NCBI RefSeq assembly: GCF_007859315.1
Contig: NZ_VOHA01000002.1
Coordinates: 682,001 to 746,000 of the forward strand
From: Reyranella sp. CPCC 100927
Lineage (GTDB): Bacteria; Pseudomonadota; Alphaproteobacteria; Reyranellales; Reyranellaceae
Length of the DNA: 64,000 nt
Direction: 5' to 3'
Shown one piece after another: positions 1 through 64,000 of the stretch. The notes under the pieces are model-generated. The model had not been told where the DNA came from, made no database searches, and saw only the letters and a list, made by a program, of their open reading frames with translations. Each line of letters opens with the position of its first letter. Positions within the stretch are counted from its first letter, which is position 1. Position numbers and translations under genes: made by a program.

Positions 1-1
1 G

Positions 2-874
2 GGACCCGGATTCGGGGTCGAGGTGCGCGGCGTCAGCCTGCTCGACGTCGCCAGCAGCGCGGCCGCCTATGACGCCGTCCGCGCCGCGTTCGAGGAACAC
101 TCGATCCTGCTGTTCCGCGACCAGACCGTCACCGACGACATCCAGTGCGCCTACTCGCGCGCCTTCGGACCGCTGGAACTCACCAAGGTGGCCTCGGTCG
201 GCACCGGCACCTTCTATGCCCGCATCACCAATATCGGGCCGGACGGCACGCTGGTGCCGCCTACCCACCGCCAGTCGTTGACGGCGCGCGCCAACCAGCT
301 GTGGCACACCGACAGCTCGTTCAAGACCACGGCGGCGCTGGCATCGGTGCTCTCGGCGCGCATCCTGCCCAACGACGGCGGCGAGACGCAGTTCACCTCC
401 ACGCGCCTGGCCTGGGAACGGCTGCCGCCGGCGATGCAGGACACGCTGCGCGACAGGGTCGTGACCCACAGCTACGCCAATTCGCGCGGCCAGATCGATC
501 CGACCATGATGACGGCGGCCGAGCATGCATCCCTGCCGCCGGTACGCTGGCGCATGACCTGGCGCAACCCGGCGAATGACCGGCGCTCGCTCTACGTCGC
601 TTCGCACGCCTATGCCATCGACGGCATGGGCGACAACGAGGCCAAGGCGCTGCTGGCCCGGCTGATCGAGGATGCCACCCGGCCGGAATACACCTACCTG
701 CACCAGTGGCGTGCCGGCGACGTGGTGATGTGGGACAACCGCGCCACCATGCATCGCGGCCGCCCGTGGCCCGGCAACCAGACACGCTCGATGGTGCGCA
801 CCACCATTTCCGCTACCGACGCCGACGGCCTGGCCGACATGCGCCCGCCGACACCGCTGCCACGCGCGGCTTGA
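2..874 (+). CDS. TauD/TfdA-family Fe(II)/2-oxoglutarate dioxygenase (5' end outside window)
   Basis: An Fe(II)/2-oxoglutarate-dependent oxygenase of the TauD/TfdA family, which hydroxylates small substrates such as sulfonates or aryloxy acids; the actual substrate is unknown. The frame is open to the window edge, and the codons before the GTG at 23 read GPGFGVEVRG, a typical TauD N-terminal stretch, so the real start lies upstream. Counting from that GTG, the metal ligands H95 and D97 (LWHTDSSF) and the distal His in DNRATMHRGRPW are visible, followed by the Arg-rich co-substrate region (RSMVR). A palindromic repeat and a same-strand dehydrogenase follow. The family call is firm; the substrate is open. 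Confidence 0.9.
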   Translation, partial: GPGFGVEVRGVSLLDVASSAAAYDAVRAAFEEHSILLFRDQTVTDDIQCAYSRAFGPLELTKVASVGTGTFYARITNIGPDGTLVPPTHRQSLTARANQLWHTDSSFKTTAALASVLSARILPNDGGETQFTSTRLAWERLPPAMQDTLRDRVVTHSYANSRGQIDPTMMTAAEHASLPPVRWRMTWRNPANDRRSLYVASHAYAIDGMGDNEAKALLARLIEDATRPEYTYLHQWRAGDVVMWDNRATMHRGRPWPGNQTRSMVRTTISATDADGLADMRPPTPLPRAA

Positions 875-913
875 TGTCTGGCATCCTCTGCCGCCTGGTG
901 CCAGTGACGCATC

Positions 914-1033
914 GGAAGATTCACCACAGAGACACAGAGGTCACAGAGTGACACAGAGAAGAACTGCCGCGTGCCGCCGGCGCGCTATCTTTCATGTCTC
1001 TGTGTGTCTCTGTGTCTCTGTGGTGAATCTTCC
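914..1033. repeat. Palindromic intergenic element, family A copy 1
   Basis: About 120 bp with long complementary ends: GGAAGATTCACCACAGAGAC at the left pairs with CTCTGTGGTGAATCTTCC at the right, around a GC-rich centre. Related copies lie at 5933-6063 and 47603-47714. It fills the gap between the dioxygenase and the dehydrogenase, so open frames read through it here are spurious. Confidence 0.85.
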
Positions 1034-1072
1034 TGCCCAGGACGACTGGCAGGCACGACGGGGAGTCACCTG

Positions 1073-2080
1073 GTGACGACGGCACGAAATCGGGCGCGGG
1101 TGTTCCTGACGCATCCGCCGGCGGCACTGGCGGGTTACTTCGGCGACCGGGCACTGGGCGAACTGCGCGCGTTTGCCGATGTTACGCTCAATACGGTCGA
1201 GCGCGAGCTGCCGATGGCGGAACTGGTCGCGGCGGCGGCCGGCCATGACGTCATCATCTCCTACCGCCAGACGCCGGGCGAAGCGGTGATCTTCACGAGC
1301 CTGCCCGATCTGGTGGCTTTCCAGCGTGTTGCCGTCGACATCCGCAACATCGATGTTGCAGCGGCCAGCGCGCACGGCGTGCTGGTGACGCGCGCCAGCC
1401 CCGGCTTCGTGCCGGCGGTCGTCGAGTGGATCCTCGGCGCCATGATCGACGCCGCGCGCCACATCAGCGACTACACCAGCACCTATCGCGGCGGCGCCGT
1501 GCCGGGCGCCCGCATGGGCGGGCAGCTGCAGGGCGCCACGCTGGGCGTGATCGGCTACGGCGCCATCGGCACGCGACTCTGCACGGTGGCCCAGGCGCTT
1601 GGTCTGCGCGTGCTGGTCCATGATCCGTACAAGAGGGTCGCGCCACCGCTGGAGCAAACCGAATTCGCGCATCTGCTGTCAGAGTCCGACTTCGTGGTGC
1701 CGCTGGCGGTGGCGACGCCCGAAACCGAGAACCTGATCGACGCCGCGGCCTTGGCCCGCATGAAACCCACGGCGTGGCTGATCAATGCCTCGCGCGGCAA
1801 CCTGGTCGACGAGCAGGCGCTGGAACGGGCGCTCGACGCGCGCCGCATCGCCGGCGCCGCGATGGACGTCGGCCGCGCGCCCGACCAGATGCCCTCGCCG
1901 CACCTGGCGCGGCGGACCGATGTGATCGCCACGCCGCATATCGGCGGGCTGACGCCACAGGCCATCGAGCACCAGGCGCTGGAGGCCGTGCGGCAGTGCG
2001 CCATCATCGTGCGCGGCGACGTGCCCGACGGCGCCGTCAACGCCGACCAGGCGACACGGCTGGCGCGGTTGCGGGGTTAA
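1073..2080 (+). CDS. D-isomer-specific 2-hydroxyacid dehydrogenase
   Basis: An NAD(P)-dependent oxidoreductase that interconverts 2-hydroxy and 2-keto acids, 335 aa. The Rossmann motif GVIGYGAIGTRL, the signature INASRGNLVDEQAL and the C-terminal TPHIGGLTPQAIEHQ are characteristic. The catalytic His lies in TPHIGG. I chose the GTG at 1073 because GGGAG at 1061-1065 is correctly spaced. The frame is open further upstream but runs through the family A repeat. The preceding same-strand dioxygenase may share its pathway (inference). The substrate cannot be told from sequence. Confidence 0.9.
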   Translation: MTTARNRARVFLTHPPAALAGYFGDRALGELRAFADVTLNTVERELPMAELVAAAAGHDVIISYRQTPGEAVIFTSLPDLVAFQRVAVDIRNIDVAAASAHGVLVTRASPGFVPAVVEWILGAMIDAARHISDYTSTYRGGAVPGARMGGQLQGATLGVIGYGAIGTRLCTVAQALGLRVLVHDPYKRVAPPLEQTEFAHLLSESDFVVPLAVATPETENLIDAAALARMKPTAWLINASRGNLVDEQALERALDARRIAGAAMDVGRAPDQMPSPHLARRTDVIATPHIGGLTPQAIEHQALEAVRQCAIIVRGDVPDGAVNADQATRLARLRG

Positions 2081-2086
2081 CTCTTC

Positions 2087-2231
2087 ACCTCTCCCGTGAG
2101 CGGGAGAGGTCGACGGGCGCAGCGCCTGGCGGGTGAGGGCCTACGGACTCGGCACCTCGTCTGTGACCCCTCACCTTCCCATCGCGCTTACGCGCGATGG
2201 GCCCCTTCCTCTCCCGCTCGCGGGAGAGGAT
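2087..2231. repeat. Palindromic intergenic element, family E
   Basis: About 145 bp bounded by ACCTCTCCCGTGAGCGGGAG on the left and a CTCTCCCGCTCGCGGGAGAG-type hairpin on the right, with another short hairpin (CATCGCGCTTACGCGCGATG) inside. It separates the convergent dehydrogenase and thioesterase genes and may act as a bidirectional terminator. Confidence 0.7.
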
Positions 2232-2234
2232 AGG

Positions 2235-2663
2235 TCAGTCACGCAGCAGGAGCGCCTGCAGCTTATAGCGGGTGGCGTCGTCCAGCGGATGCGGCGTCTT
2301 GCCGTTGAGGCGCACGATGGTCATCTCGGCGGTCGCGATGCAGGCGCCGTCCTTGAAGACGCCGGCGCCCAGCCGGATCGACGACGTGCCGATGGCCAGC
2401 ACGCCACAGCCGATCTCGACGTCGCCCGGCCAGTGCGACTCGCGCAGGAAACTCACGTCGAGGCCGGCCGAGATCGAGCGCATCGGCGGCGTGTGGTTCA
2501 TCAGCCCCGCGTCGCGGATGAAAGTGAGCCGCCCGGTTTCGAAGTAGGCGCAGATCGCAACGTTGTTGACGTGGCCGGCCGCGTCCTGGTCGGAGAAGCG
2601 CACGGTATCGCGCGACCAGTGCGGGTAGATGCGCCGGTCCTGGAGTCTCACATTGCGCGACAA
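2235..2663 (-). CDS. Acyl-CoA thioesterase, hotdog fold (4HBT family)
   Basis: A small single-domain thioesterase, 142 aa, that hydrolyses acyl-CoA or aroyl-CoA thioesters. The N-terminal stretch RFSDQDAAGHVNNVAICAYF is the 4-hydroxybenzoyl-CoA thioesterase signature, with the catalytic Asp/His region D-x-AGHVNN. AGGAG about 7 nt ahead of the TTG at 2663 supports that start. GTG codons at 2690 and 2651 are in frame and possible. The gene lies between palindromic elements E and B1. Family firm, substrate unknown. Confidence 0.85.
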   Translation of the reverse strand: MSRNVRLQDRRIYPHWSRDTVRFSDQDAAGHVNNVAICAYFETGRLTFIRDAGLMNHTPPMRSISAGLDVSFLRESHWPGDVEIGCGVLAIGTSSIRLGAGVFKDGACIATAEMTIVRLNGKTPHPLDDATRYKLQALLLRD

Positions 2664-2692
2664 GAGCGGTCTCCTGTTTGCGTTGTCCACCC

Positions 2693-2771
2693 GTCATCCC
2701 GAGCGCAGCGAGGGATCTCCTGCGGACAGAGTCTCCGCTCGCACGAGATCCCTCGCTGCGCTCGGGATGAC
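2693..2771. repeat. Palindromic intergenic element, family B copy 1
   Basis: A 79-bp inverted repeat: GTCATCCCGAGCGCAGCGAG at the left end is complementary to CTCGCTGCGCTCGGGATGAC at the right end, with GGATCT/AGATCC continuing the stem. Copy 2 is at 27782-27867. It lies three bases beyond the stop of the 2OG oxygenase gene. Confidence 0.85.
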
Positions 2772-2773
2772 CG

Positions 2774-3820
2774 TTACGCCGCGGCGTGCCGCTTGGCGGC
2801 ATCCGACGCGTGACCTTTCTGGTGGAAATAGTTCTTGCGGTAGAACTCCAGCACCAGGTCGCGATAGACGGCGGGTGGATATTTCGCTGGATCGTCGGCG
2901 CTGCAGCAGGTCGGCAGCACGTCGATCGTGGTCGCCACGTTGGGGCTGTAGAAGAAGGCGATTGAATAGCGGTCCTTGCCCGAATCGTTGAGCACGCCAT
3001 GCGGCGTTGAGAGATAGCGGTCGTTGGACCAGCGCCGCATCATGTTGCCGAGATTGACCAGGAACGTGCCGTCGATCACCGGCGGCGGGAACCACTCGCC
3101 TGACGGCAAACGTACCGCCAGCCCCGGCACGTCCTCGCGCGCGAGGATGGTCAGGAAGCTGTTGTCAGTGTGCGGCGCCTGGCCGAAGACGTTGTCTTCG
3201 TCGGTCTCCTGCGGCGGGTAGTGCAGGAAGCGCAGGTTGATGTGCGCCTCGTCGGCGAAGTGCGGCGCGAACCAGTCGGCCGGCAGGCCCAGCGACGTCG
3301 CGAACACCGGCAGCATGCGCTCGCCCAGCGACCTCAGGGTCTCGAAGTAGCCGGTCATGTCGGCCCGGATGTCGGGCAGACCCGGCGGCCACTGGTTGCG
3401 CCCGCGCAGCGGCAGGCCGGCACGCACGTCGCGATGGTCCAGCCCGCGATCATGGCTGATGAAGAAGCTCTCGTTCTGGTTCGGCTTGGTCGCCTTGTGC
3501 ACCGTCGAGGCGCCCTGCACCGAGGCATTCATGGGCAGGTAGCCGATATTGTTCTCGTTGAGCTTGAGCGCCAGCTTGTCGGCCAGCGGCAGCGCATGAA
3601 AGCGTCGGGACGCGGCGAAGGCGCGCGCGACGATATCAGGCGCCACGCCATGGCCGGCGATGTAGAAGAACCCGACATTCTCGCAAGCGAGCTTGACCTG
3701 CTGCGCCAACGGCGTCAGCGCACCCGGATCGCCCGCGAAGTATCCGCCGAAATCGATGATCGGGATTCGGGCCGCGACGTCGGCGACATCGTGGACGGCA
3801 TGCTGCTGGAAGAGATGCAC
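2774..3820 (-). CDS. Isopenicillin N synthase-family 2OG-Fe(II) oxygenase
   Basis: A non-haem iron oxygenase, 348 aa. The N-terminal DIOX_N segment (IPIIDFGGYF, GFFYIAGHGV) is followed by the jelly-roll 2OG-FeII core. Iron ligands H217 and D219 (APHTDNSFLT) and H274 (STPHGV), plus the 2OG-binding Arg of the RYS motif (R284), are all present. The start is the GTG at 3820, preceded by GGGAGG. It is convergent with nothing nearby and separated from the thioesterase only by repeat B1. The substrate is unknown; such proteins modify small metabolites. Confidence 0.9.
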   Translation of the reverse strand: MHLFQQHAVHDVADVAARIPIIDFGGYFAGDPGALTPLAQQVKLACENVGFFYIAGHGVAPDIVARAFAASRRFHALPLADKLALKLNENNIGYLPMNASVQGASTVHKATKPNQNESFFISHDRGLDHRDVRAGLPLRGRNQWPPGLPDIRADMTGYFETLRSLGERMLPVFATSLGLPADWFAPHFADEAHINLRFLHYPPQETDEDNVFGQAPHTDNSFLTILAREDVPGLAVRLPSGEWFPPPVIDGTFLVNLGNMMRRWSNDRYLSTPHGVLNDSGKDRYSIAFFYSPNVATTIDVLPTCCSADDPAKYPPAVYRDLVLEFYRKNYFHQKGHASDAAKRHAAA

Positions 3821-3872
3821 GGCGGCCTCCCTCGGTTGCGGGCAGTCTACCGCCTAACGTTCCATTCTGTCT

Positions 3873-3960
3873 TCCTGGGAGCGCGGGCGTCCCGCCCGCC
3901 CATGACAGGCGAAAGCAAGGCTTTCGCCTTGATGCGGGCGGGACGCCCGCGCTCCCAGGA
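3873..3960. repeat. Palindromic intergenic element, family F copy 1
   Basis: An 88-bp near-perfect inverted repeat: TCCTGGGAGCGCGGGCGTCC on the left pairs with GGACGCCCGCGCTCCCAGGA on the right, with a second nested hairpin (GCGAAAGC/GCTTTCGC) in the centre. Copies are at 62344-62419 and, deleted, at 31785-31813. It lies between divergent genes. Confidence 0.85.
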
Positions 3961-4029
3961 AATCAGCCATGCTGCCGGCGAATAGGTCGCCGGCGTACTC
4001 TCACGGCCAATAACGATGGGAGAAACGCC

Positions 4030-5199
4030 ATGCAGCCTGTGTTCGATCTGTCGAGCGTGCATCGGCTGAAGTTCAGCGGCGGCATCGATGCCGATGGGCA
4101 TGTGCTGGAAGCGCCCGACCTGTGGGATGCCTATATCGAAGGCCGCTACCGCGAGCGTGCGATGCGCCTGCGCCGCGATGCCGACGGGCTGGAGTACCTG
4201 GAGATCGACGGCAAGCCGTCGAAGATGACGCGCAAAGGCTATCCGGCAACCTTGGGCCGCATGGGCCAGAAGGAGCTCGAGGCGTTCACGCCGCATCCCG
4301 ACAAGACCTATGCCGCCAACATGCCGTTCGGCGCCTGCGATGCCGACCAGCGCCTGAAGCTGCTCGACGCCGAAGGCCTCGACGCGGCGGTGCTCTATCC
4401 CACGCTGGGCATCCTGTGGGAGGCCGAGTTGGAGGACGTCGATCTCTCGCAGGCCTACTGCCGCGCCTATAACCGCTGGATCGCCGACTTCTGCCGCGAC
4501 AGCGGCGGCCGCCTGGTGCCGATCGCACACCTGTCGCTGGGCGATCCGGTCGCGGCCGCGACCGAACTCGAGCGCGCCGTCAAGGACGGTTGCCGTGGCG
4601 CCTTCGTCGTGCCCTTCACGCTCGCACGCAAGGCGCACGGCGATCCCGCCCACGACCCGGTCTATGCCAAGGCGGTAGAGCTCGACGTGCCGATCGCGCT
4701 GCATCCCAGCTTCGAGCCCTTTGCCCTGCGCTCGATGCGCTTCGAGAACGGCCATCGCCTGCCGCTACTGTCGGCGGCGCGCGCCGGCGACGGCGTGCGG
4801 CATGCCTTCACCACGTTCTTCGATTTCGCGACGTTCGATCGCTTCCCGACCCTGAAGCTGGTGATTCTCGAGTCCGGCGCCGGCTGGATCGGCTACTGGC
4901 TCGATCGCCTCGATGGCGTCGTCGAGGCGACCTTCCTGGGCGGCCGTGCGCCGCTGAAGCACAAGCCCAGCGACTATTTCCGTCGCCAATGCTGGATCTC
5001 GGGCGATCCTGACGAGCGCACGGTACCGGCGATGGCGGCGCTCTATGGCGCCGACCGCTTCTTCTGGGCCAGCGACTACCCGCACCCCGACCACACCGGC
5101 GATTACCTGGCGGCGCTGGAAGCCATGGCCGGAACAATGCCCACCGCAGCGCGCGCCGGTCTGCTCGGCGACAACGTGCGGGCGGCGTATCGGCTGTAG
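4030..5199 (+). CDS. Amidohydrolase family protein (ACMSD/amidohydrolase-2 type)
   Basis: A metal-dependent TIM-barrel hydrolase or decarboxylase of the amidohydrolase-2 group, 389 aa. The N-terminus carries DADGHVLEAPDLW (the D/H metal-binding segment). Further on are the HPSFEP barrel strand, an Asp/Glu region and the C-terminal ASDYPHPD, with the conserved Asp after W/ASD. GGGAG at 4018-4022 fits the ATG at 4030. Relatives act on aromatic acids such as ACMS or salicylate, so a role in ring-fission metabolism is plausible but inferred. Confidence 0.88.
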   Translation: MQPVFDLSSVHRLKFSGGIDADGHVLEAPDLWDAYIEGRYRERAMRLRRDADGLEYLEIDGKPSKMTRKGYPATLGRMGQKELEAFTPHPDKTYAANMPFGACDADQRLKLLDAEGLDAAVLYPTLGILWEAELEDVDLSQAYCRAYNRWIADFCRDSGGRLVPIAHLSLGDPVAAATELERAVKDGCRGAFVVPFTLARKAHGDPAHDPVYAKAVELDVPIALHPSFEPFALRSMRFENGHRLPLLSAARAGDGVRHAFTTFFDFATFDRFPTLKLVILESGAGWIGYWLDRLDGVVEATFLGGRAPLKHKPSDYFRRQCWISGDPDERTVPAMAALYGADRFFWASDYPHPDHTGDYLAALEAMAGTMPTAARAGLLGDNVRAAYRL

Positions 5200-5314
5200 C
5201 TGTTTCCCGCCCGATGCCCCGGGGCCGGGAAACACGCGCAGCACCTGTCTATCTTGTCTCCAACCGTGGACTCCGATACATCGGCGCGGCCTTGAACCAC
5301 TGCGGGTGCCGCCG

Positions 5315-5926
5315 ATGTCGATCATCACCAGCGTCGATCAACTGGAAGCGCTCTACGGCACCCCCAACGACGCCTCGACCGTCAAGGAAGTCGACTGGAT
5401 CACGCCGCACTACCGCGCCTACATCGACGCGGCACCGTTCGTGGCGCTGGCCACCAGCGGACCCGAGGGCCTGGACTGTTCGCCGCGCGGCGACCTCGCC
5501 GGCTTCGTGCGCGTGCACGACAAGAAGACCCTGATGCTGCCCGACCGCCGCGGCAACAACCGCATCGACTCGCTGCGCAACATCGTGCGCGATCCACGGG
5601 TGGCCTTGCTGTTCATGATCCCCGGCGTCGGCAACACCCTGCGCGTCAACGGCCGCGCGCAGCTCAGCGTCGATCCCGAACTGCTGGCCTCGTTCGCCGT
5701 CGATGACAAGGCGCCGCGCTCGGTGATGGTGATGACGGTCGATACGATCTATTTCCAGTGCGCCCGTGCCCTGGTGCGCTCGGAGCTCTGGAACCCGGCG
5801 CGCCATGTCGATCCCAAGAGCCTGCCCAGCGCCGGCCAGATCCTGGCGGCGCTCAGCCAGAACCGCGTCGGCGGCGACGACTACGACCGCGCCTGGCCCG
5901 AACGCGCCAAGCAGACGATGTGGTGA
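5315..5926 (+). CDS. Pyridoxamine 5'-phosphate oxidase-family FMN-binding protein
   Basis: A split-barrel flavin-binding protein of the PPOX class, 203 aa. Visible hallmarks are FVALATSGPEGLDCSPRGD near residue 40 and the FMN-contact stretch PDRRGNNRIDSLRNI. Further on come the barrel strand VALLFMIPGVGNTLRVNGRA and the C-terminal IYFQCARALVRSELW. The start ATG at 5315 gives the normal length for this subfamily; upstream codons in frame are not PPOX-like. Its reaction is unknown. Some relatives are F420- or haem-utilising, but this length and motif set points to the FMN class. Confidence 0.88.
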   Translation: MSIITSVDQLEALYGTPNDASTVKEVDWITPHYRAYIDAAPFVALATSGPEGLDCSPRGDLAGFVRVHDKKTLMLPDRRGNNRIDSLRNIVRDPRVALLFMIPGVGNTLRVNGRAQLSVDPELLASFAVDDKAPRSVMVMTVDTIYFQCARALVRSELWNPARHVDPKSLPSAGQILAALSQNRVGGDDYDRAWPERAKQTMW

Positions 5927-5932
5927 CTCGAG

Positions 5933-6063
5933 AGAAGACACACCACAGAGGCACAGAGGACACAGAGATCACCGAGAGACCGATGCCCGCGCGCCGAAGG
6001 CGCGTATCTCCTCTCTTCTCTGTGACCTCTGTGCGCTCTGTGTCTCTGTGGTGAATTCTTCTC
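5933..6063. repeat. Palindromic intergenic element, family A copy 2
   Basis: About 131 bp, left arm ACACCACAGAGGCACAGAGG and right arm CTCTGTGTCTCTGTGGTGAA, with the centre CGCGCGCCGAAGGCGCG. It lies exactly between two convergent genes (stops at 5926 and 6066), where it could serve as a terminator. Confidence 0.85.
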
Positions 6064-6065
6064 TT

Positions 6066-7607
6066 CTAAGCCACCGCGGCGACGTCGCCGACGACGCGGA
6101 TGCGCACGCGCAGCGCGTTGCCGGGCAGGTAGGCCAGCGGCATGTCCTCGCTTTCGATGGTCGTGAGCGTGGCGCGATCGGCGCCGGCGGCGGCGGCGCG
6201 GTCAGCGGCGATCTCGCGCGCCTTGGCGATGGCGTCGACACGCGCCAGGTCGCGGAAGATCTGGTCGCACTCGCCCGAGACCTGTGCGATGGCGGCGCCC
6301 ACGGCGTTAGCGCAATCGCCGTGCGGCACGCGCACGACCTCCGATACGCCCTCGAGCTGATCGGGCACCAGGAAGGCACCACCGCCGACCGCCACCAGGG
6401 GCACGTTGCCGGCTTCGGTCTTCATGCGATCGACGGTCTCCTCGACCATGCGCCGCGCCTCGGCAAAGACCCGCGCGCAGGTCGCCGCATCGAGGTGCTT
6501 CACCTTGGCACGATCACCCAGTTCCAGCCTGCCGCTGGCGACGGCGATGTCGGTGGTGGTGAGCTGCCGGCCGCCGAAGGCGATGCCCTCCTTCAGCAGG
6601 CGATAGCCCACCGACAGCGGGCCGACCGACAGCGGATCGAGCGACACGTGGCTGCCGCCGCCCAGGCCGATCGACATCAGGTCGGGCATGCGGAACAGCG
6701 TGCGCACGCCGCCGACCTTGACCACGGCGTTGGCCTCGCGCGGGAAACCGTGGCGCAGCTGGCCGACATCGGTCGTGGTGCCGCCGACATCGACCACCAT
6801 GGCGTCCTGCAGGCCCGACAGATAGGCACCGCCGCGCATGGAGTTGGTGGCGCCCGAGGCGAAGCTGTAGACCGGCAGGCGGCCGGCCTGCGCCGCCTCG
6901 ACCACCGTGCCGTCGTTCTGGGTGATGAACAGCGGCGCGTCGATGCCGCTGTCGACGATCGCCTTCTGGAAAGCGGCGATAGTGTCCCGCGCCAGGTCGG
7001 CCAGCGCCGCGTTCAGCAGGCCGGCGTTCTCGCGCTCCAGCAGACCGATGCGGCCGAGATCGGACGAGCAGGTGATCGCCGCGCCGGGCAGTTCGCGCGC
7101 CACGATGGCGGCAGCCTGCTGCTCGTGCGAGGAGTCGAGCGGCGAGAAGCTGGCCGAGATCGCCACCGCATGCAGGCTCTTGGCCTTCATCGCGCGCGCC
7201 GCGGCCTCGATCGCAGCCACATCCAGCGGCATGAACGGCCGGCCGTCGTACTCATGACCGCCTTCGACCATCCAGACGCCGCCGCGCACGATCTCGGCGA
7301 GATCGTCGGGCCAGTCGCAGAACGGCGGCAGCGAGGCGCTGGCCGGCATGCCCAGCCGCAAGGCCGCGACCTTGGTCAGGTGACGGCGCTGCACCACGGC
7401 GTTGATGAAGTGCGTGGTGCCGATCATCACGCCGTCGATGCGCTTGGCCTGCACCACGCCGGTGCGGCCCAGCGCGGTGAGCGCTTCCAGGATGCCGGTG
7501 GTCACGTCCTCGCTGGTCGGTGCCTTCACGGCCCGCACGACCTTGCCCTCCTCGATCAGCACCGCATCCGTGTTGGTGCCGCCGACATCGATCCCGATCC
7601 GTCTCAT
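6066..7607 (-). CDS. Hydantoinase/oxoprolinase family protein (HyuA-like)
   Basis: An ATP-dependent ring-opening enzyme family (N-methylhydantoinase A, 5-oxoprolinase, acetone carboxylase beta). The N-terminal actin-like ATPase start MRRIGIDVGGTNTDAV is diagnostic, and a second phosphate loop VVDVGGTTTDVGQL lies mid-protein near residue 270. At 513 aa it is shorter than full HyuA and matches the short subfamily that travels with DUF917 proteins, as here. It is the last gene of the minus-strand IclR/ABC/AroM/DUF917 cluster. Substrate unknown; a cyclic amide or lactam is a reasonable guess. Confidence 0.88.
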   Translation of the reverse strand: MRRIGIDVGGTNTDAVLIEEGKVVRAVKAPTSEDVTTGILEALTALGRTGVVQAKRIDGVMIGTTHFINAVVQRRHLTKVAALRLGMPASASLPPFCDWPDDLAEIVRGGVWMVEGGHEYDGRPFMPLDVAAIEAAARAMKAKSLHAVAISASFSPLDSSHEQQAAAIVARELPGAAITCSSDLGRIGLLERENAGLLNAALADLARDTIAAFQKAIVDSGIDAPLFITQNDGTVVEAAQAGRLPVYSFASGATNSMRGGAYLSGLQDAMVVDVGGTTTDVGQLRHGFPREANAVVKVGGVRTLFRMPDLMSIGLGGGSHVSLDPLSVGPLSVGYRLLKEGIAFGGRQLTTTDIAVASGRLELGDRAKVKHLDAATCARVFAEARRMVEETVDRMKTEAGNVPLVAVGGGAFLVPDQLEGVSEVVRVPHGDCANAVGAAIAQVSGECDQIFRDLARVDAIAKAREIAADRAAAAGADRATLTTIESEDMPLAYLPGNALRVRIRVVGDVAAVA

Positions 7608-7629
7608 CGCTTTATCCCTATAACCACGG

Positions 7630-7738
7630 CCTCATCCTGAGGAGGCTGCGCAGCGGCCGTCTCGAAGGATGGGCAACAGACACCGTACGATCCCCACCCT
7701 TCGAGACGCACCGCTGCGCGGTGCTCCTCAGGGTGAGG
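7630..7738. repeat. Palindromic intergenic element, family G
   Basis: About 109 bp: CCTCATCCTGAGGAG on the left is complementary to CTCCTCAGGGTGAGG on the right, and GCGCAGCGG/CCGCTGCGC and CTCGAAGGATGGG/CCCACCCTTCGAG form inner stems. It fills the junction between the hydantoinase and the first DUF917 gene within one operon. Confidence 0.8.
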
Positions 7739-7749
7739 TGAGAGTCTCA

Positions 7750-8823
7750 TCATGCGAACACGCTCCTGAAGTCGATGTCGTAGCCGAAGGCGCGCGGGCC
7801 GACGTGGCGCAGGCCCTTCTCGCTGAGAAACACATCCGGCGGCGGCAGGGCGATCACCGTGACGCGCTGGCCATAGCGGATGGTGTCGGTGCCGACCGCT
7901 TCGCCCGAGACGCTGTCGAGCACGCAGATCAGGTCAGGTGTCATGGCGATGGGTTCCTGATCGCGCCAGGCCACGATCCACTCGTTCTGGAAGCTGATCT
8001 CCATCGCCGAGCTGCGCCAGTCATCGACGCCGTCGAAGTGCACGCGGCCGCGCAGATAGCCTTCGGTGGTGCGCCGTTCGACATCGACCACCTTGCCCTT
8101 GTAGAGCAGCTTGCCGGGCTCGACCGAGAGAATGGCGGCGATCGGGTCGTCGTGCGTGCGTTGCGCCGCGCGCACGGCACGGCCGATGGCGATCGCCTTG
8201 GTGGTGGTACCGTGGATGGCCCACTGCTTCACCTCGGCACCGCTGCGCGGCGCCTGGCAGGTGGCGGCGACCGAGCCGTACTCGACACAGATCTTGCGCG
8301 CGATGCGCTCCATCCAGGTCCAGTTCGGCACCCTGTCGACGATGGCCTCCAGGCCGCGCACATCGACGGCGGCCAGCGGCCAGGGCCGCAGGTCGCCGAT
8401 CGCGACGCTGGTCATCTGCGCCTCGGGATAGGCGCGGCCCATGGTGTCGGCGTCGATGACAGGCCGCCCCAGCAGCGCCGCCGCCATCAGCGGCCGCACG
8501 CCGTTGCCGCCGCCGATCTCGACACCCATGATGGCCGCGAAGCGATGCCCGATATGCGCTTCCATCACCTCGACGGCGCGCGCGATGGTGCGGCTGTCGG
8601 TCAGGCGCTCCAGGCCGACCAGCGGCGCGCCCACGCCGGCCACGACGGCGACCTGGTCGTCATCGGCCAGGTCACTCGCCGGCATCAGCTGCACACGGTG
8701 GCCGTCGCGATAGAGCTGGCGCATGTTGAGCAGCGACAGATAGGGATTGCCGCCACCGCCCGTGCCCAGAATCCAGGCACCGACGGCCAGCGACTCGATG
8801 TCGTCGAGGGTGATGTCGCGCAT
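7750..8823 (-). CDS. DUF917 domain protein, copy 1
   Basis: A 357-aa protein of the DUF917 family, which commonly accompanies hydantoinase/oxoprolinase genes but has no established reaction. The N-terminus DITLDDIESLAVGAWILGTG is followed by a glycine-rich GTGGGGNP loop. Further on lies EIGGGNGVRPLMAAALLGRP, typical of the family. It is clearly paralogous to the next gene upstream (8970-10049), with long nearly identical stretches at both protein ends, so the pair is a tandem duplication. It may be a subunit or partner of the hydantoinase (inference). Confidence 0.85.
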   Translation of the reverse strand: MRDITLDDIESLAVGAWILGTGGGGNPYLSLLNMRQLYRDGHRVQLMPASDLADDDQVAVVAGVGAPLVGLERLTDSRTIARAVEVMEAHIGHRFAAIMGVEIGGGNGVRPLMAAALLGRPVIDADTMGRAYPEAQMTSVAIGDLRPWPLAAVDVRGLEAIVDRVPNWTWMERIARKICVEYGSVAATCQAPRSGAEVKQWAIHGTTTKAIAIGRAVRAAQRTHDDPIAAILSVEPGKLLYKGKVVDVERRTTEGYLRGRVHFDGVDDWRSSAMEISFQNEWIVAWRDQEPIAMTPDLICVLDSVSGEAVGTDTIRYGQRVTVIALPPPDVFLSEKGLRHVGPRAFGYDIDFRSVFA

Positions 8824-8836
8824 AGCTCAAATCATG

Positions 8837-8942
8837 TCCCCTCCCCCCTTGTGGGGGAGGGTTAGGGAGGGGGGTGCCCCATGCGCGACGCCTCGTGTGG
8901 AAAGCCCCCCTCCCCAGCCCTCCCCCACAAGGGGGGAGGGGG
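8837..8942. repeat. Palindromic intergenic element, family D
   Basis: About 106 bp with G/C-run arms: TCCCCTCCCCCCTTGTGGGG on the left pairs with CCCCACAAGGGGGGAGGGGG on the right, and inner arms AGGGAGGGGGG/CCCCCCTCCCC. It separates the two tandem DUF917 genes, so it was either inserted after the duplication or carried with it. Confidence 0.8.
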
Positions 8943-8969
8943 AAAGACGAGAGCGTGATGCGAAGCTCA

Positions 8970-10049
8970 TCACCCGAACACGCTCCTGAAGTCGATGTCG
9001 TAGCCGAAGGCGCGCGGGCCGACGTGGCTCAGGCCCTTCTCGCTGAGGAACACCTGGGGCGGCGGCAGCACGATCACCGTGACGCGCTGGCCGTAGCGGA
9101 TGGTTTCGGTGCCGACCGCCTCGCCCGACACGGTGTCGAGCACGCAGATTAGCTCGGGCGACATCGCGACCGGCGCACCGTCGTGCCAGGCCACGATCCA
9201 CTCGTTCTGGAAGGCGATCTCCATGGTGCTGCCGCGCCAGTCGTCCATGCCCTCGAAGCGCGTGCGGCCGCGCAGGAAGCCCTCGGTGGCGCGCCGTTCG
9301 ACGTCGACCACCTTGCCGCGGTACAGCACCAAGCCCTGCTCGACCGAGAGAATCGCCGCGATGGGATCCTCGTGCCTGCGCTGCGCCGCGCGCACGGCAT
9401 GGCCGATGGCAATCGCCTTGGTGGTGGTGCCATGGATGCCCCACTGCTTCACCTCGGCACCGGTGCGCGGCGCCTTGCAGGTCGAGGCGATGGAGCCGTA
9501 CTCGACGCAGATCTTGCGGCTCACCCGCTCCATCCACTTCCAGGTCGGCACTTTCTGCACCACCGACTCCAGGCCGCGCACGTCGACGGTGGCCAGCGGC
9601 CAGGGCTGCAGGTCGCCGACCGCGACGCTCGTCATCTGCGCCTCGGGATAGGCGCGGCCCATCATGTCGGAGTCGATCACCGGCCGCTTGAGGTGTACCG
9701 CCGCCATCAGCGGCTGAATGCCGTTCCCGCCGCCAATCTCCAGCGCCATGATACCGCGGAAGCGAATGCCGGTGTGCTCCTCCATCAGAGCCACGGCACG
9801 CGCGATCGTGCGGCTGTCGGTCAGGCGCTCCTGGCCGACCAGCGGCGCGCCCATATTGGAGACGGCAGCCACCCAGTCGTCGTCGGCGAGGTCGTCCGCC
9901 GGCATCAACTGGGCGCGATGGCCCTCCTTGTAGAGCTGGCGCATGTTCAGGAGCCCGAGATACGGGCTGCCGCCACCGCCGGTGCCCAGCACCCAGGCGC
10001 CGACCGCCAGCGACTCGATGTCGTCGGCCGTGATGTCACGCAAAGCCAT
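8970..10049 (-). CDS. DUF917 domain protein, copy 2
   Basis: A 359-aa paralogue of the neighbouring DUF917 protein, sharing DIESLAVGAW, the GTGGGGSPYLGLLNMRQLYK loop, EIGGGNGIQPLMAA and the C-terminal GLSHVGPRAFGYDIDFRSVF. The ATG at 10049 overlaps the stop of the AroM-like gene by one base (TGATG), which indicates translational coupling. An in-frame extension to 10160 lies inside the AroM gene and is not needed. Two diverged copies suggest a heteromeric complex or two substrate specificities (inference). Confidence 0.86.
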   Translation of the reverse strand: MALRDITADDIESLAVGAWVLGTGGGGSPYLGLLNMRQLYKEGHRAQLMPADDLADDDWVAAVSNMGAPLVGQERLTDSRTIARAVALMEEHTGIRFRGIMALEIGGGNGIQPLMAAVHLKRPVIDSDMMGRAYPEAQMTSVAVGDLQPWPLATVDVRGLESVVQKVPTWKWMERVSRKICVEYGSIASTCKAPRTGAEVKQWGIHGTTTKAIAIGHAVRAAQRRHEDPIAAILSVEQGLVLYRGKVVDVERRATEGFLRGRTRFEGMDDWRGSTMEIAFQNEWIVAWHDGAPVAMSPELICVLDTVSGEAVGTETIRYGQRVTVIVLPPPQVFLSEKGLSHVGPRAFGYDIDFRSVFG

Positions 10050-10723
10050 CAGTCCAGCAACTCCCTCAACACCCGACCGGTGGCAGTGATCGCCAGCAGG
10101 GTCGGCACACCCAGCACGCGCTTCACGACCGCCTTGGTCTGCGGCGTGTAGCTCATGCAATCCATGGCCACGAGATCGGGCCGCTGTTCCTTCAGCCGCA
10201 GCGCCGCCGCTTCGGCCACGGCCTCATCGCCGCTGGGCACCAGCGCCTCGGCGATGATGTCGACACCCGGCCGTTCCCACTTGCTCTTCAGCTTGGCGGC
10301 CTGCTCGGGCAGCGGCACCAGCAACGCCAGCTTTCCCTGGGGCAACAGGCCCGCAGCAAGACCGGCCAGCACACGAGACGGAAAGAGCACGCCGGCGTCG
10401 CCCGCCATGGGCGGGAAGGCGCCGGTGCAGTTGAACACCAGCGCGTCGGCGCCATCGGCGCGTAGCTTGGCGAGAGTCTCCGGTGCCCGTGCGATCACAG
10501 CCCGCTTGGAGATCTTCGTATCGCGACCGCTGGGCAGCCGCGTGTAGAGCGTATCGGCGCCATCGACGGGTGGCAGCGCGTCGATCTCGGTGTCGGCGAG
10601 GCCATCGAGGCAACCGCGCATCACGACGCGCGTGCCGTCGGGCGCCTGCGCCGCGAACAGCGCCGCGATATCAGGCCGCGGCGCCTGGCCGATCACGGCA
10701 ATGCCGAGAGTGCGGGGTGCCAT
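10049..10723 (-). CDS. AroM family protein
   Basis: A 224-aa protein of the AroM family. AroM is encoded beside aroL in E. coli but its function is unknown, and the fold resembles Asp/Glu racemases. Seen here: the N-terminus LGIAVIGQAPRPDI, the tract DALVFNCTGAFPP and the C-terminal LVAMDCMSYTPQTKAVV, placing conserved Cys residues where racemase-like proteins have catalytic Cys. The ATG at 10723 directly follows repeat C1, whose terminal GGGGGAAGGTA supplies the only Shine-Dalgarno-like sequence. It sits between the ABC importer and the DUF917 pair. Confidence 0.85.
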   Translation of the reverse strand: MAPRTLGIAVIGQAPRPDIAALFAAQAPDGTRVVMRGCLDGLADTEIDALPPVDGADTLYTRLPSGRDTKISKRAVIARAPETLAKLRADGADALVFNCTGAFPPMAGDAGVLFPSRVLAGLAAGLLPQGKLALLVPLPEQAAKLKSKWERPGVDIIAEALVPSGDEAVAEAAALRLKEQRPDLVAMDCMSYTPQTKAVVKRVLGVPTLLAITATGRVLRELLD

Positions 10724-10851
10724 TACCTTCCCCCGCTTGCGGGGGAAGGTGGCGCGTAGCGCCGGATGGGGGTGCCTCTCAGCAGACGGAGTGTGTGGAA
10801 CCACCCCCCATCCGCCCTTCGGGCACCTTTCCCCGCAAGCGGGGGAAGGTA
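10724..10851. repeat. Palindromic intergenic element, family C copy 1
   Basis: 128 bp with TACCTTCCCCCGCTTGCGGG at the left end and its near complement CCCGCAAGCGGGGGAAGGTA at the right. Each end is itself a hairpin, and the inner arms GCGCCGGATGGGGG/CCCCCCATCCGCCC pair. Full copies are at 11946-12075, 50469-50616 and 57120-57250. One end abuts the AroM start codon. Confidence 0.88.
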
Positions 10852-10868
10852 GTTACCGTGCGTCATCA

Positions 10869-11936
10869 TCACCCCTCCAGCACGACGGCGTCGGCTTCGG
10901 TCCACAGCAGGCCGACCTCGGCGCCGACCGGGCGCACGGCGGCACCGATGTTGGTCTCCTTGGCCAGCACGTGGCGGTCGCCGGTGGCGGCGATGCGGTA
11001 GAGCACCTGGCCGCCCAGGAAGTTCGCGCTTTCGATGCGGCCGGCGATGGCGCCCTCCGCCGGCGTCACGATGCGCGCCTTCTCTGGCCGCACCGCCACC
11101 GCGCCGGCGCCCGGTCCGGCGCCATTCATGGTGGCCGGCAGCGCGCGGCCATCGCGACCGACGAAGCGGCCACCGTCCCACGTGCCGTCGAACAGATTGA
11201 TCTCGCCGATGAAGTCGGCGACGAAGCGCGTGCGCGGGCGGTCGTAGATCTCGGCCGGCGCGCCGACCTGCTCGACGCGGCCGGCGTTCATCACGGCGAT
11301 GCGGTCGGACATCGCCAGCGCTTCCTCCTGGTCGTGCGTCACGAACACCAAGGTGACGCCCAGCTCCTTCTGCAGCTGCTTGAGCTCGAACTGCATGGAC
11401 TGGCGCAGCTTGCGGTCAAGCGCGCCCAGCGGCTCGTCGCACAGCAGCACCGGCGGGCGGATGACGATGGCGCGCGCCAGCGCCACGCGCTGCTGCTGGC
11501 CGCCGGAGAGCTGGCCCGGGCGGCGGTCCTCGTAGCCATCCAGCGCCACCTGCTTCAACGCCGCCGTCACGCGGCGCTGGATCTCCTCGCGCGGCAGGCC
11601 GCGCATGCGCAAGCCGAAGGCGACGTTCTCGGCCACCGTGCGGTGCGGGAAGAGCGCATAGGACTGAAACACCATGCCCATGTCGCGCTTGTGCACCGGC
11701 ACGTCGGTGATGTCGGCGCCGCCGACACGGATGCGCCCGGCATCGGGCACCTCGAAGCCCGCGATCATGCGCAGGCTGGTGGTCTTGCCGCAACCCGACG
11801 GCCCCAGCAGCGAGAAGAACTCGCCGGGCGCAATGGCGAGCGACACATCGTCGACGGCCTTGACCTTGCCGTCGAAGCTCTTGCTGACGCCCTCGAGCCG
11901 GATGTCGGCGGAGGCTGGAAGCGAAAGATCTGTCAT
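10869..11936 (-). CDS. ABC transporter ATP-binding protein, spermidine/putrescine (PotA) type
   Basis: The cytoplasmic ATPase of the importer encoded by the next three upstream genes, 355 aa. Walker [11 protein letters not shown]-loop [11 protein letters not shown], signature [14 protein letters not shown], Walker [12 protein letters not shown] and switch [10 protein letters not shown] are intact. A C-terminal TOBE-type region (about residues 270-350) is typical of PotA/FbpC. GGTAGGGG precedes the ATG at 11936. By gene order it energises uptake of a polyamine-like or carboxylate substrate; specificity cannot be read from the ATPase. Confidence 0.93.
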
Positions 11937-11945
11937 GCGTGCCCC

Positions 11946-12075
11946 TACCTTCCCCCGCTCGCGGGGGAAGGTGCCCGAAGGGCGGATGGGGGGTGGCTCC
12001 CACACACCGCGCCCGTTGATAGGCACCCCCATCCGGCGCTTCGCGCCACCTTCCCCCGCGTGGCGGGGGAAGGTA
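11946..12075. repeat. Palindromic intergenic element, family C copy 2
   Basis: 130 bp with ends TACCTTCCCCCGCTCGCGGG and GCGGGGGAAGGTA and inner arms GGGCGGATGGGGGG/CCCCCATCCGGCGC. It sits between the ATPase and solute-binding protein genes of one importer, inside the operon. Confidence 0.88.
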
Positions 12076-12097
12076 GTTGAACCGACAACACCATCCC

Positions 12098-13150
12098 TCA
12101 CCCCTTCAGCAACCGTGTCACGCGCGTGTCGATCTCTTCCTTGCGCGCGTTGTACCACTTCCAATCCGGCTGGATGAGCTGCGCCACCTTGGCCTCGGTG
12201 TTGAACAGCTTCGCGTCGTATTTGGGATCGAGCTTCACCTTCTTGTTCGAGGGCGAATACCACACCGTCTCCGACAGCCGCTTCTGCACGTCGGGCCGCA
12301 GCATGTAGTCGATATAGGCGTAGGCCAGCTCCTTGACTTTGCTGCCCGGCGTCACGTTCAGCACCTGCTCCAGCGCCATCACGCCCTCGCTGGGAATGGC
12401 GAAGTCGACCGGCTGGTTCTGGCCCTCGTAACGCAGGACACCGCTGTCGTGGATGATGCCCATGCTGACCTCGCCAGCCAGCAGCATCTTTTCCATCTGG
12501 CCGGTGAAATCGACCAGCTTGATGGGCTTCAGCGCCTCGAGCGCCTTGTAGGCGGCATCGAGATCGGTGAAGCCCTTGCCGTAGATCCTGCCCAGCATCA
12601 TGAGATGACACTGGCCCAGGCTGTTCACCGGGATGATGTAGCCGCCGCGCATGCCGGCCAGCGCCGGATCGGCGAGATCCTTCCACGAGGTCGGCGTCTT
12701 CAGTCCCTTGTCGGTGCGATAGCCCAGCCCGATGGCGCTGGTGAAGATCGACACGCCGACGATCTTGTCGCTGATGGCATAGGGATAGACATCGGCGATG
12801 TTGGGGATCTTCTTGTGGTCAAGCTTGGCCTCGACGACACCCAGGTCGAGCGAGTTCCATTGCTCGTTCGAGTTGGTGTGCAGCACGTCGTAGACCGGAT
12901 TGCTCTTCGGGCTGGCCTGCAGCTTGGGCACGAAGGGGAAGGCCTGGTCGGCCGACACCGTGCACTTGAACTCCTTCTCGAAGGCCGGCAGCAGCTCGCC
13001 CTTCATGATCTCGCCCCACTTGCCGCCCCAGGTGGTGATCTTCAGGGTGGCGGTCTGGGCATGCAGGATGGCCGGCGCACCAACGGTGGCGAGCGCGGCG
13101 GCGGCACCGGCAGAAAGCGCAGCGCGGCGGGTCAGATGGTTGGCAGTCAT
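12098..13150 (-). CDS. Extracellular solute-binding protein, polyamine-type ABC importer
   Basis: The periplasmic receptor of the importer, 350 aa. The N-terminus ([20 protein letters not shown], cleavage after ILHAQ) has a twin-arginine-like start (R-R-A-A) and a hydrophobic h-region, so export may use Tat. The mature protein begins [20 protein letters not shown], as in PotD/FbpA-type family 1/8 receptors. The two permease genes lie upstream on the same strand. The ligand is unknown; the linked hydantoinase and DUF917 genes make a nitrogenous cyclic compound a possible substrate (inference). Confidence 0.9.
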
Positions 13151-13175
13151 GTCTTCTTCACTCCCTGTTTTGACT

Positions 13176-13203
13176 CCTTCTCCCCGCCTGCGCGGGGAGA
13201 AGG
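13176..13203. repeat. Short palindrome, mini family C-like element
   Basis: A 28-bp hairpin, CCTTCTCCCCGC then CTGC then GCGGGGAGAAGG, in the 57-bp gap between the permease and receptor genes. It resembles a single end-hairpin of the longer palindromic elements. Confidence 0.7.
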
Positions 13204-13207
13204 GACA

Positions 13208-14011
13208 CTAGAGCTTCACGTAGGCCTTGAGCCCGATGACGCGTTCCAGCAACAACACGACGGACAACGCGAGCAAGATCGAGACCATCGAGGCGGCCGC
13301 GATGGCGCCGTCGAGATCGAATTTCATGTAGTTGAACAGCACGACCGGCAACGTCTCGCCCTTGGGCGGCACCAGGAACAGCGAGATCGGGAACTGGTCG
13401 AACGACACGATGAAGGCGAAGATGCCGCCGGCGATCACGCCGGGGCGGATCAGCGGCAGGGTCACCTCGAAAAAGACCCGCAGCGGCGAGGCGCCGAGGC
13501 TGGCGGCGGCCTCCTCGACCCGGGTGTCGAAGTTCGCCAGCACTGCCAAGGTCGTGCGCAGCACGTAGGGCACCGCCACCAGGGTGTGGCCCACGATCAG
13601 GCCCCAGACCGGCCGATCGAGCTCGGCGAGCTGGAAGACCTGGAACAGCGCCAGGCCGGTGAGGATCGCCGGCAGCATCAGCGGCGACATGAAGAAGGCG
13701 GTGAGCACGCGCGCGCCGGGCAGCCGGCCGCGTGCCAGCGCCAGCGCGCAGGCGCCGCCGATCAGCATCGACAGCAGCAGCACCACCACCGCCACGCGCA
13801 GGCTGAGCCACAGCGAGACCATGAAATCGTCGGTGGCAAAGAACTTGGCGAACCAGCGCCCGGTGATGCCCACCGGCGGGAACGAGATGTAGGGCGTCGG
13901 GTTCAGCGCGAAGACCGCGACGATGGCGATCGGCGTCAGCAGAAAGGCGATGATGGCGCCGTTGAGCGCATAGTAGGCGATGCGGCCGGCATCGATGCCG
14001 CGCGGGCTCAT
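13208..14011 (-). CDS. ABC transporter permease (PotC-like)
   Basis: The second inner-membrane permease of the importer, 267 aa with about six hydrophobic segments. The BPD_transp_1 coupling signature for ATPase contact is seen around residues 150-185 (EEAAASLGASPLRVFFEVTL). It overlaps the upstream permease gene by four bases (ATGA), so both are translationally coupled. It follows the PotB-PotC arrangement of the spermidine/putrescine family. Confidence 0.92.
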   Translation of the reverse strand: MSPRGIDAGRIAYYALNGAIIAFLLTPIAIVAVFALNPTPYISFPPVGITGRWFAKFFATDDFMVSLWLSLRVAVVVLLLSMLIGGACALALARGRLPGARVLTAFFMSPLMLPAILTGLALFQVFQLAELDRPVWGLIVGHTLVAVPYVLRTTLAVLANFDTRVEEAAASLGASPLRVFFEVTLPLIRPGVIAGGIFAFIVSFDQFPISLFLVPPKGETLPVVLFNYMKFDLDGAIAAASMVSILLALSVVLLLERVIGLKAYVKL

Positions 14012-14916
14012 GTCAGCCCCTCAGGTCCGGAGAAGCGCGCCAGCACGTGATTGTAGGCGATCACCACGACCAGCGACACTGCCAGCAGGATCACGCCCAG
14101 CGCGCCGGCGAAGCCGAGATTGAACGACGAGCTGACCTGCTGGTAGATCAGCATCGGCAGGGTCAGCACGTTGGTGCCCCCCATCAGGAATGGTGTGACG
14201 TAGGCGCTGATCGAGAGCGCGAATACCAGCAAAGAGCCCGCGAAGATGCCGGGCAGGCTGAGCGGCAGGGTGACCTCGAGAAAGGCGCGCAGGCGCGAGG
14301 CCCCGAGATTGCGCGCCGCCTGCTCCAGGCGCTCGTCGATGCGGCCGATGACGCCGGTCAAGGTCAGCACCATGAACGGCACGTAGATGTGCACCAGCGC
14401 CACCACGGTGCCGAACTCGTTGTACATCAGCGGCAGCGGCTTCTCGATCAGGCCCAACCCGATCAGGGTCGTGTTGATGACGCCCTTGTCCTGCAGGATT
14501 GTCATCCAGGCGAAGGTGCGCACCACGATGCCGGTCAGCATCGGCGCGATCACCGCCATCAGCAGCAGCGCATGGCCCAGGCGCGACTTGATCCGCGCCA
14601 TCCAGTGCGCCAGCGGATAGCCGACCAGCAGCGACGCCAGCGTGGTGATAATGCCGATGCGCAGGGTCGACCACAGCGCGTCGTGATAGAGATCGTCGCC
14701 CAGGAAGCGCTGATAGTGGCGCGCCGTGACGTAGACGTTGGGGTTCTGCGCCGGATTGCCGCTCAGCACCGACAGCACCGCCATGACGGCAAACGGCAGC
14801 ACGAAGAAGATCACGAACAGCAACAGCGCCGGTCCGACCAGCCACGCGATCGGCGACACCGACGGCTGCGCCGGTCGCGGCAACGGCAGCGTGACGGCCT
14901 CGCTGAGGCTAGCCAT
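14008..14916 (-). CDS. ABC transporter permease (PotB-like)
   Basis: The first inner-membrane permease, 302 aa. The hydrophobic N-terminal segment WLVGPALLLFVIFFVLPFAV is followed by five more membrane segments. The EAA-type loop EQAARNLGASRLRAFLEVTL lies near residue 200. GGAGG four bases before the ATG at 14916 fixes the start. The start lies inside the last bases of the IclR gene (overlap 14909-14916), so the regulator and transporter are probably one transcript. Confidence 0.92.
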   Translation of the reverse strand: MASLSEAVTLPLPRPAQPSVSPIAWLVGPALLLFVIFFVLPFAVMAVLSVLSGNPAQNPNVYVTARHYQRFLGDDLYHDALWSTLRIGIITTLASLLVGYPLAHWMARIKSRLGHALLLMAVIAPMLTGIVVRTFAWMTILQDKGVINTTLIGLGLIEKPLPLMYNEFGTVVALVHIYVPFMVLTLTGVIGRIDERLEQAARNLGASRLRAFLEVTLPLSLPGIFAGSLLVFALSISAYVTPFLMGGTNVLTLPMLIYQQVSSSFNLGFAGALGVILLAVSLVVVIAYNHVLARFSGPEGLT

Positions 14917-15685
14917 GGGCCCTCCGCAACGCGCGGGCCGGCGACGCATCGCCGAACTGCGCCGAAAGCTGCGCCGCCCCTTCGCGCAGCAGCGTCACCA
15001 GTTCGCGCTGCTCGCGCTTGTCGACGTGCAGCGCCGAGAAGGCAAAGTATAGCGCCACGGCCTCGTCCGTGCGCGGGTCGGCCACCGAGACCGAGACCGC
15101 CGCCACGCCGGGCATCGATTCCTCCTCCGCCGCCTCCCAGCCCACGGCACGGACCTGCCGCAGGCGTTCCATCAGCGCCGACAAGGATCGCGGCGCGGCC
15201 GGCAACGGCGGTTTGGGGAAAACGGCAAACCGCCGCGCGATCTCGGCGTCGTCCAAACGCGCCAGCAGGCATCGTCCGGTCGATGTGGCCCAGCCCGGCC
15301 CGCGCTTGCCCGGCGGCGTCACGACGCGCAGCGGCCGCGTGCCGGCGCGGCTGCGCAACACCACCACATCGATGCCGTCCAACAGCGAGATGCCGGTCGC
15401 ATGACCCGTGCGGCGCGTCAGCTCCGCCATCGTCGCGTCGGCCGCCTCGATCAGCGGCTGCCCGGCGCCGTAGTGCCGCCCTACTTCCAGCAGCAGCATG
15501 CCGACCCGGTAGCGCGCCGTCGCCGCATCGCGTTCCAGCAACCCGTGAACGGCCATGTCCTTGAGCACGCGCGATGCCGTGCTCTTGGGCAGGTCGAGCG
15601 CCGTGGCCACCTCCGTAACGCCAACCTCTGGCCCGTGCTGGCGCAGCCAGCGCAGGATGGTCACGGCATTCGACAGAGCGCTCAT
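14909..15685 (-). CDS. IclR family transcriptional regulator
   Basis: The probable local regulator of the ABC/AroM/DUF917/hydantoinase operon, 258 aa. The N-terminal winged helix is visible (VTEVATALDLPKSTASRVLK), followed by the effector-binding IclR domain (ATGISLLDGIDVVVLRSRAG, GWATSTGRCLLA). The ATG at 15685 gives normal length. An in-frame extension to 15817 would carry non-homologous sequence through the operator. Two tandem 17-bp inverted repeats lie just upstream, so autoregulation is likely. Effector unknown. Confidence 0.9.
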   Translation of the reverse strand: MSALSNAVTILRWLRQHGPEVGVTEVATALDLPKSTASRVLKDMAVHGLLERDAATARYRVGMLLLEVGRHYGAGQPLIEAADATMAELTRRTGHATGISLLDGIDVVVLRSRAGTRPLRVVTPPGKRGPGWATSTGRCLLARLDDAEIARRFAVFPKPPLPAAPRSLSALMERLRQVRAVGWEAAEEESMPGVAAVSVSVADPRTDEAVALYFAFSALHVDKREQRELVTLLREGAAQLSAQFGDASPARALRRAHG

Positions 15686-15692
15686 CGTTGTC

Positions 15693-15729
15693 GTTCCATT
15701 TTCCGGAACAATGTCCCTTTTTTCAGAAC
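15693..15729. promoter_or_regulatory. Tandem inverted-repeat operator upstream of the IclR gene
   Basis: GTTCCATTTTCCGGAAC (15693-15709) and the weaker GTCCCTTTTTTCAGAAC (15713-15729) are 17-bp inverted repeats whose starts are 20 bp apart, about two helical turns. They end 8 bp before the IclR start codon. The layout fits cooperative binding of IclR dimers; this is inferred from position and symmetry. Confidence 0.6.
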
Positions 15730-15870
15730 GATGGGAGCCATGGGCGGATTTGTCAATCAGCCTACCGCAGCTTCTGCCATGCGGATCAGACGTGGCAGGT
15801 GGATCACTTGAGACCAAGAGCTGGGGGCGCTAAACTCATCGTTGATCCGATCCCTTGCTGGACAAAACTC

Positions 15871-16140
15871 ATGCGGTATTCGTCGCAGGTCAAACCGATC
15901 AGCTATCTGAAGTCGCACGGTGCGAAGATGCTGGAGAAGCTTGCCCGGCAACGCGAACCGGTGGTTATCACGCAGAATGGCAAGGCCAAGGCGGTAATCC
16001 AGGACGTTGCCTCCTACGAGGAAACTCAGGATACCCTGGCCTTGCTGAAGATCCTCGCCCTCGGCAACCAGGAAATCGAGGCCGGTCAAGTCAAGCCTGT
16101 CGCTGAGGTCGTAGCACGGCTGCGTGCCACGACGAGGTAA
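15871..16140 (+). CDS. Type II antitoxin, Phd/YefM family
   Basis: An 89-aa antitoxin and autorepressor of the Phd/YefM family. The N-terminus MRYSSQVKPISYLKSHGAKM and the core REPVVITQNGKAKAVIQDVA match the DNA-binding half of such proteins; the C-terminal part should wrap the toxin. Its stop overlaps the toxin start by one base (TAATG), the usual coupled arrangement. The frame is open back to 15688, but the earlier part reads through the IclR control region. Codon use is less GC-biased than in the neighbours, fitting horizontal acquisition. Confidence 0.88.
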   Translation: MRYSSQVKPISYLKSHGAKMLEKLARQREPVVITQNGKAKAVIQDVASYEETQDTLALLKILALGNQEIEAGQVKPVAEVVARLRATTR

Positions 16141-16472
16141 TGTCGGCCCGTTACAAGGTCCTGCTCACGTTAGGCGCAGAGCAGGATCTCGAGGCGATCC
16201 ATAGCTACATCGCCGAGTTCGATTCCCCGGCCAGAGCTGATGGCCTGTTGGACCGCCTGATAGAAGCGGTGGAGAGTCTCGCAAGATTTCCCGAGCGAGG
16301 CAGCCATCCGAAAGAATTGCTGACGCTGGGCATTCGCGAATATCGACAAGCGCACGTGAAGCCCTATCGACTCATCTACCGAGTGATCGACGGGCGGGTT
16401 TACATTTACATGATCATTGACGGCCGCCGCGATATGCAGTCCCTGCTGATGCGCAGACTGCTCAACCGCTGA
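16140..16472 (+). CDS. Type II toxin, RelE/ParE superfamily
   Basis: A 110-aa toxin of the ParE/RelE fold. The helical N-terminal hairpin (LGAEQDLEAIHSYIAEFDSP) and the C-terminal sheet (YRQAHVKPYRLIYRVIDGRV, YIYMIIDGRRDMQSLLMRRL) are typical of ParE-like plasmid-stabilisation proteins. ParE members poison gyrase and RelE members cleave mRNA. The YRLIYRV/DGRRDM ending favours ParE, but the target is not provable here. It is coupled to the antitoxin gene. Confidence 0.88.
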   Translation: MSARYKVLLTLGAEQDLEAIHSYIAEFDSPARADGLLDRLIEAVESLARFPERGSHPKELLTLGIREYRQAHVKPYRLIYRVIDGRVYIYMIIDGRRDMQSLLMRRLLNR

Positions 16473-16529
16473 CGCGCCTGTTCACCGGCACCGGTTCACC
16501 GTAGAATAGGCCGTTGCCGTTGTACGGCT

Positions 16530-17942
16530 GTGCGCTGGGGCCAGGCGTTGTCGACCGATCTGAGCATTGTCGAGCGGTTGGCTCCCGATCAGGCGGCGCT
16601 GAAGGCCGCGGCCGGCACCGCCAAGCCCACGAAATGGCCATTGCTCGCGCGCAGTGCCGACGGCGCGCTGGTCTGGGGCGAGTGCCAAGGGTCCGGCGCC
16701 AATCCCTACCGGGTGATGGTCGACACGCAGGATCTCGGCAACAAATGCACCTGCCCGTCGCGCAAGTTCCCCTGCAAGCACGTGCTGGCGCTGATGCTGC
16801 TGACGAACACGAGCAGCGGCGCATCGTTCGACACTGCCGAACCGCCGCCGTGGGTGATCGAGTGGCTGGGCCGCCGGCGCAAGCCCGGCAGCAGCACGCG
16901 AGCAGCAACGGCGGCGCCCGTCGGCGAGAAGAACCTGAGCGCCGCGCTCGCCGAAGAGCTGCCCGCGGCGGAAGACCCGGCCGCTGCCCAGCGCCGGATC
17001 GCCGCCGCGCAAAAGCGCGCCGCCGACACGCGCGGCCTCGTCCTCGACGGCCTGGAAGAACTGGAGCAATGGCTGGCTGATCAACTGCGGCTTGGCCTGG
17101 CGAGCTTTCTCGGTGATCCGATCGCGCGCTGCCGGCGCATCGCGGCACGCCTGGTCGACGCCAAGGCGGCGGCACTGGCCGGCCGGATCGACGAGACGCC
17201 GGCGCGCCTGCTGGCACTGGCCACCGAAGAGCGGCCGCACGCGGCCGTGGCCGAGCTCGGGCGCTTGTTGCTGCTGGCGCGCGCTTTCCGCGCCGATCCC
17301 GGCGATGCCGAACTGAAGCGCCTGATCATCGGCGCTGAAAACCGTGACGAGCTTCTGGCCAATCCCGCGGCGCTGCGCGCCACCGGCCTGTGGGAGGTCG
17401 CAGGCGAACACGTCTTCACACGCCGCGATGGGCTGATCGCGCAGGAGACATGGCTGCTTGGTCTCGCCGACGCCGGACCGCGATTTGCCCTGCTGCTCGA
17501 TTTCTTTCCCGCCGGCACCGGCCGCCGCGCCGCCAGTTTCGCCGCCGGTGACCAGTTCGAGGCGACGCTGGTGTTCTTCCCGGCCAGGGTGCCCGGACGC
17601 GCCATCATCGACCAGCGCCAGGGGGCAGGCGCGCGACCGCGGGCGCCATGGCCGGCGCTCGCGCCCGCCGATCCCCTGGACCAGTACGCCGCTGCACTCG
17701 CGGCAGCGCCGTGGACGCTCGATCATCCGATCCTCTTGCCGCCGGGCCGGTTGGCCGCCGACTCCCAGGGACGAGCCTGGTGGCGCGACGACCGCGAGAC
17801 CGCCGCCCTGCCGCTGGTGGGAACGCCGTCCGACATCGCGCGCGGCGCGCATCTGGATGCGGCCGTCGCGATCTGGACCGGCACGCAGGCGCGCCTGCTG
17901 TCGGCCGAAACACCGTGGGGGTGCATTGATGGCGGCGCGTGA
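16530..17942 (+). CDS. SWIM zinc finger protein, first gene of MoxR/VWA operon
   Basis: A 470-aa protein with a SWIM zinc-binding motif near the N-terminus: C73, C75, C82 and H84 (CTCPSRKFPCKH), preceded by WPLLARSADGALVWGECQGS. The rest is Ala-rich and helical with no recognised catalytic motif. SWIM domains bind DNA or protein. The GTG at 16530 has a weak ribosome site and a TTG at 16548 is an alternative. It overlaps the DUF5691 gene by 14 bp. In this cluster type (compare E. coli yehQ with yehL, yehM, yehP) the role is unknown. Confidence 0.85.
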   Translation: MRWGQALSTDLSIVERLAPDQAALKAAAGTAKPTKWPLLARSADGALVWGECQGSGANPYRVMVDTQDLGNKCTCPSRKFPCKHVLALMLLTNTSSGASFDTAEPPPWVIEWLGRRRKPGSSTRAATAAPVGEKNLSAALAEELPAAEDPAAAQRRIAAAQKRAADTRGLVLDGLEELEQWLADQLRLGLASFLGDPIARCRRIAARLVDAKAAALAGRIDETPARLLALATEERPHAAVAELGRLLLLARAFRADPGDAELKRLIIGAENRDELLANPAALRATGLWEVAGEHVFTRRDGLIAQETWLLGLADAGPRFALLLDFFPAGTGRRAASFAAGDQFEATLVFFPARVPGRAIIDQRQGAGARPRAPWPALAPADPLDQYAAALAAAPWTLDHPILLPPGRLAADSQGRAWWRDDRETAALPLVGTPSDIARGAHLDAAVAIWTGTQARLLSAETPWGCIDGGA

Positions 17943-19398
17943 CGACATCGATACCACCGACGCGATCGAGGCGATGACCGCGCGCTGGCTGATGGGTTCG
18001 CCGGCGCTCGAGGTTTCACCACCGGCATGGCGTGATGCGATGTCGGGCGTCGCATCACCGGACCAGGAACTGCAGCTTTTCGCGCTCGCCGGCCAGTTCG
18101 CGCAACGGGCGTTGCGCCCGGTGCCACCATCCGGTCTGGCCGTGACGGCACCGCTGCCGGCGCTGGCGCTGCCGACACTCGATGATGCGCTGCGCCCGAT
18201 CTTTCGGCGCCTTGTCGCCGGCGCCGCCAAGGATCGCGCATCGCAACGCCAGCTCGTGAACCTGATGGCCCATCGCGGCGTCGTGCCTCATCCGGCCGAC
18301 TGGCTGCCCGAGGCCAACGACGATGACCTGCCGGCCGTCTACACCCCCTGGGTCGCGTGGGCCGAACACCGCAAAGGCACGCTGTTGGACACGGCATCGG
18401 TGCACGACCTGACAGCGGAGAGCTGGGATGATGTCCCGCCGGCGATGCGGCGCGCGCGTCTCGATGCCTTGCGGCGAGCCGACCCGGCCGCTGCGCGGGC
18501 GCTGATCGAGCTCAAGGCACCTCTGGTGCCGGCAGAGGAGCGGGTGCGCCTGGTCGAGTGCCTGGCGCCTGGTCTGAGCGACGCTGACGCGCCGTGGCTC
18601 GAGAGCCTGCTGAGGGATCGGTCGACCAAAGTGAAGGCGGCGGCCCAGCACTTGCTGGGCCGCCTGTCGCGCAGCGCGGCGTCGGACGAGGCTGCCGAGC
18701 TGGCGGCGTTTCTCGAGACCTCGAAGAAAGGGCTGATCCGCCGCCAGTTCGTGGTGTCGCCGCTCGCGCTCAAGACCGCTGCACAGCAGACTCGGCGTCA
18801 GGCCTTGTTCGACACGGTCGGCTTCTCCGCTCTGGCAGCAGCGCTGGCCATCGATGCCGCGACGCTGGCGCAGGCCTGGGCGTTCGGTACCGATCCCCTG
18901 GCCGATCTGCGGTTCGTGATCATGGCGGCACAATCCGCGCCCGACTCGATCATCGATGCGCTGATCGACCGTCTGGTCGACGCGGCAGCCGACCATCGCG
19001 CGCTCATCGAGCGGCTGGCGCCGCGGCTCGAACCCACGGCACGCAGGACACTGGTGGAGATCCTGCTGGGGCGCACCGACATCGCCTTCGCGGCGGCGCT
19101 CGCCATCGGCGGCCCGGGCCTGGATGTCGATGACACACGGCTGCTGCTGGGCGGACCCGCCGGTGCGGCGCGCCAGGCATTGCTGGTGGCCGATGCCACC
19201 GACGCGGAAGCAACACCGAACGGCTTGCCGCCGTACATGGTGGCGATCGAAATCTTCGCGCTGGGCCTGTTGGCGGGTCCTGCCGCCGCCGCCGCGTTGC
19301 TGCAGCGGGCGGGCGATGGCGCCAGCCTGCGGCTGGCCGATCCACGACTGGACATGCTGCGCCTCAACGCCGCGCTTTCATCGAAGGGACAGTCATGA
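17929..19398 (+). CDS. DUF5691 family protein
   Basis: A 489-aa soluble helical protein recognised by its position between SWIM and MoxR genes and by its length, repeat-rich helices and WLPEANDDDLPAVYTPW stretch. HEAT-like helical repeats are suggested by DAPWLESLLRDRSTKVKAAA and following helices. No catalytic motif is visible. The ATG at 17929 lies within the end of the SWIM gene, and the stop overlaps the ATPase start (ATGA). It probably serves as a scaffold for the ATPase complex (inference). Confidence 0.75.
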   Translation: MAARDDIDTTDAIEAMTARWLMGSPALEVSPPAWRDAMSGVASPDQELQLFALAGQFAQRALRPVPPSGLAVTAPLPALALPTLDDALRPIFRRLVAGAAKDRASQRQLVNLMAHRGVVPHPADWLPEANDDDLPAVYTPWVAWAEHRKGTLLDTASVHDLTAESWDDVPPAMRRARLDALRRADPAAARALIELKAPLVPAEERVRLVECLAPGLSDADAPWLESLLRDRSTKVKAAAQHLLGRLSRSAASDEAAELAAFLETSKKGLIRRQFVVSPLALKTAAQQTRRQALFDTVGFSALAAALAIDAATLAQAWAFGTDPLADLRFVIMAAQSAPDSIIDALIDRLVDAAADHRALIERLAPRLEPTARRTLVEILLGRTDIAFAAALAIGGPGLDVDDTRLLLGGPAGAARQALLVADATDAEATPNGLPPYMVAIEIFALGLLAGPAAAAALLQRAGDGASLRLADPRLDMLRLNAALSSKGQS

Positions 19399-20474
19399 CC
19401 GAGCATCTGAGACTGCCGGCGGAACTCACCTATAAGGCCGAGCTCGACGCCCTGAAGGCGGGCGACGATGGCCAGCGGCCGCATGGCTGGGTGCTCTCGC
19501 CACGCGCCGCCGTCACCTACATCCTGGGCGGCACGGCGCGCGACGGCACCGTCATTTCACCGAAATATGTCGGCAACCGGCGCCTGATCGAGACCGCCGT
19601 CGCGACGCTGGCCACCGATCGCGCCTTGCTGCTGCTGGGCGTTCCCGGCACCGCGAAATCCTGGGTCTCCGAGCATCTCGCGGCGGCGATCGCGGGAACG
19701 TCGACACTGCTGATCCAATGCACGGCCGGCACCGACGAGAACCAGATCCGCTACGGCTGGAACTACGCCCAGCTGCTCGCGAAAGGCCCCAGCCGCGAGG
19801 CGCTGGTGCCCACACCGCTGCTGCGCGCCATGGAGACCGGCAAGCTGTGCCGTCTCGAGGAACTGACGCGCATGGGCAGCGACGTGCAGGACACGCTGAT
19901 CACGGTGCTGTCGGAAAAGATGCTGCCCATCCCGGAGCTCAACGAGATCACCTATGCCGAACGCGGCTTCAACGTCATCGCCACTGCCAACAACCGCGAC
20001 AAAGGCGTGAACGAACTGTCATCCGCACTGAAGCGGCGCTTCAATGTGGTCGTCCTGCCGTTGCCGTCCGACATGGACGAGGAGATCGCCATCGTCGTCA
20101 GGCGCGTGGGCGAGATGGCGCGGGCGCTGGATCTGCCGGCGCCGCGCAACGTCGCCGACGAGGTCAAGCGCGTGGTGGCGATCTTCCGCGAGCTGCGCTC
20201 GGGCGCCACGCTCGACGGCAAGACCGCACTCAAGACGCCGACCGGCAGCCTGTCGACCGCCGAAGCCATCGCGGTGATGATCGGCGGCCTGAGCCACGCG
20301 GCCTTCTTCAACGATGGCGACCTGGCGCCGGAAAGCCTGTCGCACAGTCTGCTCGGTGCGATCGTGAAGGACCCGGTGCAGGACCAGGCCGTGCTCGGCG
20401 AATACCTCGAAACCGTGCTGAAGAAGCGCAGCGACTTCAGCCGCTACTACGCCGCGCTGACCGACGCGCTGTAG
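19395..20474 (+). CDS. MoxR-type AAA+ ATPase
   Basis: A 359-aa AAA+ ATPase. Walker A is GVPGTAKS (residues 82-89), the MoxR variant with Ala before Lys. The Walker B region is LCRLEELTRM (151-160), and sensor 1 is in VIATANNRDKG. An Arg-finger-like stretch SSALKRRFNVVVLPLP follows. MoxR proteins work as chaperones with VWA partners in metal-cofactor insertion or complex assembly, and the VWA partner is encoded two genes downstream. It resembles E. coli YehL. Coupled to its upstream neighbour by an ATGA overlap. Confidence 0.92.
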   Translation: MTEHLRLPAELTYKAELDALKAGDDGQRPHGWVLSPRAAVTYILGGTARDGTVISPKYVGNRRLIETAVATLATDRALLLLGVPGTAKSWVSEHLAAAIAGTSTLLIQCTAGTDENQIRYGWNYAQLLAKGPSREALVPTPLLRAMETGKLCRLEELTRMGSDVQDTLITVLSEKMLPIPELNEITYAERGFNVIATANNRDKGVNELSSALKRRFNVVVLPLPSDMDEEIAIVVRRVGEMARALDLPAPRNVADEVKRVVAIFRELRSGATLDGKTALKTPTGSLSTAEAIAVMIGGLSHAAFFNDGDLAPESLSHSLLGAIVKDPVQDQAVLGEYLETVLKKRSDFSRYYAALTDAL

Positions 20475-20476
20475 TG

Positions 20477-22714
20477 ATGGCCGGCACGCCCTCCATCTTC
20501 GGCGTCCGCCATCACGGGCCGGGCTCGGCGCGGCGCCTGGTGGAGGCGCTCGATCGGCTGCAGCCGCAGTGCGTGCTGATCGAGGGACCGTCTGACGTCT
20601 CCGACCTGATCCCGTTGCTGGCCCATCCCGAGATGGTGCCGCCGGTGGCACTGCTGACCTACGCCGCGGACGAGCCGGCGCGGGCGCTGTTCTTCCCCTT
20701 CGCCGAATACTCGCCCGAGTACCAGGCGGCGTTGTGGGCCGTGCGGCGGCGCATCCCCGTGCGGTTCATCGACCTGCCGGCCGCCGAGCGACTGGCGCCC
20801 ACGGCGGCACCCGCAGACACAGCGGACTCTCCAGCGCCGGACGGACCAGCAGACAAGAACCGTCTGGCCCTGGATCCCATCGGCGCCCTGGCCGCGGCCG
20901 CAGGTTACGACGATGGCGAATCCTGGTGGCGCGACGTGATCGAGGAGAATCCCGAGCCCGGGCCCGTGTTCGACGCCGTCGCCGAAGCGATGACGGCGCT
21001 GCGGGCCGAGGCCGGTGCGCTCGATACCGACGAAGCAGCGCGCGAGGCGCATATGCGTCTGGAGCTGGCGCGCGCCCTCAAGGAAACCGAGGGACCGGTT
21101 GCCGTGGTGTGCGGTGCCTGGCATGCGCCGGCACTGGTGGAGAAGCACGCGCTGAAGGACGATCGGGCGCTGCTGAAAGACCGCCCGAAGGTCAAGATCA
21201 AGGCCACGGTCGCGCCGTGGACGACACCGCGCCTGGCGCGCGCCAGCGGCTACGGTGCCGGCGTCCCGTCGCCCGGCTGGTGTGCGCATCTCTGGCACAG
21301 CCATCAGCGTACCGATGGCAATGCCCGGTGGCTGGCGCGCACCGCCGGTCTCTTGCGGGCGCGCGGTCACCTGGCGTCGACGGCATCGCTGATCGAGGCC
21401 GAGCGCCTGGCGCATACGTTGGCGGCACTGCGCGCGCGTCCCGCCGTCGGCTTCGAAGAACTGCGCGATGCGGTGATCGCCTGCCTATGCCATGGCGAAC
21501 GCCTGGTGTGGGATGACATCGCGCGCGAGCTGCTGGTCGGCACCGGCGTCGGCGCGATTCCCCGCGAGACGCCGCTGGCGCCGCTGCTGGAAGATCTCCA
21601 GCGCCAACAGAAGGCCACGCGCCTGAAAGCCGAGGCGCTCGACCGCGAGCTGGCGCTGGACCTGCGCACCGAGGCCGGCCTGATGCGCTCGACATTGCTG
21701 CACCGGCTGGTCGCGCTCGACGTGCCCTGGGGCCGGCTCGATGACGCCGGCCGCAGCCGCGGCACCTTCCGCGAGCGCTGGGTTCTGCGCTGGGAACCGG
21801 AGTATGCGGTCCGCCTGGTCGAGAACCTCGTGTTCGGTGCCACGATCGAGCAAGCCGCCAGCGGCCGCTTGCGCGCCCAGATGCGCGAGGCTGTCGATCT
21901 CTCCGCGTTGGCGAGCCTGGTGCGCCAGGCGCTCACCGCCCGCCTGGACGAGGCCACGCGCGATGGCCTTGGCCGGCTCGACAGCGCCGCCGCCCGCACC
22001 AGCGATTGCCTGCAGCTGCTGAACACGCTGGCGCCGCTGGCCGATGCCGTGCGCTACGGCGAGGCGCGCACCATTGCCGCCGACAGCCTGTTCGACCTGC
22101 TGCGCCGGCTCGCCGTGCAAGGCGCGCTCGCCCTGCCCTACGCGGCGCGCAACCTCGACGCCGCCGCCGCGACGGCATTGCGACAGGCCATGCTGGCGGC
22201 GCACCAGGCCATGGCCCTGGCCGAACTGACGGCGGCGGACCGCGCACCCTGGTGGGACGCCCTGGCGGAGATCGTCGAGACGGCGTCAAGCGATCGCCTT
22301 GTCGCCGGCAGCGCTGCACGGCTGCTGTTCGAAGGCGAGCGGCTGAGTGCCGAGGATTGCGTCCGCCTGCTCGGGCGCATGCTGTCGCCCGGCGTGCCCA
22401 TCGCCGAAGCGGCCGGCTTCTTCGAGGGCTTCTTCACCGGCATCGGCCAGCGCCTGCTGCACGACACCGGCTTGCGCGACGCCGTCGATGCCTGGTTGCG
22501 CGGCCTGGAGGAGCCGGATTTCGTGGCGCACCTGCCGATCTTCCGCCGCGTGTTCGCCACGCTGGATCGCAGCGAACGCCGCCGCCTGATGGATGCCCTG
22601 TTCACCGACAGGCGCGCCGAGGCTCGCAGCAGGCTCGCACCACACGCAGCCGATGCCTGGCCCAGCCACATGGCGCGACTGCTGGATCTTCTCGCGCGCG
22701 GAGCGCCGCGATGA
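20477..22714 (+). CDS. DUF5682 family protein with TraB/ChaN-like N-terminal motifs
   Basis: A large 745-aa protein of the DUF5682 family (compare E. coli YehM). The N-terminus has IFGVRHHGPGSARRLVEALD (G9, R11, H12, H13) followed by VLIEGPSD (E36), and near residue 213 VVCGAWHAPAL (G213, H216). This G-x-x-H / E / G-x-x-H pattern resembles TraB/ChaN/EreA-type hydrolase folds (my inference). The long C-terminal half is helical. The ATG at 20477 follows the ATPase stop by two bases, and the stop overlaps the VWA gene (ATGA). Confidence 0.82.
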   Translation: MAGTPSIFGVRHHGPGSARRLVEALDRLQPQCVLIEGPSDVSDLIPLLAHPEMVPPVALLTYAADEPARALFFPFAEYSPEYQAALWAVRRRIPVRFIDLPAAERLAPTAAPADTADSPAPDGPADKNRLALDPIGALAAAAGYDDGESWWRDVIEENPEPGPVFDAVAEAMTALRAEAGALDTDEAAREAHMRLELARALKETEGPVAVVCGAWHAPALVEKHALKDDRALLKDRPKVKIKATVAPWTTPRLARASGYGAGVPSPGWCAHLWHSHQRTDGNARWLARTAGLLRARGHLASTASLIEAERLAHTLAALRARPAVGFEELRDAVIACLCHGERLVWDDIARELLVGTGVGAIPRETPLAPLLEDLQRQQKATRLKAEALDRELALDLRTEAGLMRSTLLHRLVALDVPWGRLDDAGRSRGTFRERWVLRWEPEYAVRLVENLVFGATIEQAASGRLRAQMREAVDLSALASLVRQALTARLDEATRDGLGRLDSAAARTSDCLQLLNTLAPLADAVRYGEARTIAADSLFDLLRRLAVQGALALPYAARNLDAAAATALRQAMLAAHQAMALAELTAADRAPWWDALAEIVETASSDRLVAGSAARLLFEGERLSAEDCVRLLGRMLSPGVPIAEAAGFFEGFFTGIGQRLLHDTGLRDAVDAWLRGLEEPDFVAHLPIFRRVFATLDRSERRRLMDALFTDRRAEARSRLAPHAADAWPSHMARLLDLLARGAPR

Positions 22715-23889
22715 GCCACGACACCGAACAGCGCCGACGCTGGACGTTGGCACTGGGCACCGACGATGAAGCAGGCTCACTGTCAGACTCCGATCAACGG
22801 CTGTCGGCGGCACTGTCGGCGCTCTATGGCGCCGGCGATGACGAGCCGAAGAAGAAGGGCAGCCTCTCCGGATCGGCGCCGCGGGTGGCACGCTGGCTGG
22901 GCGACATCCGCGAATTCTTTCCGTCGTCCGTCGTCCAGCTGGTCCAGAAAGATGCGTTCGAGCGCCTGGGCCTGCGGCAGATGCTGATGCAGCCCGAGTT
23001 CCTCGCCGCCGTCGAGGCCGACGTGAACCTGGTCGCCGACCTCGTCAGCCTGCGCGCCGTGATGCCGGAGAAGACCAAGGCCATCGCGCGCGAGGTGGTC
23101 GCCAAGGTGGTGCGCGATCTGATGGCACGGCTGGAGGCACGCACCGCCGAGGCGTTGCGCGGCGCCGTCGACCGCGCCCAGCGCACGTTCCGTCCCCGCC
23201 CGGCCGACATCGACTGGCGGCGCACGATCGTGGCCAACCTGCGCCACTACCAGCCCGATCACAGGACCGTCGTTCCCGAGCGCCTCGTCGGCTTCAAGCG
23301 CCGGCAACGCCGGCTGGTCGATCTCGACGAGGTGGTGCTGTGCGTCGACCAGTCGGGATCGATGGCCACGTCGGTGGTCTACGCCTCGATCTTCGCCGCC
23401 GTGATGGCATCGCTGCCGGTCGTGGCCACCAGGCTGGTGTGTTTCGATACGGCCGTGCTCGATCTCACCGACGATCTCGCCGATCCGGTGGACGTGCTGT
23501 TCGGCGTGCAGCTCGGCGGCGGCACCGACATCAACCAGGCCATCGCCTACTGCGAATCGCGGATCGAGCGCCCGGGCAAGACCCACCTGATCCTGATCAG
23601 CGACCTCTACGAGGGCGGCAATGCCGACGAGCTCGTCGCTCGCCTGGGCCGGCTGGTGGGGGCCGGCGTCAACCTGATCGCGCTGCTGGCGCTGACCGAC
23701 CAGGGTGCGCCATCCTATGATGCCACCATGGGTGCTCGCGTTGCGGCGCTGGGCGCACCCGTGTTCGCCTGCACGCCCGATCAATTCCCCGGCCTGATGG
23801 CAGCCGCGTTGCGGCGGGAAGACATGAACACCTGGGCCAGCGCCGAAGACATCAAGCTGGTCCGCGGCGAAACGACCGCAACAGGTTGA
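22711..23889 (+). CDS. VWA domain protein, partner of MoxR ATPase
   Basis: A 392-aa protein whose C-terminal half is a von Willebrand factor A domain with a complete MIDAS: D213-x-S215-x-S217 (VDQSGSM), then a Thr in GGGTDINQA and an Asp in LILISDLYEGG. The N-terminal half is helical and charged. It matches E. coli YehP in context. VWA proteins paired with MoxR ATPases bind a metal-coordinated client and recruit the ATPase. It is the last gene of the five-gene operon; a 124-bp gap follows. Confidence 0.9.
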   Translation: MSHDTEQRRRWTLALGTDDEAGSLSDSDQRLSAALSALYGAGDDEPKKKGSLSGSAPRVARWLGDIREFFPSSVVQLVQKDAFERLGLRQMLMQPEFLAAVEADVNLVADLVSLRAVMPEKTKAIAREVVAKVVRDLMARLEARTAEALRGAVDRAQRTFRPRPADIDWRRTIVANLRHYQPDHRTVVPERLVGFKRRQRRLVDLDEVVLCVDQSGSMATSVVYASIFAAVMASLPVVATRLVCFDTAVLDLTDDLADPVDVLFGVQLGGGTDINQAIAYCESRIERPGKTHLILISDLYEGGNADELVARLGRLVGAGVNLIALLALTDQGAPSYDATMGARVAALGAPVFACTPDQFPGLMAAALRREDMNTWASAEDIKLVRGETTATG

Positions 23890-24013
23890 CGGTGGACCAT
23901 CCGCCCACGCCAAGGATCACTGTTTGGTGATGCAGGGCCACTGTCAGCGGCCCGTCAATCGTCCGACCCATGTCCGGTTGGTAGGTGCCATGCACCTTTC
24001 AACGGAGCCTCAC

Positions 24014-24298
24014 ATGATCGTATCGCGTTTGCTGGTCGCCAGCCTCCTGACCATCGGCCTGACCACCATGGCTCACGCCGACAACGCCAACAAATCAACG
24101 GCCGACCCGGCACGCTGTGACAAGCTGGCCGCCTACTATGACGACCATGGCGGCGCGGTGGGTCGTCGCTACGAGCCACAGGGTCAGCTCAACCGCACCT
24201 TGGGAGAAGAGGCGTGCCACGCAGGTCGTTTCACCGAGGGCGTCGCGCTGCTCGAGCAGGCGATCCGCGAGAACGGCTTCAATCCACCGACCGACTGA
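24014..24298 (+). CDS. Small secreted protein of unknown function
   Basis: A 94-aa protein with a clear Sec signal peptide (IVSRLLVASLLTIGLTTMAH, cleavage after AHA). The mature part of about 70 aa has two Cys residues (ARCDKLAAYYDDHGG and GEEACHAGRFTEGVALLEQA), which could form a disulfide, and a TPR-like helix at the end. GGAG precedes the ATG at 24014; an ATG 24 bases earlier is possible. I do not recognise the family. A strong hairpin terminator follows. Confidence 0.65.
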   Translation: MIVSRLLVASLLTIGLTTMAHADNANKSTADPARCDKLAAYYDDHGGAVGRRYEPQGQLNRTLGEEACHAGRFTEGVALLEQAIRENGFNPPTD

Positions 24299-24312
24299 TC
24301 GTGCGCAAGAAC

Positions 24313-24347
24313 GAAGGGCCCGGTCATAAGCGATGACCGAGCCCTTC
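24313..24347. terminator. Bidirectional hairpin terminator
   Basis: A stem of 15 bp with one mismatch: GAAGGGCCCGGTCAT, loop AAGCG, ATGACCGAGCCCTTC. It lies between the convergent secreted-protein and amidase genes. No long T-run follows on either strand, so efficiency is uncertain. Confidence 0.65.
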
Positions 24348-24362
24348 GCATGCGGGCGCGCG

Positions 24363-25610
24363 TTACCCCAGCGTCTCTTCAACCCAGGCGGCGGCGTCGA
24401 GCAGATCGTCGTCCGCGCCGCGCGCCGCCACCAGCTGCACCGACAGCGGCAGGCCGTTCGGGCCCTGGCGATACGGCAGCGCCACGCACGGAACGCCCAG
24501 CAGGGTCCACGGACGGTTGAACATCGGATCGCCAGTGGCAGCCAGGCCTTCGGGCGCCTCGCCGGGTGCGGCAAGCGTGATCCAGACGTCGCCCGGCGGC
24601 AGCAATTCGGCGATCTCGGCGCGCAGGGCATCGGCCTTGGCACGTGCCGCCTGCTCGACCTCGGGCGTCGTCTTCTGGCCCTGCTCGATCTGATCGCGGA
24701 TCGCGGCGCTGAGCTTGTCGCCATGATCGCGCAGTTCGCTCGCGAACTGTCGGCCCATCTCGGCAAACATGATGGTGATCTGGGTGGCGACGATGTCGGC
24801 CCACGATGCCGGCACCGGCGCCTCGTCGGTGGCGGCGCCGGCGTCGCCCACCATGCGCAACGCGCGCTCCACGGCACGGCGCCCTTCCGGTGTCGCCTGC
24901 TCCCACATCGGGGTCCGGAACAAGCGGATACGCGCCGGCTGGCGTGCGGTGATCGTGGCGCGCGCGCCCGGCGCCAGCACGGCGCGGACCGGCGCGATGT
25001 CGGAGACCCGGCGCGTGAACAGCCCGAGCGTATCGAGCGACGGCGCCAGCGGATGCACGCCGGCAAGATCGGTCCAGCCGTACGTGCCCTTGTAGCCGAC
25101 GACGCCGCAATAGGCGGCCGGCCGGATCACCGACCCGGCCGTCTGCGTGCCCAGCGCCACCGGCACCATGCCGTCGGCGACGGCGGCGGCGGACCCGCTG
25201 GACGAACCGCCCGGCGTATGTGCCGGGTTATGCGGATTGTGCGTCTTGCCGGGGTGGGCCGAGGCGAACTCGGTGGTGACGGTCTTGCCCAGCACCAGCG
25301 CGCCGGCCTGCTTCAGCGCCACGACGCAGGCGGCATCGTCCTTGGGGCGATGACCGGCGAAGATGGGCGAGCCGTAGGCGGTCGGAAACGCCGCCGTGTC
25401 GATGATGTCCTTCACGCCGACCGGCAGGCCCGTCAGCGGCCCGGCGACCGGTGCCGAGTCCATCGCGGCGCGCACGTCGACCACCTCCCAGGCGGCGACG
25501 GAGGCCTCACGCTCGGCAATGCGCGCCTTGCACGCATTCAGCACCATCGCGGCGCCGGTGCTGCCCATCTGCAGCGCGCCGGTGACGGTCGGACAAAACG
25601 GCGCGGCCAT
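24363..25610 (-). CDS. Amidase (amidase signature family)
   Basis: A 415-aa amidase-signature enzyme that hydrolyses carboxamides. The Ser-cisSer-Lys triad is visible: Lys in LTGLPVGVKDIID, the glycine/serine loop THTPGGSSSGSAAAV (written here as AHTPGGSSSGS), and the nucleophilic Ser in TQTAGSVIRPAAYCGV. GGGAG precedes the ATG at 25610. The substrate is unknown; a second amidase-signature gene lies 0.7 kb away on the other strand. Confidence 0.9.
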   Translation of the reverse strand: MAAPFCPTVTGALQMGSTGAAMVLNACKARIAEREASVAAWEVVDVRAAMDSAPVAGPLTGLPVGVKDIIDTAAFPTAYGSPIFAGHRPKDDAACVVALKQAGALVLGKTVTTEFASAHPGKTHNPHNPAHTPGGSSSGSAAAVADGMVPVALGTQTAGSVIRPAAYCGVVGYKGTYGWTDLAGVHPLAPSLDTLGLFTRRVSDIAPVRAVLAPGARATITARQPARIRLFRTPMWEQATPEGRRAVERALRMVGDAGAATDEAPVPASWADIVATQITIMFAEMGRQFASELRDHGDKLSAAIRDQIEQGQKTTPEVEQAARAKADALRAEIAELLPPGDVWITLAAPGEAPEGLAATGDPMFNRPWTLLGVPCVALPYRQGPNGLPLSVQLVAARGADDDLLDAAAWVEETLG

Positions 25611-25664
25611 GATGTTCTCCCTCTCGTTCGAGCGGCGCAGCATTGCGCAAAGCGCCGGCACAGA

Positions 25665-26084
25665 TCAACCGCGCGATTGAGTCCTCTTGAATGCCCGCGT
25701 CGCGCCCCAGGCCAGCGCCAGCCAGCCGGCGATCAGCACCGTGCCGCCGATGGGTGCCACGGCACCCATCCACCGCGGTCCGCCGAAGGCAAGCGCATAG
25801 AGCGCGCCACAAAAGACGATCGTGCCAATCGCGAACAGCAGGCTGGCGACCACCAGCCAGGCCGCCTCGGCCGGCGGATGCTCTCGCCGCGCGATGTGGT
25901 CGAGAACGAGCGCCGCGATCATCGCCAGTACATGCCAGAACTGATAACGCACGGCGGTTTCCACCAGCACCACGGCACGGGCGCCATGAGCGGCCTCCAG
26001 GCCGTGCGCGGCCCAGGCACCCAGCGCCACGGCCGCCGCCCCCAGAATGCCGGCCAGCGCCAGCAGCACAGCGGTTCGCGTCAT
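25665..26084 (-). CDS. DUF423 family inner-membrane protein
   Basis: A 139-aa protein with four hydrophobic helices, for example VLLALAGILGAAAVALGAWA at the N-terminus and AVAPIGGTVLIAGWLALAWG near the C-terminus. The motif AAHGLEA and VRYQFWHVLAMIAALVL are typical of DUF423 (E. coli YgdD type). Function unknown. It lies 54 bp upstream of the amidase on the same strand and may be cotranscribed. Confidence 0.88.
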   Translation of the reverse strand: MTRTAVLLALAGILGAAAVALGAWAAHGLEAAHGARAVVLVETAVRYQFWHVLAMIAALVLDHIARREHPPAEAAWLVVASLLFAIGTIVFCGALYALAFGGPRWMGAVAPIGGTVLIAGWLALAWGATRAFKRTQSRG

Positions 26085-26149
26085 GGCGCCTGCCTCGACA
26101 ACATGCCTGCCGCCGCGCCATCATGATCGTGACGCATCGGACATCACCC

Positions 26150-26347
26150 ATGAAAGACAGAGCCACGCTGATAGCCGACATCGCGAGCGACCTGCAAGGC
26201 ATTCGCCTGCCGCCGGCGCGCGCCACGGACCTCGCCGCCGAGGTGAGCCGCCTCAACGACGCCGTACGCGCCGCCACCGGCCAACTGTCCTTCGACGACG
26301 ATCCGGCAGCCTATGCCGCCTTGCTGGCCAAGGCCTCCTCGTCGTGA
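26150..26347 (+). CDS. AtzG-like small subunit (DUF4089) of the downstream amidase
   Basis: A 65-aa helical protein that matches the size, position and tail pattern (SFDDDPAAYAALLAKA) of AtzG-type DUF4089 proteins. These form a complex with AtzE-type amidases. Its stop overlaps the amidase GTG by four bases (GTGA), which supports a stoichiometric partner. The ATG at 26150 is used; another in-frame ATG at 26123 is possible, and neither has a strong ribosome site. Assignment rests mainly on context. Confidence 0.7.
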   Translation: MKDRATLIADIASDLQGIRLPPARATDLAAEVSRLNDAVRAATGQLSFDDDPAAYAALLAKASSS

Positions 26348-27774
26348 CCGATTGGACATCGCACGACCTCGTGGCGATCGCCGCCGCCATCACCGACGGA
26401 CAGGTCTCCTCGGTCGCGATCACCGAAGCGTGCCTGGCCCGCATCGAGGCCTGGCAGCCGCACCTCAATGCCTTCATTCGCATCGATCGCGCGGCCGCCC
26501 TGGCGACGGCACACGAACGTGACCGTGAACGCGCAGCGGGCCGCCTGCGCGGCCCGCTGCATGGCGTGCCGCTGGCGCACAAGGACATGTTCTATCGCCG
26601 CGGCCGGATCTCGACCGGCGGCAGCGCGATCCGCCGCGACTGGATCGCCGACCGCACCGCGACGGTGATCGAGCGCCTCGATGCAGCAGGCGCCATCGAC
26701 CTGGGCACGTTGAACATGGCGGAGTTCGCCGCCGGACCGACGGGACACAACATCCATTTCGGCGACTGCTGCAACCCCTGGGATCCGGCGCGCGTGACGG
26801 GCGGCTCGTCCAGTGGCTCGGGCGCGTCGGTGGCGGCACGCCTGGTATTCGGCGCCCTGGGATCCGACACCGGCGGCTCGATCCGCATGCCGGCGGCGAT
26901 CTGCGGCGTGGTCGGCATGAAACCGACGTACGGTCGGGTCAGTCGCTTTGGCGCCCTGCCCCGCTCGTGGAGCCTGGACCATGTCGGACCGCTGACCCGC
27001 AGCGTTGCCGACAACGCACGGCTGCTGTCGATCATCGCCGGCGCCGACGCGCAGGACTCGACGGCGAGTGCACATGACGTACCGGACTACGAGGCGGCGC
27101 TGGGCCGCGCCATGGCCGGTCTGCGCCTGGGCTGGCCGGCGTCTCTCGATGGCATCGATGCTGGCACACTGTCGGCGCTGCAACAGGCGCGTGGCGCGTT
27201 GGAACGGCTTGGCGTGCGCATCGTCGATGTCCGCCTGCCCGAGCTCACGCCCCTGTTCGATACGGCCGAAACCATCATCAAGTGCGAGGCGGCCGCGATG
27301 CATCGCCCGTGGCTCGAGTCGCGCCCGCAGGATTACTCCAACCAGGTGCGCTGGCGGATGGAGGCCGGCTTCCTGATCCCCGCGACGCAGTACATCGATG
27401 CGCTGCGCCTGCGCACGCACCACACCGAAGCGTTTCTCGCCACGACGATGGACGGCATCGACGCCCTGCTGCTGCCGACCATGCCATTCGCCACCCCGAC
27501 ACGGGCCGAGACCGATGTCGAGCGCCAGCCCGGGGCCACGGCGCTCGCCATCCTGGCCCGCTTCTCACGCTTCACGCGGCCGTTCAACCTGCTGGGCCTG
27601 CCGGCGCTCTCGCTGCCCTGCGGTTTCGACGGCAACGGCCTGCCGATCGGCATGCAGCTGGTCGGCCGGCCGTTCAGCGAAGCGCTGCTCTATGCGATCG
27701 GACATGCGTATCAGCAGGTGACGGATCATCACCGGCAGGCGCCGTCCCTAGTACCCGGAATCACGCGTCCCTGA
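26344..27774 (+). CDS. Amidase, AtzE/GatA-like
   Basis: A 476-aa amidase-signature protein. The triad region is complete: Lys in LHGVPLAHKDMFY, the Ser-rich loop VTGGSSSGSGASVA, and the nucleophilic Ser in SDTGGSIRMPAAICGVVGMK. It is closer to GatA/AtzE than the neighbouring amidase and is coupled to a small AtzG-like protein, as carboxybiuret hydrolases are. Start GTG at 26344. Likely acts on a ureide or biuret-type amide (inference); a repeat pair follows the stop. Confidence 0.88.
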   Translation: MTDWTSHDLVAIAAAITDGQVSSVAITEACLARIEAWQPHLNAFIRIDRAAALATAHERDRERAAGRLRGPLHGVPLAHKDMFYRRGRISTGGSAIRRDWIADRTATVIERLDAAGAIDLGTLNMAEFAAGPTGHNIHFGDCCNPWDPARVTGGSSSGSGASVAARLVFGALGSDTGGSIRMPAAICGVVGMKPTYGRVSRFGALPRSWSLDHVGPLTRSVADNARLLSIIAGADAQDSTASAHDVPDYEAALGRAMAGLRLGWPASLDGIDAGTLSALQQARGALERLGVRIVDVRLPELTPLFDTAETIIKCEAAAMHRPWLESRPQDYSNQVRWRMEAGFLIPATQYIDALRLRTHHTEAFLATTMDGIDALLLPTMPFATPTRAETDVERQPGATALAILARFSRFTRPFNLLGLPALSLPCGFDGNGLPIGMQLVGRPFSEALLYAIGHAYQQVTDHHRQAPSLVPGITRP

Positions 27775-27781
27775 TACAGCT

Positions 27782-27867
27782 GTCATCCCGAGCACAGCGA
27801 GGGATCTTCTGAAAGTGACGCACGGGGTGCGCCTGCATTGAAGATCCCTCGCTGCGCTCGGGATGAC
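27782..27867. repeat. Palindromic intergenic element, family B copy 2
   Basis: An 86-bp inverted repeat, GTCATCCCGAGCACAGCGAG on the left and CTCGCTGCGCTCGGGATGAC on the right, between convergent genes. Copy 1 is at 2693-2771. A decayed half-copy (about 27889-27914, with GGATCCCTCGCTG and GGGGTGAC) follows immediately. Confidence 0.85.
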
Positions 27868-27929
27868 AATCGCGACGGCGCTGTCCCTGGATCCCTCGCT
27901 GCTCCCGGGGTGACAGTGCGCTCGAATAG

Positions 27930-28361
27930 CTATCGACGGAAAGCCGCCTTGGCGACTCGCTTGGCGATCCGCCAGCCTGCAGCGGTGCGCCGATATTCGT
28001 CGATGTACTCGCCCACCATCTCCGGTCCGCTCAGAGGCGCCGGCTTCGAGGCGTCGGTGCCGGCCTCGGCGTGATCGTGCCGGAACAGGACGAACGAGAC
28101 GGCACCGGTCGCACGCTCGCCATCCACGACGTCGATGGCGATGTTGGCGCAGACGTGACGTGTCACCAGCGTCTTGGACCGCGCCAGCTGCGCAGCGCGA
28201 ATGGCGGCGTGGCCGCGCAACACCTCGCCGCGACGCTCGAAGGTGGCATCCTCGGCGAAGACGCCGACCGCACCCTCGACATTGCGCTGATCGACATGGC
28301 GGGCGAAATCGATCGCCAGTTTCTGGCACTCCAGGATGATCGTCTGGTCGCGTTCGTTCAT
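27930..28361 (-). CDS. SnoaL/NTF2-like protein
   Basis: A 143-aa single-domain protein of the NTF2-like superfamily (SnoaL-like). The N-terminal helix (ARHVDQRNVEGAVGVFAEDA) and the F-E-R-R-GEVLRGHAAI stretch are characteristic, as is the C-terminal sheet ending in EYRRTAAGWRIAKRV. Members include isomerases and dehydratases or non-catalytic binding proteins. It is the last gene of the GntR-controlled ring-cleavage cluster, 17 bp after a permease gene. Confidence 0.82.
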   Translation of the reverse strand: MNERDQTIILECQKLAIDFARHVDQRNVEGAVGVFAEDATFERRGEVLRGHAAIRAAQLARSKTLVTRHVCANIAIDVVDGERATGAVSFVLFRHDHAEAGTDASKPAPLSGPEMVGEYIDEYRRTAAGWRIAKRVAKAAFRR

Positions 28362-28378
28362 GGTTTCTGGTCCTTCTC

Positions 28379-29149
28379 TCAAAATCCGCCGATGGCCGAA
28401 TGACGCCAGCTCATGGCCCGCTTCTGCGTCCGGTCGAGCACGGCATTCACCACCACGACGACGACCGTCACGACGATCACGCCGGTGAAGACACCCACGG
28501 TATCGGCCTGCGACATGGCGTTCTGGATGTAGGATCCCAGGCCGGTGTCGGCGGCAACGAATTCGGCCACGACCGCGGCGCTGATGGCGCGCGGCAGCGC
28601 GACCTTCAGGCTGGCGAAGACGAACGGCAGGGTTGTCGGCAGCATCACTTCGCGCAGCAGCATCAGCTCATGCAGACCCAGTACCCGTGCCACGGCCAGC
28701 AGCCGGCCATCGGCGCTGCGGATACCGGCCAGCGTGCTGAAGAACAGCAGGAAGAACACGACCAGTGCCACGAACACGACCTTGGACAACAACCCGATGC
28801 CGAACCACAGGATCAGCAGCGGCGCCAGTGCCAGCTTGGGCACGCCCATCGCGGCAGCGATGAACGGACGCAGCGCCACTTCCAGCCCCGGGACACGCGC
28901 AATCAGGAACGGCAGGGCAAAGCCCGCCGCGCCCCCCACGACCATGCCGATGCCGGCCTCCAGCAGCGTGACGCCGATATCGCGTACCAGGACGCCGCTG
29001 GCGCCGATCTCCCACAGCCGTGCTGCGATATCGTCGAGGCCGGCGACGAACTGATCGCCCAGCAGGCGATGCGCCAGCGTCCACAGGCCCACCAGGCCGG
29101 CGCCCAGCAGCACGCGTCCGGCCACGACGATGCCGGTGCGGGGCTTCAC
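28379..29149 (-). CDS. ABC transporter permease (SsuC/TauC type), second copy
   Basis: A 256-aa inner-membrane permease of the NitT/TauT family with six hydrophobic segments and the coupling loop ARVLGLHELMLLREVMLPTT. It begins at a GTG overlapping the ATPase stop (GTGA). A paralogous permease gene lies on the other side of the ATPase gene, so the importer probably uses a heterodimeric pore. This is less common than the single permease of SsuC systems. Confidence 0.92.
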   Translation of the reverse strand: MKPRTGIVVAGRVLLGAGLVGLWTLAHRLLGDQFVAGLDDIAARLWEIGASGVLVRDIGVTLLEAGIGMVVGGAAGFALPFLIARVPGLEVALRPFIAAAMGVPKLALAPLLILWFGIGLLSKVVFVALVVFFLLFFSTLAGIRSADGRLLAVARVLGLHELMLLREVMLPTTLPFVFASLKVALPRAISAAVVAEFVAADTGLGSYIQNAMSQADTVGVFTGVIVVTVVVVVVNAVLDRTQKRAMSWRHSAIGGF

Positions 29150-29994
29150 GCGCGCCTCGGTGCCTGGCGCGCCAGCGCCTGGCGGATACTCTCGTACAGG
29201 CGGGCGAACCCGGGCGCGGCAATCAGGCCATCGATATCGCGCGGCCGCGGCAGGTCGACCCGGAATTCGTCGATCACCCGCGCCGGCGCACGCGACAGCA
29301 CCAGAACGCGGTCGCCCAGCGCGATCGCCTCGGTAATGTCGTGCGTGACGAAGATGATGGTCTTGCGCCGCAGACTCCACAGCCGCAGCAGGTCGGCATG
29401 CAGTTCGGTGCGCGTCTGCGCATCCAGCGCGCCGAACGGCTCGTCCATCAGGATGACCGGCGGGTCATAGGCCAGGGTCCGCACCAGCGAGGCGCGCTTG
29501 CGCATGCCGCCGGAGAGCTCATGCGGATAGAAGCGCTCGAAGCCCGCCAGGCCGGCGGTATCGATCAGCGCCGCCGCGCGCGCCCGGGCCGCATCGTCGA
29601 GACGGCGTTGCGCCCGCAACGGCAGCAGGATGTTCTCCTCCAGGCGGCGCCAAGGCAGCAGGTTGTCCTCCTGCGTGACGTAGCCGATCTGACAGTGCCA
29701 GCCCGGGGTCAGGGTGGACGTACTGGCATCCATGATGGTCTTGCCACGCAGGCGGATGGTTCCCGCCGTCGGCCGATCGGTCTGCGCGATCATGTTGAGC
29801 AGCGTCGACTTGCCGGAACCCGACGGGCCGGCCACGGTCACGAACTCGCCTTCGGTCACCGCCAGCGACAGCCCTTCGATCACATTGAGGCCGGCGGCGC
29901 GGCCATCACGCGCGCCGAACGTGCGTGCCAGATCGCGGACTTCCAGCAGTGGTTCGGCCCTGTCGGGCGCGATGTCAGAAACTGGTTTGAGCAC
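29146..29994 (-). CDS. ABC transporter ATP-binding protein (SsuB/TauB type)
   Basis: A 282-aa ATPase: Walker A GPSGSGKST, Q-loop YVTQEDNLLPWRR, signature LSGGMRKRASLVR, Walker B ILMDEPFGALD and FVTHDITEA. GTG at 29994 is chosen because GGAGG lies just upstream; a TTG at 30003 is too close to it. The gene overlaps the upstream permease by 20 bp. Works with the two permeases and the NMT1-like receptor of the same operon. Confidence 0.92.
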   Translation of the reverse strand: MLKPVSDIAPDRAEPLLEVRDLARTFGARDGRAAGLNVIEGLSLAVTEGEFVTVAGPSGSGKSTLLNMIAQTDRPTAGTIRLRGKTIMDASTSTLTPGWHCQIGYVTQEDNLLPWRRLEENILLPLRAQRRLDDAARARAAALIDTAGLAGFERFYPHELSGGMRKRASLVRTLAYDPPVILMDEPFGALDAQTRTELHADLLRLWSLRRKTIIFVTHDITEAIALGDRVLVLSRAPARVIDEFRVDLPRPRDIDGLIAAPGFARLYESIRQALARQAPRRA

Positions 29995-30748
29995 GCTCAG
30001 CAATGCCTCCCGTGGGCCGCCACGACAGCAGCCGCTTCTCGCAGAAATCCAGCACGGCATTCAGGATCAGCACGATCCCCGCCAGCGCCACCACGCCGAC
30101 GAACAGCTTCGCCGGTTCGAAGTTGGTGGCAGCGGCTTGGATGCTGTAGCCCAGCCCGCGATTGGACGAGATCAGCTCGCCCACCACCGCCGTGCCGATG
30201 GCATAGGGCGCCGCCACACGCAGGCCGGTGAACACGTAGGGAATGGCACCCGGCCAGATGATCTCGCGCGCGATCAGCGCCGGTCCGGCGCCAAACACCC
30301 GTGCGGCGGCGATCAGCTTCTGATCGACGCTGTCGAGCCCGGCCAGGGTGATGAAGAAAACCAAGAAGAACACGACGCTGGCGACCAGCGCCACCTTCGA
30401 TTCGAGGCCGATGCCGAACCACAGGATGAACAGCGGCGTCAGTGCTACCTTCGGCGCGCCGTAGCCGGCGATCAGGTAGGGATCGAGGATGGCGCGCAGC
30501 GTCGCCAGCCGCCGGATCAGGAACGGCAGCACCGCGCCGGGGATGCCGCCGATCAGGAAGCCGATGACCGCGGCGCTGAGCGTGAAGCGCGCGTGGTACC
30601 ACAGTTCGCCGTTCTGGACCTGCAGCCACAGCGCGCGCGCCGTCGCCACGGGCGCCGGGATCCACTGGGCGCCGAACCATAGGCTGGCACCCTGCCAGCT
30701 CGCCAGGATCACGGCCAGGATGACGATGCGCTGGACGGCGATCCGCAT
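29975..30748 (-). CDS. ABC transporter permease (SsuC/TauC type), first copy
   Basis: A 257-aa permease with six membrane segments; the loop AARVFGAGPALIAREIIWPG contacts the ATPase. It starts five bases after the receptor stop. It is paralogous to the permease at 28379-29149 but clearly diverged, for example in PFLIRRLATLRAILDPYLIA. Confidence 0.92.
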   Translation of the reverse strand: MRIAVQRIVILAVILASWQGASLWFGAQWIPAPVATARALWLQVQNGELWYHARFTLSAAVIGFLIGGIPGAVLPFLIRRLATLRAILDPYLIAGYGAPKVALTPLFILWFGIGLESKVALVASVVFFLVFFITLAGLDSVDQKLIAAARVFGAGPALIAREIIWPGAIPYVFTGLRVAAPYAIGTAVVGELISSNRGLGYSIQAAATNFEPAKLFVGVVALAGIVLILNAVLDFCEKRLLSWRPTGGIAERAQTSF

Positions 30749-30752
30749 CGGG

Positions 30753-31757
30753 CTATTTCACGTAGTCGTTGCTGTAGATGCCGGTGAACGACTTCAGCAC
30801 TTCGTCGGCCTGCATGATGCCGGCATTGACCATGTAGTCCTGCGCGTGCGTGAAGCCGATCTCCTGCACCTGCGCGGTGCGCGGCGTGCCGGCCAGCACG
30901 CCGTCGAAGGCGTCCTTCACCATCGCCGGATCGGTCTTGTCGAAGCGCTTGCCGAGAATGGCGAGCGTTTCGGCCTGGTTTTCATGCATGAAGCCGAGCG
31001 CCTGGTTGAAGCCTGCCATCAGCTTGCGACAGACCGACGGCTTGGCCTCGCAGAAACCCGGTCGCGTGACGATCAGATTGTAATTGAAGGGATTGAGCTC
31101 GGGGAAATCGCCCTGCGGACTGCTCAACACCGTGACGCCGACGCCCTCCTGCCGCATCATCGACGGCCATGGCCGCGACATGGCCAGTCCATCGATCTGG
31201 CCGGTGCGCATGGCGGCGATCATGGCGGGCGGCGCCATGGGCGTGATCGTGACATCGCGATCGGGGTCGAGTCCCGCCTTCTTCGCCGCGTAGCGGATGT
31301 AGCCGTGCACGATCGAGTTAGGCGCATCGACGGCGATCTTGGCGCCCTTCAACGCCTTGGCGCGGGCTTCGACGGGCGCCTGCGGATCGAAGGCCCGTCC
31401 TTGCAGGAACGTCTTGCTCAGCACCAATTCGATCTGCACACGCTCCAGCGTGTTGCCGATCGCCACCAGCTTCTGGCCGCGCGCCAGCGCGCGCATGAAG
31501 GCCGACGCCGCCGTGTTGGTGAAGTCGACACTGCCGGCCAGCACGGCATTGGTCGCGCCGACACCGGGGATGGATGAGAACTTCACCTCCAGTCCCTGGT
31601 CACGCCAAAAGCCCTTGTCGGCGGCGACATAGTTCGGGCTGAAGGTCAACGACAGCACCGGGATCGCCAGCGACGCAGTCTCCGTTTGCGCCCGCACGGT
31701 GGGCGCGAGGGCGGCGCCGCATAGCGCCAGCAGCACGACACTGATGATCCTGTTCAC
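30753..31757 (-). CDS. ABC transporter substrate-binding protein (NMT1/SsuA-like)
   Basis: A 334-aa periplasmic receptor. The signal peptide is IISVVLLALCGAALAPTVRA, cleaved before QTETAS. The mature start SFSPNYVAADKGFW-like segment (LTFSPNYVAADKGFWRDQGL) and the domain GSVDFTNTAASAFMRALARG are typical of the NMT1/THI5 and sulfonate/taurine receptors. The ATG overlaps the hydroxylase stop by four bases (ATGA). Linked catabolic genes suggest that it binds an aromatic compound (inference). Confidence 0.92.
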   Translation of the reverse strand: MNRIISVVLLALCGAALAPTVRAQTETASLAIPVLSLTFSPNYVAADKGFWRDQGLEVKFSSIPGVGATNAVLAGSVDFTNTAASAFMRALARGQKLVAIGNTLERVQIELVLSKTFLQGRAFDPQAPVEARAKALKGAKIAVDAPNSIVHGYIRYAAKKAGLDPDRDVTITPMAPPAMIAAMRTGQIDGLAMSRPWPSMMRQEGVGVTVLSSPQGDFPELNPFNYNLIVTRPGFCEAKPSVCRKLMAGFNQALGFMHENQAETLAILGKRFDKTDPAMVKDAFDGVLAGTPRTAQVQEIGFTHAQDYMVNAGIMQADEVLKSFTGIYSNDYVK

Positions 31758-33412
31758 GGATTTCCTCCCACGCTCTCTTTTGATCTGGGAGCGCGGGACG
31801 CCCGCGCTCGCGGATACCCTGCGGCTTGCCGCAGCACGTCGGCGGCGTCACCGGCCTGCACACCGCGCCACGCCACATGGCCGTCCGGTCTGACCAGCAC
31901 CAACGGTGCCGCGTAAAGCGCCGCCAGATCGGCGTCGTCAGCGTCGAACACCTGCAACGGCACACCGGCGTCGGCCGCCGCCGCCGCGAACGGCGCATCG
32001 TCCGCGCCGGCCTGCGCCACCAGCACGAAGCCGCGGCCAAACAGGTCCAGGGTCGAGCGGCCGGATGCCAGCCAGTGGTGCGGCGCGCGGACACCAGGCC
32101 AGGTCGACGGCTGGTAGTCGGACGGATCATCCGGCGGCTCGGGCGTGCCGTCCGCGACCACGATGGGCGACGCCGCGTAGCGGTAGCCCAGCTGCACGCC
32201 CAGGGTATTCCATTCCTTCCAGCGCGTGGCACGGATGATGTCGCCGACGCGCTGGCGCGCGGCGTCACCGTCGGCGCCCGCCGCCTCCAGCAGCGGATCG
32301 CTCGGCAGGTCGTGGTCGGCGGCGCGGTTGCTGGCCGCTTCGTTGACGTTGCGCACGCCAATCGGCCGGCGCTCGGCCTCGTAGCTGGCCAGCAGCGCAT
32401 CGCCACCCCAGCCGTCGAGTACCGCAGCGAGCTTCCAGCCGAGATCGACGGCATCGCCGATCCCGGTGTTGGCACCGAAGCCGCCCTTGGGCCACAGCAT
32501 GTGTGCGGCATCGCCGACCAGGAAAATGCGGCCGGCGCGATACGATTTCGCCACCACGCGATGTCCGGCCCACGGCTGGGCGCGGAGGATCTCGACATCG
32601 AGGTCGCCACCGAAAGCCTCGCGCACGCACGCCGCCGGATCCAGCGACTCGGCTTCACCGGCACTGACGTAGAGCGACAGGCGCCAGAGATCCTTGCCGT
32701 TGACCGTCGACAGCGCCGCGCGATGGCGCGTGCTGATGGTGAGGAACTGGCTGGCCAGGCCATGCGGCTGGCGCGCCAGCAGATCCGGCGCTCGCAGGTA
32801 GATGCCGAAATTGTGGCCTTCGGCGAAGGTGCCTTCGAACGCGATCCCGAGTTCACGGCGGATCATGCTGCGGGCACCATCGCAGGCGGCCATGTAGGCC
32901 GCATGGATCTGCCGGCGCACGCCGGTGACCAGATCGACGACCGTGGCGCGAACGCCGCCGTCATCCTGCTCGAACGCCTCGAGGCGGCAGTGGTCGCGCA
33001 GCGACACGGTGGGAAAACTTGCTGCATGCCGGCGCAGCAGCGGATCGAACCACTTCTTGGGACACCAGATGGCCGCTTCGGGACTGAAGCGACCGGCCTT
33101 GGCATGCGCCGACTCGTTGGAGTCGCGCTCGAAGCGCGCCAGCTGATGGCCCAGCAGCCGCGTCACGAAGACGACGTTGCGCGGATAGTCTTGCGGAAAC
33201 TCGCTCTGCCGCGCCGCATCGGCGATACCCCAGCGGCGCAGATGTTCCATGGTGCGCACGTTGATGGCTTCACCGGCCGGAAAGACGACGTCGCCCTGTC
33301 CCTGCTCGACCACCAGACAGTTGATGCCGCGCCAACCCAGCTCGCAGGCCAGCGCAAGGCCGACCGGCCCCGCGCCCACGATCAGTACGGCGGTTTCGCT
33401 GACGGGCATCAT
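31754..33412 (-). CDS. FAD-dependent aromatic hydroxylase (PHBH/TfdB/MhpA family)
   Basis: A flavin monooxygenase of the single-component aromatic hydroxylase class, 552 aa. The FAD-binding start VLIVGAGPVGLALACELG is near residue 9. The second FAD motif GDAAHMLWPKGGFGANTGIG is near residue 296, followed by DAVDLGWKLAAVL. A thioredoxin-like C-terminal domain holds up to about residue 530. The last 21 residues (GYPRARASRAPRSKES...) are encoded by a deleted family F palindrome. It should hydroxylate a phenolic substrate for the dioxygenase encoded upstream. Confidence 0.92.
   Translation of the reverse strand: MMPVSETAVLIVGAGPVGLALACELGWRGINCLVVEQGQGDVVFPAGEAINVRTMEHLRRWGIADAARQSEFPQDYPRNVVFVTRLLGHQLARFERDSNESAHAKAGRFSPEAAIWCPKKWFDPLLRRHAASFPTVSLRDHCRLEAFEQDDGGVRATVVDLVTGVRRQIHAAYMAACDGARSMIRRELGIAFEGTFAEGHNFGIYLRAPDLLARQPHGLASQFLTISTRHRAALSTVNGKDLWRLSLYVSAGEAESLDPAACVREAFGGDLDVEILRAQPWAGHRVVAKSYRAGRIFLVGDAAHMLWPKGGFGANTGIGDAVDLGWKLAAVLDGWGGDALLASYEAERRPIGVRNVNEAASNRAADHDLPSDPLLEAAGADGDAARQRVGDIIRATRWKEWNTLGVQLGYRYAASPIVVADGTPEPPDDPSDYQPSTWPGVRAPHHWLASGRSTLDLFGRGFVLVAQAGADDAPFAAAAADAGVPLQVFDADDADLAALYAAPLVLVRPDGHVAWRGVQAGDAADVLRQAAGYPRARASRAPRSKESVGGNP
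31785..31813. repeat. Deleted family F palindrome inside the hydroxylase 3' end
   Basis: CTGGGAGCGCGGGACGCCCG then CGCTC: the left arm joins directly to the right arm of family F (compare 3873-3960 and 62344-62419) without the spacer. It lies within the coding sequence of the hydroxylase and upstream of the receptor start, unlike the other copies, which are intergenic. Confidence 0.65.
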
Positions 33413-34038
33413 CAGGCCGGGATCTTCACCAGGTCGGCCAGCGGCGTGCCGCGCCGGAAACGCGCGATGTAGTCGTTGGCATCGATCTCGATGCCGGACG
33501 GATTGCGCTTGTAGCCATCCGAGGTGAAGTAGGCCTTGTATTCCTCGACCGTGGCGAAGTTGTTGGCCGACAGCTCGACCACGTTCTGGTCCGGATCACG
33601 ATAGTAGAAGCTGGTGCCCGGACCGTGGTTGGCGGTGCGATGCGGCAGGATGCCGAGCGCCTTCAGGCGGTCGTAGCGGGTGAACAGGTCGGTCATGGAA
33701 CCGTTACGGAACTGCATGTGGTGCAGGCCCGGATCATTGCCGGGCACATCGCGCGTGCCGGGAATCTCGAAGATCGCCAGCATCTGCGCATAGGGGTGAT
33801 CCAGATGCAGGCGGATGAAGCAGAGTCGGATATCGGTGGCCCGCTCCTGCGCGCCGGCCGGGCTGCTGCCGGCGGGATTGTGCTCGTAGAACGGCGCCAC
33901 GCCGAGCACACCCTGGTACCAGATCTTCATGTCCTCGAAGCGCGATGTCTTGAGCACGATCTCACTGAGGCGGGGCGCCGACAGGTCGCTGTTCAAGGAT
34001 GCCAGCTTGGCGCGCGCCGCCGCGTCGAAGGACGTCAT
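33412..34038 (-). CDS. VOC-family extradiol dioxygenase-like protein
   Basis: A 208-aa vicinal-oxygen-chelate protein resembling catechol/biphenyl-diol extradiol dioxygenases of the one-domain type. Probable metal ligands are the His in PGLHHMQFRN and the Glu in YYRDPDQNVVELSANNF; an early His/Glu lies in RLSEIVLKTSRFED. Its stop overlaps the hydroxylase start (TGATG), so hydroxylation and ring cleavage look coupled. ATG at 34038; the frame is open beyond it but unneeded. Confidence 0.87.
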   Translation of the reverse strand: MTSFDAAARAKLASLNSDLSAPRLSEIVLKTSRFEDMKIWYQGVLGVAPFYEHNPAGSSPAGAQERATDIRLCFIRLHLDHPYAQMLAIFEIPGTRDVPGNDPGLHHMQFRNGSMTDLFTRYDRLKALGILPHRTANHGPGTSFYYRDPDQNVVELSANNFATVEEYKAYFTSDGYKRNPSGIEIDANDYIARFRRGTPLADLVKIPA

Positions 34039-34073
34039 GCTTGTCTCTCCCAGGTATGGAGGTGATGGCCGCG

Positions 34074-34913
34074 TCAGGCGGCCGCAATCGGATTGCGCAG
34101 CACGCCGATGCCGGAGATGTCGACTTCGATCACGTCGCCGGGCCGCATCCACAGCGGCGGCGTGCGGCGGGCGCCGACGCCGGCCGGCGTTCCCGTCGCG
34201 ATCACGTCGCCGACTCGCAGCGCCGCGAACTGCGAGATGTAGCTGATCAGGCGCGGCAGCGGATAGATCAGCATGTCGGTGCCCGACTTCTGCACCTCGG
34301 TGCCGTTCAAGCGTGTGGTGAGGACGAGTCGCGTGGGGTCCGGGATCTCGTCGGCCGTCACGATCCACGGACCGATGGCGCCGCTGGCGTCGAAATTCTT
34401 GCCGGCCGTCACCGAGAACTTCTGGAAGTCACGCAAACTGCCATCGTTGAAGCAGGTATAGCCGCCGACATGCGTCAGCGACGCCGCTTCCGTGATGCGA
34501 TGGCCCGGCGTGCCGATGACGACGGCCAATTCGCCTTCGAAATCGAAATGCTCGGACACCGCCGGTCGGATCATCGATGCGTTGGCACCCACGACGCTTT
34601 CGGCGGTTCGGATGAAGACCGACGGCTGCGCCGGCAAGTCGCGGCCGGTTTCCTCGACATGGGTCTTGTAGTTCAGGCCGATACAGAACAGCCGCGCCCC
34701 GGCCGCCAGCGGCGGCAGCAGCGTAACGGCGGCCAGCGGTACGGCCGCCACCGAAGCGCCCAACGTATTGGCCAATACGCCCCGGCCGTCGACGGTGAGC
34801 GCCGCACCGAGACTCTCCAGTGCCGGCGCCAATGTCGCCACGTCGACGACCTGATCGTCCCGCACCAGACCGGTTCGCGCCGCGTTGTCATGCCAATATC
34901 GGACTAGCTTCAC
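34074..34913 (-). CDS. Fumarylacetoacetate hydrolase family protein
   Basis: A 279-aa FAH-superfamily enzyme (2-hydroxymuconate-type hydratase, decarboxylase or hydrolase). The core FCIGLNYKTHVEETG, PSVFIRTAESVVG, the acidic metal-binding stretch FDFEGELAVVIG, GYTCFNDGS and IATGTPAGVG are all conserved. GTG at 34913 follows GGGGGATCC; the frame runs on to 34991 but across two operators. First gene of the operon; would process the ring-cleavage product. Confidence 0.92.
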   Translation of the reverse strand: MKLVRYWHDNAARTGLVRDDQVVDVATLAPALESLGAALTVDGRGVLANTLGASVAAVPLAAVTLLPPLAAGARLFCIGLNYKTHVEETGRDLPAQPSVFIRTAESVVGANASMIRPAVSEHFDFEGELAVVIGTPGHRITEAASLTHVGGYTCFNDGSLRDFQKFSVTAGKNFDASGAIGPWIVTADEIPDPTRLVLTTRLNGTEVQKSGTDMLIYPLPRLISYISQFAALRVGDVIATGTPAGVGARRTPPLWMRPGDVIEVDISGIGVLRNPIAAA

Positions 34914-34940
34914 CGGATCCCCCGAACGCACCGTGAGATT

Positions 34941-34973
34941 CACTGCATGCAGTGATGATCTATTGCATGCAAT
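34941..34973. promoter_or_regulatory. Two palindromic operators for the GntR regulator
   Basis: CACTGCATGCAGTG (34941-34954) and ATTGCATGCAAT (34962-34973) are perfect palindromes whose centres are 20 bp apart. Both share the core TGCATGCA with a third site overlapping the regulator start codon. FCD-type GntR proteins often bind such short palindromes, so this is very probably the control region of the ring-cleavage operon. Confidence 0.8.
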
Positions 34974-35044
34974 TCTGAAATACAATGACAAATGATAATC
35001 AAAAACATAGAATATCGGTTATGCTTTTCTGAAGAACCGAGTAA

Positions 35045-35056
35045 ATTGCATGCAAT
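35045..35056. promoter_or_regulatory. Third GntR palindrome overlapping the regulator start codon
   Basis: ATTGCATGCAAT at 35045-35056 is identical to the site at 34962-34973 and contains the ATG (35050-35052) of the GntR gene. Binding here would block transcription or elongation of its own gene, which suggests autorepression. Confidence 0.8.
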
Positions 35057-35778
35057 CTACCGAACTGGAGCGCGTCACCCTTCTGCTGCGGCAGATGATC
35101 ATGTCAGGCGAATTCGAGCCCGGCGCGCGCATCGCCGAGATCCCGCTCGCGAGCCGGCTCGGCGTGTCACGCACGCCCGTACGCCTGGCCCTGGGCATTC
35201 TCGAGCAGGAAGGCCTGCTGACCAGCGCGCCGCACAAGGGCTTCTGCGTGCGCGAGATCACGATCGACGAAATCGCCGACGCCTTCGACGTCCGCGGCGC
35301 GCTCGAAGCGCTGGCCTGCCAGCGCGCGGTCGAACGCGGCCTCGATACCGCCAGCCGCATCGCGCTGGAGGAATGTCTGGCGCTTGGCGACGCACTCGTG
35401 GCCAAGGGCGCCTTGACCGAGGTCGACACGCGCAACTGGTCCGAGATGAACGCGCGCTTTCACGATACGATCGTCGCGGCGTCGCGCAACGCCCCTCTGG
35501 CGAGCGCCCTGGCATTTGTCGGGCGGCTCCCCCTGGTCTCGCCGGGCGCGATCGCCTTCACGCAGGGCCTCGAGGCCGCCTTCCAGAACATGCAGAAAGT
35601 ACAGGCCGAGCACCGCGACATTGTCGAAGCCCTGGTGAACGGACAAGCCAGCCGGGCCGCATCCCTGGTGCAGGAGCACGCCTACAAAAGCCGCGAGAAG
35701 CTGCGCCGGGGACTGGAGCGCCTGAGGGGCCGGCGGATCGTCTCGAATGTACCCGGATTGAAGCTGGTGGTGGGCTGA
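35050..35778 (+). CDS. GntR family regulator, FCD (FadR C-terminal) subfamily
   Basis: A 242-aa regulator divergent from the ring-cleavage operon. The winged helix is visible (RIAEIPLASRLGVSRTPVRL), followed by the all-helical FCD ligand domain with metal-ligand pattern D...H in MNARFHDTIV and a later EHRDIVEAL. FCD regulators are usually released from DNA by a pathway intermediate. Three TGCATGCA-core palindromes lie in its promoter. There is little ribosome-site signal before the ATG at 35050. Confidence 0.92.
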   Translation: MQSTELERVTLLLRQMIMSGEFEPGARIAEIPLASRLGVSRTPVRLALGILEQEGLLTSAPHKGFCVREITIDEIADAFDVRGALEALACQRAVERGLDTASRIALEECLALGDALVAKGALTEVDTRNWSEMNARFHDTIVAASRNAPLASALAFVGRLPLVSPGAIAFTQGLEAAFQNMQKVQAEHRDIVEALVNGQASRAASLVQEHAYKSREKLRRGLERLRGRRIVSNVPGLKLVVG

Positions 35779-35797
35779 CAGAAACAGCCGAGCCGTA

Positions 35798-36781
35798 TCA
35801 GAACCGCCGTGCGATCGTATCGCGCACGCGTTCCCGCGCGCTGTCGATGACACCTGCTGGCGGATTGTCACGCGCGAGGAAATCGGCCCAGGCGGTGAGA
35901 TCGGCCAATGCCGCCATCTCGCGCCAGCGTGGCGGCAGGACGCGCCCGACGCTGTCATAGCCGGCTGCCACCGCGGCGGCGAAGCCGGGCAACCGGCCCA
36001 GCGGCGGGCGCAGCAGGTTGCCGAGATCGAAGAACGGGCTGCCGCTGAAGGTGAATTCCCAATCCAGCACCGCGGCCAGCGCCCAGCCTTCTGTCGCCGG
36101 GCGAACCAGAATGTTCGAGCCGCCGAAGTCGGCATGGGTGAGGCACGGCGGGCCCGCCCACGAGTCCAGCAGGCCGGCCTCGGCATCGACAAAGGCCAAA
36201 AGCGCGCGCGCCAGATCGGCACCCAGGCGGTCACCGCCGGGACCGTCGATCAGGCAGTGCCGCAGGAATGCGCGCAAGCCGGCGCCGCCGACGTCGATCG
36301 GCGTTGCCACAGCCAGCGCACCGTCGAAGAAGCCTGATGTTGCGAACGTCACGCTGTGGATGCGGGCCAGCGCGGCGCCGACCGAAACACCCAGGATGTG
36401 CGCCTGCTGGCCGTGCAGCGTTGGCGCGACGGAGTCGAGCATTTGCCCGTCGACCCAATCGACGACGGCGTACGGCGATCCCGTCACCGGATTGTCGTCG
36501 GCGCCAAACCACAGGCGCGGCACCGGCAATCCATGCCGTGCCGCCAGCGCATGAACCGACCGCTCCTTGGCGGCCTGCGCCGGATCGCGCTGATAGAGCC
36601 GCAACACGACGGCGGGATGACCTTCCGCGAAATCCAGGCGCAGGTTGGTATTGGCCAGGCCGCCGGACAGCGCCGTGATGGACGACACGCGCGGCGCGCC
36701 CGGCAGCGGTCGCACCAGCGCCGTGGCTTCATCGAGGCCGAGGGAGGCCGCGACCGTTGCGCGCGTCCATTGCTGTCGCAT
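35798..36781 (-). CDS. Phosphotransferase, APH/choline-kinase-like family
   Basis: A 327-aa kinase-fold protein of the aminoglycoside phosphotransferase superfamily. The ATP-binding N-lobe has LSGGLANTNLRL and VVLRLYQRD. The catalytic loop is LTHADFGGSNILV (Asp and Asn), and the metal-binding VLDWEFTFSGSPFFDLG carries the conserved Asp. Members phosphorylate antibiotics, choline or acyl compounds; the substrate here is unknown and resistance should not be assumed. AGGGG supports ATG at 36781. Confidence 0.88.
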   Translation of the reverse strand: MRQQWTRATVAASLGLDEATALVRPLPGAPRVSSITALSGGLANTNLRLDFAEGHPAVVLRLYQRDPAQAAKERSVHALAARHGLPVPRLWFGADDNPVTGSPYAVVDWVDGQMLDSVAPTLHGQQAHILGVSVGAALARIHSVTFATSGFFDGALAVATPIDVGGAGLRAFLRHCLIDGPGGDRLGADLARALLAFVDAEAGLLDSWAGPPCLTHADFGGSNILVRPATEGWALAAVLDWEFTFSGSPFFDLGNLLRPPLGRLPGFAAAVAAGYDSVGRVLPPRWREMAALADLTAWADFLARDNPPAGVIDSARERVRDTIARRF

Positions 36782-36837
36782 CTGCACCCCTTCTATCCTT
36801 CGCCAGTCACGACGCGGGTAGCGTCCGAACAACGAGT

Positions 36838-37245
36838 ATGCGACGTTTCGCGATGCCCATCACTTGGACCGCAGACCACAATCTCCGCTTTATCCGCCTC
36901 AAGGTGACGGGCGAGGTGACGCGCCAGAACTACGTCGACTTTCTGGCGGATCTGGCCGCGGCGGGCGCCAGCGGTTATCGGGTGCTCGGTCTCTTCCGCG
37001 CCGTGAATTTCGATATCAAGCCGGAGGATCTCGCCGCCTGGGCCCAGGAAGTGGGTGATCGGGCCAGGCCCACGGTGTCGGGCGGTCAGATGGCGCTGGT
37101 CATGTCGTCGGAGGCCGGGCGCGAGAGCGCCGACTACTTCATCAAGCGCCTGCGCGGCCGGCGGCCATGCGAAATGTTCGACACTGTCGCCGAGGCCCTG
37201 GCGTGGCTCGGGTTGCCACCCGACACGACGGTCGATCCGGATTGA
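36838..37245 (+). CDS. Hypothetical protein, possible STAS/SpoIIAA-like fold
   Basis: A 135-aa cytoplasmic protein. It starts MRRFAMPITWTADHNLRFIR, has an alpha/beta pattern (GYRVLGLFRAVNFDIKPEDL, QMALVMSSEAGRESADYFIK) and a C-terminal helix DTVAEALAWLGLP. The pattern, with a terminal AxxWL helix, resembles SpoIIAA/STAS-like proteins; this is a weak fold inference. A second in-frame ATG is at 36853. Divergent from the phosphotransferase. Confidence 0.6.
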   Translation: MRRFAMPITWTADHNLRFIRLKVTGEVTRQNYVDFLADLAAAGASGYRVLGLFRAVNFDIKPEDLAAWAQEVGDRARPTVSGGQMALVMSSEAGRESADYFIKRLRGRRPCEMFDTVAEALAWLGLPPDTTVDPD

Positions 37246-37359
37246 GAAATTCTAATCCAAGCCGCAGCAAGCCTCAGCATCGGCCGACGGCGTGAGCCTT
37301 TCTGCCTACCTGTCCGCCGGTGATATAAGGGCGCATGGTCCCGATGTGCGGAGAGCGAA

Positions 37360-38235
37360 ATGGCTGAGTCTTCGGAATATGTGCCGCCCCAGGTGTGGAC
37401 GTGGAACAAGCCCAGCGGCGGGCAGTTTGCCAACATCAACCGCCCGATCGCGGGCCCGACGCATGACAAGGAACTGCCGGTCGGCCGCCACCCCCTGCAG
37501 CTCTATTCGCTGGGCACGCCCAACGGGGTGAAGGTCACGGTCATGCTGGAGGAGCTGCTGGCGCTGGGGCACAGCGGCGCCGAGTATGACGCCTGGCTGA
37601 TCCGGATCGGCAATGGCGACCAGTTCGGCAGCGGCTTCGTCGCCGCCAACCCGAACTCCAAGATTCCGACGCTGGTCGACCGCAGCGGGCCGAAACCGAT
37701 CCGGGTCTTCGAGTCGGCGGCGATCCTGATGTACCTCGCCGAGAAGTTCGGCGCCTTCCTGCCGACCGAACCCGCCGCCCGTGCCGAGTGCCTGTCGTGG
37801 CTGTTCTGGCAGATGGGCAGCGCACCCTATCTCGGCGGCGGCTTCGGGCACTTCTATGCCTACGCGCCGACCAAGATCGAGTACGCGATCGATCGTTTCG
37901 CCATGGAGGTGAAGCGCCAGCTCGACGTGCTCGACCGCCGGCTGGCGGAGAGCCAGTACATCGCGGGCAGCGACTACACGATCGCCGACATGGCGATCCT
38001 CCCCTGGTACGGCGGCCTGGTGAAGGGCTGGAACTACGGCGCCGCGGAGTTCCTGAGCGTGCACGAGTACAAGCACGTTCTGCGCTGGGCCGACGCGCTG
38101 CTGGAACGGCCGGCCGTGCGCCGTGGGCGCATGGTCAACCGCGTCTCCGGCAAGCCGGAGAGTCAGCTGCACGAGCGCCATGACGCCTCGGATTTCGACA
38201 CCAAGACGCAGGACAAGCTCGCACCGGCGACGTGA
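37360..38235 (+). CDS. yghU: Glutathione S-transferase, YghU/Nu class
   Basis: A 291-aa GST of the YghU (disulfide-bond oxidoreductase) class. A long N-terminal extension (YVPPQVWTWNKPSGGQFANI, NRPIAG) precedes the thioredoxin domain (PLQLYSLGTPNGVKVTVMLE), where the T-P-N triplet replaces the catalytic Tyr/Ser. FESAAILMYLAEKFG and the helical C-domain (SDYTIADMAILPWYGG) follow. YghU binds two glutathiones and reduces disulfides and peroxides. A strong terminator follows. Confidence 0.92.
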   Translation: MAESSEYVPPQVWTWNKPSGGQFANINRPIAGPTHDKELPVGRHPLQLYSLGTPNGVKVTVMLEELLALGHSGAEYDAWLIRIGNGDQFGSGFVAANPNSKIPTLVDRSGPKPIRVFESAAILMYLAEKFGAFLPTEPAARAECLSWLFWQMGSAPYLGGGFGHFYAYAPTKIEYAIDRFAMEVKRQLDVLDRRLAESQYIAGSDYTIADMAILPWYGGLVKGWNYGAAEFLSVHEYKHVLRWADALLERPAVRRGRMVNRVSGKPESQLHERHDASDFDTKTQDKLAPAT

Positions 38236-38249
38236 CCGACACTTGAACG

Positions 38250-38275
38250 AAAAAGCCCGCGATGACGGGCTTTTT
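38250..38275 (+). terminator. Rho-independent terminator after the YghU-type GST gene
   Basis: A stem AAAAAGCCCG / CGGGCTTTTT with loop CGATGA, then TCTCTTTT on the plus strand. A textbook intrinsic terminator. Confidence 0.9.
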
Positions 38276-38365
38276 CTCTTTTCCGGGAATGATATCTGCG
38301 CACCACGATATTGCATGATCGTGCATTAATTGCGTATCCTGCCCATAAACATGGGGAGGAAGCCG

Positions 38366-38662
38366 ATGACTGCTTTCAACACTGTGCGTTTCCGCGTGAA
38401 GCTGGGACACGATCAGCAGTTTCTCGATGCCCACAAAGACATTGGGGCGACGTGGCCGGGCCTCGTTCACGCCAACATCATCAAGACCGGTGATCGCTCC
38501 TACTGCCTGATCGCGCAGTGGCAGGACATGGACGCATGCATCAAAGCGCGGCCCAATATGATCGCCACCCTCAATTCGTTTCGCGACACACTCGAAGACC
38601 TTGGCGGCGGCCTGGGCGTCACCGATCCGGTGGCGGGTCCGGTCGCCATGGCGCTGAAATAG
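38366..38662 (+). CDS. Small dimeric alpha/beta-barrel-like protein
   Basis: A 98-aa cytoplasmic protein, with ATG at 38366 preceded by GGGGAGGA. The sequence FNTVRFRVKLGHDQQFLDAH, then VHANIIKTGDRSYCLIAQWQ and DMDACIKARPNMIATLNSFR, follows the beta-alpha-beta pattern of antibiotic-biosynthesis-monooxygenase-like (ABM/DUF1330-type) proteins. That fold call is an inference, and no catalytic residues can be assigned. A 227-bp gap follows in which I see no gene. Confidence 0.65.
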   Translation: MTAFNTVRFRVKLGHDQQFLDAHKDIGATWPGLVHANIIKTGDRSYCLIAQWQDMDACIKARPNMIATLNSFRDTLEDLGGGLGVTDPVAGPVAMALK

Positions 38663-38889
38663 TTCGGCGAAGTCGCCAAAGCCCTGTTTTCCTCAGACGG
38701 CGACCGCCGCGCGACCTGCAATCGCGCCCGCGGACGCTTGGGCCGGCTTGTCGCTGCGGGCGCACTGTCCGGCACGGCTGTTGCCGCAGTGTCACATCAC
38801 GCTGCGCCGGCGCTCTGCACCTTATGACGGAAGTGCCCTGGTGGTGGCGGTGTTATTCAAGATGACACTCCATACGCAGGAGCCCAAGC

Positions 38890-40044
38890 GTGGCCTATTT
38901 CCATAGCGTGCCGGATGGCCGATCGATTTCGAACACGGAGATCACGGTCCAGGGAACCAGTATCACCGTAGGCCTCGCCGATGCCGGCGATCTGCAGGTG
39001 ACCAACGCGGGCGACGGGCTTTCGATCTTCCCCGCAGGCAAACGGGGCAACAGCACCCTCTACACCATCCAGGTCAACGAACGGACGCGCAGCACGCAAT
39101 CGGCAGGCTATGCCGACACGGTCATCGCGACGAACAATCTGGGCGCTGCGCCGGCGACGACCTTCAAGGTCACCTTCAACTTCAAGGTGGAGCCGGCCAC
39201 CCATCTCGTCGTGCGCGACAGGACGCAGGAGCTTTTCGGCGTGGCGCAGTTCCACTTTCAGCTGACGCCGCCGCGCCTCGTGGACGTGACGACGTTTCGA
39301 CCCGGCGATCAGAGCAATGTGCTCGATTTCGCCATCAAGTCGGCGCGTGTTGTGAGCCTCAGCCTGTTTTCGGCGAAGATCGGCATCACCGAACGTGCCT
39401 TCTGGCTGATGCTGCCCGAGGGCACCCGCGCGACCAGCCTGATGGTCGTCATCTCGCATGGATTCGGCCAGAACCATGCCTACTATTCGGGCAAGGGTTA
39501 CGGCGATCCGCTGTCGAAGGATCTTCTGGTCGACGTACGCGACCGGTTCGTTCTCGCGCGCTGGGGCATGCAGGTGGCGGCCGTGCGCAGTGACATGGGC
39601 TTGCTGTTTCCGGTCCGTGCCAGCACCGGTGGGACGGAACTCGGGCCCTTCATATCGGAAGGGGGAGTCGGCGGCGCCATCATCAGCACGATCGCCGCGC
39701 AGGCCAATGCCGACTTCCTGCTCAATGCTGTCGACGTCTGTACGTTTTCGAGCGGCATCCATGATGCCAATACGTTCATCGCAACAGGCGGCAAGGGCCT
39801 GAACTACCGCCTCATGGTGAACCAGGACCCGGCCGGCGGCGTTCCCATCGCTGGCAAGAGCCGCAAGCAATACCTCAGTGGCTGGACAACCGGAGGACCC
39901 CGCCCCGGCTTCGAATATCTGCCCAAGCCACGCTGGGTCAAAGATCCGAAATTCGACGAGATGAACCGGGCGCTCGGGCGCGAATACCTGCACACCTGGG
40001 CGCTGCCGACCTACACGCTGGCGATGGCACTCAGTCAGATGTGA
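38890..40044 (+). CDS. Unknown protein with possible alpha/beta-hydrolase-like C-terminal half
   Basis: A 384-aa protein that I do not recognise. GTG start at 38890 with AGGAG seven bases upstream. Residues 1-160 are beta-rich and Thr/Asn-rich without a signal peptide. From about 180 the pattern resembles an alpha/beta hydrolase: SLMVVISHGFGQN (HG at 190-191), a possible nucleophile elbow CTFSSGIHDA (Ser287) and a late His in REYLHTWALP (H368). That reading is tentative. It stands alone, so context gives no function. Confidence 0.6.
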   Translation: MAYFHSVPDGRSISNTEITVQGTSITVGLADAGDLQVTNAGDGLSIFPAGKRGNSTLYTIQVNERTRSTQSAGYADTVIATNNLGAAPATTFKVTFNFKVEPATHLVVRDRTQELFGVAQFHFQLTPPRLVDVTTFRPGDQSNVLDFAIKSARVVSLSLFSAKIGITERAFWLMLPEGTRATSLMVVISHGFGQNHAYYSGKGYGDPLSKDLLVDVRDRFVLARWGMQVAAVRSDMGLLFPVRASTGGTELGPFISEGGVGGAIISTIAAQANADFLLNAVDVCTFSSGIHDANTFIATGGKGLNYRLMVNQDPAGGVPIAGKSRKQYLSGWTTGGPRPGFEYLPKPRWVKDPKFDEMNRALGREYLHTWALPTYTLAMALSQM

Positions 40045-40217
40045 TTGCCTTGCGGTGGTGTTATCCGAAACGTCCGGGATCGCAGCTTGCCAATGTCGCC
40101 GGCTCGACGGGCGGCCAGGCTACATGGGCCTGCGAGCACCGTGACGGGCGCGATTGCGGGCCCGCCCAGGAACGCGACGAGCGCGAGTGCGCCCACCGCC
40201 AGAAGACGGGTGCTCAT
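40035..40217 (-). CDS. Possible small exported peptide
   Basis: A 60-aa reading frame with a signal-peptide-like N-terminus (STRLLAVGALALVAFLGGPA) and AAGGAC-type bases upstream of the ATG at 40217. The remainder (SLAARRAGDIGKLRSRTFRI) is basic. It overlaps the 3' end of the preceding opposite-strand gene by 10 bp. No homologue is recognised and it may be spurious. Confidence 0.35.
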   Translation of the reverse strand: MSTRLLAVGALALVAFLGGPAIAPVTVLAGPCSLAARRAGDIGKLRSRTFRITPPQGNHI

Positions 40218-40509
40218 CGTCGGATTGTCCTTGGATGATGCGCTGGGAAAATCGCGCCGGCGCGGCCGTGCTACCTGTTTGCTCCGTTAGTTGATAATCA
40301 GGCAGAGGGCTGTGGCATCGTTGATCGCGATGCGCTTGAGCCGATCCGCAGCGACAACCATGGCGTCAGGCACTGCTCGCCGAGCACGACCAATTTCCAG
40401 ACCAAATTCCAGGAAATCCCACTAATTCCGCGTGTCTTCTCCATGCCTGATCTTGTGCAGCCATGGCTTGCAGCGCTTCATACGCACTCTACATCGCGGG
40501 AGCGCTCGC

Positions 40510-40986
40510 ATGCCCTTTACAGGACGTCTCGCTATCTTGAACAGGCCAACGTACGCCAAGCACCAGGCCAAAGCCGATTTTCTCGAGCAGAACGGCGCAG
40601 GGCTGGGAACATGGGGTGTGACAGTGCCCCCAGCCCACTGCAGTTTGACGGAAGTGATTAGCTGGCTGGCGGAGGTTGACGCGGGTGACCAGCACGCAAG
40701 CGTAGCTGTGCCGTTGCGCGCATTTAAGACCGCTATCATGCCCCAGCTCATTGTGATGGCGGGGGTCGCCGGCGCCGGAAGGGCCGCGGCTGCTGTCTTT
40801 CTGGTGGAGGTACTTCGCATCTACAATAAAGCGCGCCACGAGGCTGCCGTGATCCAAGAAATTGTTACCGATCTCGGTCAGTGCAATGTGCCGATCGTCG
40901 GCAATGTGCAGGCATGCATTGCTCATACAACCTTCGGCGATTTGGCCTACTCGCCGCATCTCGCAAACGTCAGAATGAACCCTTGA
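40510..40986 (+). CDS. Hypothetical protein in lower-GC patch
   Basis: A possible 158-aa protein. GGGAG lies seven bases ahead of the ATG at 40510. The sequence has an amphipathic middle (PQLIVMAGVAGAGRAAAAVF) and ends DLAYSPHLANVRMNP. The frame stays open upstream to 40432. A long opposite-strand frame (40489-41202) overlaps it and one of the two must be false; the ribosome site favours this one. Base composition is lower in GC than in the neighbours and tRNA-Lys lies downstream, so this may be a remnant of acquired DNA. The 465-bp stretch before it has no convincing gene. Confidence 0.4.
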   Translation: MPFTGRLAILNRPTYAKHQAKADFLEQNGAGLGTWGVTVPPAHCSLTEVISWLAEVDAGDQHASVAVPLRAFKTAIMPQLIVMAGVAGAGRAAAAVFLVEVLRIYNKARHEAAVIQEIVTDLGQCNVPIVGNVQACIAHTTFGDLAYSPHLANVRMNP

Positions 40987-41128
40987 AGGATGCCATGGGT
41001 GAGGTCCTGATCTGCGCCCGCGCGGGCCCATCACGCCAAACCCAACGTCTGCTCGCCAGCGATGCCATCGACGACACGGCCACGCCGGGCCGCGTGTGTG
41101 TGCGATCAATCTCGAGATGTGCTCCAGA

Positions 41129-41160
41129 AGTTGGACGCGTCCAACTCCGGACGTCCAACT
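41129..41160. promoter_or_regulatory. Palindrome AGTTGGACGCGTCCAACT plus a further half-site
   Basis: A perfect 18-bp palindrome at 41129-41146 is followed by GGACGTCCAACT (41149-41160), which repeats its right arm. It lies in the gap between the hypothetical gene and the tRNA-Lys terminator. It could be an operator or the end of a mobile element; the protein that binds it is unknown. Confidence 0.45.
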
Positions 41161-41203
41161 TCGATCACCCTCTGTTCTCGACCGACGACGGGGTCCGAAC
41201 ACG

Positions 41204-41225
41204 AAAAAACCCCGTAGATACGGGG
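41204..41225 (-). terminator. Rho-independent terminator of tRNA-Lys
   Basis: Read on the minus strand: CCCCGTA, loop TC, TACGGGG, then TTTTTT. It lies 21 bases beyond the tRNA 3' end. Confidence 0.88.
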
Positions 41226-41245
41226 CTTTGTCATCCGTTCGGAAA

Positions 41246-41321
<76 letters not shown>

Positions 41322-41423
41322 ATTTCCGTGCGTTCCGGCCCGAAAGCCGAAGCGGCGCGCGTTATAACCACGCGGTTCCGCCTTGTCCATAGGCCAGAAT
41401 CGGCCTTCCGGGGGGCCTGGGGA

Positions 41424-42635
41424 TCATCCCTTTCCGTCGCTGCCAAACAGCGGCGCACGCACGGCCACGGACGGCATGTACGACAGACTGTCGCGCAGGC
41501 CGCCCAGGTCGCCCCCCATGCCCAGCAGATGGGCGACGGCGCATGACGCGATGCGCGAGGCCAGGCGGTCGGCCGGGCATGCATGCACGCCGGCACCGAA
41601 ATTCAGGATCCTGCGGTCCTGGCGAAGGATGTTGAACCGGTCGCAATCCGGGTTGGCGGCAGGATCGCGCCCCGCCGCGGCCAGCAGCACCAGGACGGTA
41701 TCGCCGGCGCGCATTGCCTGGCCCGCCACGACGGCGTCATGCGCGAGGAACCGACGCGTGCTGTGGGTCGGCGGATCGATCAGCAGCACCTCGGCCACCG
41801 CGGCGTCGATCAGCGCCGGATCGCGCTGCACGGCGGCCCTGGCGTCGGCATGATCGGCCAGCGCCAGAAGCGTGCTGCCGGTCAGCGCCGCGGTCGCCTC
41901 GTAGGCCTGCGTCATGAACCCGATGCCGTTGGCGATGATCGGCTCGATCATGCCGTGGCCGGCCGCCGTGAACTGCCTGGCCACGATCGCCAGCAGCGCA
42001 TCGCCCGCCATCCGCTGGGGATCATCCAGCAGATGGCGGAACAGATCGATGAGGTGCCGGGCACTCTGCGCGCCGGCCGCCAGCGCTGCCGCATCGGCGA
42101 GCGGGCTGACGGCGCCGACGTAGCGTTGTACCCCGTCGGCGACATCGTCGAGATGCGCATCGGGCACGCCCAGCAGGCGCGCAACCACGCGAACTGGAAA
42201 CGCGAACATGAATCGCGTCAGGCCGCGGCGGTCGTGGTGCGGCGCATGCCGCGCGGCCAGCGTCGCCGCCTGCTCGCGCGCCACCGCCGCCAGGCGCATG
42301 GCATCGACGCTGCTCAGCGTCGCCGTCACGGCCTGCTTGAACGGACAATGGACCGCGCCGTCGTTCATGCGCACGAGATGGCGGAAGATGTCGGCCATCG
42401 GCAATGCCGCGATCGCCGACGGCACCGGCTCGGACGACGGCCGCACGCGACAGGCCGCGTCGGTCATGACCGCCGTCACCGCGGCGTAGCTCGACGCCAC
42501 CCACAGGCCCAGCGACTCGTCGCGATAGAGCGGCCACTCGGCCACCAGCTGCGCATAGTAGGGATAAGGATCGGGATGCGTGACGGCGACAATCGGATCA
42601 GCCGGCCATCCATCGCGAAGTGCTGCCGCGGTCAT
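41424..42635 (-). CDS. Cytochrome P450-like protein lacking the ExxR arginine
   Basis: A 403-aa protein of the P450 fold. The haem-binding loop FGAGVHAC retains the Cys (C353) and His (H351), but the residues after Cys are P-A where most P450s have x-G. The K-helix reads AEVLLIDPP, with E282 present and Leu285 where the ExxR Arg is expected. The I-helix segment FMTQAYEATAAL keeps the Thr region but not AGxDT. It therefore looks like an atypical P450 with altered haem pocket or activity. It sits 10 bp after a PEP mutase-like gene, with ATG at 42635. Confidence 0.85.
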   Translation of the reverse strand: MTAAALRDGWPADPIVAVTHPDPYPYYAQLVAEWPLYRDESLGLWVASSYAAVTAVMTDAACRVRPSSEPVPSAIAALPMADIFRHLVRMNDGAVHCPFKQAVTATLSSVDAMRLAAVAREQAATLAARHAPHHDRRGLTRFMFAFPVRVVARLLGVPDAHLDDVADGVQRYVGAVSPLADAAALAAGAQSARHLIDLFRHLLDDPQRMAGDALLAIVARQFTAAGHGMIEPIIANGIGFMTQAYEATAALTGSTLLALADHADARAAVQRDPALIDAAVAEVLLIDPPTHSTRRFLAHDAVVAGQAMRAGDTVLVLLAAAGRDPAANPDCDRFNILRQDRRILNFGAGVHACPADRLASRIASCAVAHLLGMGGDLGGLRDSLSYMPSVAVRAPLFGSDGKG

Positions 42636-42645
42636 GGTCGTCCCG

Positions 42646-43485
42646 TCACGACGCGAAGCTGTTGTTGATCTCACGAAACGGCGTCGCGTCGTCGGCGAAC
42701 GCGAATGACCCCTGCTCCGCCATCTCGCGTGCCGCGTCGATCAAGGCGCCATAGGCGCGCCGCGCCAGCGCGCTGCCCAGGCTGATGCGCACGACGCCCA
42801 GCGCCGCCAGGTCCGCCACGGTGGTGAACTCGGCGCTCACTAACCCCATCACCACGTTGACCGGCCGGTCGACCTCGCTGACCAGCGTCTTCAGCTCCGC
42901 CTTGGTCGTGAGTCCCGGCGCATAGAGGACATCGGCACCGGCCTCCTGGAACGCCTGCAGGCGGCGGATGGTGTCGCGCAGGTCAGGCCGGCCGTGCAGA
43001 TAGTTCTCGGCGCGGGCCACCAGCTGGAAGGGAATCGGCTGCGATTTCACCACGTCGACGGCCGCGCGCATGCGCTCGACGGCATGTTCGAAACCGTAGA
43101 TCGGCTGCTGCGCGTTGCCGGTCGAATCCTCGATCGAGCCGCCGGCCAGGCCGGCGGCGATGGCGCGCCGGATGGTCTCGGCAACGTCCTCAACCGCATC
43201 GCCGTAGCCATGTTCCAGGTCGGCGCTCACCGGCAGGTCGGTGGCGCGGTCGATCTCGACGGCGTTGGCAAGGATTTCGTCCCGACCCGATCCGCCGTTC
43301 ATCACGCCGCGGGCGAAGTCGCAGCCGGCGCTGGTCGTTGCCAGCGCCGGAAAGCCTGCCTTGGCCAGCAGCCGGGCCGAGCCGCGGTCCCACGGGTTGG
43401 GAATGATGAAGGTCTTGCCCTGCTGGTGCAGCGCCTTGAGCGCCACGGCTTTCTGCATCGCGGTTTTGCTCGGGGTGGTGGTCAT
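42646..43485 (-). CDS. Isocitrate lyase/PEP mutase family protein
   Basis: A 279-aa TIM-barrel enzyme of the isocitrate lyase/phosphoenolpyruvate mutase superfamily. FIIPNPWDRGSARLLAKAGF is followed by TTSAGCDFARG and the Mg-binding SADLEHGYGD, and GSIEDSTG is also conserved. Members cleave or rearrange C-C or C-P bonds (for example oxaloacetate hydrolase, carboxyPEP phosphonomutase). Which reaction is catalysed here is unclear. CAGGAG before ATG 43485; an upstream LysR gene is divergent, and a P450-like gene follows. Confidence 0.87.
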   Translation of the reverse strand: MTTTPSKTAMQKAVALKALHQQGKTFIIPNPWDRGSARLLAKAGFPALATTSAGCDFARGVMNGGSGRDEILANAVEIDRATDLPVSADLEHGYGDAVEDVAETIRRAIAAGLAGGSIEDSTGNAQQPIYGFEHAVERMRAAVDVVKSQPIPFQLVARAENYLHGRPDLRDTIRRLQAFQEAGADVLYAPGLTTKAELKTLVSEVDRPVNVVMGLVSAEFTTVADLAALGVVRISLGSALARRAYGALIDAAREMAEQGSFAFADDATPFREINNSFAS

Positions 43486-43598
43486 GGCCTGGCTCCTGTG
43501 CCTGGTGTGTCGTCCGTGGCGCATCGATAGCGGGCGGCAGGCCATGCGTCGAATTTGTAGTTTTTCTCGGACCCATCAGTTTGTTGTATACCGTCGGG

Positions 43599-44507
43599 AT
43601 GGACGCCGAAGCGCTCAGGACCTTCCTCGCGGTCTACCGCGAGCAAGGCTTTTCCAACGCCGCGCAGCGACTGCATCGCACGCAGCCGGCGATCTCCCGT
43701 CGCATCAGCCTGCTGGAGCGCGAGCTGGGCGCGCCGCTGTTCGAGCGCGGCGCCAGCGGCACGATGCTGAGCCAGGCCGGTCGTGTCCTGCTGCCCTACG
43801 CCGAGCGCGCGCTGGCGGCACTGCAGGATGCCGAGAACGCGGTGCGGACATTGGCCTCGACGGCGTCAGGCCCGGTCACCCTGGCGGTCGTCGGCACCTT
43901 GGCGAGCACCCGCCTGACCCGAATCCTACGCCGCTTCGCGCGCGCCCACCCCGACGTCGATTTCAGCCTGCGCACCGCCGCCAGCGCCGAGGTCTCCGAC
44001 CTGGTGCGCCGCGGCGAGGCCATCATCGGCCTGCGCTACTTCGACGATGCGTCGGCCGACCTGAATTGCGAGACGATCTCGACGGAAGCCCTGGTCGTCG
44101 CATGCGCCCATCGGCATCCCTTGGCGGGCCGTACGATCAAGTCATTGGCGGCCTTGCGATCGGAGCGGTGGCTGGCCTTCCCCGAAGTGCCGGGCCGCCG
44201 CGAAATCGCCGCCTCGCACATCTTCGCGCTGTTTCTCGCGCACGGCCTGGGCGAAATCCCGTGGACGCCCGTCGACAGCCTGACGGCGCAGAAACGTCTG
44301 GTCGAGGCCGGCTTCGGTCTGGCCCTGCTGCCGCAGAGCGGCATCGGTGAGGAGCTGGCGTCGCGCACGCTGGCCACGATCCACGTCCGCGATCTCAAGG
44401 TCAGCCAGCCCATCACCGCCGTGACCCGCAACGGCGGCTTCCTCAGCCCGGCCTCGCAGCGCCTGCGCGACATGCTGCGCAACGCGTATCGGCGCGGGGA
44501 CGGGTAA
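43599..44507 (+). CDS. LysR family transcriptional regulator
   Basis: A 302-aa LysR-type regulator with the N-terminal helix-turn-helix (FSNAAQRLHRTQPAISRRIS, LLERELGAPLFERG) and the periplasmic-binding-like effector domain. It is transcribed divergently from the PEP mutase-like/P450 operon across a 113-bp gap that is AT-richer than its surroundings, so it most likely controls that operon and itself. ATG at 43599 is preferred over an upstream TTG at 43581. Effector unknown. Confidence 0.92.
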   Translation: MDAEALRTFLAVYREQGFSNAAQRLHRTQPAISRRISLLERELGAPLFERGASGTMLSQAGRVLLPYAERALAALQDAENAVRTLASTASGPVTLAVVGTLASTRLTRILRRFARAHPDVDFSLRTAASAEVSDLVRRGEAIIGLRYFDDASADLNCETISTEALVVACAHRHPLAGRTIKSLAALRSERWLAFPEVPGRREIAASHIFALFLAHGLGEIPWTPVDSLTAQKRLVEAGFGLALLPQSGIGEELASRTLATIHVRDLKVSQPITAVTRNGGFLSPASQRLRDMLRNAYRRGDG

Positions 44508-44513
44508 GGGCCG

Positions 44514-45641
44514 TCACGGCCGCGGGATCACCAGGTCGCGGTGGACGTTGATGCCCAGCAGCAGGCCGCAGGCGAACAGCACGGTGAGCATCGCGGTGCC
44601 GCCGTAGCTCACCAGCGGCAGCGGCACGCCCACCACCGGCAACAGGCCCATCACCATGCCCGTGTTGATGAACACGTAGAGGAAAACCGTGATGCCGATG
44701 CCCATCGCCAGCAGGCGGCCGAAATGGCTGCGCGCGCGCAGCGCCACGATGTAGGCGTAGAAGATGATGCAGACATAGAGCGCCAGCAGGATCAGCGCGC
44801 CGCGCAGGCCGGTCTCCTCGGTCCACATGGTGAAGATGAAATCGGTCTGCTTCTCGGGCAGGAAGTTCAGGGTCGACTGGGTGCCCATGCCGAAGCCCTT
44901 GCCCAGCATGCCGCCCGAGCCGATGGCGATCTTGGACTGCAGGATGTGATAGCCGGCGCCCAGCGGATCGAGATCGGGGTCGAGGAAGATGCGCACGCGG
45001 TTGCGCTGGTACTCGTGCATCAGCTTCCACGCCACCGGCAGGCTCGCGGCGCCCAGCGTGCCGGCCAGCAGGAACTTCCACAGCTTCACGCCGGCCACGA
45101 ACATCATGGCCGCCCCTGTGCTCAGCAGCACCAGGGCGGTGCCGAGATCGGGCTGCACCATCACCAGGCCAACCGGCACGACGATGCCCATCACCGGCGG
45201 AATCACATAGACGATGCGGCCGACCTGCTCGCGCGACAGCCCGTGGAAATAGCGGGCCAGGGCCAGAATGGCCGCGATCTTCATCAGCTCGGACGGCTGG
45301 ATCTGCACCGGGCCAAGATCAAGCCAGCGCTGGGCGCCCATGGCGCCCTTGCCGATCACGTCGACAGCCACCAGCAGCAGCACCGACAGGATATAGGCCG
45401 GGTACGCCAGCCGCATCCAGACGCGCAGATCGACCAGCGCCACCAGCAGCATCACGCCGGCGCCGATCGAGAACCGCATCACATGCTTGGCGGCCCACGG
45501 ATCGGGCTTCATGCCGCCGGCGGAGTAGAGCGCCGCCGTGCCGACGCCGGCAACGCCGATCAACACCAGCACCAGCCGCCAGTCCAGCCGCCGGATCTTG
45601 CCGGCCAGCGTGAGTTCGGTGCGGTTGGCGGCCAGGCTCAT
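44514..45641 (-). CDS. rodA: Rod shape-determining peptidoglycan polymerase RodA
   Basis: A SEDS-family glycosyltransferase, 375 aa with about ten membrane helices, which polymerises lipid II for side-wall growth. Conserved landmarks include GAMGAQRWLDLGPVQIQPSE, DLGTALVLLSTG and the C-terminal GVPLPLVSYGGTAM. The ATG at 45641 overlaps the mrdA stop by four bases, fitting the obligate RodA-PBP2 pair. Last gene of the mreBCD-mrdA-rodA operon. Confidence 0.96.
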   Translation of the reverse strand: MSLAANRTELTLAGKIRRLDWRLVLVLIGVAGVGTAALYSAGGMKPDPWAAKHVMRFSIGAGVMLLVALVDLRVWMRLAYPAYILSVLLLVAVDVIGKGAMGAQRWLDLGPVQIQPSELMKIAAILALARYFHGLSREQVGRIVYVIPPVMGIVVPVGLVMVQPDLGTALVLLSTGAAMMFVAGVKLWKFLLAGTLGAASLPVAWKLMHEYQRNRVRIFLDPDLDPLGAGYHILQSKIAIGSGGMLGKGFGMGTQSTLNFLPEKQTDFIFTMWTEETGLRGALILLALYVCIIFYAYIVALRARSHFGRLLAMGIGITVFLYVFINTGMVMGLLPVVGVPLPLVSYGGTAMLTVLFACGLLLGINVHRDLVIPRP

Positions 45642-47587
45642 GGCTCGCTCCGCTTGGGCGGCGGCACTTCGGCCACCGTGCCGCCGGCGAGAGCCGCGCT
45701 CTTGAAGCGCTCGGGCCGCCGGGACGGATCGATCTTCTGCGTCTGCAGCAGGATGTCGCGGGTGATCGGCGCGGCCGTGGTCGAGCCGCCCATGCCGTGC
45801 TCGACCACCACGGCGCAGGCGTAGCGCGGGTTGTCGACCGGCGCGTAGCCGCAGAACAGCGCGTGGTGCCGCAAGTGCCAGGGCAGCTCTGCCTGCGACA
45901 TCCGCCGCGCGCGCTCGCTCTCGGTGATGCGCTTGACCTGGGCGGTGCCGGTCTTGCCCGCCATCGCCATGCCCTTCTCGGAGATGCGCGAGGCAAACGC
46001 CGTGCCGCTCTGGCTGTTCACCACCATGTCCATGCCGGTCTGGACCGCCTTCAGATGCTGCGGATTGAAGCGCAGGCTGGCCCCGGAGGGCTTGTTCTGC
46101 ACCGCCGGCGGCTGCAGCGCGTCCCGCGCGCCGGCGCTGGCGGCGACCAGTCGCGGCTGCACGTCGAAGCCGCCGTTGGCGATGCGCGCCGTCATGACCG
46201 CCAGCTGCAGCGGCGTCGACAGCATGTCGCCCTGGCCGATGCCGAGATTGTAGGTGTCGCCGACACCCCAGGGCTTGCTCTCGCGATCCTGCTTCCACGC
46301 GCGTGTCGGCTGCAGGCCGCCCGACTCCTCCGGCAGCCCGACGCCGGTGGGCTTGCCGAAACCAAGCTTTGCCGCCACCTCGGCGATGCGATCGACGCCG
46401 GCGCGCTTGGCCGCCTCGTAGAAGTAGCAGTCGCACGACTGCTGCAAGGCCTCGACGACATTGAGCCAGCCGTGGCCGGCGGGATGGATCCAGCAGTATT
46501 TCTTGACGCCGCCGGGCATCTCGATGGAGCCGGCACAGGGGATCCGATCCCAGAGGCTGACGGTCTTGCTGTCCAGCGCCGCCAGCGCCGTCACCATCTT
46601 GTAGGTCGATCCCGGCGGGTAGACGCCCTGCGCCGCCTTGTTGAGCAGCGGTTTCTTCGGGTCGTTCAGCAGTTCCTGCCACTCGGTCTGGGTGACGCCG
46701 CGCGCGAAGGTGTTGTTATCGAAGCTCGGCACCGAGACCATCGCCAGGATGTCGCCGGTGATGACGTCCATCACGACGGCCGACGCGCTCTGGTCCTTCA
46801 GGCGCTCGGTCACGTATTGCTGCAGCTCCAGGTCGATGGTGAGCAGCAGATTGGCACCCGACTCGCCCTCGACACGATCAAGCTCGCGCACCACGCGGCC
46901 GACGGCGTTGACCTCGACCTGGATGCCGCCCGGCTTGCCGCGCAAGGCCTCGTCGGCCCCCTTCTCGACGCCCTTCTTGCCGATGCGCATGCCCGGCAGC
47001 TGCAGCACCGGATCGTCGCTGTCGCGCAGATCGTCCGGGGAGACGCGGCCGACGTAACCCACGATGTGGCTCATCAGCTCGGGGAAGAAATAGTCCCGCG
47101 TCTGGCCCAGGTCGATCGAGACGCCGGGCAGATCCGGCGCGTTGAATTCGATCTGCGCCACCTGCTCCCAGGTCAGGTTCTCGCGCACCGTCACCGGCAC
47201 GAAGCTGCGGTTGCGCCGCATCTGCTCGATGATGCGCTGGCGCTCGCCGTCGCTGATGGCGATCACGCGATCGAGGCGTTCCAGTACGGTCTCGGCCTGC
47301 TTCATCGCCTCCGAGACACGCCCCTTGTCGGCGGTGATCAGGACCCGGAAATTGTTGCGGTTGGCCGCCAGCGGCTCGCCGGTGCGCTCGAAGATCAAGC
47401 CGCGCGAGGGTGTCAGCGGCCGGGTGTTGATGCGGTTGTCGTCGGCCAGCACCTTGTACTTGTCCGACTCCACCGTCTGCAGCCAGTACAGCCGGGCGCC
47501 CAGCATGCCCAGCAACCCCATCTTCAGGCCGCCCAGCAACAGCGCCCGGCGGGTGAAGAGCGTGTAACGGTCGGCGTCACGCCTCAT
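45638..47587 (-). CDS. mrdA: Penicillin-binding protein 2 (elongasome transpeptidase)
   Basis: A class B PBP, 649 aa. One N-terminal membrane helix (ALLLGGLKMGLLGMLGARLY), a pedestal domain, then the transpeptidase with nucleophile motif SxxK at S327-K330 (PPGSTYK), an S-x-D/N-type motif in QQSCDCYF and KTG in AMAGKTGTAQ. It cross-links side-wall peptidoglycan with RodA. The start ATG at 47587 lies in the second copy of a 16-bp direct repeat and overlaps the stop of a 50-codon ORF made by the inserted family A element. Confidence 0.96.
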   Translation of the reverse strand: MRRDADRYTLFTRRALLLGGLKMGLLGMLGARLYWLQTVESDKYKVLADDNRINTRPLTPSRGLIFERTGEPLAANRNNFRVLITADKGRVSEAMKQAETVLERLDRVIAISDGERQRIIEQMRRNRSFVPVTVRENLTWEQVAQIEFNAPDLPGVSIDLGQTRDYFFPELMSHIVGYVGRVSPDDLRDSDDPVLQLPGMRIGKKGVEKGADEALRGKPGGIQVEVNAVGRVVRELDRVEGESGANLLLTIDLELQQYVTERLKDQSASAVVMDVITGDILAMVSVPSFDNNTFARGVTQTEWQELLNDPKKPLLNKAAQGVYPPGSTYKMVTALAALDSKTVSLWDRIPCAGSIEMPGGVKKYCWIHPAGHGWLNVVEALQQSCDCYFYEAAKRAGVDRIAEVAAKLGFGKPTGVGLPEESGGLQPTRAWKQDRESKPWGVGDTYNLGIGQGDMLSTPLQLAVMTARIANGGFDVQPRLVAASAGARDALQPPAVQNKPSGASLRFNPQHLKAVQTGMDMVVNSQSGTAFASRISEKGMAMAGKTGTAQVKRITESERARRMSQAELPWHLRHHALFCGYAPVDNPRYACAVVVEHGMGGSTTAAPITRDILLQTQKIDPSRRPERFKSAALAGGTVAEVPPPKRSEP

Positions 47588-47736
47588 GGCGCCCGCCTCG
47601 CAGGAAGATTCACCACAGAGGCACAGAGACACAGAGACAGCACAGAGATGACGTTTCGCGCGCCGCAGGCGCGCAACCACTTCTCTCTCTGTGCCTCTGT
47701 GTCTCTGTGGTGGCCTTTCATGGCGTCGCGCCTCAT
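47584..47736 (-). CDS. Element-derived 50-codon ORF linking mreD to mrdA
   Basis: Starts at the ATG in the distal copy of the duplicated mrdA start (overlapping the mreD stop as ATGA), reads MRRDAMKGHHRDTEAQREKW and then through the repeat, and ends LPARRAP with a TGA that overlaps the ATG of mrdA. Either it is translated merely to carry ribosomes from mreD to mrdA, or it is silent. The peptide sequence is that of the repeat, so no protein function is claimed. Confidence 0.45.
   Translation of the reverse strand: MRRDAMKGHHRDTEAQREKWLRACGARNVISVLSLCLCASVVNLPARRAP
47603..47714. repeat. Palindromic element, family A copy 3, inside the mre operon
   Basis: GGAAGATTCACCACAGAGGC on one side and CCTCTGTGTCTCTGTGGTGG on the other, with centre CGCGCGCCGCAGGCGCGC. 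Unlike copies 1 and 2, it lies inside an essential operon between mreD and mrdA. Confidence 0.88.
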
Positions 47737-48269
47737 GACCGGTTCCCCAGCGTGTTGAGCGGACTGCGGGCACGGCCGCGGCCCAGAATCCAGCCGAAGA
47801 TCGGATAGAGGAACAGCGACACGATGTACTGGAAGAACAGCGGCTGCGGATCGATGAAGCGCCATGACAGCAGGGTCACGACACACCACGCCATGGTGAC
47901 GGCCACGGCCGACAGCATGGCATAGCCCAGCCAGATGAACGTGAACGACACCGCCACCAGGTACTTCTGGTTGCCCAGGATCACCTGGCGAATCATCAGG
48001 AACTGCAGGGCCGACAAACCGACAGGGGCACCCACGCCGCCCTGCAGCAGATCGTACAGCATGCCGAACACGAACAGCAGCCAGGCCGGCAGGGCCTCGG
48101 CGCGGAACAGGCAGAAATGGTAGACCGCCATCAGCGGCAACAGCGGCGCCGCGGCCATCACATCCGGCAGCCGGATCGGCGCCAGGGTCAGCAAGATCAG
48201 CAGCCCCACCAGCGCACCGGGCAGCGCGGCGTAGAGCGCGCGGTCGAGCTGGTGCAGGAACTCGACCAC
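47733..48269 (-). CDS. mreD: Rod shape-determining protein MreD
   Basis: A 178-aa inner-membrane protein with five or six hydrophobic segments, for example ALPGALVGLLILLTLAPIRL and MLYDLLQGGVGAPVGLSALQ. MreD links MreC to the cytoplasmic MreB filament and the elongasome. It starts with GTG at 48269, one base after the mreC stop. Its stop overlaps the first, now superseded, mrdA-like ATG. Confidence 0.93.
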   Translation of the reverse strand: MVEFLHQLDRALYAALPGALVGLLILLTLAPIRLPDVMAAAPLLPLMAVYHFCLFRAEALPAWLLFVFGMLYDLLQGGVGAPVGLSALQFLMIRQVILGNQKYLVAVSFTFIWLGYAMLSAVAVTMAWCVVTLLSWRFIDPQPLFFQYIVSLFLYPIFGWILGRGRARSPLNTLGNRS

Positions 48270-48270
48270 G

Positions 48271-49200
48271 TCAGCGCCCCTTGTTGACGGTGGGCATCGG
48301 TTTCGCTGCCGGGGGCGGCGCCGGCGGGCCGAAGGTCTCGGGCGGCGCCGCGGCCGGCCCGGTCACCAGGCCGGTAATGCCGTAGTCGATCACCCGCACG
48401 AACTCCAGGCGCACGACCTCGCCCAGCGGCTTGACGCGGATGCTGCCGTCGGCCGTCGACGCCACGACCCCGACCGGGATGCCGACCGGGAAGCTGCCGC
48501 CATGGCCTGACGTGATGATCCGGTCGCCGGCCTGGATGCCCACCACCGACTGTGTCATCACCAGCTTGGGCATCGGCGAGTTGTCGCCGGTCAGGATCGC
48601 CCGTTCGCGCGTTCGCTCGACCAGGACCGGCAGGCGGAAACTGAGATCCGACAGCAGCAGCACCCGCGACCAGCCCTCGCCCACCTCGGTGATGCGACCG
48701 ATCAGGCCTTCGCCGGTGACGACGGCCTGGCCGCTGGCGACGCCGGCACGGCGGCCGACATTGAGCAGCATGCTGCGCACGAAAGCGCTGCCCGACTCGC
48801 CGACCACCCGCGCCGTGATGAAGGTCGCCTGCGGCCCTTCCTTGAAGTTGAGCAGGCCGCGCAGCTCGCCGTTCTCGACCTCGAGCCGTCGCGCCACGCT
48901 CTGCCAGGCCAGCAGCCGCGCGTTCTCCTCGCGCAGGCGCGCGTTCTCGGCCCGCAGGTCGGCGAGGTCCTCGATCGTGGCGATGAAATCGTTGACCGTC
49001 GCGACCGGCCGCGACATGGCCTCCAGCAGCGGCGTCACCAGATCGAGCGCCGCGGCACGCACGCGTTCGAGCAGGACCGTGTCAGCCTTGCCGACGAGCA
49101 TCGTGCCAGCCGCAGCCGCCACCAACAGCGCCAGCGAAAAGCGCTGCACAAGGTGTCGTACGGATGCAGCCGTCTGCGCGACGCTGTTGCGCAAAGCCAT
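48271..49200 (-). CDS. mreC: Rod shape-determining protein MreC
   Basis: A 309-aa bitopic protein: one N-terminal membrane helix (QRFSLALLVAAAAGTMLVGK), a coiled-coil (ADLRAENARLREENARLLAW) and a periplasmic beta-barrel domain with GRRAGVASGQAVVTGEGLIG and GDRIITSGHGGSFPVGIPVG. A Pro-rich tail (PPETFGPPAPPPAAKPMP) follows. It activates PBP2. Second gene of the operon, 62 bp after mreB. Confidence 0.95.
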   Translation of the reverse strand: MALRNSVAQTAASVRHLVQRFSLALLVAAAAGTMLVGKADTVLLERVRAAALDLVTPLLEAMSRPVATVNDFIATIEDLADLRAENARLREENARLLAWQSVARRLEVENGELRGLLNFKEGPQATFITARVVGESGSAFVRSMLLNVGRRAGVASGQAVVTGEGLIGRITEVGEGWSRVLLLSDLSFRLPVLVERTRERAILTGDNSPMPKLVMTQSVVGIQAGDRIITSGHGGSFPVGIPVGVVASTADGSIRVKPLGEVVRLEFVRVIDYGITGLVTGPAAAPPETFGPPAPPPAAKPMPTVNKGR

Positions 49201-49262
49201 GGGTTCCCCCGACGTGCCGTCCTATCCTACGCCGACGACAGCCAAAACGCGACCCGTCGGCG

Positions 49263-50318
<1,056 letters not shown>

Positions 50319-50468
50319 TCAGGACGACGGCGGAGAAGCGAAGGCCCTGCAAGTTTGAAGGGGCCGACGGCACGAGCGCGGGTCGTCATAGACCGCCCGC
50401 CGGACGGCGGCAAGTATTGACCTTCCCGGTTTTACCCTGCACGCCGCGGGCCCGGTTTGTTCCCCACT

Positions 50469-50616
50469 ACCTTCCCCCGCTTGCGGGGGAAGGTGCCCCG
50501 AAGGGGCGGATGGGGGACGCTCGAACGGAGGTGGTGCATCAATTCGACACGACCTTCGCCGTACCGTCCCCCATCCGGCGCTTCGCGCCACCTTCCCCCG
50601 CAAGCGGGGGAAAGTA
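50469..50616. repeat. Palindromic intergenic element, family C copy 3
   Basis: About 148 bp with ends TACCTTCCCCCGCTTGCGGG and CCCCGCAAGCGGGGGAAAGT and inner arms GGGCGGATGGGGGACG/CGTCCCCCATCCGGCG. It lies in the 319-bp gap between mreB and a LysR gene. Confidence 0.88.
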
Positions 50617-50622
50617 AGTATG

Positions 50623-51513
50623 TCATGGCGGCGCGGTGGCGCTCAGCGCATCCAGGAAGACCCTGACCTTGGCCGGCATGAGGTGGCGGCCCGGCAGCAG
50701 CGCATAGATGCGCAGCGGATCGCAGGTGAAGCCGGGCAACACGTCGCGCAGCAGCCCCGCCCGCACGGCGTCGCGACAATACGACGCCGTCACCCGCAAC
50801 ACGCCCAGTCCGGCGATCGCAGCCTGGCGGCGCACCTCGGCATTGGGGCTGCGCATGCGCGGCACGACGGGTACGCGTTCGACCGAGCCGTCGACGGCGG
50901 TGAACAGCCATTCCGTATCGCCTGAGCTCGCCAGCAGCGGCACGTCGACAAGATCCTGCGGCCGTTCGACCGGCCGGTGCTGCGCCAGCAGACCGGGCGC
51001 CGCGAACAGGCCGCGATGCAGGGCAAAGACGCGGCGCGCCACGAAACTGGAATCGGGCAGCCGGTCCTCGACGGCGGTGAAGACGACATCGACGTGGCGA
51101 TCCAGCGGATCGACCCGGCTATGCTCGACATCGATATCGATCTTCAGCGCCGGGTAACGCTGCAGCATGTCGCAGGCGACCGCCGCCAGGTGATGGGCGC
51201 CGAATTCGTACGGCGCGGCAATGCGCAGGGTGCCGAACACCTCGTCGCCCAGCGCCATCGCTTCGCTGCGCGCCTCGCGCAGGCGCAGGAACATCGGCGC
51301 GACGTTGCGGTACAGCGCCTCGCCCGCCTCGGTCAGCCGCAGGCGCCGTGTCGTGCGCTCCAGCAACCGCGTCTTCAGTTCCTCTTCCAGGCGCGCGACC
51401 GACGCGCTCACGCTCGATTTCGGCCACTCCATCGCCTGCGCCGCCGCGCTGAAGCCGCCATGCTCGATGACACGGCAGAAGGCGTCGAAATCGTCCCAGC
51501 TCATTGTTTTCAT
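50623..51513 (-). CDS. LysR family transcriptional regulator
   Basis: A 296-aa LysR protein of the DsdC/AaeR-like clade, with helix-turn-helix FSAAAQAMEWPKSSVSASVA then RLEEELKTRLLERTTRRLRL and the effector domain. Divergent from the Rieske oxygenase gene across an 88-bp gap, so it probably regulates it. ATG at 51513 is used; a second ATG at 51504 is possible. Confidence 0.9.
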   Translation of the reverse strand: MKTMSWDDFDAFCRVIEHGGFSAAAQAMEWPKSSVSASVARLEEELKTRLLERTTRRLRLTEAGEALYRNVAPMFLRLREARSEAMALGDEVFGTLRIAAPYEFGAHHLAAVACDMLQRYPALKIDIDVEHSRVDPLDRHVDVVFTAVEDRLPDSSFVARRVFALHRGLFAAPGLLAQHRPVERPQDLVDVPLLASSGDTEWLFTAVDGSVERVPVVPRMRSPNAEVRRQAAIAGLGVLRVTASYCRDAVRAGLLRDVLPGFTCDPLRIYALLPGRHLMPAKVRVFLDALSATAPP

Positions 51514-51601
51514 GGCCGAACAGTGTTTCCACCCAGACCGATTTATCCGCTCCGCCGTGCCGCCTACGCTTGGCCTGCCCACAACACGAAGGGAGGCCGA
51601 C

Positions 51602-52681
51602 ATGCAGGTCGGACACGCCAACGCCACGTTCCTGCGGAACTGCTGGTACGTCGCCGCATGGGACTATGAACTGATCGACGGCAAATTGCTGGCGCGAACC
51701 ATACTCGACGAGCCGGTCCTGCTCTACAAGGGCGAGAGCGGCAAGGTGGTGGCGCTCGAAAACCGCTGCTGCCATCGCGCCGCGCCGTTGTCGCTGGGTC
51801 GCCTCGAGGGCGACGACGTGCGCTGCATGTATCACGGCCTGAAGTACAACCCGGCCGGCCGCTGCATCCAGATCCCCGGACAGGAAACCATCCCGCCGCG
51901 GCTCGGCGTCCGCAGCTATCCGGTCATCGAGCGCGATCGCCTGATCTGGATCTGGACCGGCGATCCGGCTGCCGCCGACCCGGCCCTGATCGTCGACTTC
52001 CCCTACCTGCGCGATCCCGCCTGGCGCGGCGTGCCCGACTACCTCCACTACAAAGCCAACTACCTGCTGATCGTCGACAACCTCAGCGACTTCGCCCACC
52101 TCGCCTTCGTCCACACCAAGACCCTGGGCGGCTCGGAGGAGTACGCCTACACCACCAAGCCCGTCGCGGTCGAACGGCTGGAGCGTGGCTTTCGCGTGAA
52201 GCGCTGGCACATGAACGCGCCACCGCCGCCCTTCCACCGCAAGGTGGTCCGTAACGACGATCGGGTCGATCGTTGGAATGTCGGGCACATGCACATTCCG
52301 GGAATCTTCTTCCTCGAGTCGGGCTTCGCGCCACAAGGATCGGGCGCCGAGACGGGCAATCTCGATGGCGCCAAGCAATACCGCAACTGCCAGTTCATGA
52401 CGCCCGAGACCGCCAGCACCACGCATTTCTTCTGGAACTATCTGCACAACTTCGAAATCGACAACCCGACCATCGCGCTGTCGCTGCGCAACAGCCTGGT
52501 CGAGGGCTTCATGGAGGATAAGCACATCATCGAAGAGCAGCAGAAGGTGCTCGATGCCGATCCGTCGTTCCGCTTGCTGGCGATCGGCGCCGACGCGCCG
52601 CTGGCGCACTTCCGCTGGACGCTGACCAAACTGATCGCAGCGGAACAGAAGATGGCCGAACAGAAGACGGCAGCGGAGTAG
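51602..52681 (+). CDS. Rieske aromatic oxygenase, vanillate O-demethylase (VanA) type
   Basis: A 359-aa terminal oxygenase of the VanA/Pobilikely class: N-terminal Rieske cluster ligands C56, H58 (RCCHRAAP) and C75, H78 (CMYHGLKY), then the mononuclear iron site with D/N159-160, H166 and H171 (DNLSDFAHLAFVH). The start MQVGHANATFLRNCWYVAAW is typical. GGGAGG precedes the ATG. It would demethylate or hydroxylate an aromatic substrate and needs a reductase not encoded beside it. Confidence 0.9.
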   Translation: MQVGHANATFLRNCWYVAAWDYELIDGKLLARTILDEPVLLYKGESGKVVALENRCCHRAAPLSLGRLEGDDVRCMYHGLKYNPAGRCIQIPGQETIPPRLGVRSYPVIERDRLIWIWTGDPAAADPALIVDFPYLRDPAWRGVPDYLHYKANYLLIVDNLSDFAHLAFVHTKTLGGSEEYAYTTKPVAVERLERGFRVKRWHMNAPPPPFHRKVVRNDDRVDRWNVGHMHIPGIFFLESGFAPQGSGAETGNLDGAKQYRNCQFMTPETASTTHFFWNYLHNFEIDNPTIALSLRNSLVEGFMEDKHIIEEQQKVLDADPSFRLLAIGADAPLAHFRWTLTKLIAAEQKMAEQKTAAE

Positions 52682-52684
52682 CTG

Positions 52685-52722
52685 CAGCCTACCTTCCCCC
52701 GCTTGCGGGGGAAGGTAGGCTG
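52685..52722. terminator. Perfect 18-bp stem between convergent genes (family C hairpin)
   Basis: CAGCCTACCTTCCCCCGC, loop TT, GCGGGGGAAGGTAGGCTG: a single end-hairpin of the family C element with the stem extended by six base pairs. It lies between the convergent oxygenase and kinase genes and would terminate both. Confidence 0.75.
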
Positions 52723-54762
52723 TTACGCATCCAGCAGTTCGCGGATGCGGGTGGCGAGTTCGCCGCGGCGATAGGGTTTGTGCAATGGCGCCGGTGCTTC
52801 GTCGCGGCCTTCCGGCGCATCGAGCGCACCCTGCGGATAGCCGGCAGCGAACAGGATCCGCAGACCGGGCCGGACGCGCGCCGCCTGCTCGGAGAGTTGC
52901 AGTCCGGTGAGCCCGCCGGGCATGACCAGATCGCTCAGCATCAGGTCGATGCGCTCAGGGCCCATCAGGATGTCGAGCGCCTCGATGCCGTTGCCGGCAA
53001 CCAGAACGTGGTAGCCCAAGCCGCTCAGATGGGCCTGGACCAGGTCACGCATCTGCGCATCGTCCTCGACGACCAGGATCGATTCGTTGCCGCCCGGCGC
53101 CGCCCCGGCACTGCGCACGGCGATCGGCGTCGCGGCCGCCTCCCGCGGTGCGCAGGGTAGATAAAGATGCACTTCGGTTCCGGCGTCGACTGCGCTTTCG
53201 ATGCGCACATGGCCGCCGGACTGGCGCACGAAGCCATACACCATGCTCAGCCCCAGGCCGCTGCCCTTGCCGGTTTCCTTCGTCGAGAAGAACGGATCGA
53301 ACGCCTTGGACAGCACCTCCGGCGTCATGCCGGTCCCGGTGTCCGACACGGTGATGACGACGTAGTCGCCCGGCATCACATCGGGCTGGTCGAGCGCGGA
53401 CTCCACCGAGCCGTTGCTGGTCGACAGCGTGATCGAGCCGCCGTCGGGCATGGCATCGCGCGCGTTCACCACCAGGTTCAGGACGGCGGTCTCCAGTTGC
53501 GTCGAATCGATCAGCGCCGGCCGCAGGGTCGGGTCGGGCGCGAAGTTGGTCTCGATGTGGCGGCCCACCGAGCGGGTCAGCAGCGCATGCACCTTGCCCA
53601 GCAGTGCATTGATATCGACCGCATGCGGCGCCAGCGCCTGGCGGCGGGCGAAGGACAGCAATTGACTGGTCAGGTCGGCGCCGCGTTCGGCCGCCTGCGC
53701 CGCGACCGCCAGAAGGTCGCCGCCGGATGACCCGGCCGGCAGTTCCTCCTGCAGCAGTTCGACGCTGCCCAGGATGACGGCCAGCAGATTGTTGAAGTCG
53801 TGCGCAATGCCGCCGGTGAGATGGCCGATCGCTTCCAGTTTCTGGGCCTGACGCAGCTTGTCTTCCGCCTCGGCAAGCCTCGACTGGGCCTGCTGTTGTT
53901 CGGAGATGTCGCGCACGACCAGCAACCAGGCCGGCCGACCGCCGAACGTGATCGCCGAGGCGCGCACATCGCACGAAAACGCTTCACCCGATCGGCGGCG
54001 GTGCGTGGCCACGCTCACGAACGACACACCAGCGCCATGGGCCGGCGCCGGCGGCCGGGCACGCCGATCCTGCTCCTGATCGGGCTGCTGACCCAGAAAG
54101 GCCTCGCGCGTGGTGCCATAGAGCCGTAGCGCCGAATCGTTGGCAGCCAACACGTGAAAGCTCTGATCGGCACAGACGATCATCGGGCTGGGGTTCTGGT
54201 CAAAGAGGTAGCGAAACGATGCCTCGCGCTCGCGCAGCTGGGCCTGGGCCTGCTCGCGGGCGCCGACCGCCCCGGCCTGCGCGGCCAGGCGCCGCCGTTC
54301 CAGTTCCGCCCCCGTCAGGCGGGCCAGGGTCTGCAGCGCCGCGAGCAGATGCGCGTCCACGGCGACCCGCGCGGTCCGATCCATCACGCAAAGGGCACCC
54401 AGCGGCTGCCCGGTCGATGCGAGAATCGGCGCCACGGCATAAAAGCGCGCACCCAGCGCCATCGCCGGATCGTCGGCCCCGGCAGGGCCGACGACGGCGG
54501 CGCCACCGGCCAGCAACGCCGCGTCGCAGAACGCCCGCGCGCGTTCGATGTCGGACAGGTCGAGGCCGTGCGACGCGAGGATGCGAGCACCTGCGATGTC
54601 GACACCCAGCACCATTGCCATCGGGGCATCGAAGAGACCGGCCGCCGACACGGCAACGTCCGCCAGCCCGGACAGGTCGGGCAGCGCGGCCGCGCGGAGC
54701 GACCGCAGCGGGTTCAACCGGGCGGTCTCGACCTCACGTTCGCTGGCGGGTGTCGCGGACAC
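52723..54762 (-). CDS. Hybrid sensor histidine kinase (GAF-PAS-HisKA-HATPase-REC)
   Basis: A 679-aa soluble hybrid kinase with no membrane segment. Order: GAF (about 20-155), PAS (about 180-290), HisKA with phospho-accepting H321 (GGIAHDFNNLLAVI), then HATPase (N box NLVVNARDAMPDGG, G1 DTGTGM, G2 GKGSGLGLSM). The receiver has D611 (LMLSDLVMPGG), acidic pocket VVEDDAQMRD and Lys in LHKPYRRGEL. The GAF suggests sensing a cytoplasmic ligand. No cognate output gene is adjacent. Its stop abuts the terminator hairpin. Confidence 0.93.
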   Translation of the reverse strand: MSATPASEREVETARLNPLRSLRAAALPDLSGLADVAVSAAGLFDAPMAMVLGVDIAGARILASHGLDLSDIERARAFCDAALLAGGAAVVGPAGADDPAMALGARFYAVAPILASTGQPLGALCVMDRTARVAVDAHLLAALQTLARLTGAELERRRLAAQAGAVGAREQAQAQLREREASFRYLFDQNPSPMIVCADQSFHVLAANDSALRLYGTTREAFLGQQPDQEQDRRARPPAPAHGAGVSFVSVATHRRRSGEAFSCDVRASAITFGGRPAWLLVVRDISEQQQAQSRLAEAEDKLRQAQKLEAIGHLTGGIAHDFNNLLAVILGSVELLQEELPAGSSGGDLLAVAAQAAERGADLTSQLLSFARRQALAPHAVDINALLGKVHALLTRSVGRHIETNFAPDPTLRPALIDSTQLETAVLNLVVNARDAMPDGGSITLSTSNGSVESALDQPDVMPGDYVVITVSDTGTGMTPEVLSKAFDPFFSTKETGKGSGLGLSMVYGFVRQSGGHVRIESAVDAGTEVHLYLPCAPREAAATPIAVRSAGAAPGGNESILVVEDDAQMRDLVQAHLSGLGYHVLVAGNGIEALDILMGPERIDLMLSDLVMPGGLTGLQLSEQAARVRPGLRILFAAGYPQGALDAPEGRDEAPAPLHKPYRRGELATRIRELLDA

Positions 54763-55135
54763 CAGTTTTCTCTGTTCAGTGCGATTTCGGGTGTCCAGCT
54801 ACACCCGGACGCAACATCGTGTGCGGTCGAAATGCACCAGAATGAACGTGCTCACGGTAAAAAGCGCCGGGATCACGCCGCCGCCTTCATTGTGATATCT
54901 GAGATAATTTCGTTAATTAATTGATTTTAATTGAAAAATTCTCTCAGAGAGCTAGCGACTGATATTAACCACCCACTACAAATCAATCCGTCAGTGCGTT
55001 GAATTCACGGACAAAGTGGGTCTTCTATGATAACGTAATCCTCGCGACGCGCGCGTGACTTTCCCACTGCGAGCCAGGGCGGACGGTCACGAATATTTCT
55101 CGCGTGTCGCGTTCATGTTCGTTGGGTTGGGTGTG
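54763..55135. other. AT-rich intergenic control region (no gene seen)
   Basis: A 373-bp gap between the divergent kinase and lipoprotein genes. The stretch 54900-54985 is much AT-richer than the rest of the window (TTAATTAATTGATTTTAATT) and contains the palindrome CTCTCAGAGAG at 54941-54951. Probable promoters for both genes lie here, but no -35/-10 pair can be assigned with confidence. Confidence 0.5.
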
Positions 55136-55345
55136 ATGTTTCATAAATTTTGGTTGGTGGCGAGCGTACTTCCGCTCGCCGGTTGCGTCACCGACACCAA
55201 GCGCGACTCGGTCGTGCTCTCGATGCCAGCGGTCAATCAGGCGGCGGACGCCCCGACGGATGGCGACGATCCCCTGGGGCTCCAGGCGGCGATCGCCCTC
55301 GTCCGCCAGCAGCCCTGGTGCGTGCGCAGCGCCCGGACGCGCTAG
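55136..55345 (+). CDS. Small lipoprotein
   Basis: A 69-aa protein with a lipoprotein signal: MFHKFWLVASVLPLAGCVTD, lipobox LAGC. The mature part of about 50 aa (TKRDSVVLSMPAVNQAADAP) is unstructured-looking and is followed by a short helix LQAAIALVRQQPW. ATG at 55136 gives a standard signal length; an ATG at 55115 would add seven residues. Family unknown. Convergent with ilvC. Confidence 0.6.
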   Translation: MFHKFWLVASVLPLAGCVTDTKRDSVVLSMPAVNQAADAPTDGDDPLGLQAAIALVRQQPWCVRSARTR

Positions 55346-55371
55346 CGCCGACGGCGGCGCGCCAAAAGAAA

Positions 55372-55394
55372 CAGGGAGGGCACCGCCCTCCCTG
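55372..55394 (-). terminator. Terminator of the ilv genes
   Basis: Stem CAGGGAGGGC/GCCCTCCCTG with loop ACC; read toward ilvC the stem is followed by TTTCTTTT, so it works best on the minus strand. It also separates the lipoprotein gene. Confidence 0.8.
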
Positions 55395-55420
55395 CTCCCG
55401 TTCGATCCGCCGATCGCAGC

Positions 55421-57107
<1,687 letters not shown>

Positions 57108-57119
57108 GGCGACCTCCTT

Positions 57120-57250
57120 TACCTTCCCCCGCTTGCGGGGGAAGGTGCCCGAAGGGCGGATGGGGGACGCCTGCCCCATACGCCGTCTGCCCGCAATGCA
57201 CCCCCATCCGGCGCTGCGCGCCACCTTCCCCCGCTGAGCGGGGGAAGGTA
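57120..57250. repeat. Palindromic intergenic element, family C copy 4
   Basis: 131 bp, ends TACCTTCCCCCGCTTGCGGG and CCCGCTGAGCGGGGGAAGGT, inner arms GGGCGGATGGGGGACG/CCCCCATCCGGCGCTG. It fills the junction between ilvN and the exporter gene, ending 13 bp before the exporter start codon. Confidence 0.88.
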
Positions 57251-57277
57251 TGAAAGTTGTGCCTTCACCACGGGTGC

Positions 57278-57793
57278 CTAGATCCCGTCCGGGCCGCGGC
57301 GCAGGGCGGCGACGCCGGTGCGGCAGACCTCGACCAGGCCCAGCGGCTCCATCAGCCCGACGAACGAGCCGAGCTTGGACGGCGCCCCCGTCAGCTCGAA
57401 CACGACCGACTCGTTGGTCATGTCCACGACATGGGCACGGAAGACATCGGCGATGCGCAGCGACTCGACGCGCTTCTCGCCCGATGCGCGCACCTTGACC
57501 AGGGCCAGTTCGCGCTCGACCGACGGCCCGTCGAGCGTCAGGTCCGACACCTTGTGGATCGGCACCAGGCGGTCGAGCTGGGCCTTGATCTGCTCGATCA
57601 CCATCGGCGTGCCCGACGTCACGATCGTGATGCGCGACAGGTGCTTGCGGACATCGGTCTCCGAGACCGTCAGGCTCTCGATGTTGTAGCCGCGGCCCGA
57701 GAACAGGCCGATGACGCGCGCCAGCACGCCGGGCTCGTTGTCGACCAGCACGGCGATGGTATGGCGTTCATGGTTGGGACTCACGGTGCTCAC
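57278..57793 (-). CDS. ilvN: Acetolactate synthase small (regulatory) subunit
   Basis: The valine-sensing regulatory subunit, 171 aa. An N-terminal ACT domain (IAVLVDNEPGVLARVIGLFS, GRGYNIESLTV) and the C-terminal domain (ELALVKVRASGEKRVESLRI) are both present. Activates IlvB and gives feedback inhibition. It lies 74 bp downstream of ilvB on the same strand. Confidence 0.96.
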   Translation of the reverse strand: MSTVSPNHERHTIAVLVDNEPGVLARVIGLFSGRGYNIESLTVSETDVRKHLSRITIVTSGTPMVIEQIKAQLDRLVPIHKVSDLTLDGPSVERELALVKVRASGEKRVESLRIADVFRAHVVDMTNESVVFELTGAPSKLGSFVGLMEPLGLVEVCRTGVAALRRGPDGI

Positions 57794-57867
57794 TCCCCTG
57801 GCGCCGGGCCCGGTGACGGGCCGCGCGGCGCGGCTGACAGATGGACGGGACGACAGAAAGGCGGTGC

Positions 57868-59630
<1,763 letters not shown>

Positions 59631-59634
<4 letters not shown>

Positions 59635-59723
59635 AGCTCCCTCCAAAAGACAAAGGTGCCGCGCAACCCATGTTGCGCGGCGGGCGGGACCATACTGACC
59701 GAGACGCGAGGAATCAACCCCAT
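59631..59723 (-). CDS. Candidate ilvB leader peptide
   Basis: A 30-codon ORF immediately upstream of ilvB. It begins [12 protein letters not shown], so five of its first twelve residues are Leu, Ile or Val, as expected for a branched-chain attenuation leader. Its stop overlaps the ilvB start (ATGA). The hairpin at 59658-59681 lies within its 3' half. There is only a weak ribosome site. Regulation by attenuation is an inference. Confidence 0.4.
59658..59681 (-). promoter_or_regulatory. Hairpin in the ilvB leader (possible attenuator)
   Basis: Perfect 9-bp stem GCCGCGCAA, loop CATGGG, TTGCGCGGC read toward ilvB, followed by ACCTTTGTCTTTT. The U-rich tract is weak, so it may be an attenuator or merely a pausing or RBS-proximal structure. 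Confidence 0.5.
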
Positions 59724-59744
59724 TCGACAAACAAACGCAAAGTT

Positions 59745-60734
59745 TCAAGGCGTCACTTTGTTCAAAAATTTCTCCACGTCCCTCAATTGGTCATTTTCAG
59801 TCGTTGTGACGGATAAATCGGACATAATCTGATGCCTTGCCCACGTCATTTGACGTTTTGCGTATTGGCTGGTGTTCAGCACCGCACGCTCGACAGCATC
59901 GGCGAGGCTCATCGTGCCATGCAGATGCGCGCGCAGTTCGGGAACGCCATGCGCCTTCAGCGCCGGCAGGGCGACCCCGTCCAGGGTCAGCCGGTCGAGC
60001 CGACCGCGCGCCGCCAATAGCGCTTCCAGGGCCCGTACCTCCTCGACCACGCCGCCCTGCACCATGGCGTCGAAGCGTCGCTGGTGGCGCGCACGCAGCC
60101 AGGCACGATCCGGCGCCAGCAGCACGGTGATGAACCGCCACGGCGCCGGCGGACCATCGCCGCGTTCCTGCTGCCAGGCCGTGATCGACCGTCCCGTCGC
60201 TTCCAGCACTTCCCAGGCCCGCACCTGTCGCTGCCGGTCGTTCACCGCCAACCGCGCGCCGGTCTCAGGATCGCGCGCCGACAGGCGGTCATGGAACGCC
60301 TGCGGCCCGAGCTCTTCCCACGACGCGCGGCTGGCCGCCCGTACCGAGGCGGGAATTTCGGGCATCGGCGACAGGCCGTCGGTCAGGGCCCGCAGGTAGA
60401 GCCCGCTGCCGCCCACCAGGATGGGTAACCGGCCGGCCTCATGCGCCGCGGCAATCTCGATCAGCGCCATCACGCGCCAGCGTGCCGCCGTGCCGACCTC
60501 CCGGGCCGGCAGCACGCCATAGAGCCGGTGCGGCGCGTATGATCGCTCGTCCGTCGTCGGCTGCGCCGTGATGATCGGCAGCTCGCGATAGACCTGCATC
60601 GAATCCATGTTGATGATCGTGCCGCCGCCGAAGTCGCGGCCGGCCAGCCGCAGCGACGGGCGCGTTGCGAGGGCCAGGCCCAGCGCCGACTTGCCGCTGG
60701 CCGTCGGCCCGATGATGACCAGCACCGGGTTCAA
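59745..60734 (-). CDS. miaA: tRNA dimethylallyltransferase
   Basis: Adds the isopentenyl group to A37 of UNN-reading tRNAs, 329 aa. The P-loop is GPTASGKS (residues 9-16), then [29 protein letters not shown] and WARHQ-type end ([10 protein letters not shown]). The TTG at 60734 with GAGG seven bases upstream is the start; no ATG fits. Lies between a secreted hypothetical gene and the ilvB leader, a common alphaproteobacterial arrangement. Confidence 0.93.
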
Positions 60735-60756
60735 CGGTCGACCTCGCCACGGATGA

Positions 60757-61281
60757 TCAGCGCAGATTGGCGTAGTAGCCAGAGGTGCCCGGCGGCGCCG
60801 AAGGCGGCGCCACGCGCAGCCTGGACACGGCCCAGTACGCAAAGCTGTTGCTGTTGGCCGCGTTGAATTGCGCCTCGGGTGCCGGGGCATAGGGTATGCG
60901 CGAGCTGTTCAGCTCGCCGGCCAGGTCGCGCAGTCGGTTCACCAGCCATGCGCAGGTCTGGAATCCAGGCGAGGCGCCCGTCCTGACGATCGCGCCGGCT
61001 TTCAGCGGATCGCGACTCACGTCGCGCTGGCGGGCCACCAGCCAGCCCCAGCTCGGTGCTCTGCCGGTGGGATTGGCCTCGAAGGCCGCCACCCATCCGC
61101 CACCCTGCGCACTCACCAGCACGACGGCATGAAAGGGGCGCGGGGTGCCGACCCCGATCGGTTCGAAGCCGACATCGACGCCGCAGCGCGCGCCCGGCGG
61201 CGGCTGCCCCGCGGCCGGAACCGACGTCAGCAGGCCGGCCAGCAGCATCGGGAAAACACGCCACCGCATCGCGTCGATCAT
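60757..61281 (-). CDS. Secreted hypothetical protein, possible permuted papain-like fold
   Basis: A 174-aa protein with a Sec signal (WRVFPMLLAGLLTSVPAAGQ). Mature features: HAVVLVSAQGGGWVAAFEAN with a His, two Cys (GARCGVD, FQTCAWL), and a near-C-terminal NSNSFAYWAVSRLRV. The N-S-N-S-F-A pattern with an upstream His recalls permuted papain-like or lipase-like families, but I cannot name a family with confidence. GGAG fits the ATG at 61281. It is 22 bp upstream of miaA on the same strand. Confidence 0.6.
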   Translation of the reverse strand: MIDAMRWRVFPMLLAGLLTSVPAAGQPPPGARCGVDVGFEPIGVGTPRPFHAVVLVSAQGGGWVAAFEANPTGRAPSWGWLVARQRDVSRDPLKAGAIVRTGASPGFQTCAWLVNRLRDLAGELNSSRIPYAPAPEAQFNAANSNSFAYWAVSRLRVAPPSAPPGTSGYYANLR

Positions 61282-61441
61282 GACGGGAGCTCCGTTGAAG
61301 CGGGCACCATAGCACGATCACGGCAGCCCCATCTTGCAGCGGCCGGATGACGCGCGGCTTGCGCTTGTCAGTGCGGCGTCTCATTCCCATGATGCGCGCT
61401 CACCGCGAGCCCACCCACGAAGGTCGAAGACTGTAACGTTC

Positions 61442-62341
61442 ATGGACCACGTTCTTACCCTGATCGCCGATCCCCGGCGACCTGCCGTCGATGCCGATGC
61501 GATCGCCGCGGTGCGTACGGCACTCGCCGCCGCCGGCGCAACCCCGGGCACGCCGGAGTCGCTGGCCGACGGCATTGCGGTCGACGTCCCGTTTGCGGGG
61601 CTGATGCTGGCGCCAGCGACGACGGCCGCGCGCACGGCGTTGGGCACGCGTCCCATTGACGCGATCGTCCAGCCGGCGGCGAGACGGCGCAAGGCGCTGC
61701 TGGTCGCCGACATGGAATCGACGATCATCGAGAACGAGATGCTGGACGAGCTGGCCGACTATTTCGGCCTGCGCGAACAGATCGCCGCCGTCACCGCCCG
61801 TGCCATGAACGGCGAGATCGACTTCGCCACGGCCCTGCGCGACCGCATCGGGCTGCTGAAGGGATTGAAGACAGGGCTGCTGGACGAAGCGGCGACGCGC
61901 ATCCGCTACATGCCGGGCGCCGCGACCCTGATTGCCACCATGCGGGCCAACGGCGCCTATTGTGCCCTGGTCTCCGGCGGCTTCACCCATTTCACCGCCA
62001 TCGTGCGGCAGCACCTGGGCTTCGATCTCGACCGCGCCAACCGGCTGCTGGCCGACGGCGATACGTTGGCCGGCGCGGTGGCCGAGCCGATCCTGGGCAA
62101 GGAGGCCAAGCTCGCCGCGCTGCAGGAACTGGCGGGTGCGCGGGGACTGACGCCGGACCAGACGCTCGCGGTCGGCGACGGCGCCAACGATCTGCCGATG
62201 CTGCAGGCAGCGGGCCTGGGCATCGCCTTTCATGCCAAGCCCACCGTCGCCGCCGCCGTCAACGCCAACGTGCGCCACGGCGACCTGACCGCTCTGCTCT
62301 ACGCCCAAGGCTACAAGCAGAGCGCGTTCGTTTCTGGATAA
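61442..62341 (+). CDS. serB: Phosphoserine phosphatase
   Basis: The last step of serine synthesis, 299 aa: an N-terminal ACT-like region (1-75) and a HAD phosphatase. Motif I is [13 protein letters not shown], with nucleophile D90 and a Glu at 92 where most SerB proteins have the acid/base Asp (D-x-D). Motif II is LVSGGFTHF, then GKEAKLAAL with Lys, and motif [13 protein letters not shown]. Divergent from the secreted-protein/miaA genes. ATG at 61442 is chosen because the N-terminal domain starts there; no strong ribosome site. Confidence 0.93.
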
Positions 62342-62343
62342 CC

Positions 62344-62419
62344 CGGGAGCGCGGGCGTCTCGCCCGCCCATGTCTTGGCGCTGCCGCGCCAATGCGGGCC
62401 GGAGGCCCGCGCTCCCAGG
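62344..62419. repeat. Palindromic intergenic element, family F copy 2
   Basis: CGGGAGCGCGGGCGTCTCGC on the left, GCCCGCGCTCCCAGG on the right, inner GGCGCTGCCGCGCC. It lies between the convergent serB and Ohr genes and could terminate both. Confidence 0.8.
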
Positions 62420-62425
62420 GAAGGA

Positions 62426-62845
62426 CTACTCCACGCTCACCTTCACATCGATGTTGCCGCGCGTGGCGTTGGAGTACGGGCAGATCTGCTCGTGCGCCGT
62501 CTTCACCAGGTCCTCGGCCACGGCGCGATCGACGCCCGGCAGGCTGACGCGCAGTTCCACCTCGAGGCCGAAGCCACCCTGATCGCGCGGGCCGACGCCC
62601 ACTGACGCCTTCACCGACGACTGCGGGATCGCGACCTTGCGCTGGCCGGCGACGAAACGCACCGCACTTTCGAAACAGGCAGCGTAGCCGGCGGCGAACA
62701 ACTGCTCTGGGTTGGTGCCGGGCTTGGCGCCGCCGCCGAACTCCTTGGGCCGGCCCAGCTGCACGTCGAGCGCGCCGTCCGACGAACGGGCATGGCCATC
62801 GCGGCCGCCGGTGACCTCGGCATGGGCCGTGTAGATGATCTTCAT
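62426..62845 (-). CDS. ohr: Organic hydroperoxide resistance protein
   Basis: A thiol peroxidase that reduces organic hydroperoxides, 139 aa, OsmC/Ohr fold. The catalytic Cys pair is visible: C57 ([15 protein letters not shown]) and C122 ([14 protein letters not shown]). The N-terminus [18 protein letters not shown] is also typical. Divergent from its OhrR regulator, with two OhrR boxes in between. Confidence 0.95.
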
Positions 62846-62890
62846 GACGAACTCCTGTGGATGAGGACGTGTTGAATGCCTCTAACGCTC

Positions 62891-62918
62891 ACAATTTAAT
62901 TGTGCACAATTGAATTGT
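62891..62918. promoter_or_regulatory. Tandem OhrR operators
   Basis: ACAATTTAATTGT (62891-62903) and ACAATTGAATTGT (62906-62918) are 13-bp inverted repeats separated by two bases, between ohr and ohrR. They match the ACAATT-N-AATTGT consensus of OhrR boxes, so both genes are probably repressed until peroxide oxidises the regulator. Confidence 0.9.
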
Positions 62919-62975
62919 CAACCACACGATCGCGTGATAGTGATGTGGCTGTCCCGCAGTCTGCGGCCACACCAT

Positions 62976-63437
62976 ATGAAGACCATGGCGATCAAGAAAT
63001 CCCTCGGCGCCGACGCACTGAAGCTCGACAGCCAGCTTTGTTTCGCGCTGTACGCCGCCTCGCGCGCGATGACGGCCGCCTATCGGCCGCTGCTGGAAAC
63101 GCTGGGACTCACCTACCCGCAGTACCTGGTGATGCTGGTGCTGTGGGAGGCCGGCGGCAGCACGGTCAAGGATCTCGGCGTCGCGCTGCGTCTGGACTCC
63201 GGCACCCTGTCACCGCTGCTGAAGCGGCTGGAGGCCCTCGGCTTCATTGCGCGCCGCCGGTCGGCCGACGACGAGCGCGTTGTCGAGGTGGTACCGACCG
63301 AGGCCGGCACGGCGCTGAAGCAGCGCGCCCTCTCCATACCGCACGAACTGGCGTGCCGCGTCGGCCTGAACGAGCGCGATATCGCCGCCTTGCGCGCCGA
63401 ACTGCATCGCCTCGAGAACACGCTTTCGGTGTCGTGA
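62976..63437 (+). CDS. ohrR: OhrR, MarR-family organic peroxide sensor
   Basis: A 153-aa MarR-type repressor. The peroxide-sensing Cys is C22 (LDSQLCFALYAASR), then the winged helix (VKDLGVALRLDSGTLSPLLK, RLEALGFIARRRSADDERVV). ATG at 62976 gives the correct position for that Cys; a second ATG at 62985 is possible. Represses ohr and itself through the tandem operators. Confidence 0.95.
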   Translation: MKTMAIKKSLGADALKLDSQLCFALYAASRAMTAAYRPLLETLGLTYPQYLVMLVLWEAGGSTVKDLGVALRLDSGTLSPLLKRLEALGFIARRRSADDERVVEVVPTEAGTALKQRALSIPHELACRVGLNERDIAALRAELHRLENTLSVS

Positions 63438-63466
63438 GACCGCCCGGCGCCCGGTGAGACGCGGGG

Positions 63467-63996
63467 TCAGGCGCGCCGCACGACCAGCGTCGCGGCGATC
63501 ATGTCATGCAGGGCGCGCTTGCGGCTGGTAAACGCCGCCATGACATAGCCGATCGCCAGGATGAGGCCGGAGAGATACTTGGCGAACCGCCGGCCGCCGA
63601 CCGCCCCAGGGTGAGGCGGCTGCCGTCGGCGGCGACGACACGCACACCGACCGCCATTTTGCCCAGCGTTGCGCCGCGGGCCGAGCGCAGCATCAGGACC
63701 TCATAGATCCAGCCGCCGATGATGGCGAGGGGCACGCCGATGATGGTGAGCGGAAAGATCGTGTAGAGCGCGAAGGCAAAGGCAAGCCCCGGCAGCTCGC
63801 CCCAATCGACGCGATCGGAAAGCTTGAGGGCGGCGGCGACGCCGTAGATGGCAATGAGAAGCGCGATGACGCCGCCGATGATCGCAGCATCGATAACTGC
63901 AGCCACGAACCGCAACCAGAAGCCGGCCGGCGGCAAATCGGCCGCGGTGGAGCCGGCGATTGCCGCAGTGGGCAGCTCGTGCCGGGCGTGCGACAT
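63467..63996 (-). pseudogene. RDD family membrane protein with a frameshift
   Basis: The N-terminal part (from ATG 63996) has the RDD-family pattern: FWLRFVAAVIDAAIIGGVIA with the R-D pair, more membrane segments and RGATLGKMAVGVRVVAADGS. From about 63605 the family's C-terminus (RRFAKYLSGLILAIGYVMAA, FTSRKRALHDMIAATLVV) continues in another frame to a TGA at 63467. Restoring one G in the GGGG run (CCCC at 63604-63607 on the plus strand) joins them. Sequencing error or a true frameshift cannot be told apart here. Confidence 0.75.
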
Positions 63997-64000
63997 AGCC

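Follow-up and report, generated by a model that had tools for sequence, protein, structure and literature searches.

A bridging open reading frame through a palindromic insert at the mreD-mrdA junction suggests a stop-start relay kept within a bacterial family

In the window, a 64,000-nucleotide stretch of the source genome, a palindromic repeat separates mreD from mrdA, and the locus raises the question of how neighboring genes whose stop and start codons overlap in relatives could accommodate such an insert. The minus-strand gene order is mreB, mreC, mreD, insert, mrdA, rodA (Table 1). The mrdA product was identified as PBP2 through its match to TIGR03423 (689 bits; cut-off 455), and mreC, mreB, and rodA each had family matches in the profile search. 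MreD matched no NCBIfam or Pfam family and was named from its gene position and its homologues in 72 of 75 genomes of the bacterial family; the bridging ORF likewise matched nothing in NCBIfam or Pfam. The first-pass annotation had described a palindrome between the two genes, a 16-bp direct repeat of the mrdA start, a distal copy of that start overlapping the mreD stop, and a 50-codon ORF leading from this copy to the mrdA ATG, all of which were confirmed. The palindrome arms (30 nt, 90% complementary) lie inside the bridging ORF, the direct repeat is identical at 15 of 16 positions with the odd base silent in mrdA, and the mreD stop and mrdA start are 148 nt apart, first base to first base.

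Table 1. Features of the mreD-mrdA junction, in window coordinates
Feature	Position	Strand	Remarks
mreD	47733..48269	-	178 aa ORF; adjoins mreC and mreB; stop TGA 47735-47733 within ATGA
Distal mrdA-start copy CATGAGGCGCGACGCC	47722..47737	-	Overlaps mreD stop as ATGA (47736-47733)
Bridging ORF	47584..47736	-	50 codons + TGA, 153 nt, ATGA to ATGA; ATG 47736-47734; TGA 47586-47584 overlaps mrdA ATG
CACAGAG palindrome, first arm in reading direction	47683..47712	-	Further copies elsewhere in genome
CACAGAG palindrome, second arm in reading direction	47611..47640	-	RNA fold z -5.33
Proximal start copy CATGAGGCGTGACGCC	47573..47588	-	Holds mrdA ATG 47587-47585; aligned with relatives' starts
mrdA (PBP2)	45638..47587	-	649 aa; TIGR03423, 689 bits

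The proposal that the insert entered an ancestrally overlapping junction is supported by the alignment of relatives. In a tree of MreD and MrdA, the source genome (G000) and Vineibacter terrae CC-CFT640 (G001) are sisters, with Rhodospirillaceae bacterium SYSU D60007 (G003) and then G002 outside. The junction in G003 is a bare ATGA overlap, and in G002 and the more distant G004 the genes overlap as GTGA, all three without an insert and without a second copy of the 16-mer. The ancestral state would have been an mreD stop and an mrdA start within one NTGA, which the palindromic repeat and the start duplicate would then have parted by 148 nt.

The junction of V. terrae has the same 148-nt distance, and its insert is likewise a 50-codon ORF running from ATGA to ATGA. 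This insert holds a different and unrelated palindromic family (64 matches in V. terrae and 65 in the source genome), the bridging peptides are likewise unrelated in sequence between the two species, and the shared insert length looks like coincidence. The idea of one ancestral spacer beneath both inserts was tested with spacer alignments: the left spacers after the ATGA align at 11 of 14 positions, a score that 37 of 1000 shuffles also attain, and the right spacers do not align (960 of 1000 shuffles reach the score). It should be noted that Vineibacter species elsewhere carry differing palindromic families in one and the same intergenic spacer (L229/L260 and L230/L257, in addition to window positions 47584-47736), as if these were shared landing sites.

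Both inserts are predicted to form strong RNA folds (z of -5.33 in the source genome and -3.21 in V. terrae), which would suit a regulatory insert in which mrdA is adjusted relative to mreD, either by the hairpin or by ribosomes translating the 50-codon ORF across it, much as the intergenic ORF mgtQ is described to promote mgtB translation in Salmonella (PMC8092293). This explanation is very unlikely, given that the insert sequences of the two species are unrelated and that the bridges of element-free relatives are far shorter. The mrdA frame is also open upstream of the assigned start, with GTG codons 55 and 103 nt downstream of the mreD stop (measured from its first base), so that mrdA could in principle begin within the insert and encode an N-terminal extension; the ATG at 148 nt aligns with the starts in G003 and other relatives, leaving an upstream start scarcely probable.

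The CACAGAG element has at least 77 matches in the source genome (9.08 Mb, 81 contigs), an inexact number because 40 of 97 candidates were scored and both orientations of the palindrome were counted. The same family has 81 matches in V. terrae, 13 in G003, and 8 in G002. The first-pass annotation attributed the duplicated start to the insertion; the duplicate is present, but insertion as its cause is not borne out by the other copies. Among 44 distinct copies from the source genome and V. terrae (45 rows minus one duplicate), a long flanking repeat (16 nt, one mismatch) occurs at the mreD-mrdA copy only, which exceeds chance expectation, while the remaining 43 have flanking repeats of 11 nt or less, within the mispaired background of 5-12, and element-free relatives also duplicate the start. 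A 16-bp repeat of this kind is unusual for the family, and target-site duplication is not supported as the family's usual mode of insertion, being absent from the 43 other copies. Compared with MITEs, the element has terminal inverted repeats in its 30-nt arms, and a constant target-site duplication was not found among the 44 copies. In V. terrae the junction has an exact 9-nt flanking repeat, a length reached by 32 of 2000 shuffles, and the flanks of its insert are not shared by the 10 other copies of its palindromic family that were compared. The duplicated stretch lies downstream of the ATGA in the source genome and upstream of it in V. terrae (CGGTCATGA, weak). Some CACAGAG copies have other ends, either CTGAAAGGAAAC-like (or its complement) or CTTTCATG (L086, L094, L108, L113, L254; L090, L091, L118), and the CTTTCATG end is common to the window copy. 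More palindromic repeats occur in the window at 2693-2771, 27781-27868, 3867-3966, and 8825-8954, such as GTCATCCCGAGCGCAGCGAGGGATC and CGCGGGCGTCCCGCCCGC.

An open ORF through the CACAGAG element is cheap, since stop codons are scarce in all of its frames. Across the 43 other copies, 107 of 258 frames are open over 149 nt, and the three frames of the element are open in 64, 60, and 66 of 84 orientations; a preferred coding frame is not supported, given this near equality. Chance combined with independent initiation could then account for the junction, in that a stop-poor repeat and a duplicated start giving ATGA at both ends would be in phase for one-third of lengths, with mrdA using its own ribosome-binding site. 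That site is fair (-7.8 kcal/mol, against a background 10% quantile of -6.4), and the absence of bridges at most other element-bearing junctions of the source genome also favors chance.

The junctions of the wider bacterial family weigh against chance. Of 75 genomes, 72 had an mreD match and 71 had readable junctions, three genomes being left out for want of the match and G067 (L081) because its contig ends in the gene. The mreD stop lies within an NTGA at all 71 junctions, and at 55 of them this NTGA is a direct overlap with mrdA. The other 16 are gapped, the mrdA start lying 10 to 148 nt past the stop codon's first base, and every one is bridged by a single mini-ORF or, in L020 and L057, by a pair of consecutive mini-ORFs, each hand-over occurring at an NTGA. 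Several element-free bridges look like tandem start duplications. The unit measures 17 nt in L011, L019, L021, and L025; nine genomes have a 14-nt unit, which reaches ~3.4 copies in L030. There (L030:2050-2096), as in L020 and L057, a tandem array of 13-14-nt units TCATGAGGTCCGGG with an ATGA in each lies at the mrdA start. One unit in L030 is 13 nt long, and the three steps total 41 nt, which is 2 mod 3, and therefore a single 14-codon ORF spans all three. In favor of a relay, the mrdA start of L011 is all but devoid of a ribosome-binding site (-0.8 kcal/mol).

The gapped junctions represent five distinct additions, each 2 mod 3 in length: 11, 14, and 17 nt, plus two 149-nt additions. By this analysis's own arithmetic, the chance of the phase alone is ~0.004 and rises to ~0.012 once the discovery site is set aside, though both values are weakened by the choice of site and by the relatedness of the genomes, through which the 16 bridged junctions represent fewer events. 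Openness adds a factor of about 0.41 for the CACAGAG family (107/258) and 0.6 for the other family (36 of 60 frames); after mononucleotide shuffling, the two inserts are still open in 0.18 and 0.31 of cases. The first-pass annotation had allowed that coupling was kept by chance or by selection: the coupled layout is indeed kept and, given that all 16 gapped junctions are bridged, selection is more likely than luck to be the reason.

Junctions from other alphaproteobacterial families provide a control. For 67 of these, the better-scoring of 108 genomes with an mrdA match and with the upstream gene judged by open length and hydropathy rather than homology, 10 have an NTGA overlap, five another overlap, 50 are gapped and unbridged, and two are bridged (2-3 codons). 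A bridge is not an automatic outcome of a gap, because these 50 junctions have gaps without one, as does that of G037, from the same order and a different family. The bridged share of junctions without an NTGA overlap, 2 of 57, counts against chance with independent initiation, as do the five in-phase additions, and that account is therefore regarded as unlikely, while keeping some weight.

A second control is provided by other element-bearing sites. Gene context, from a simple codon model, places 11 of 14 CACAGAG copies in the source genome between co-directional genes and three between convergent genes, though these 14 were no random draw, several having passed a scan for NTGA-to-NTGA frames. 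That scan covered 56 element sites without regard to gene context, and it was passed by 9 of 45 CACAGAG rows (one copy counting double) as well as by the V. terrae junction. It was set aside as uninformative because the element end itself supplies a GTGA and because a copy between convergent genes passed. A chain test was then applied to 11 of 13 element-bearing tandem junctions (10 with the CACAGAG family and one with the other; L222 and L236 were skipped, and L163, which is incomplete, was left out). The single clean bridge is an 80-codon ATGA-to-ATGA ORF through a CACAGAG copy between genes for an ABC permease and a FAD oxidoreductase, and its support should be read as one clean match among 11 junctions tried. 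In G003, G010, and G005 these two genes overlap without a spacer, since start codons in the oxidoreductase frame occur no later than the permease stop. Two mechanical passes were, by judgement, not counted: at L225 the GTG reached is 66 nt inside the called gene, and at L230 the TTG lacks the following A in G001, whereas an upstream ATG is conserved. Among unbridged sites, the genes at L223 are parted by a ~31-nt spacer in G003, and spacers holding other palindromes occur in G001 at L229 and L230 (the latter unbridged by this judgement of its start); the downstream gene of L229 was not found adjoining in G003. Bridges thus occur at 3 of 3 sites that overlap in relatives (mreD-mrdA, V. terrae, and permease/oxidoreductase) and at 0 of 3 spaced sites, which are small numbers.

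Taken together, the mreD-mrdA junction is likely a stop-start relay (termination-reinitiation) kept by the family, with the 50-codon ORF bridging the insert. In E. coli and Haloferax a gap of ~20 nt is described as almost abolishing coupling (PMC10666635), and so a distance of 148 nt that includes a strong hairpin should uncouple mrdA unless the -4 spacing is restored. A ribosome finishing mreD could restart on the bridging ORF at the mreD NTGA, read through the hairpin and open it, and restart again at the mrdA NTGA, such that the translated bridge would restore this spacing. On this reading, the bridging ORF would be translated, mrdA would depend upon this translation, and selection would have retained the ORF. 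The peptide itself is probably without function, as the V. terrae ORF has the same length and an unrelated sequence; with the two peptides unrelated, it is the act of translation and not the product that would matter. Whether selection for an unbroken relay is strict, so that mini-ORFs without coding value arose repeatedly through repeat insertion or tandem stop-start duplication as in-phase adapters and let the junction grow without uncoupling, is an evenly balanced proposition.

Several points count against a relay, namely the fair ribosome-binding site of mrdA, the stop-poor element, bridges at 2 of 67 other-family junctions, and a second PBP2 gene. Some independence of mrdA from the relay is possible given its ribosome-binding energy. 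A promoter scan, limited to the sigma-70 consensus, found none. The second PBP2 gene (L164, G000:C14:11261-13183, and L172, G001:C64:29290-31215) is 72-73% identical to mrdA and weakens the description of the operon as essential in the first-pass annotation. It overlaps, as GTGA, the stop of an M23 peptidase gene with a Csd3_N2 domain, and an equally close copy was found in none of six other genomes searched. The second PBP2 may have made the mreD-mrdA junction more forgiving.

Based on these sequence comparisons, the best reading is that insertions at coupled junctions would survive where the hand-over from stop to start is maintained by an ORF. The junctions represent natural replicates of an operon tolerating insertions between coupled genes, complete with empty sites and same-genome controls, and they carry the prediction that additions at coupled junctions must be open and in phase. 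If true, comparative genomics could reveal translational coupling, and some of the short intergenic 'hypothetical' ORFs would be relay adapters and not genes.

A search of titles and abstract openings in the open-licence literature for the CACAGAG motif, Vineibacter, or mreD-mrdA coupling showed no account of this case among the entries listed. Rickettsia palindromic elements are palindromic repeats kept in an open frame and located inside genes, whereas the insert here forms a separate ORF in the space between two genes. The nearest precedent, judged by described layout, would be the MIRUs, mobile mycobacterial repeats that occur at start codons and carry an ORF coupled at -4 nt (PMC12548453, a 2025 review citing Supply et al. 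1997). Both involve short repeats at start codons and a repeat ORF coupled to a gene, here with ATGA at both ends of the 50 codons. As MIRUs are described in that review, the mreD-mrdA junctions differ in using two unrelated repeat families and in having relatives that bridge by tandem start duplication without an element. Other CACAGAG copies are mostly away from coupled junctions and, with one clean bridge among the 11 tested, were not found generally at coupling start codons. Termination-reinitiation pairs, as described in PMC6728339 and PMC10666635, share the ATGA/GTGA stop-start overlap of co-directional genes, though here the relay would run over one interposed ORF (4 to 50 codons), or over two consecutive ones, with NTGA at both ends. 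Finally, mgtQ, a small ORF between mgtC and mgtB, offers an intergenic ORF with an effect on translation of the next gene, shown for mgtQ and proposed here; by the published description mgtQ acts via specific residues and stem-loops (PMC8092293), whereas the bridging peptides differ between species.
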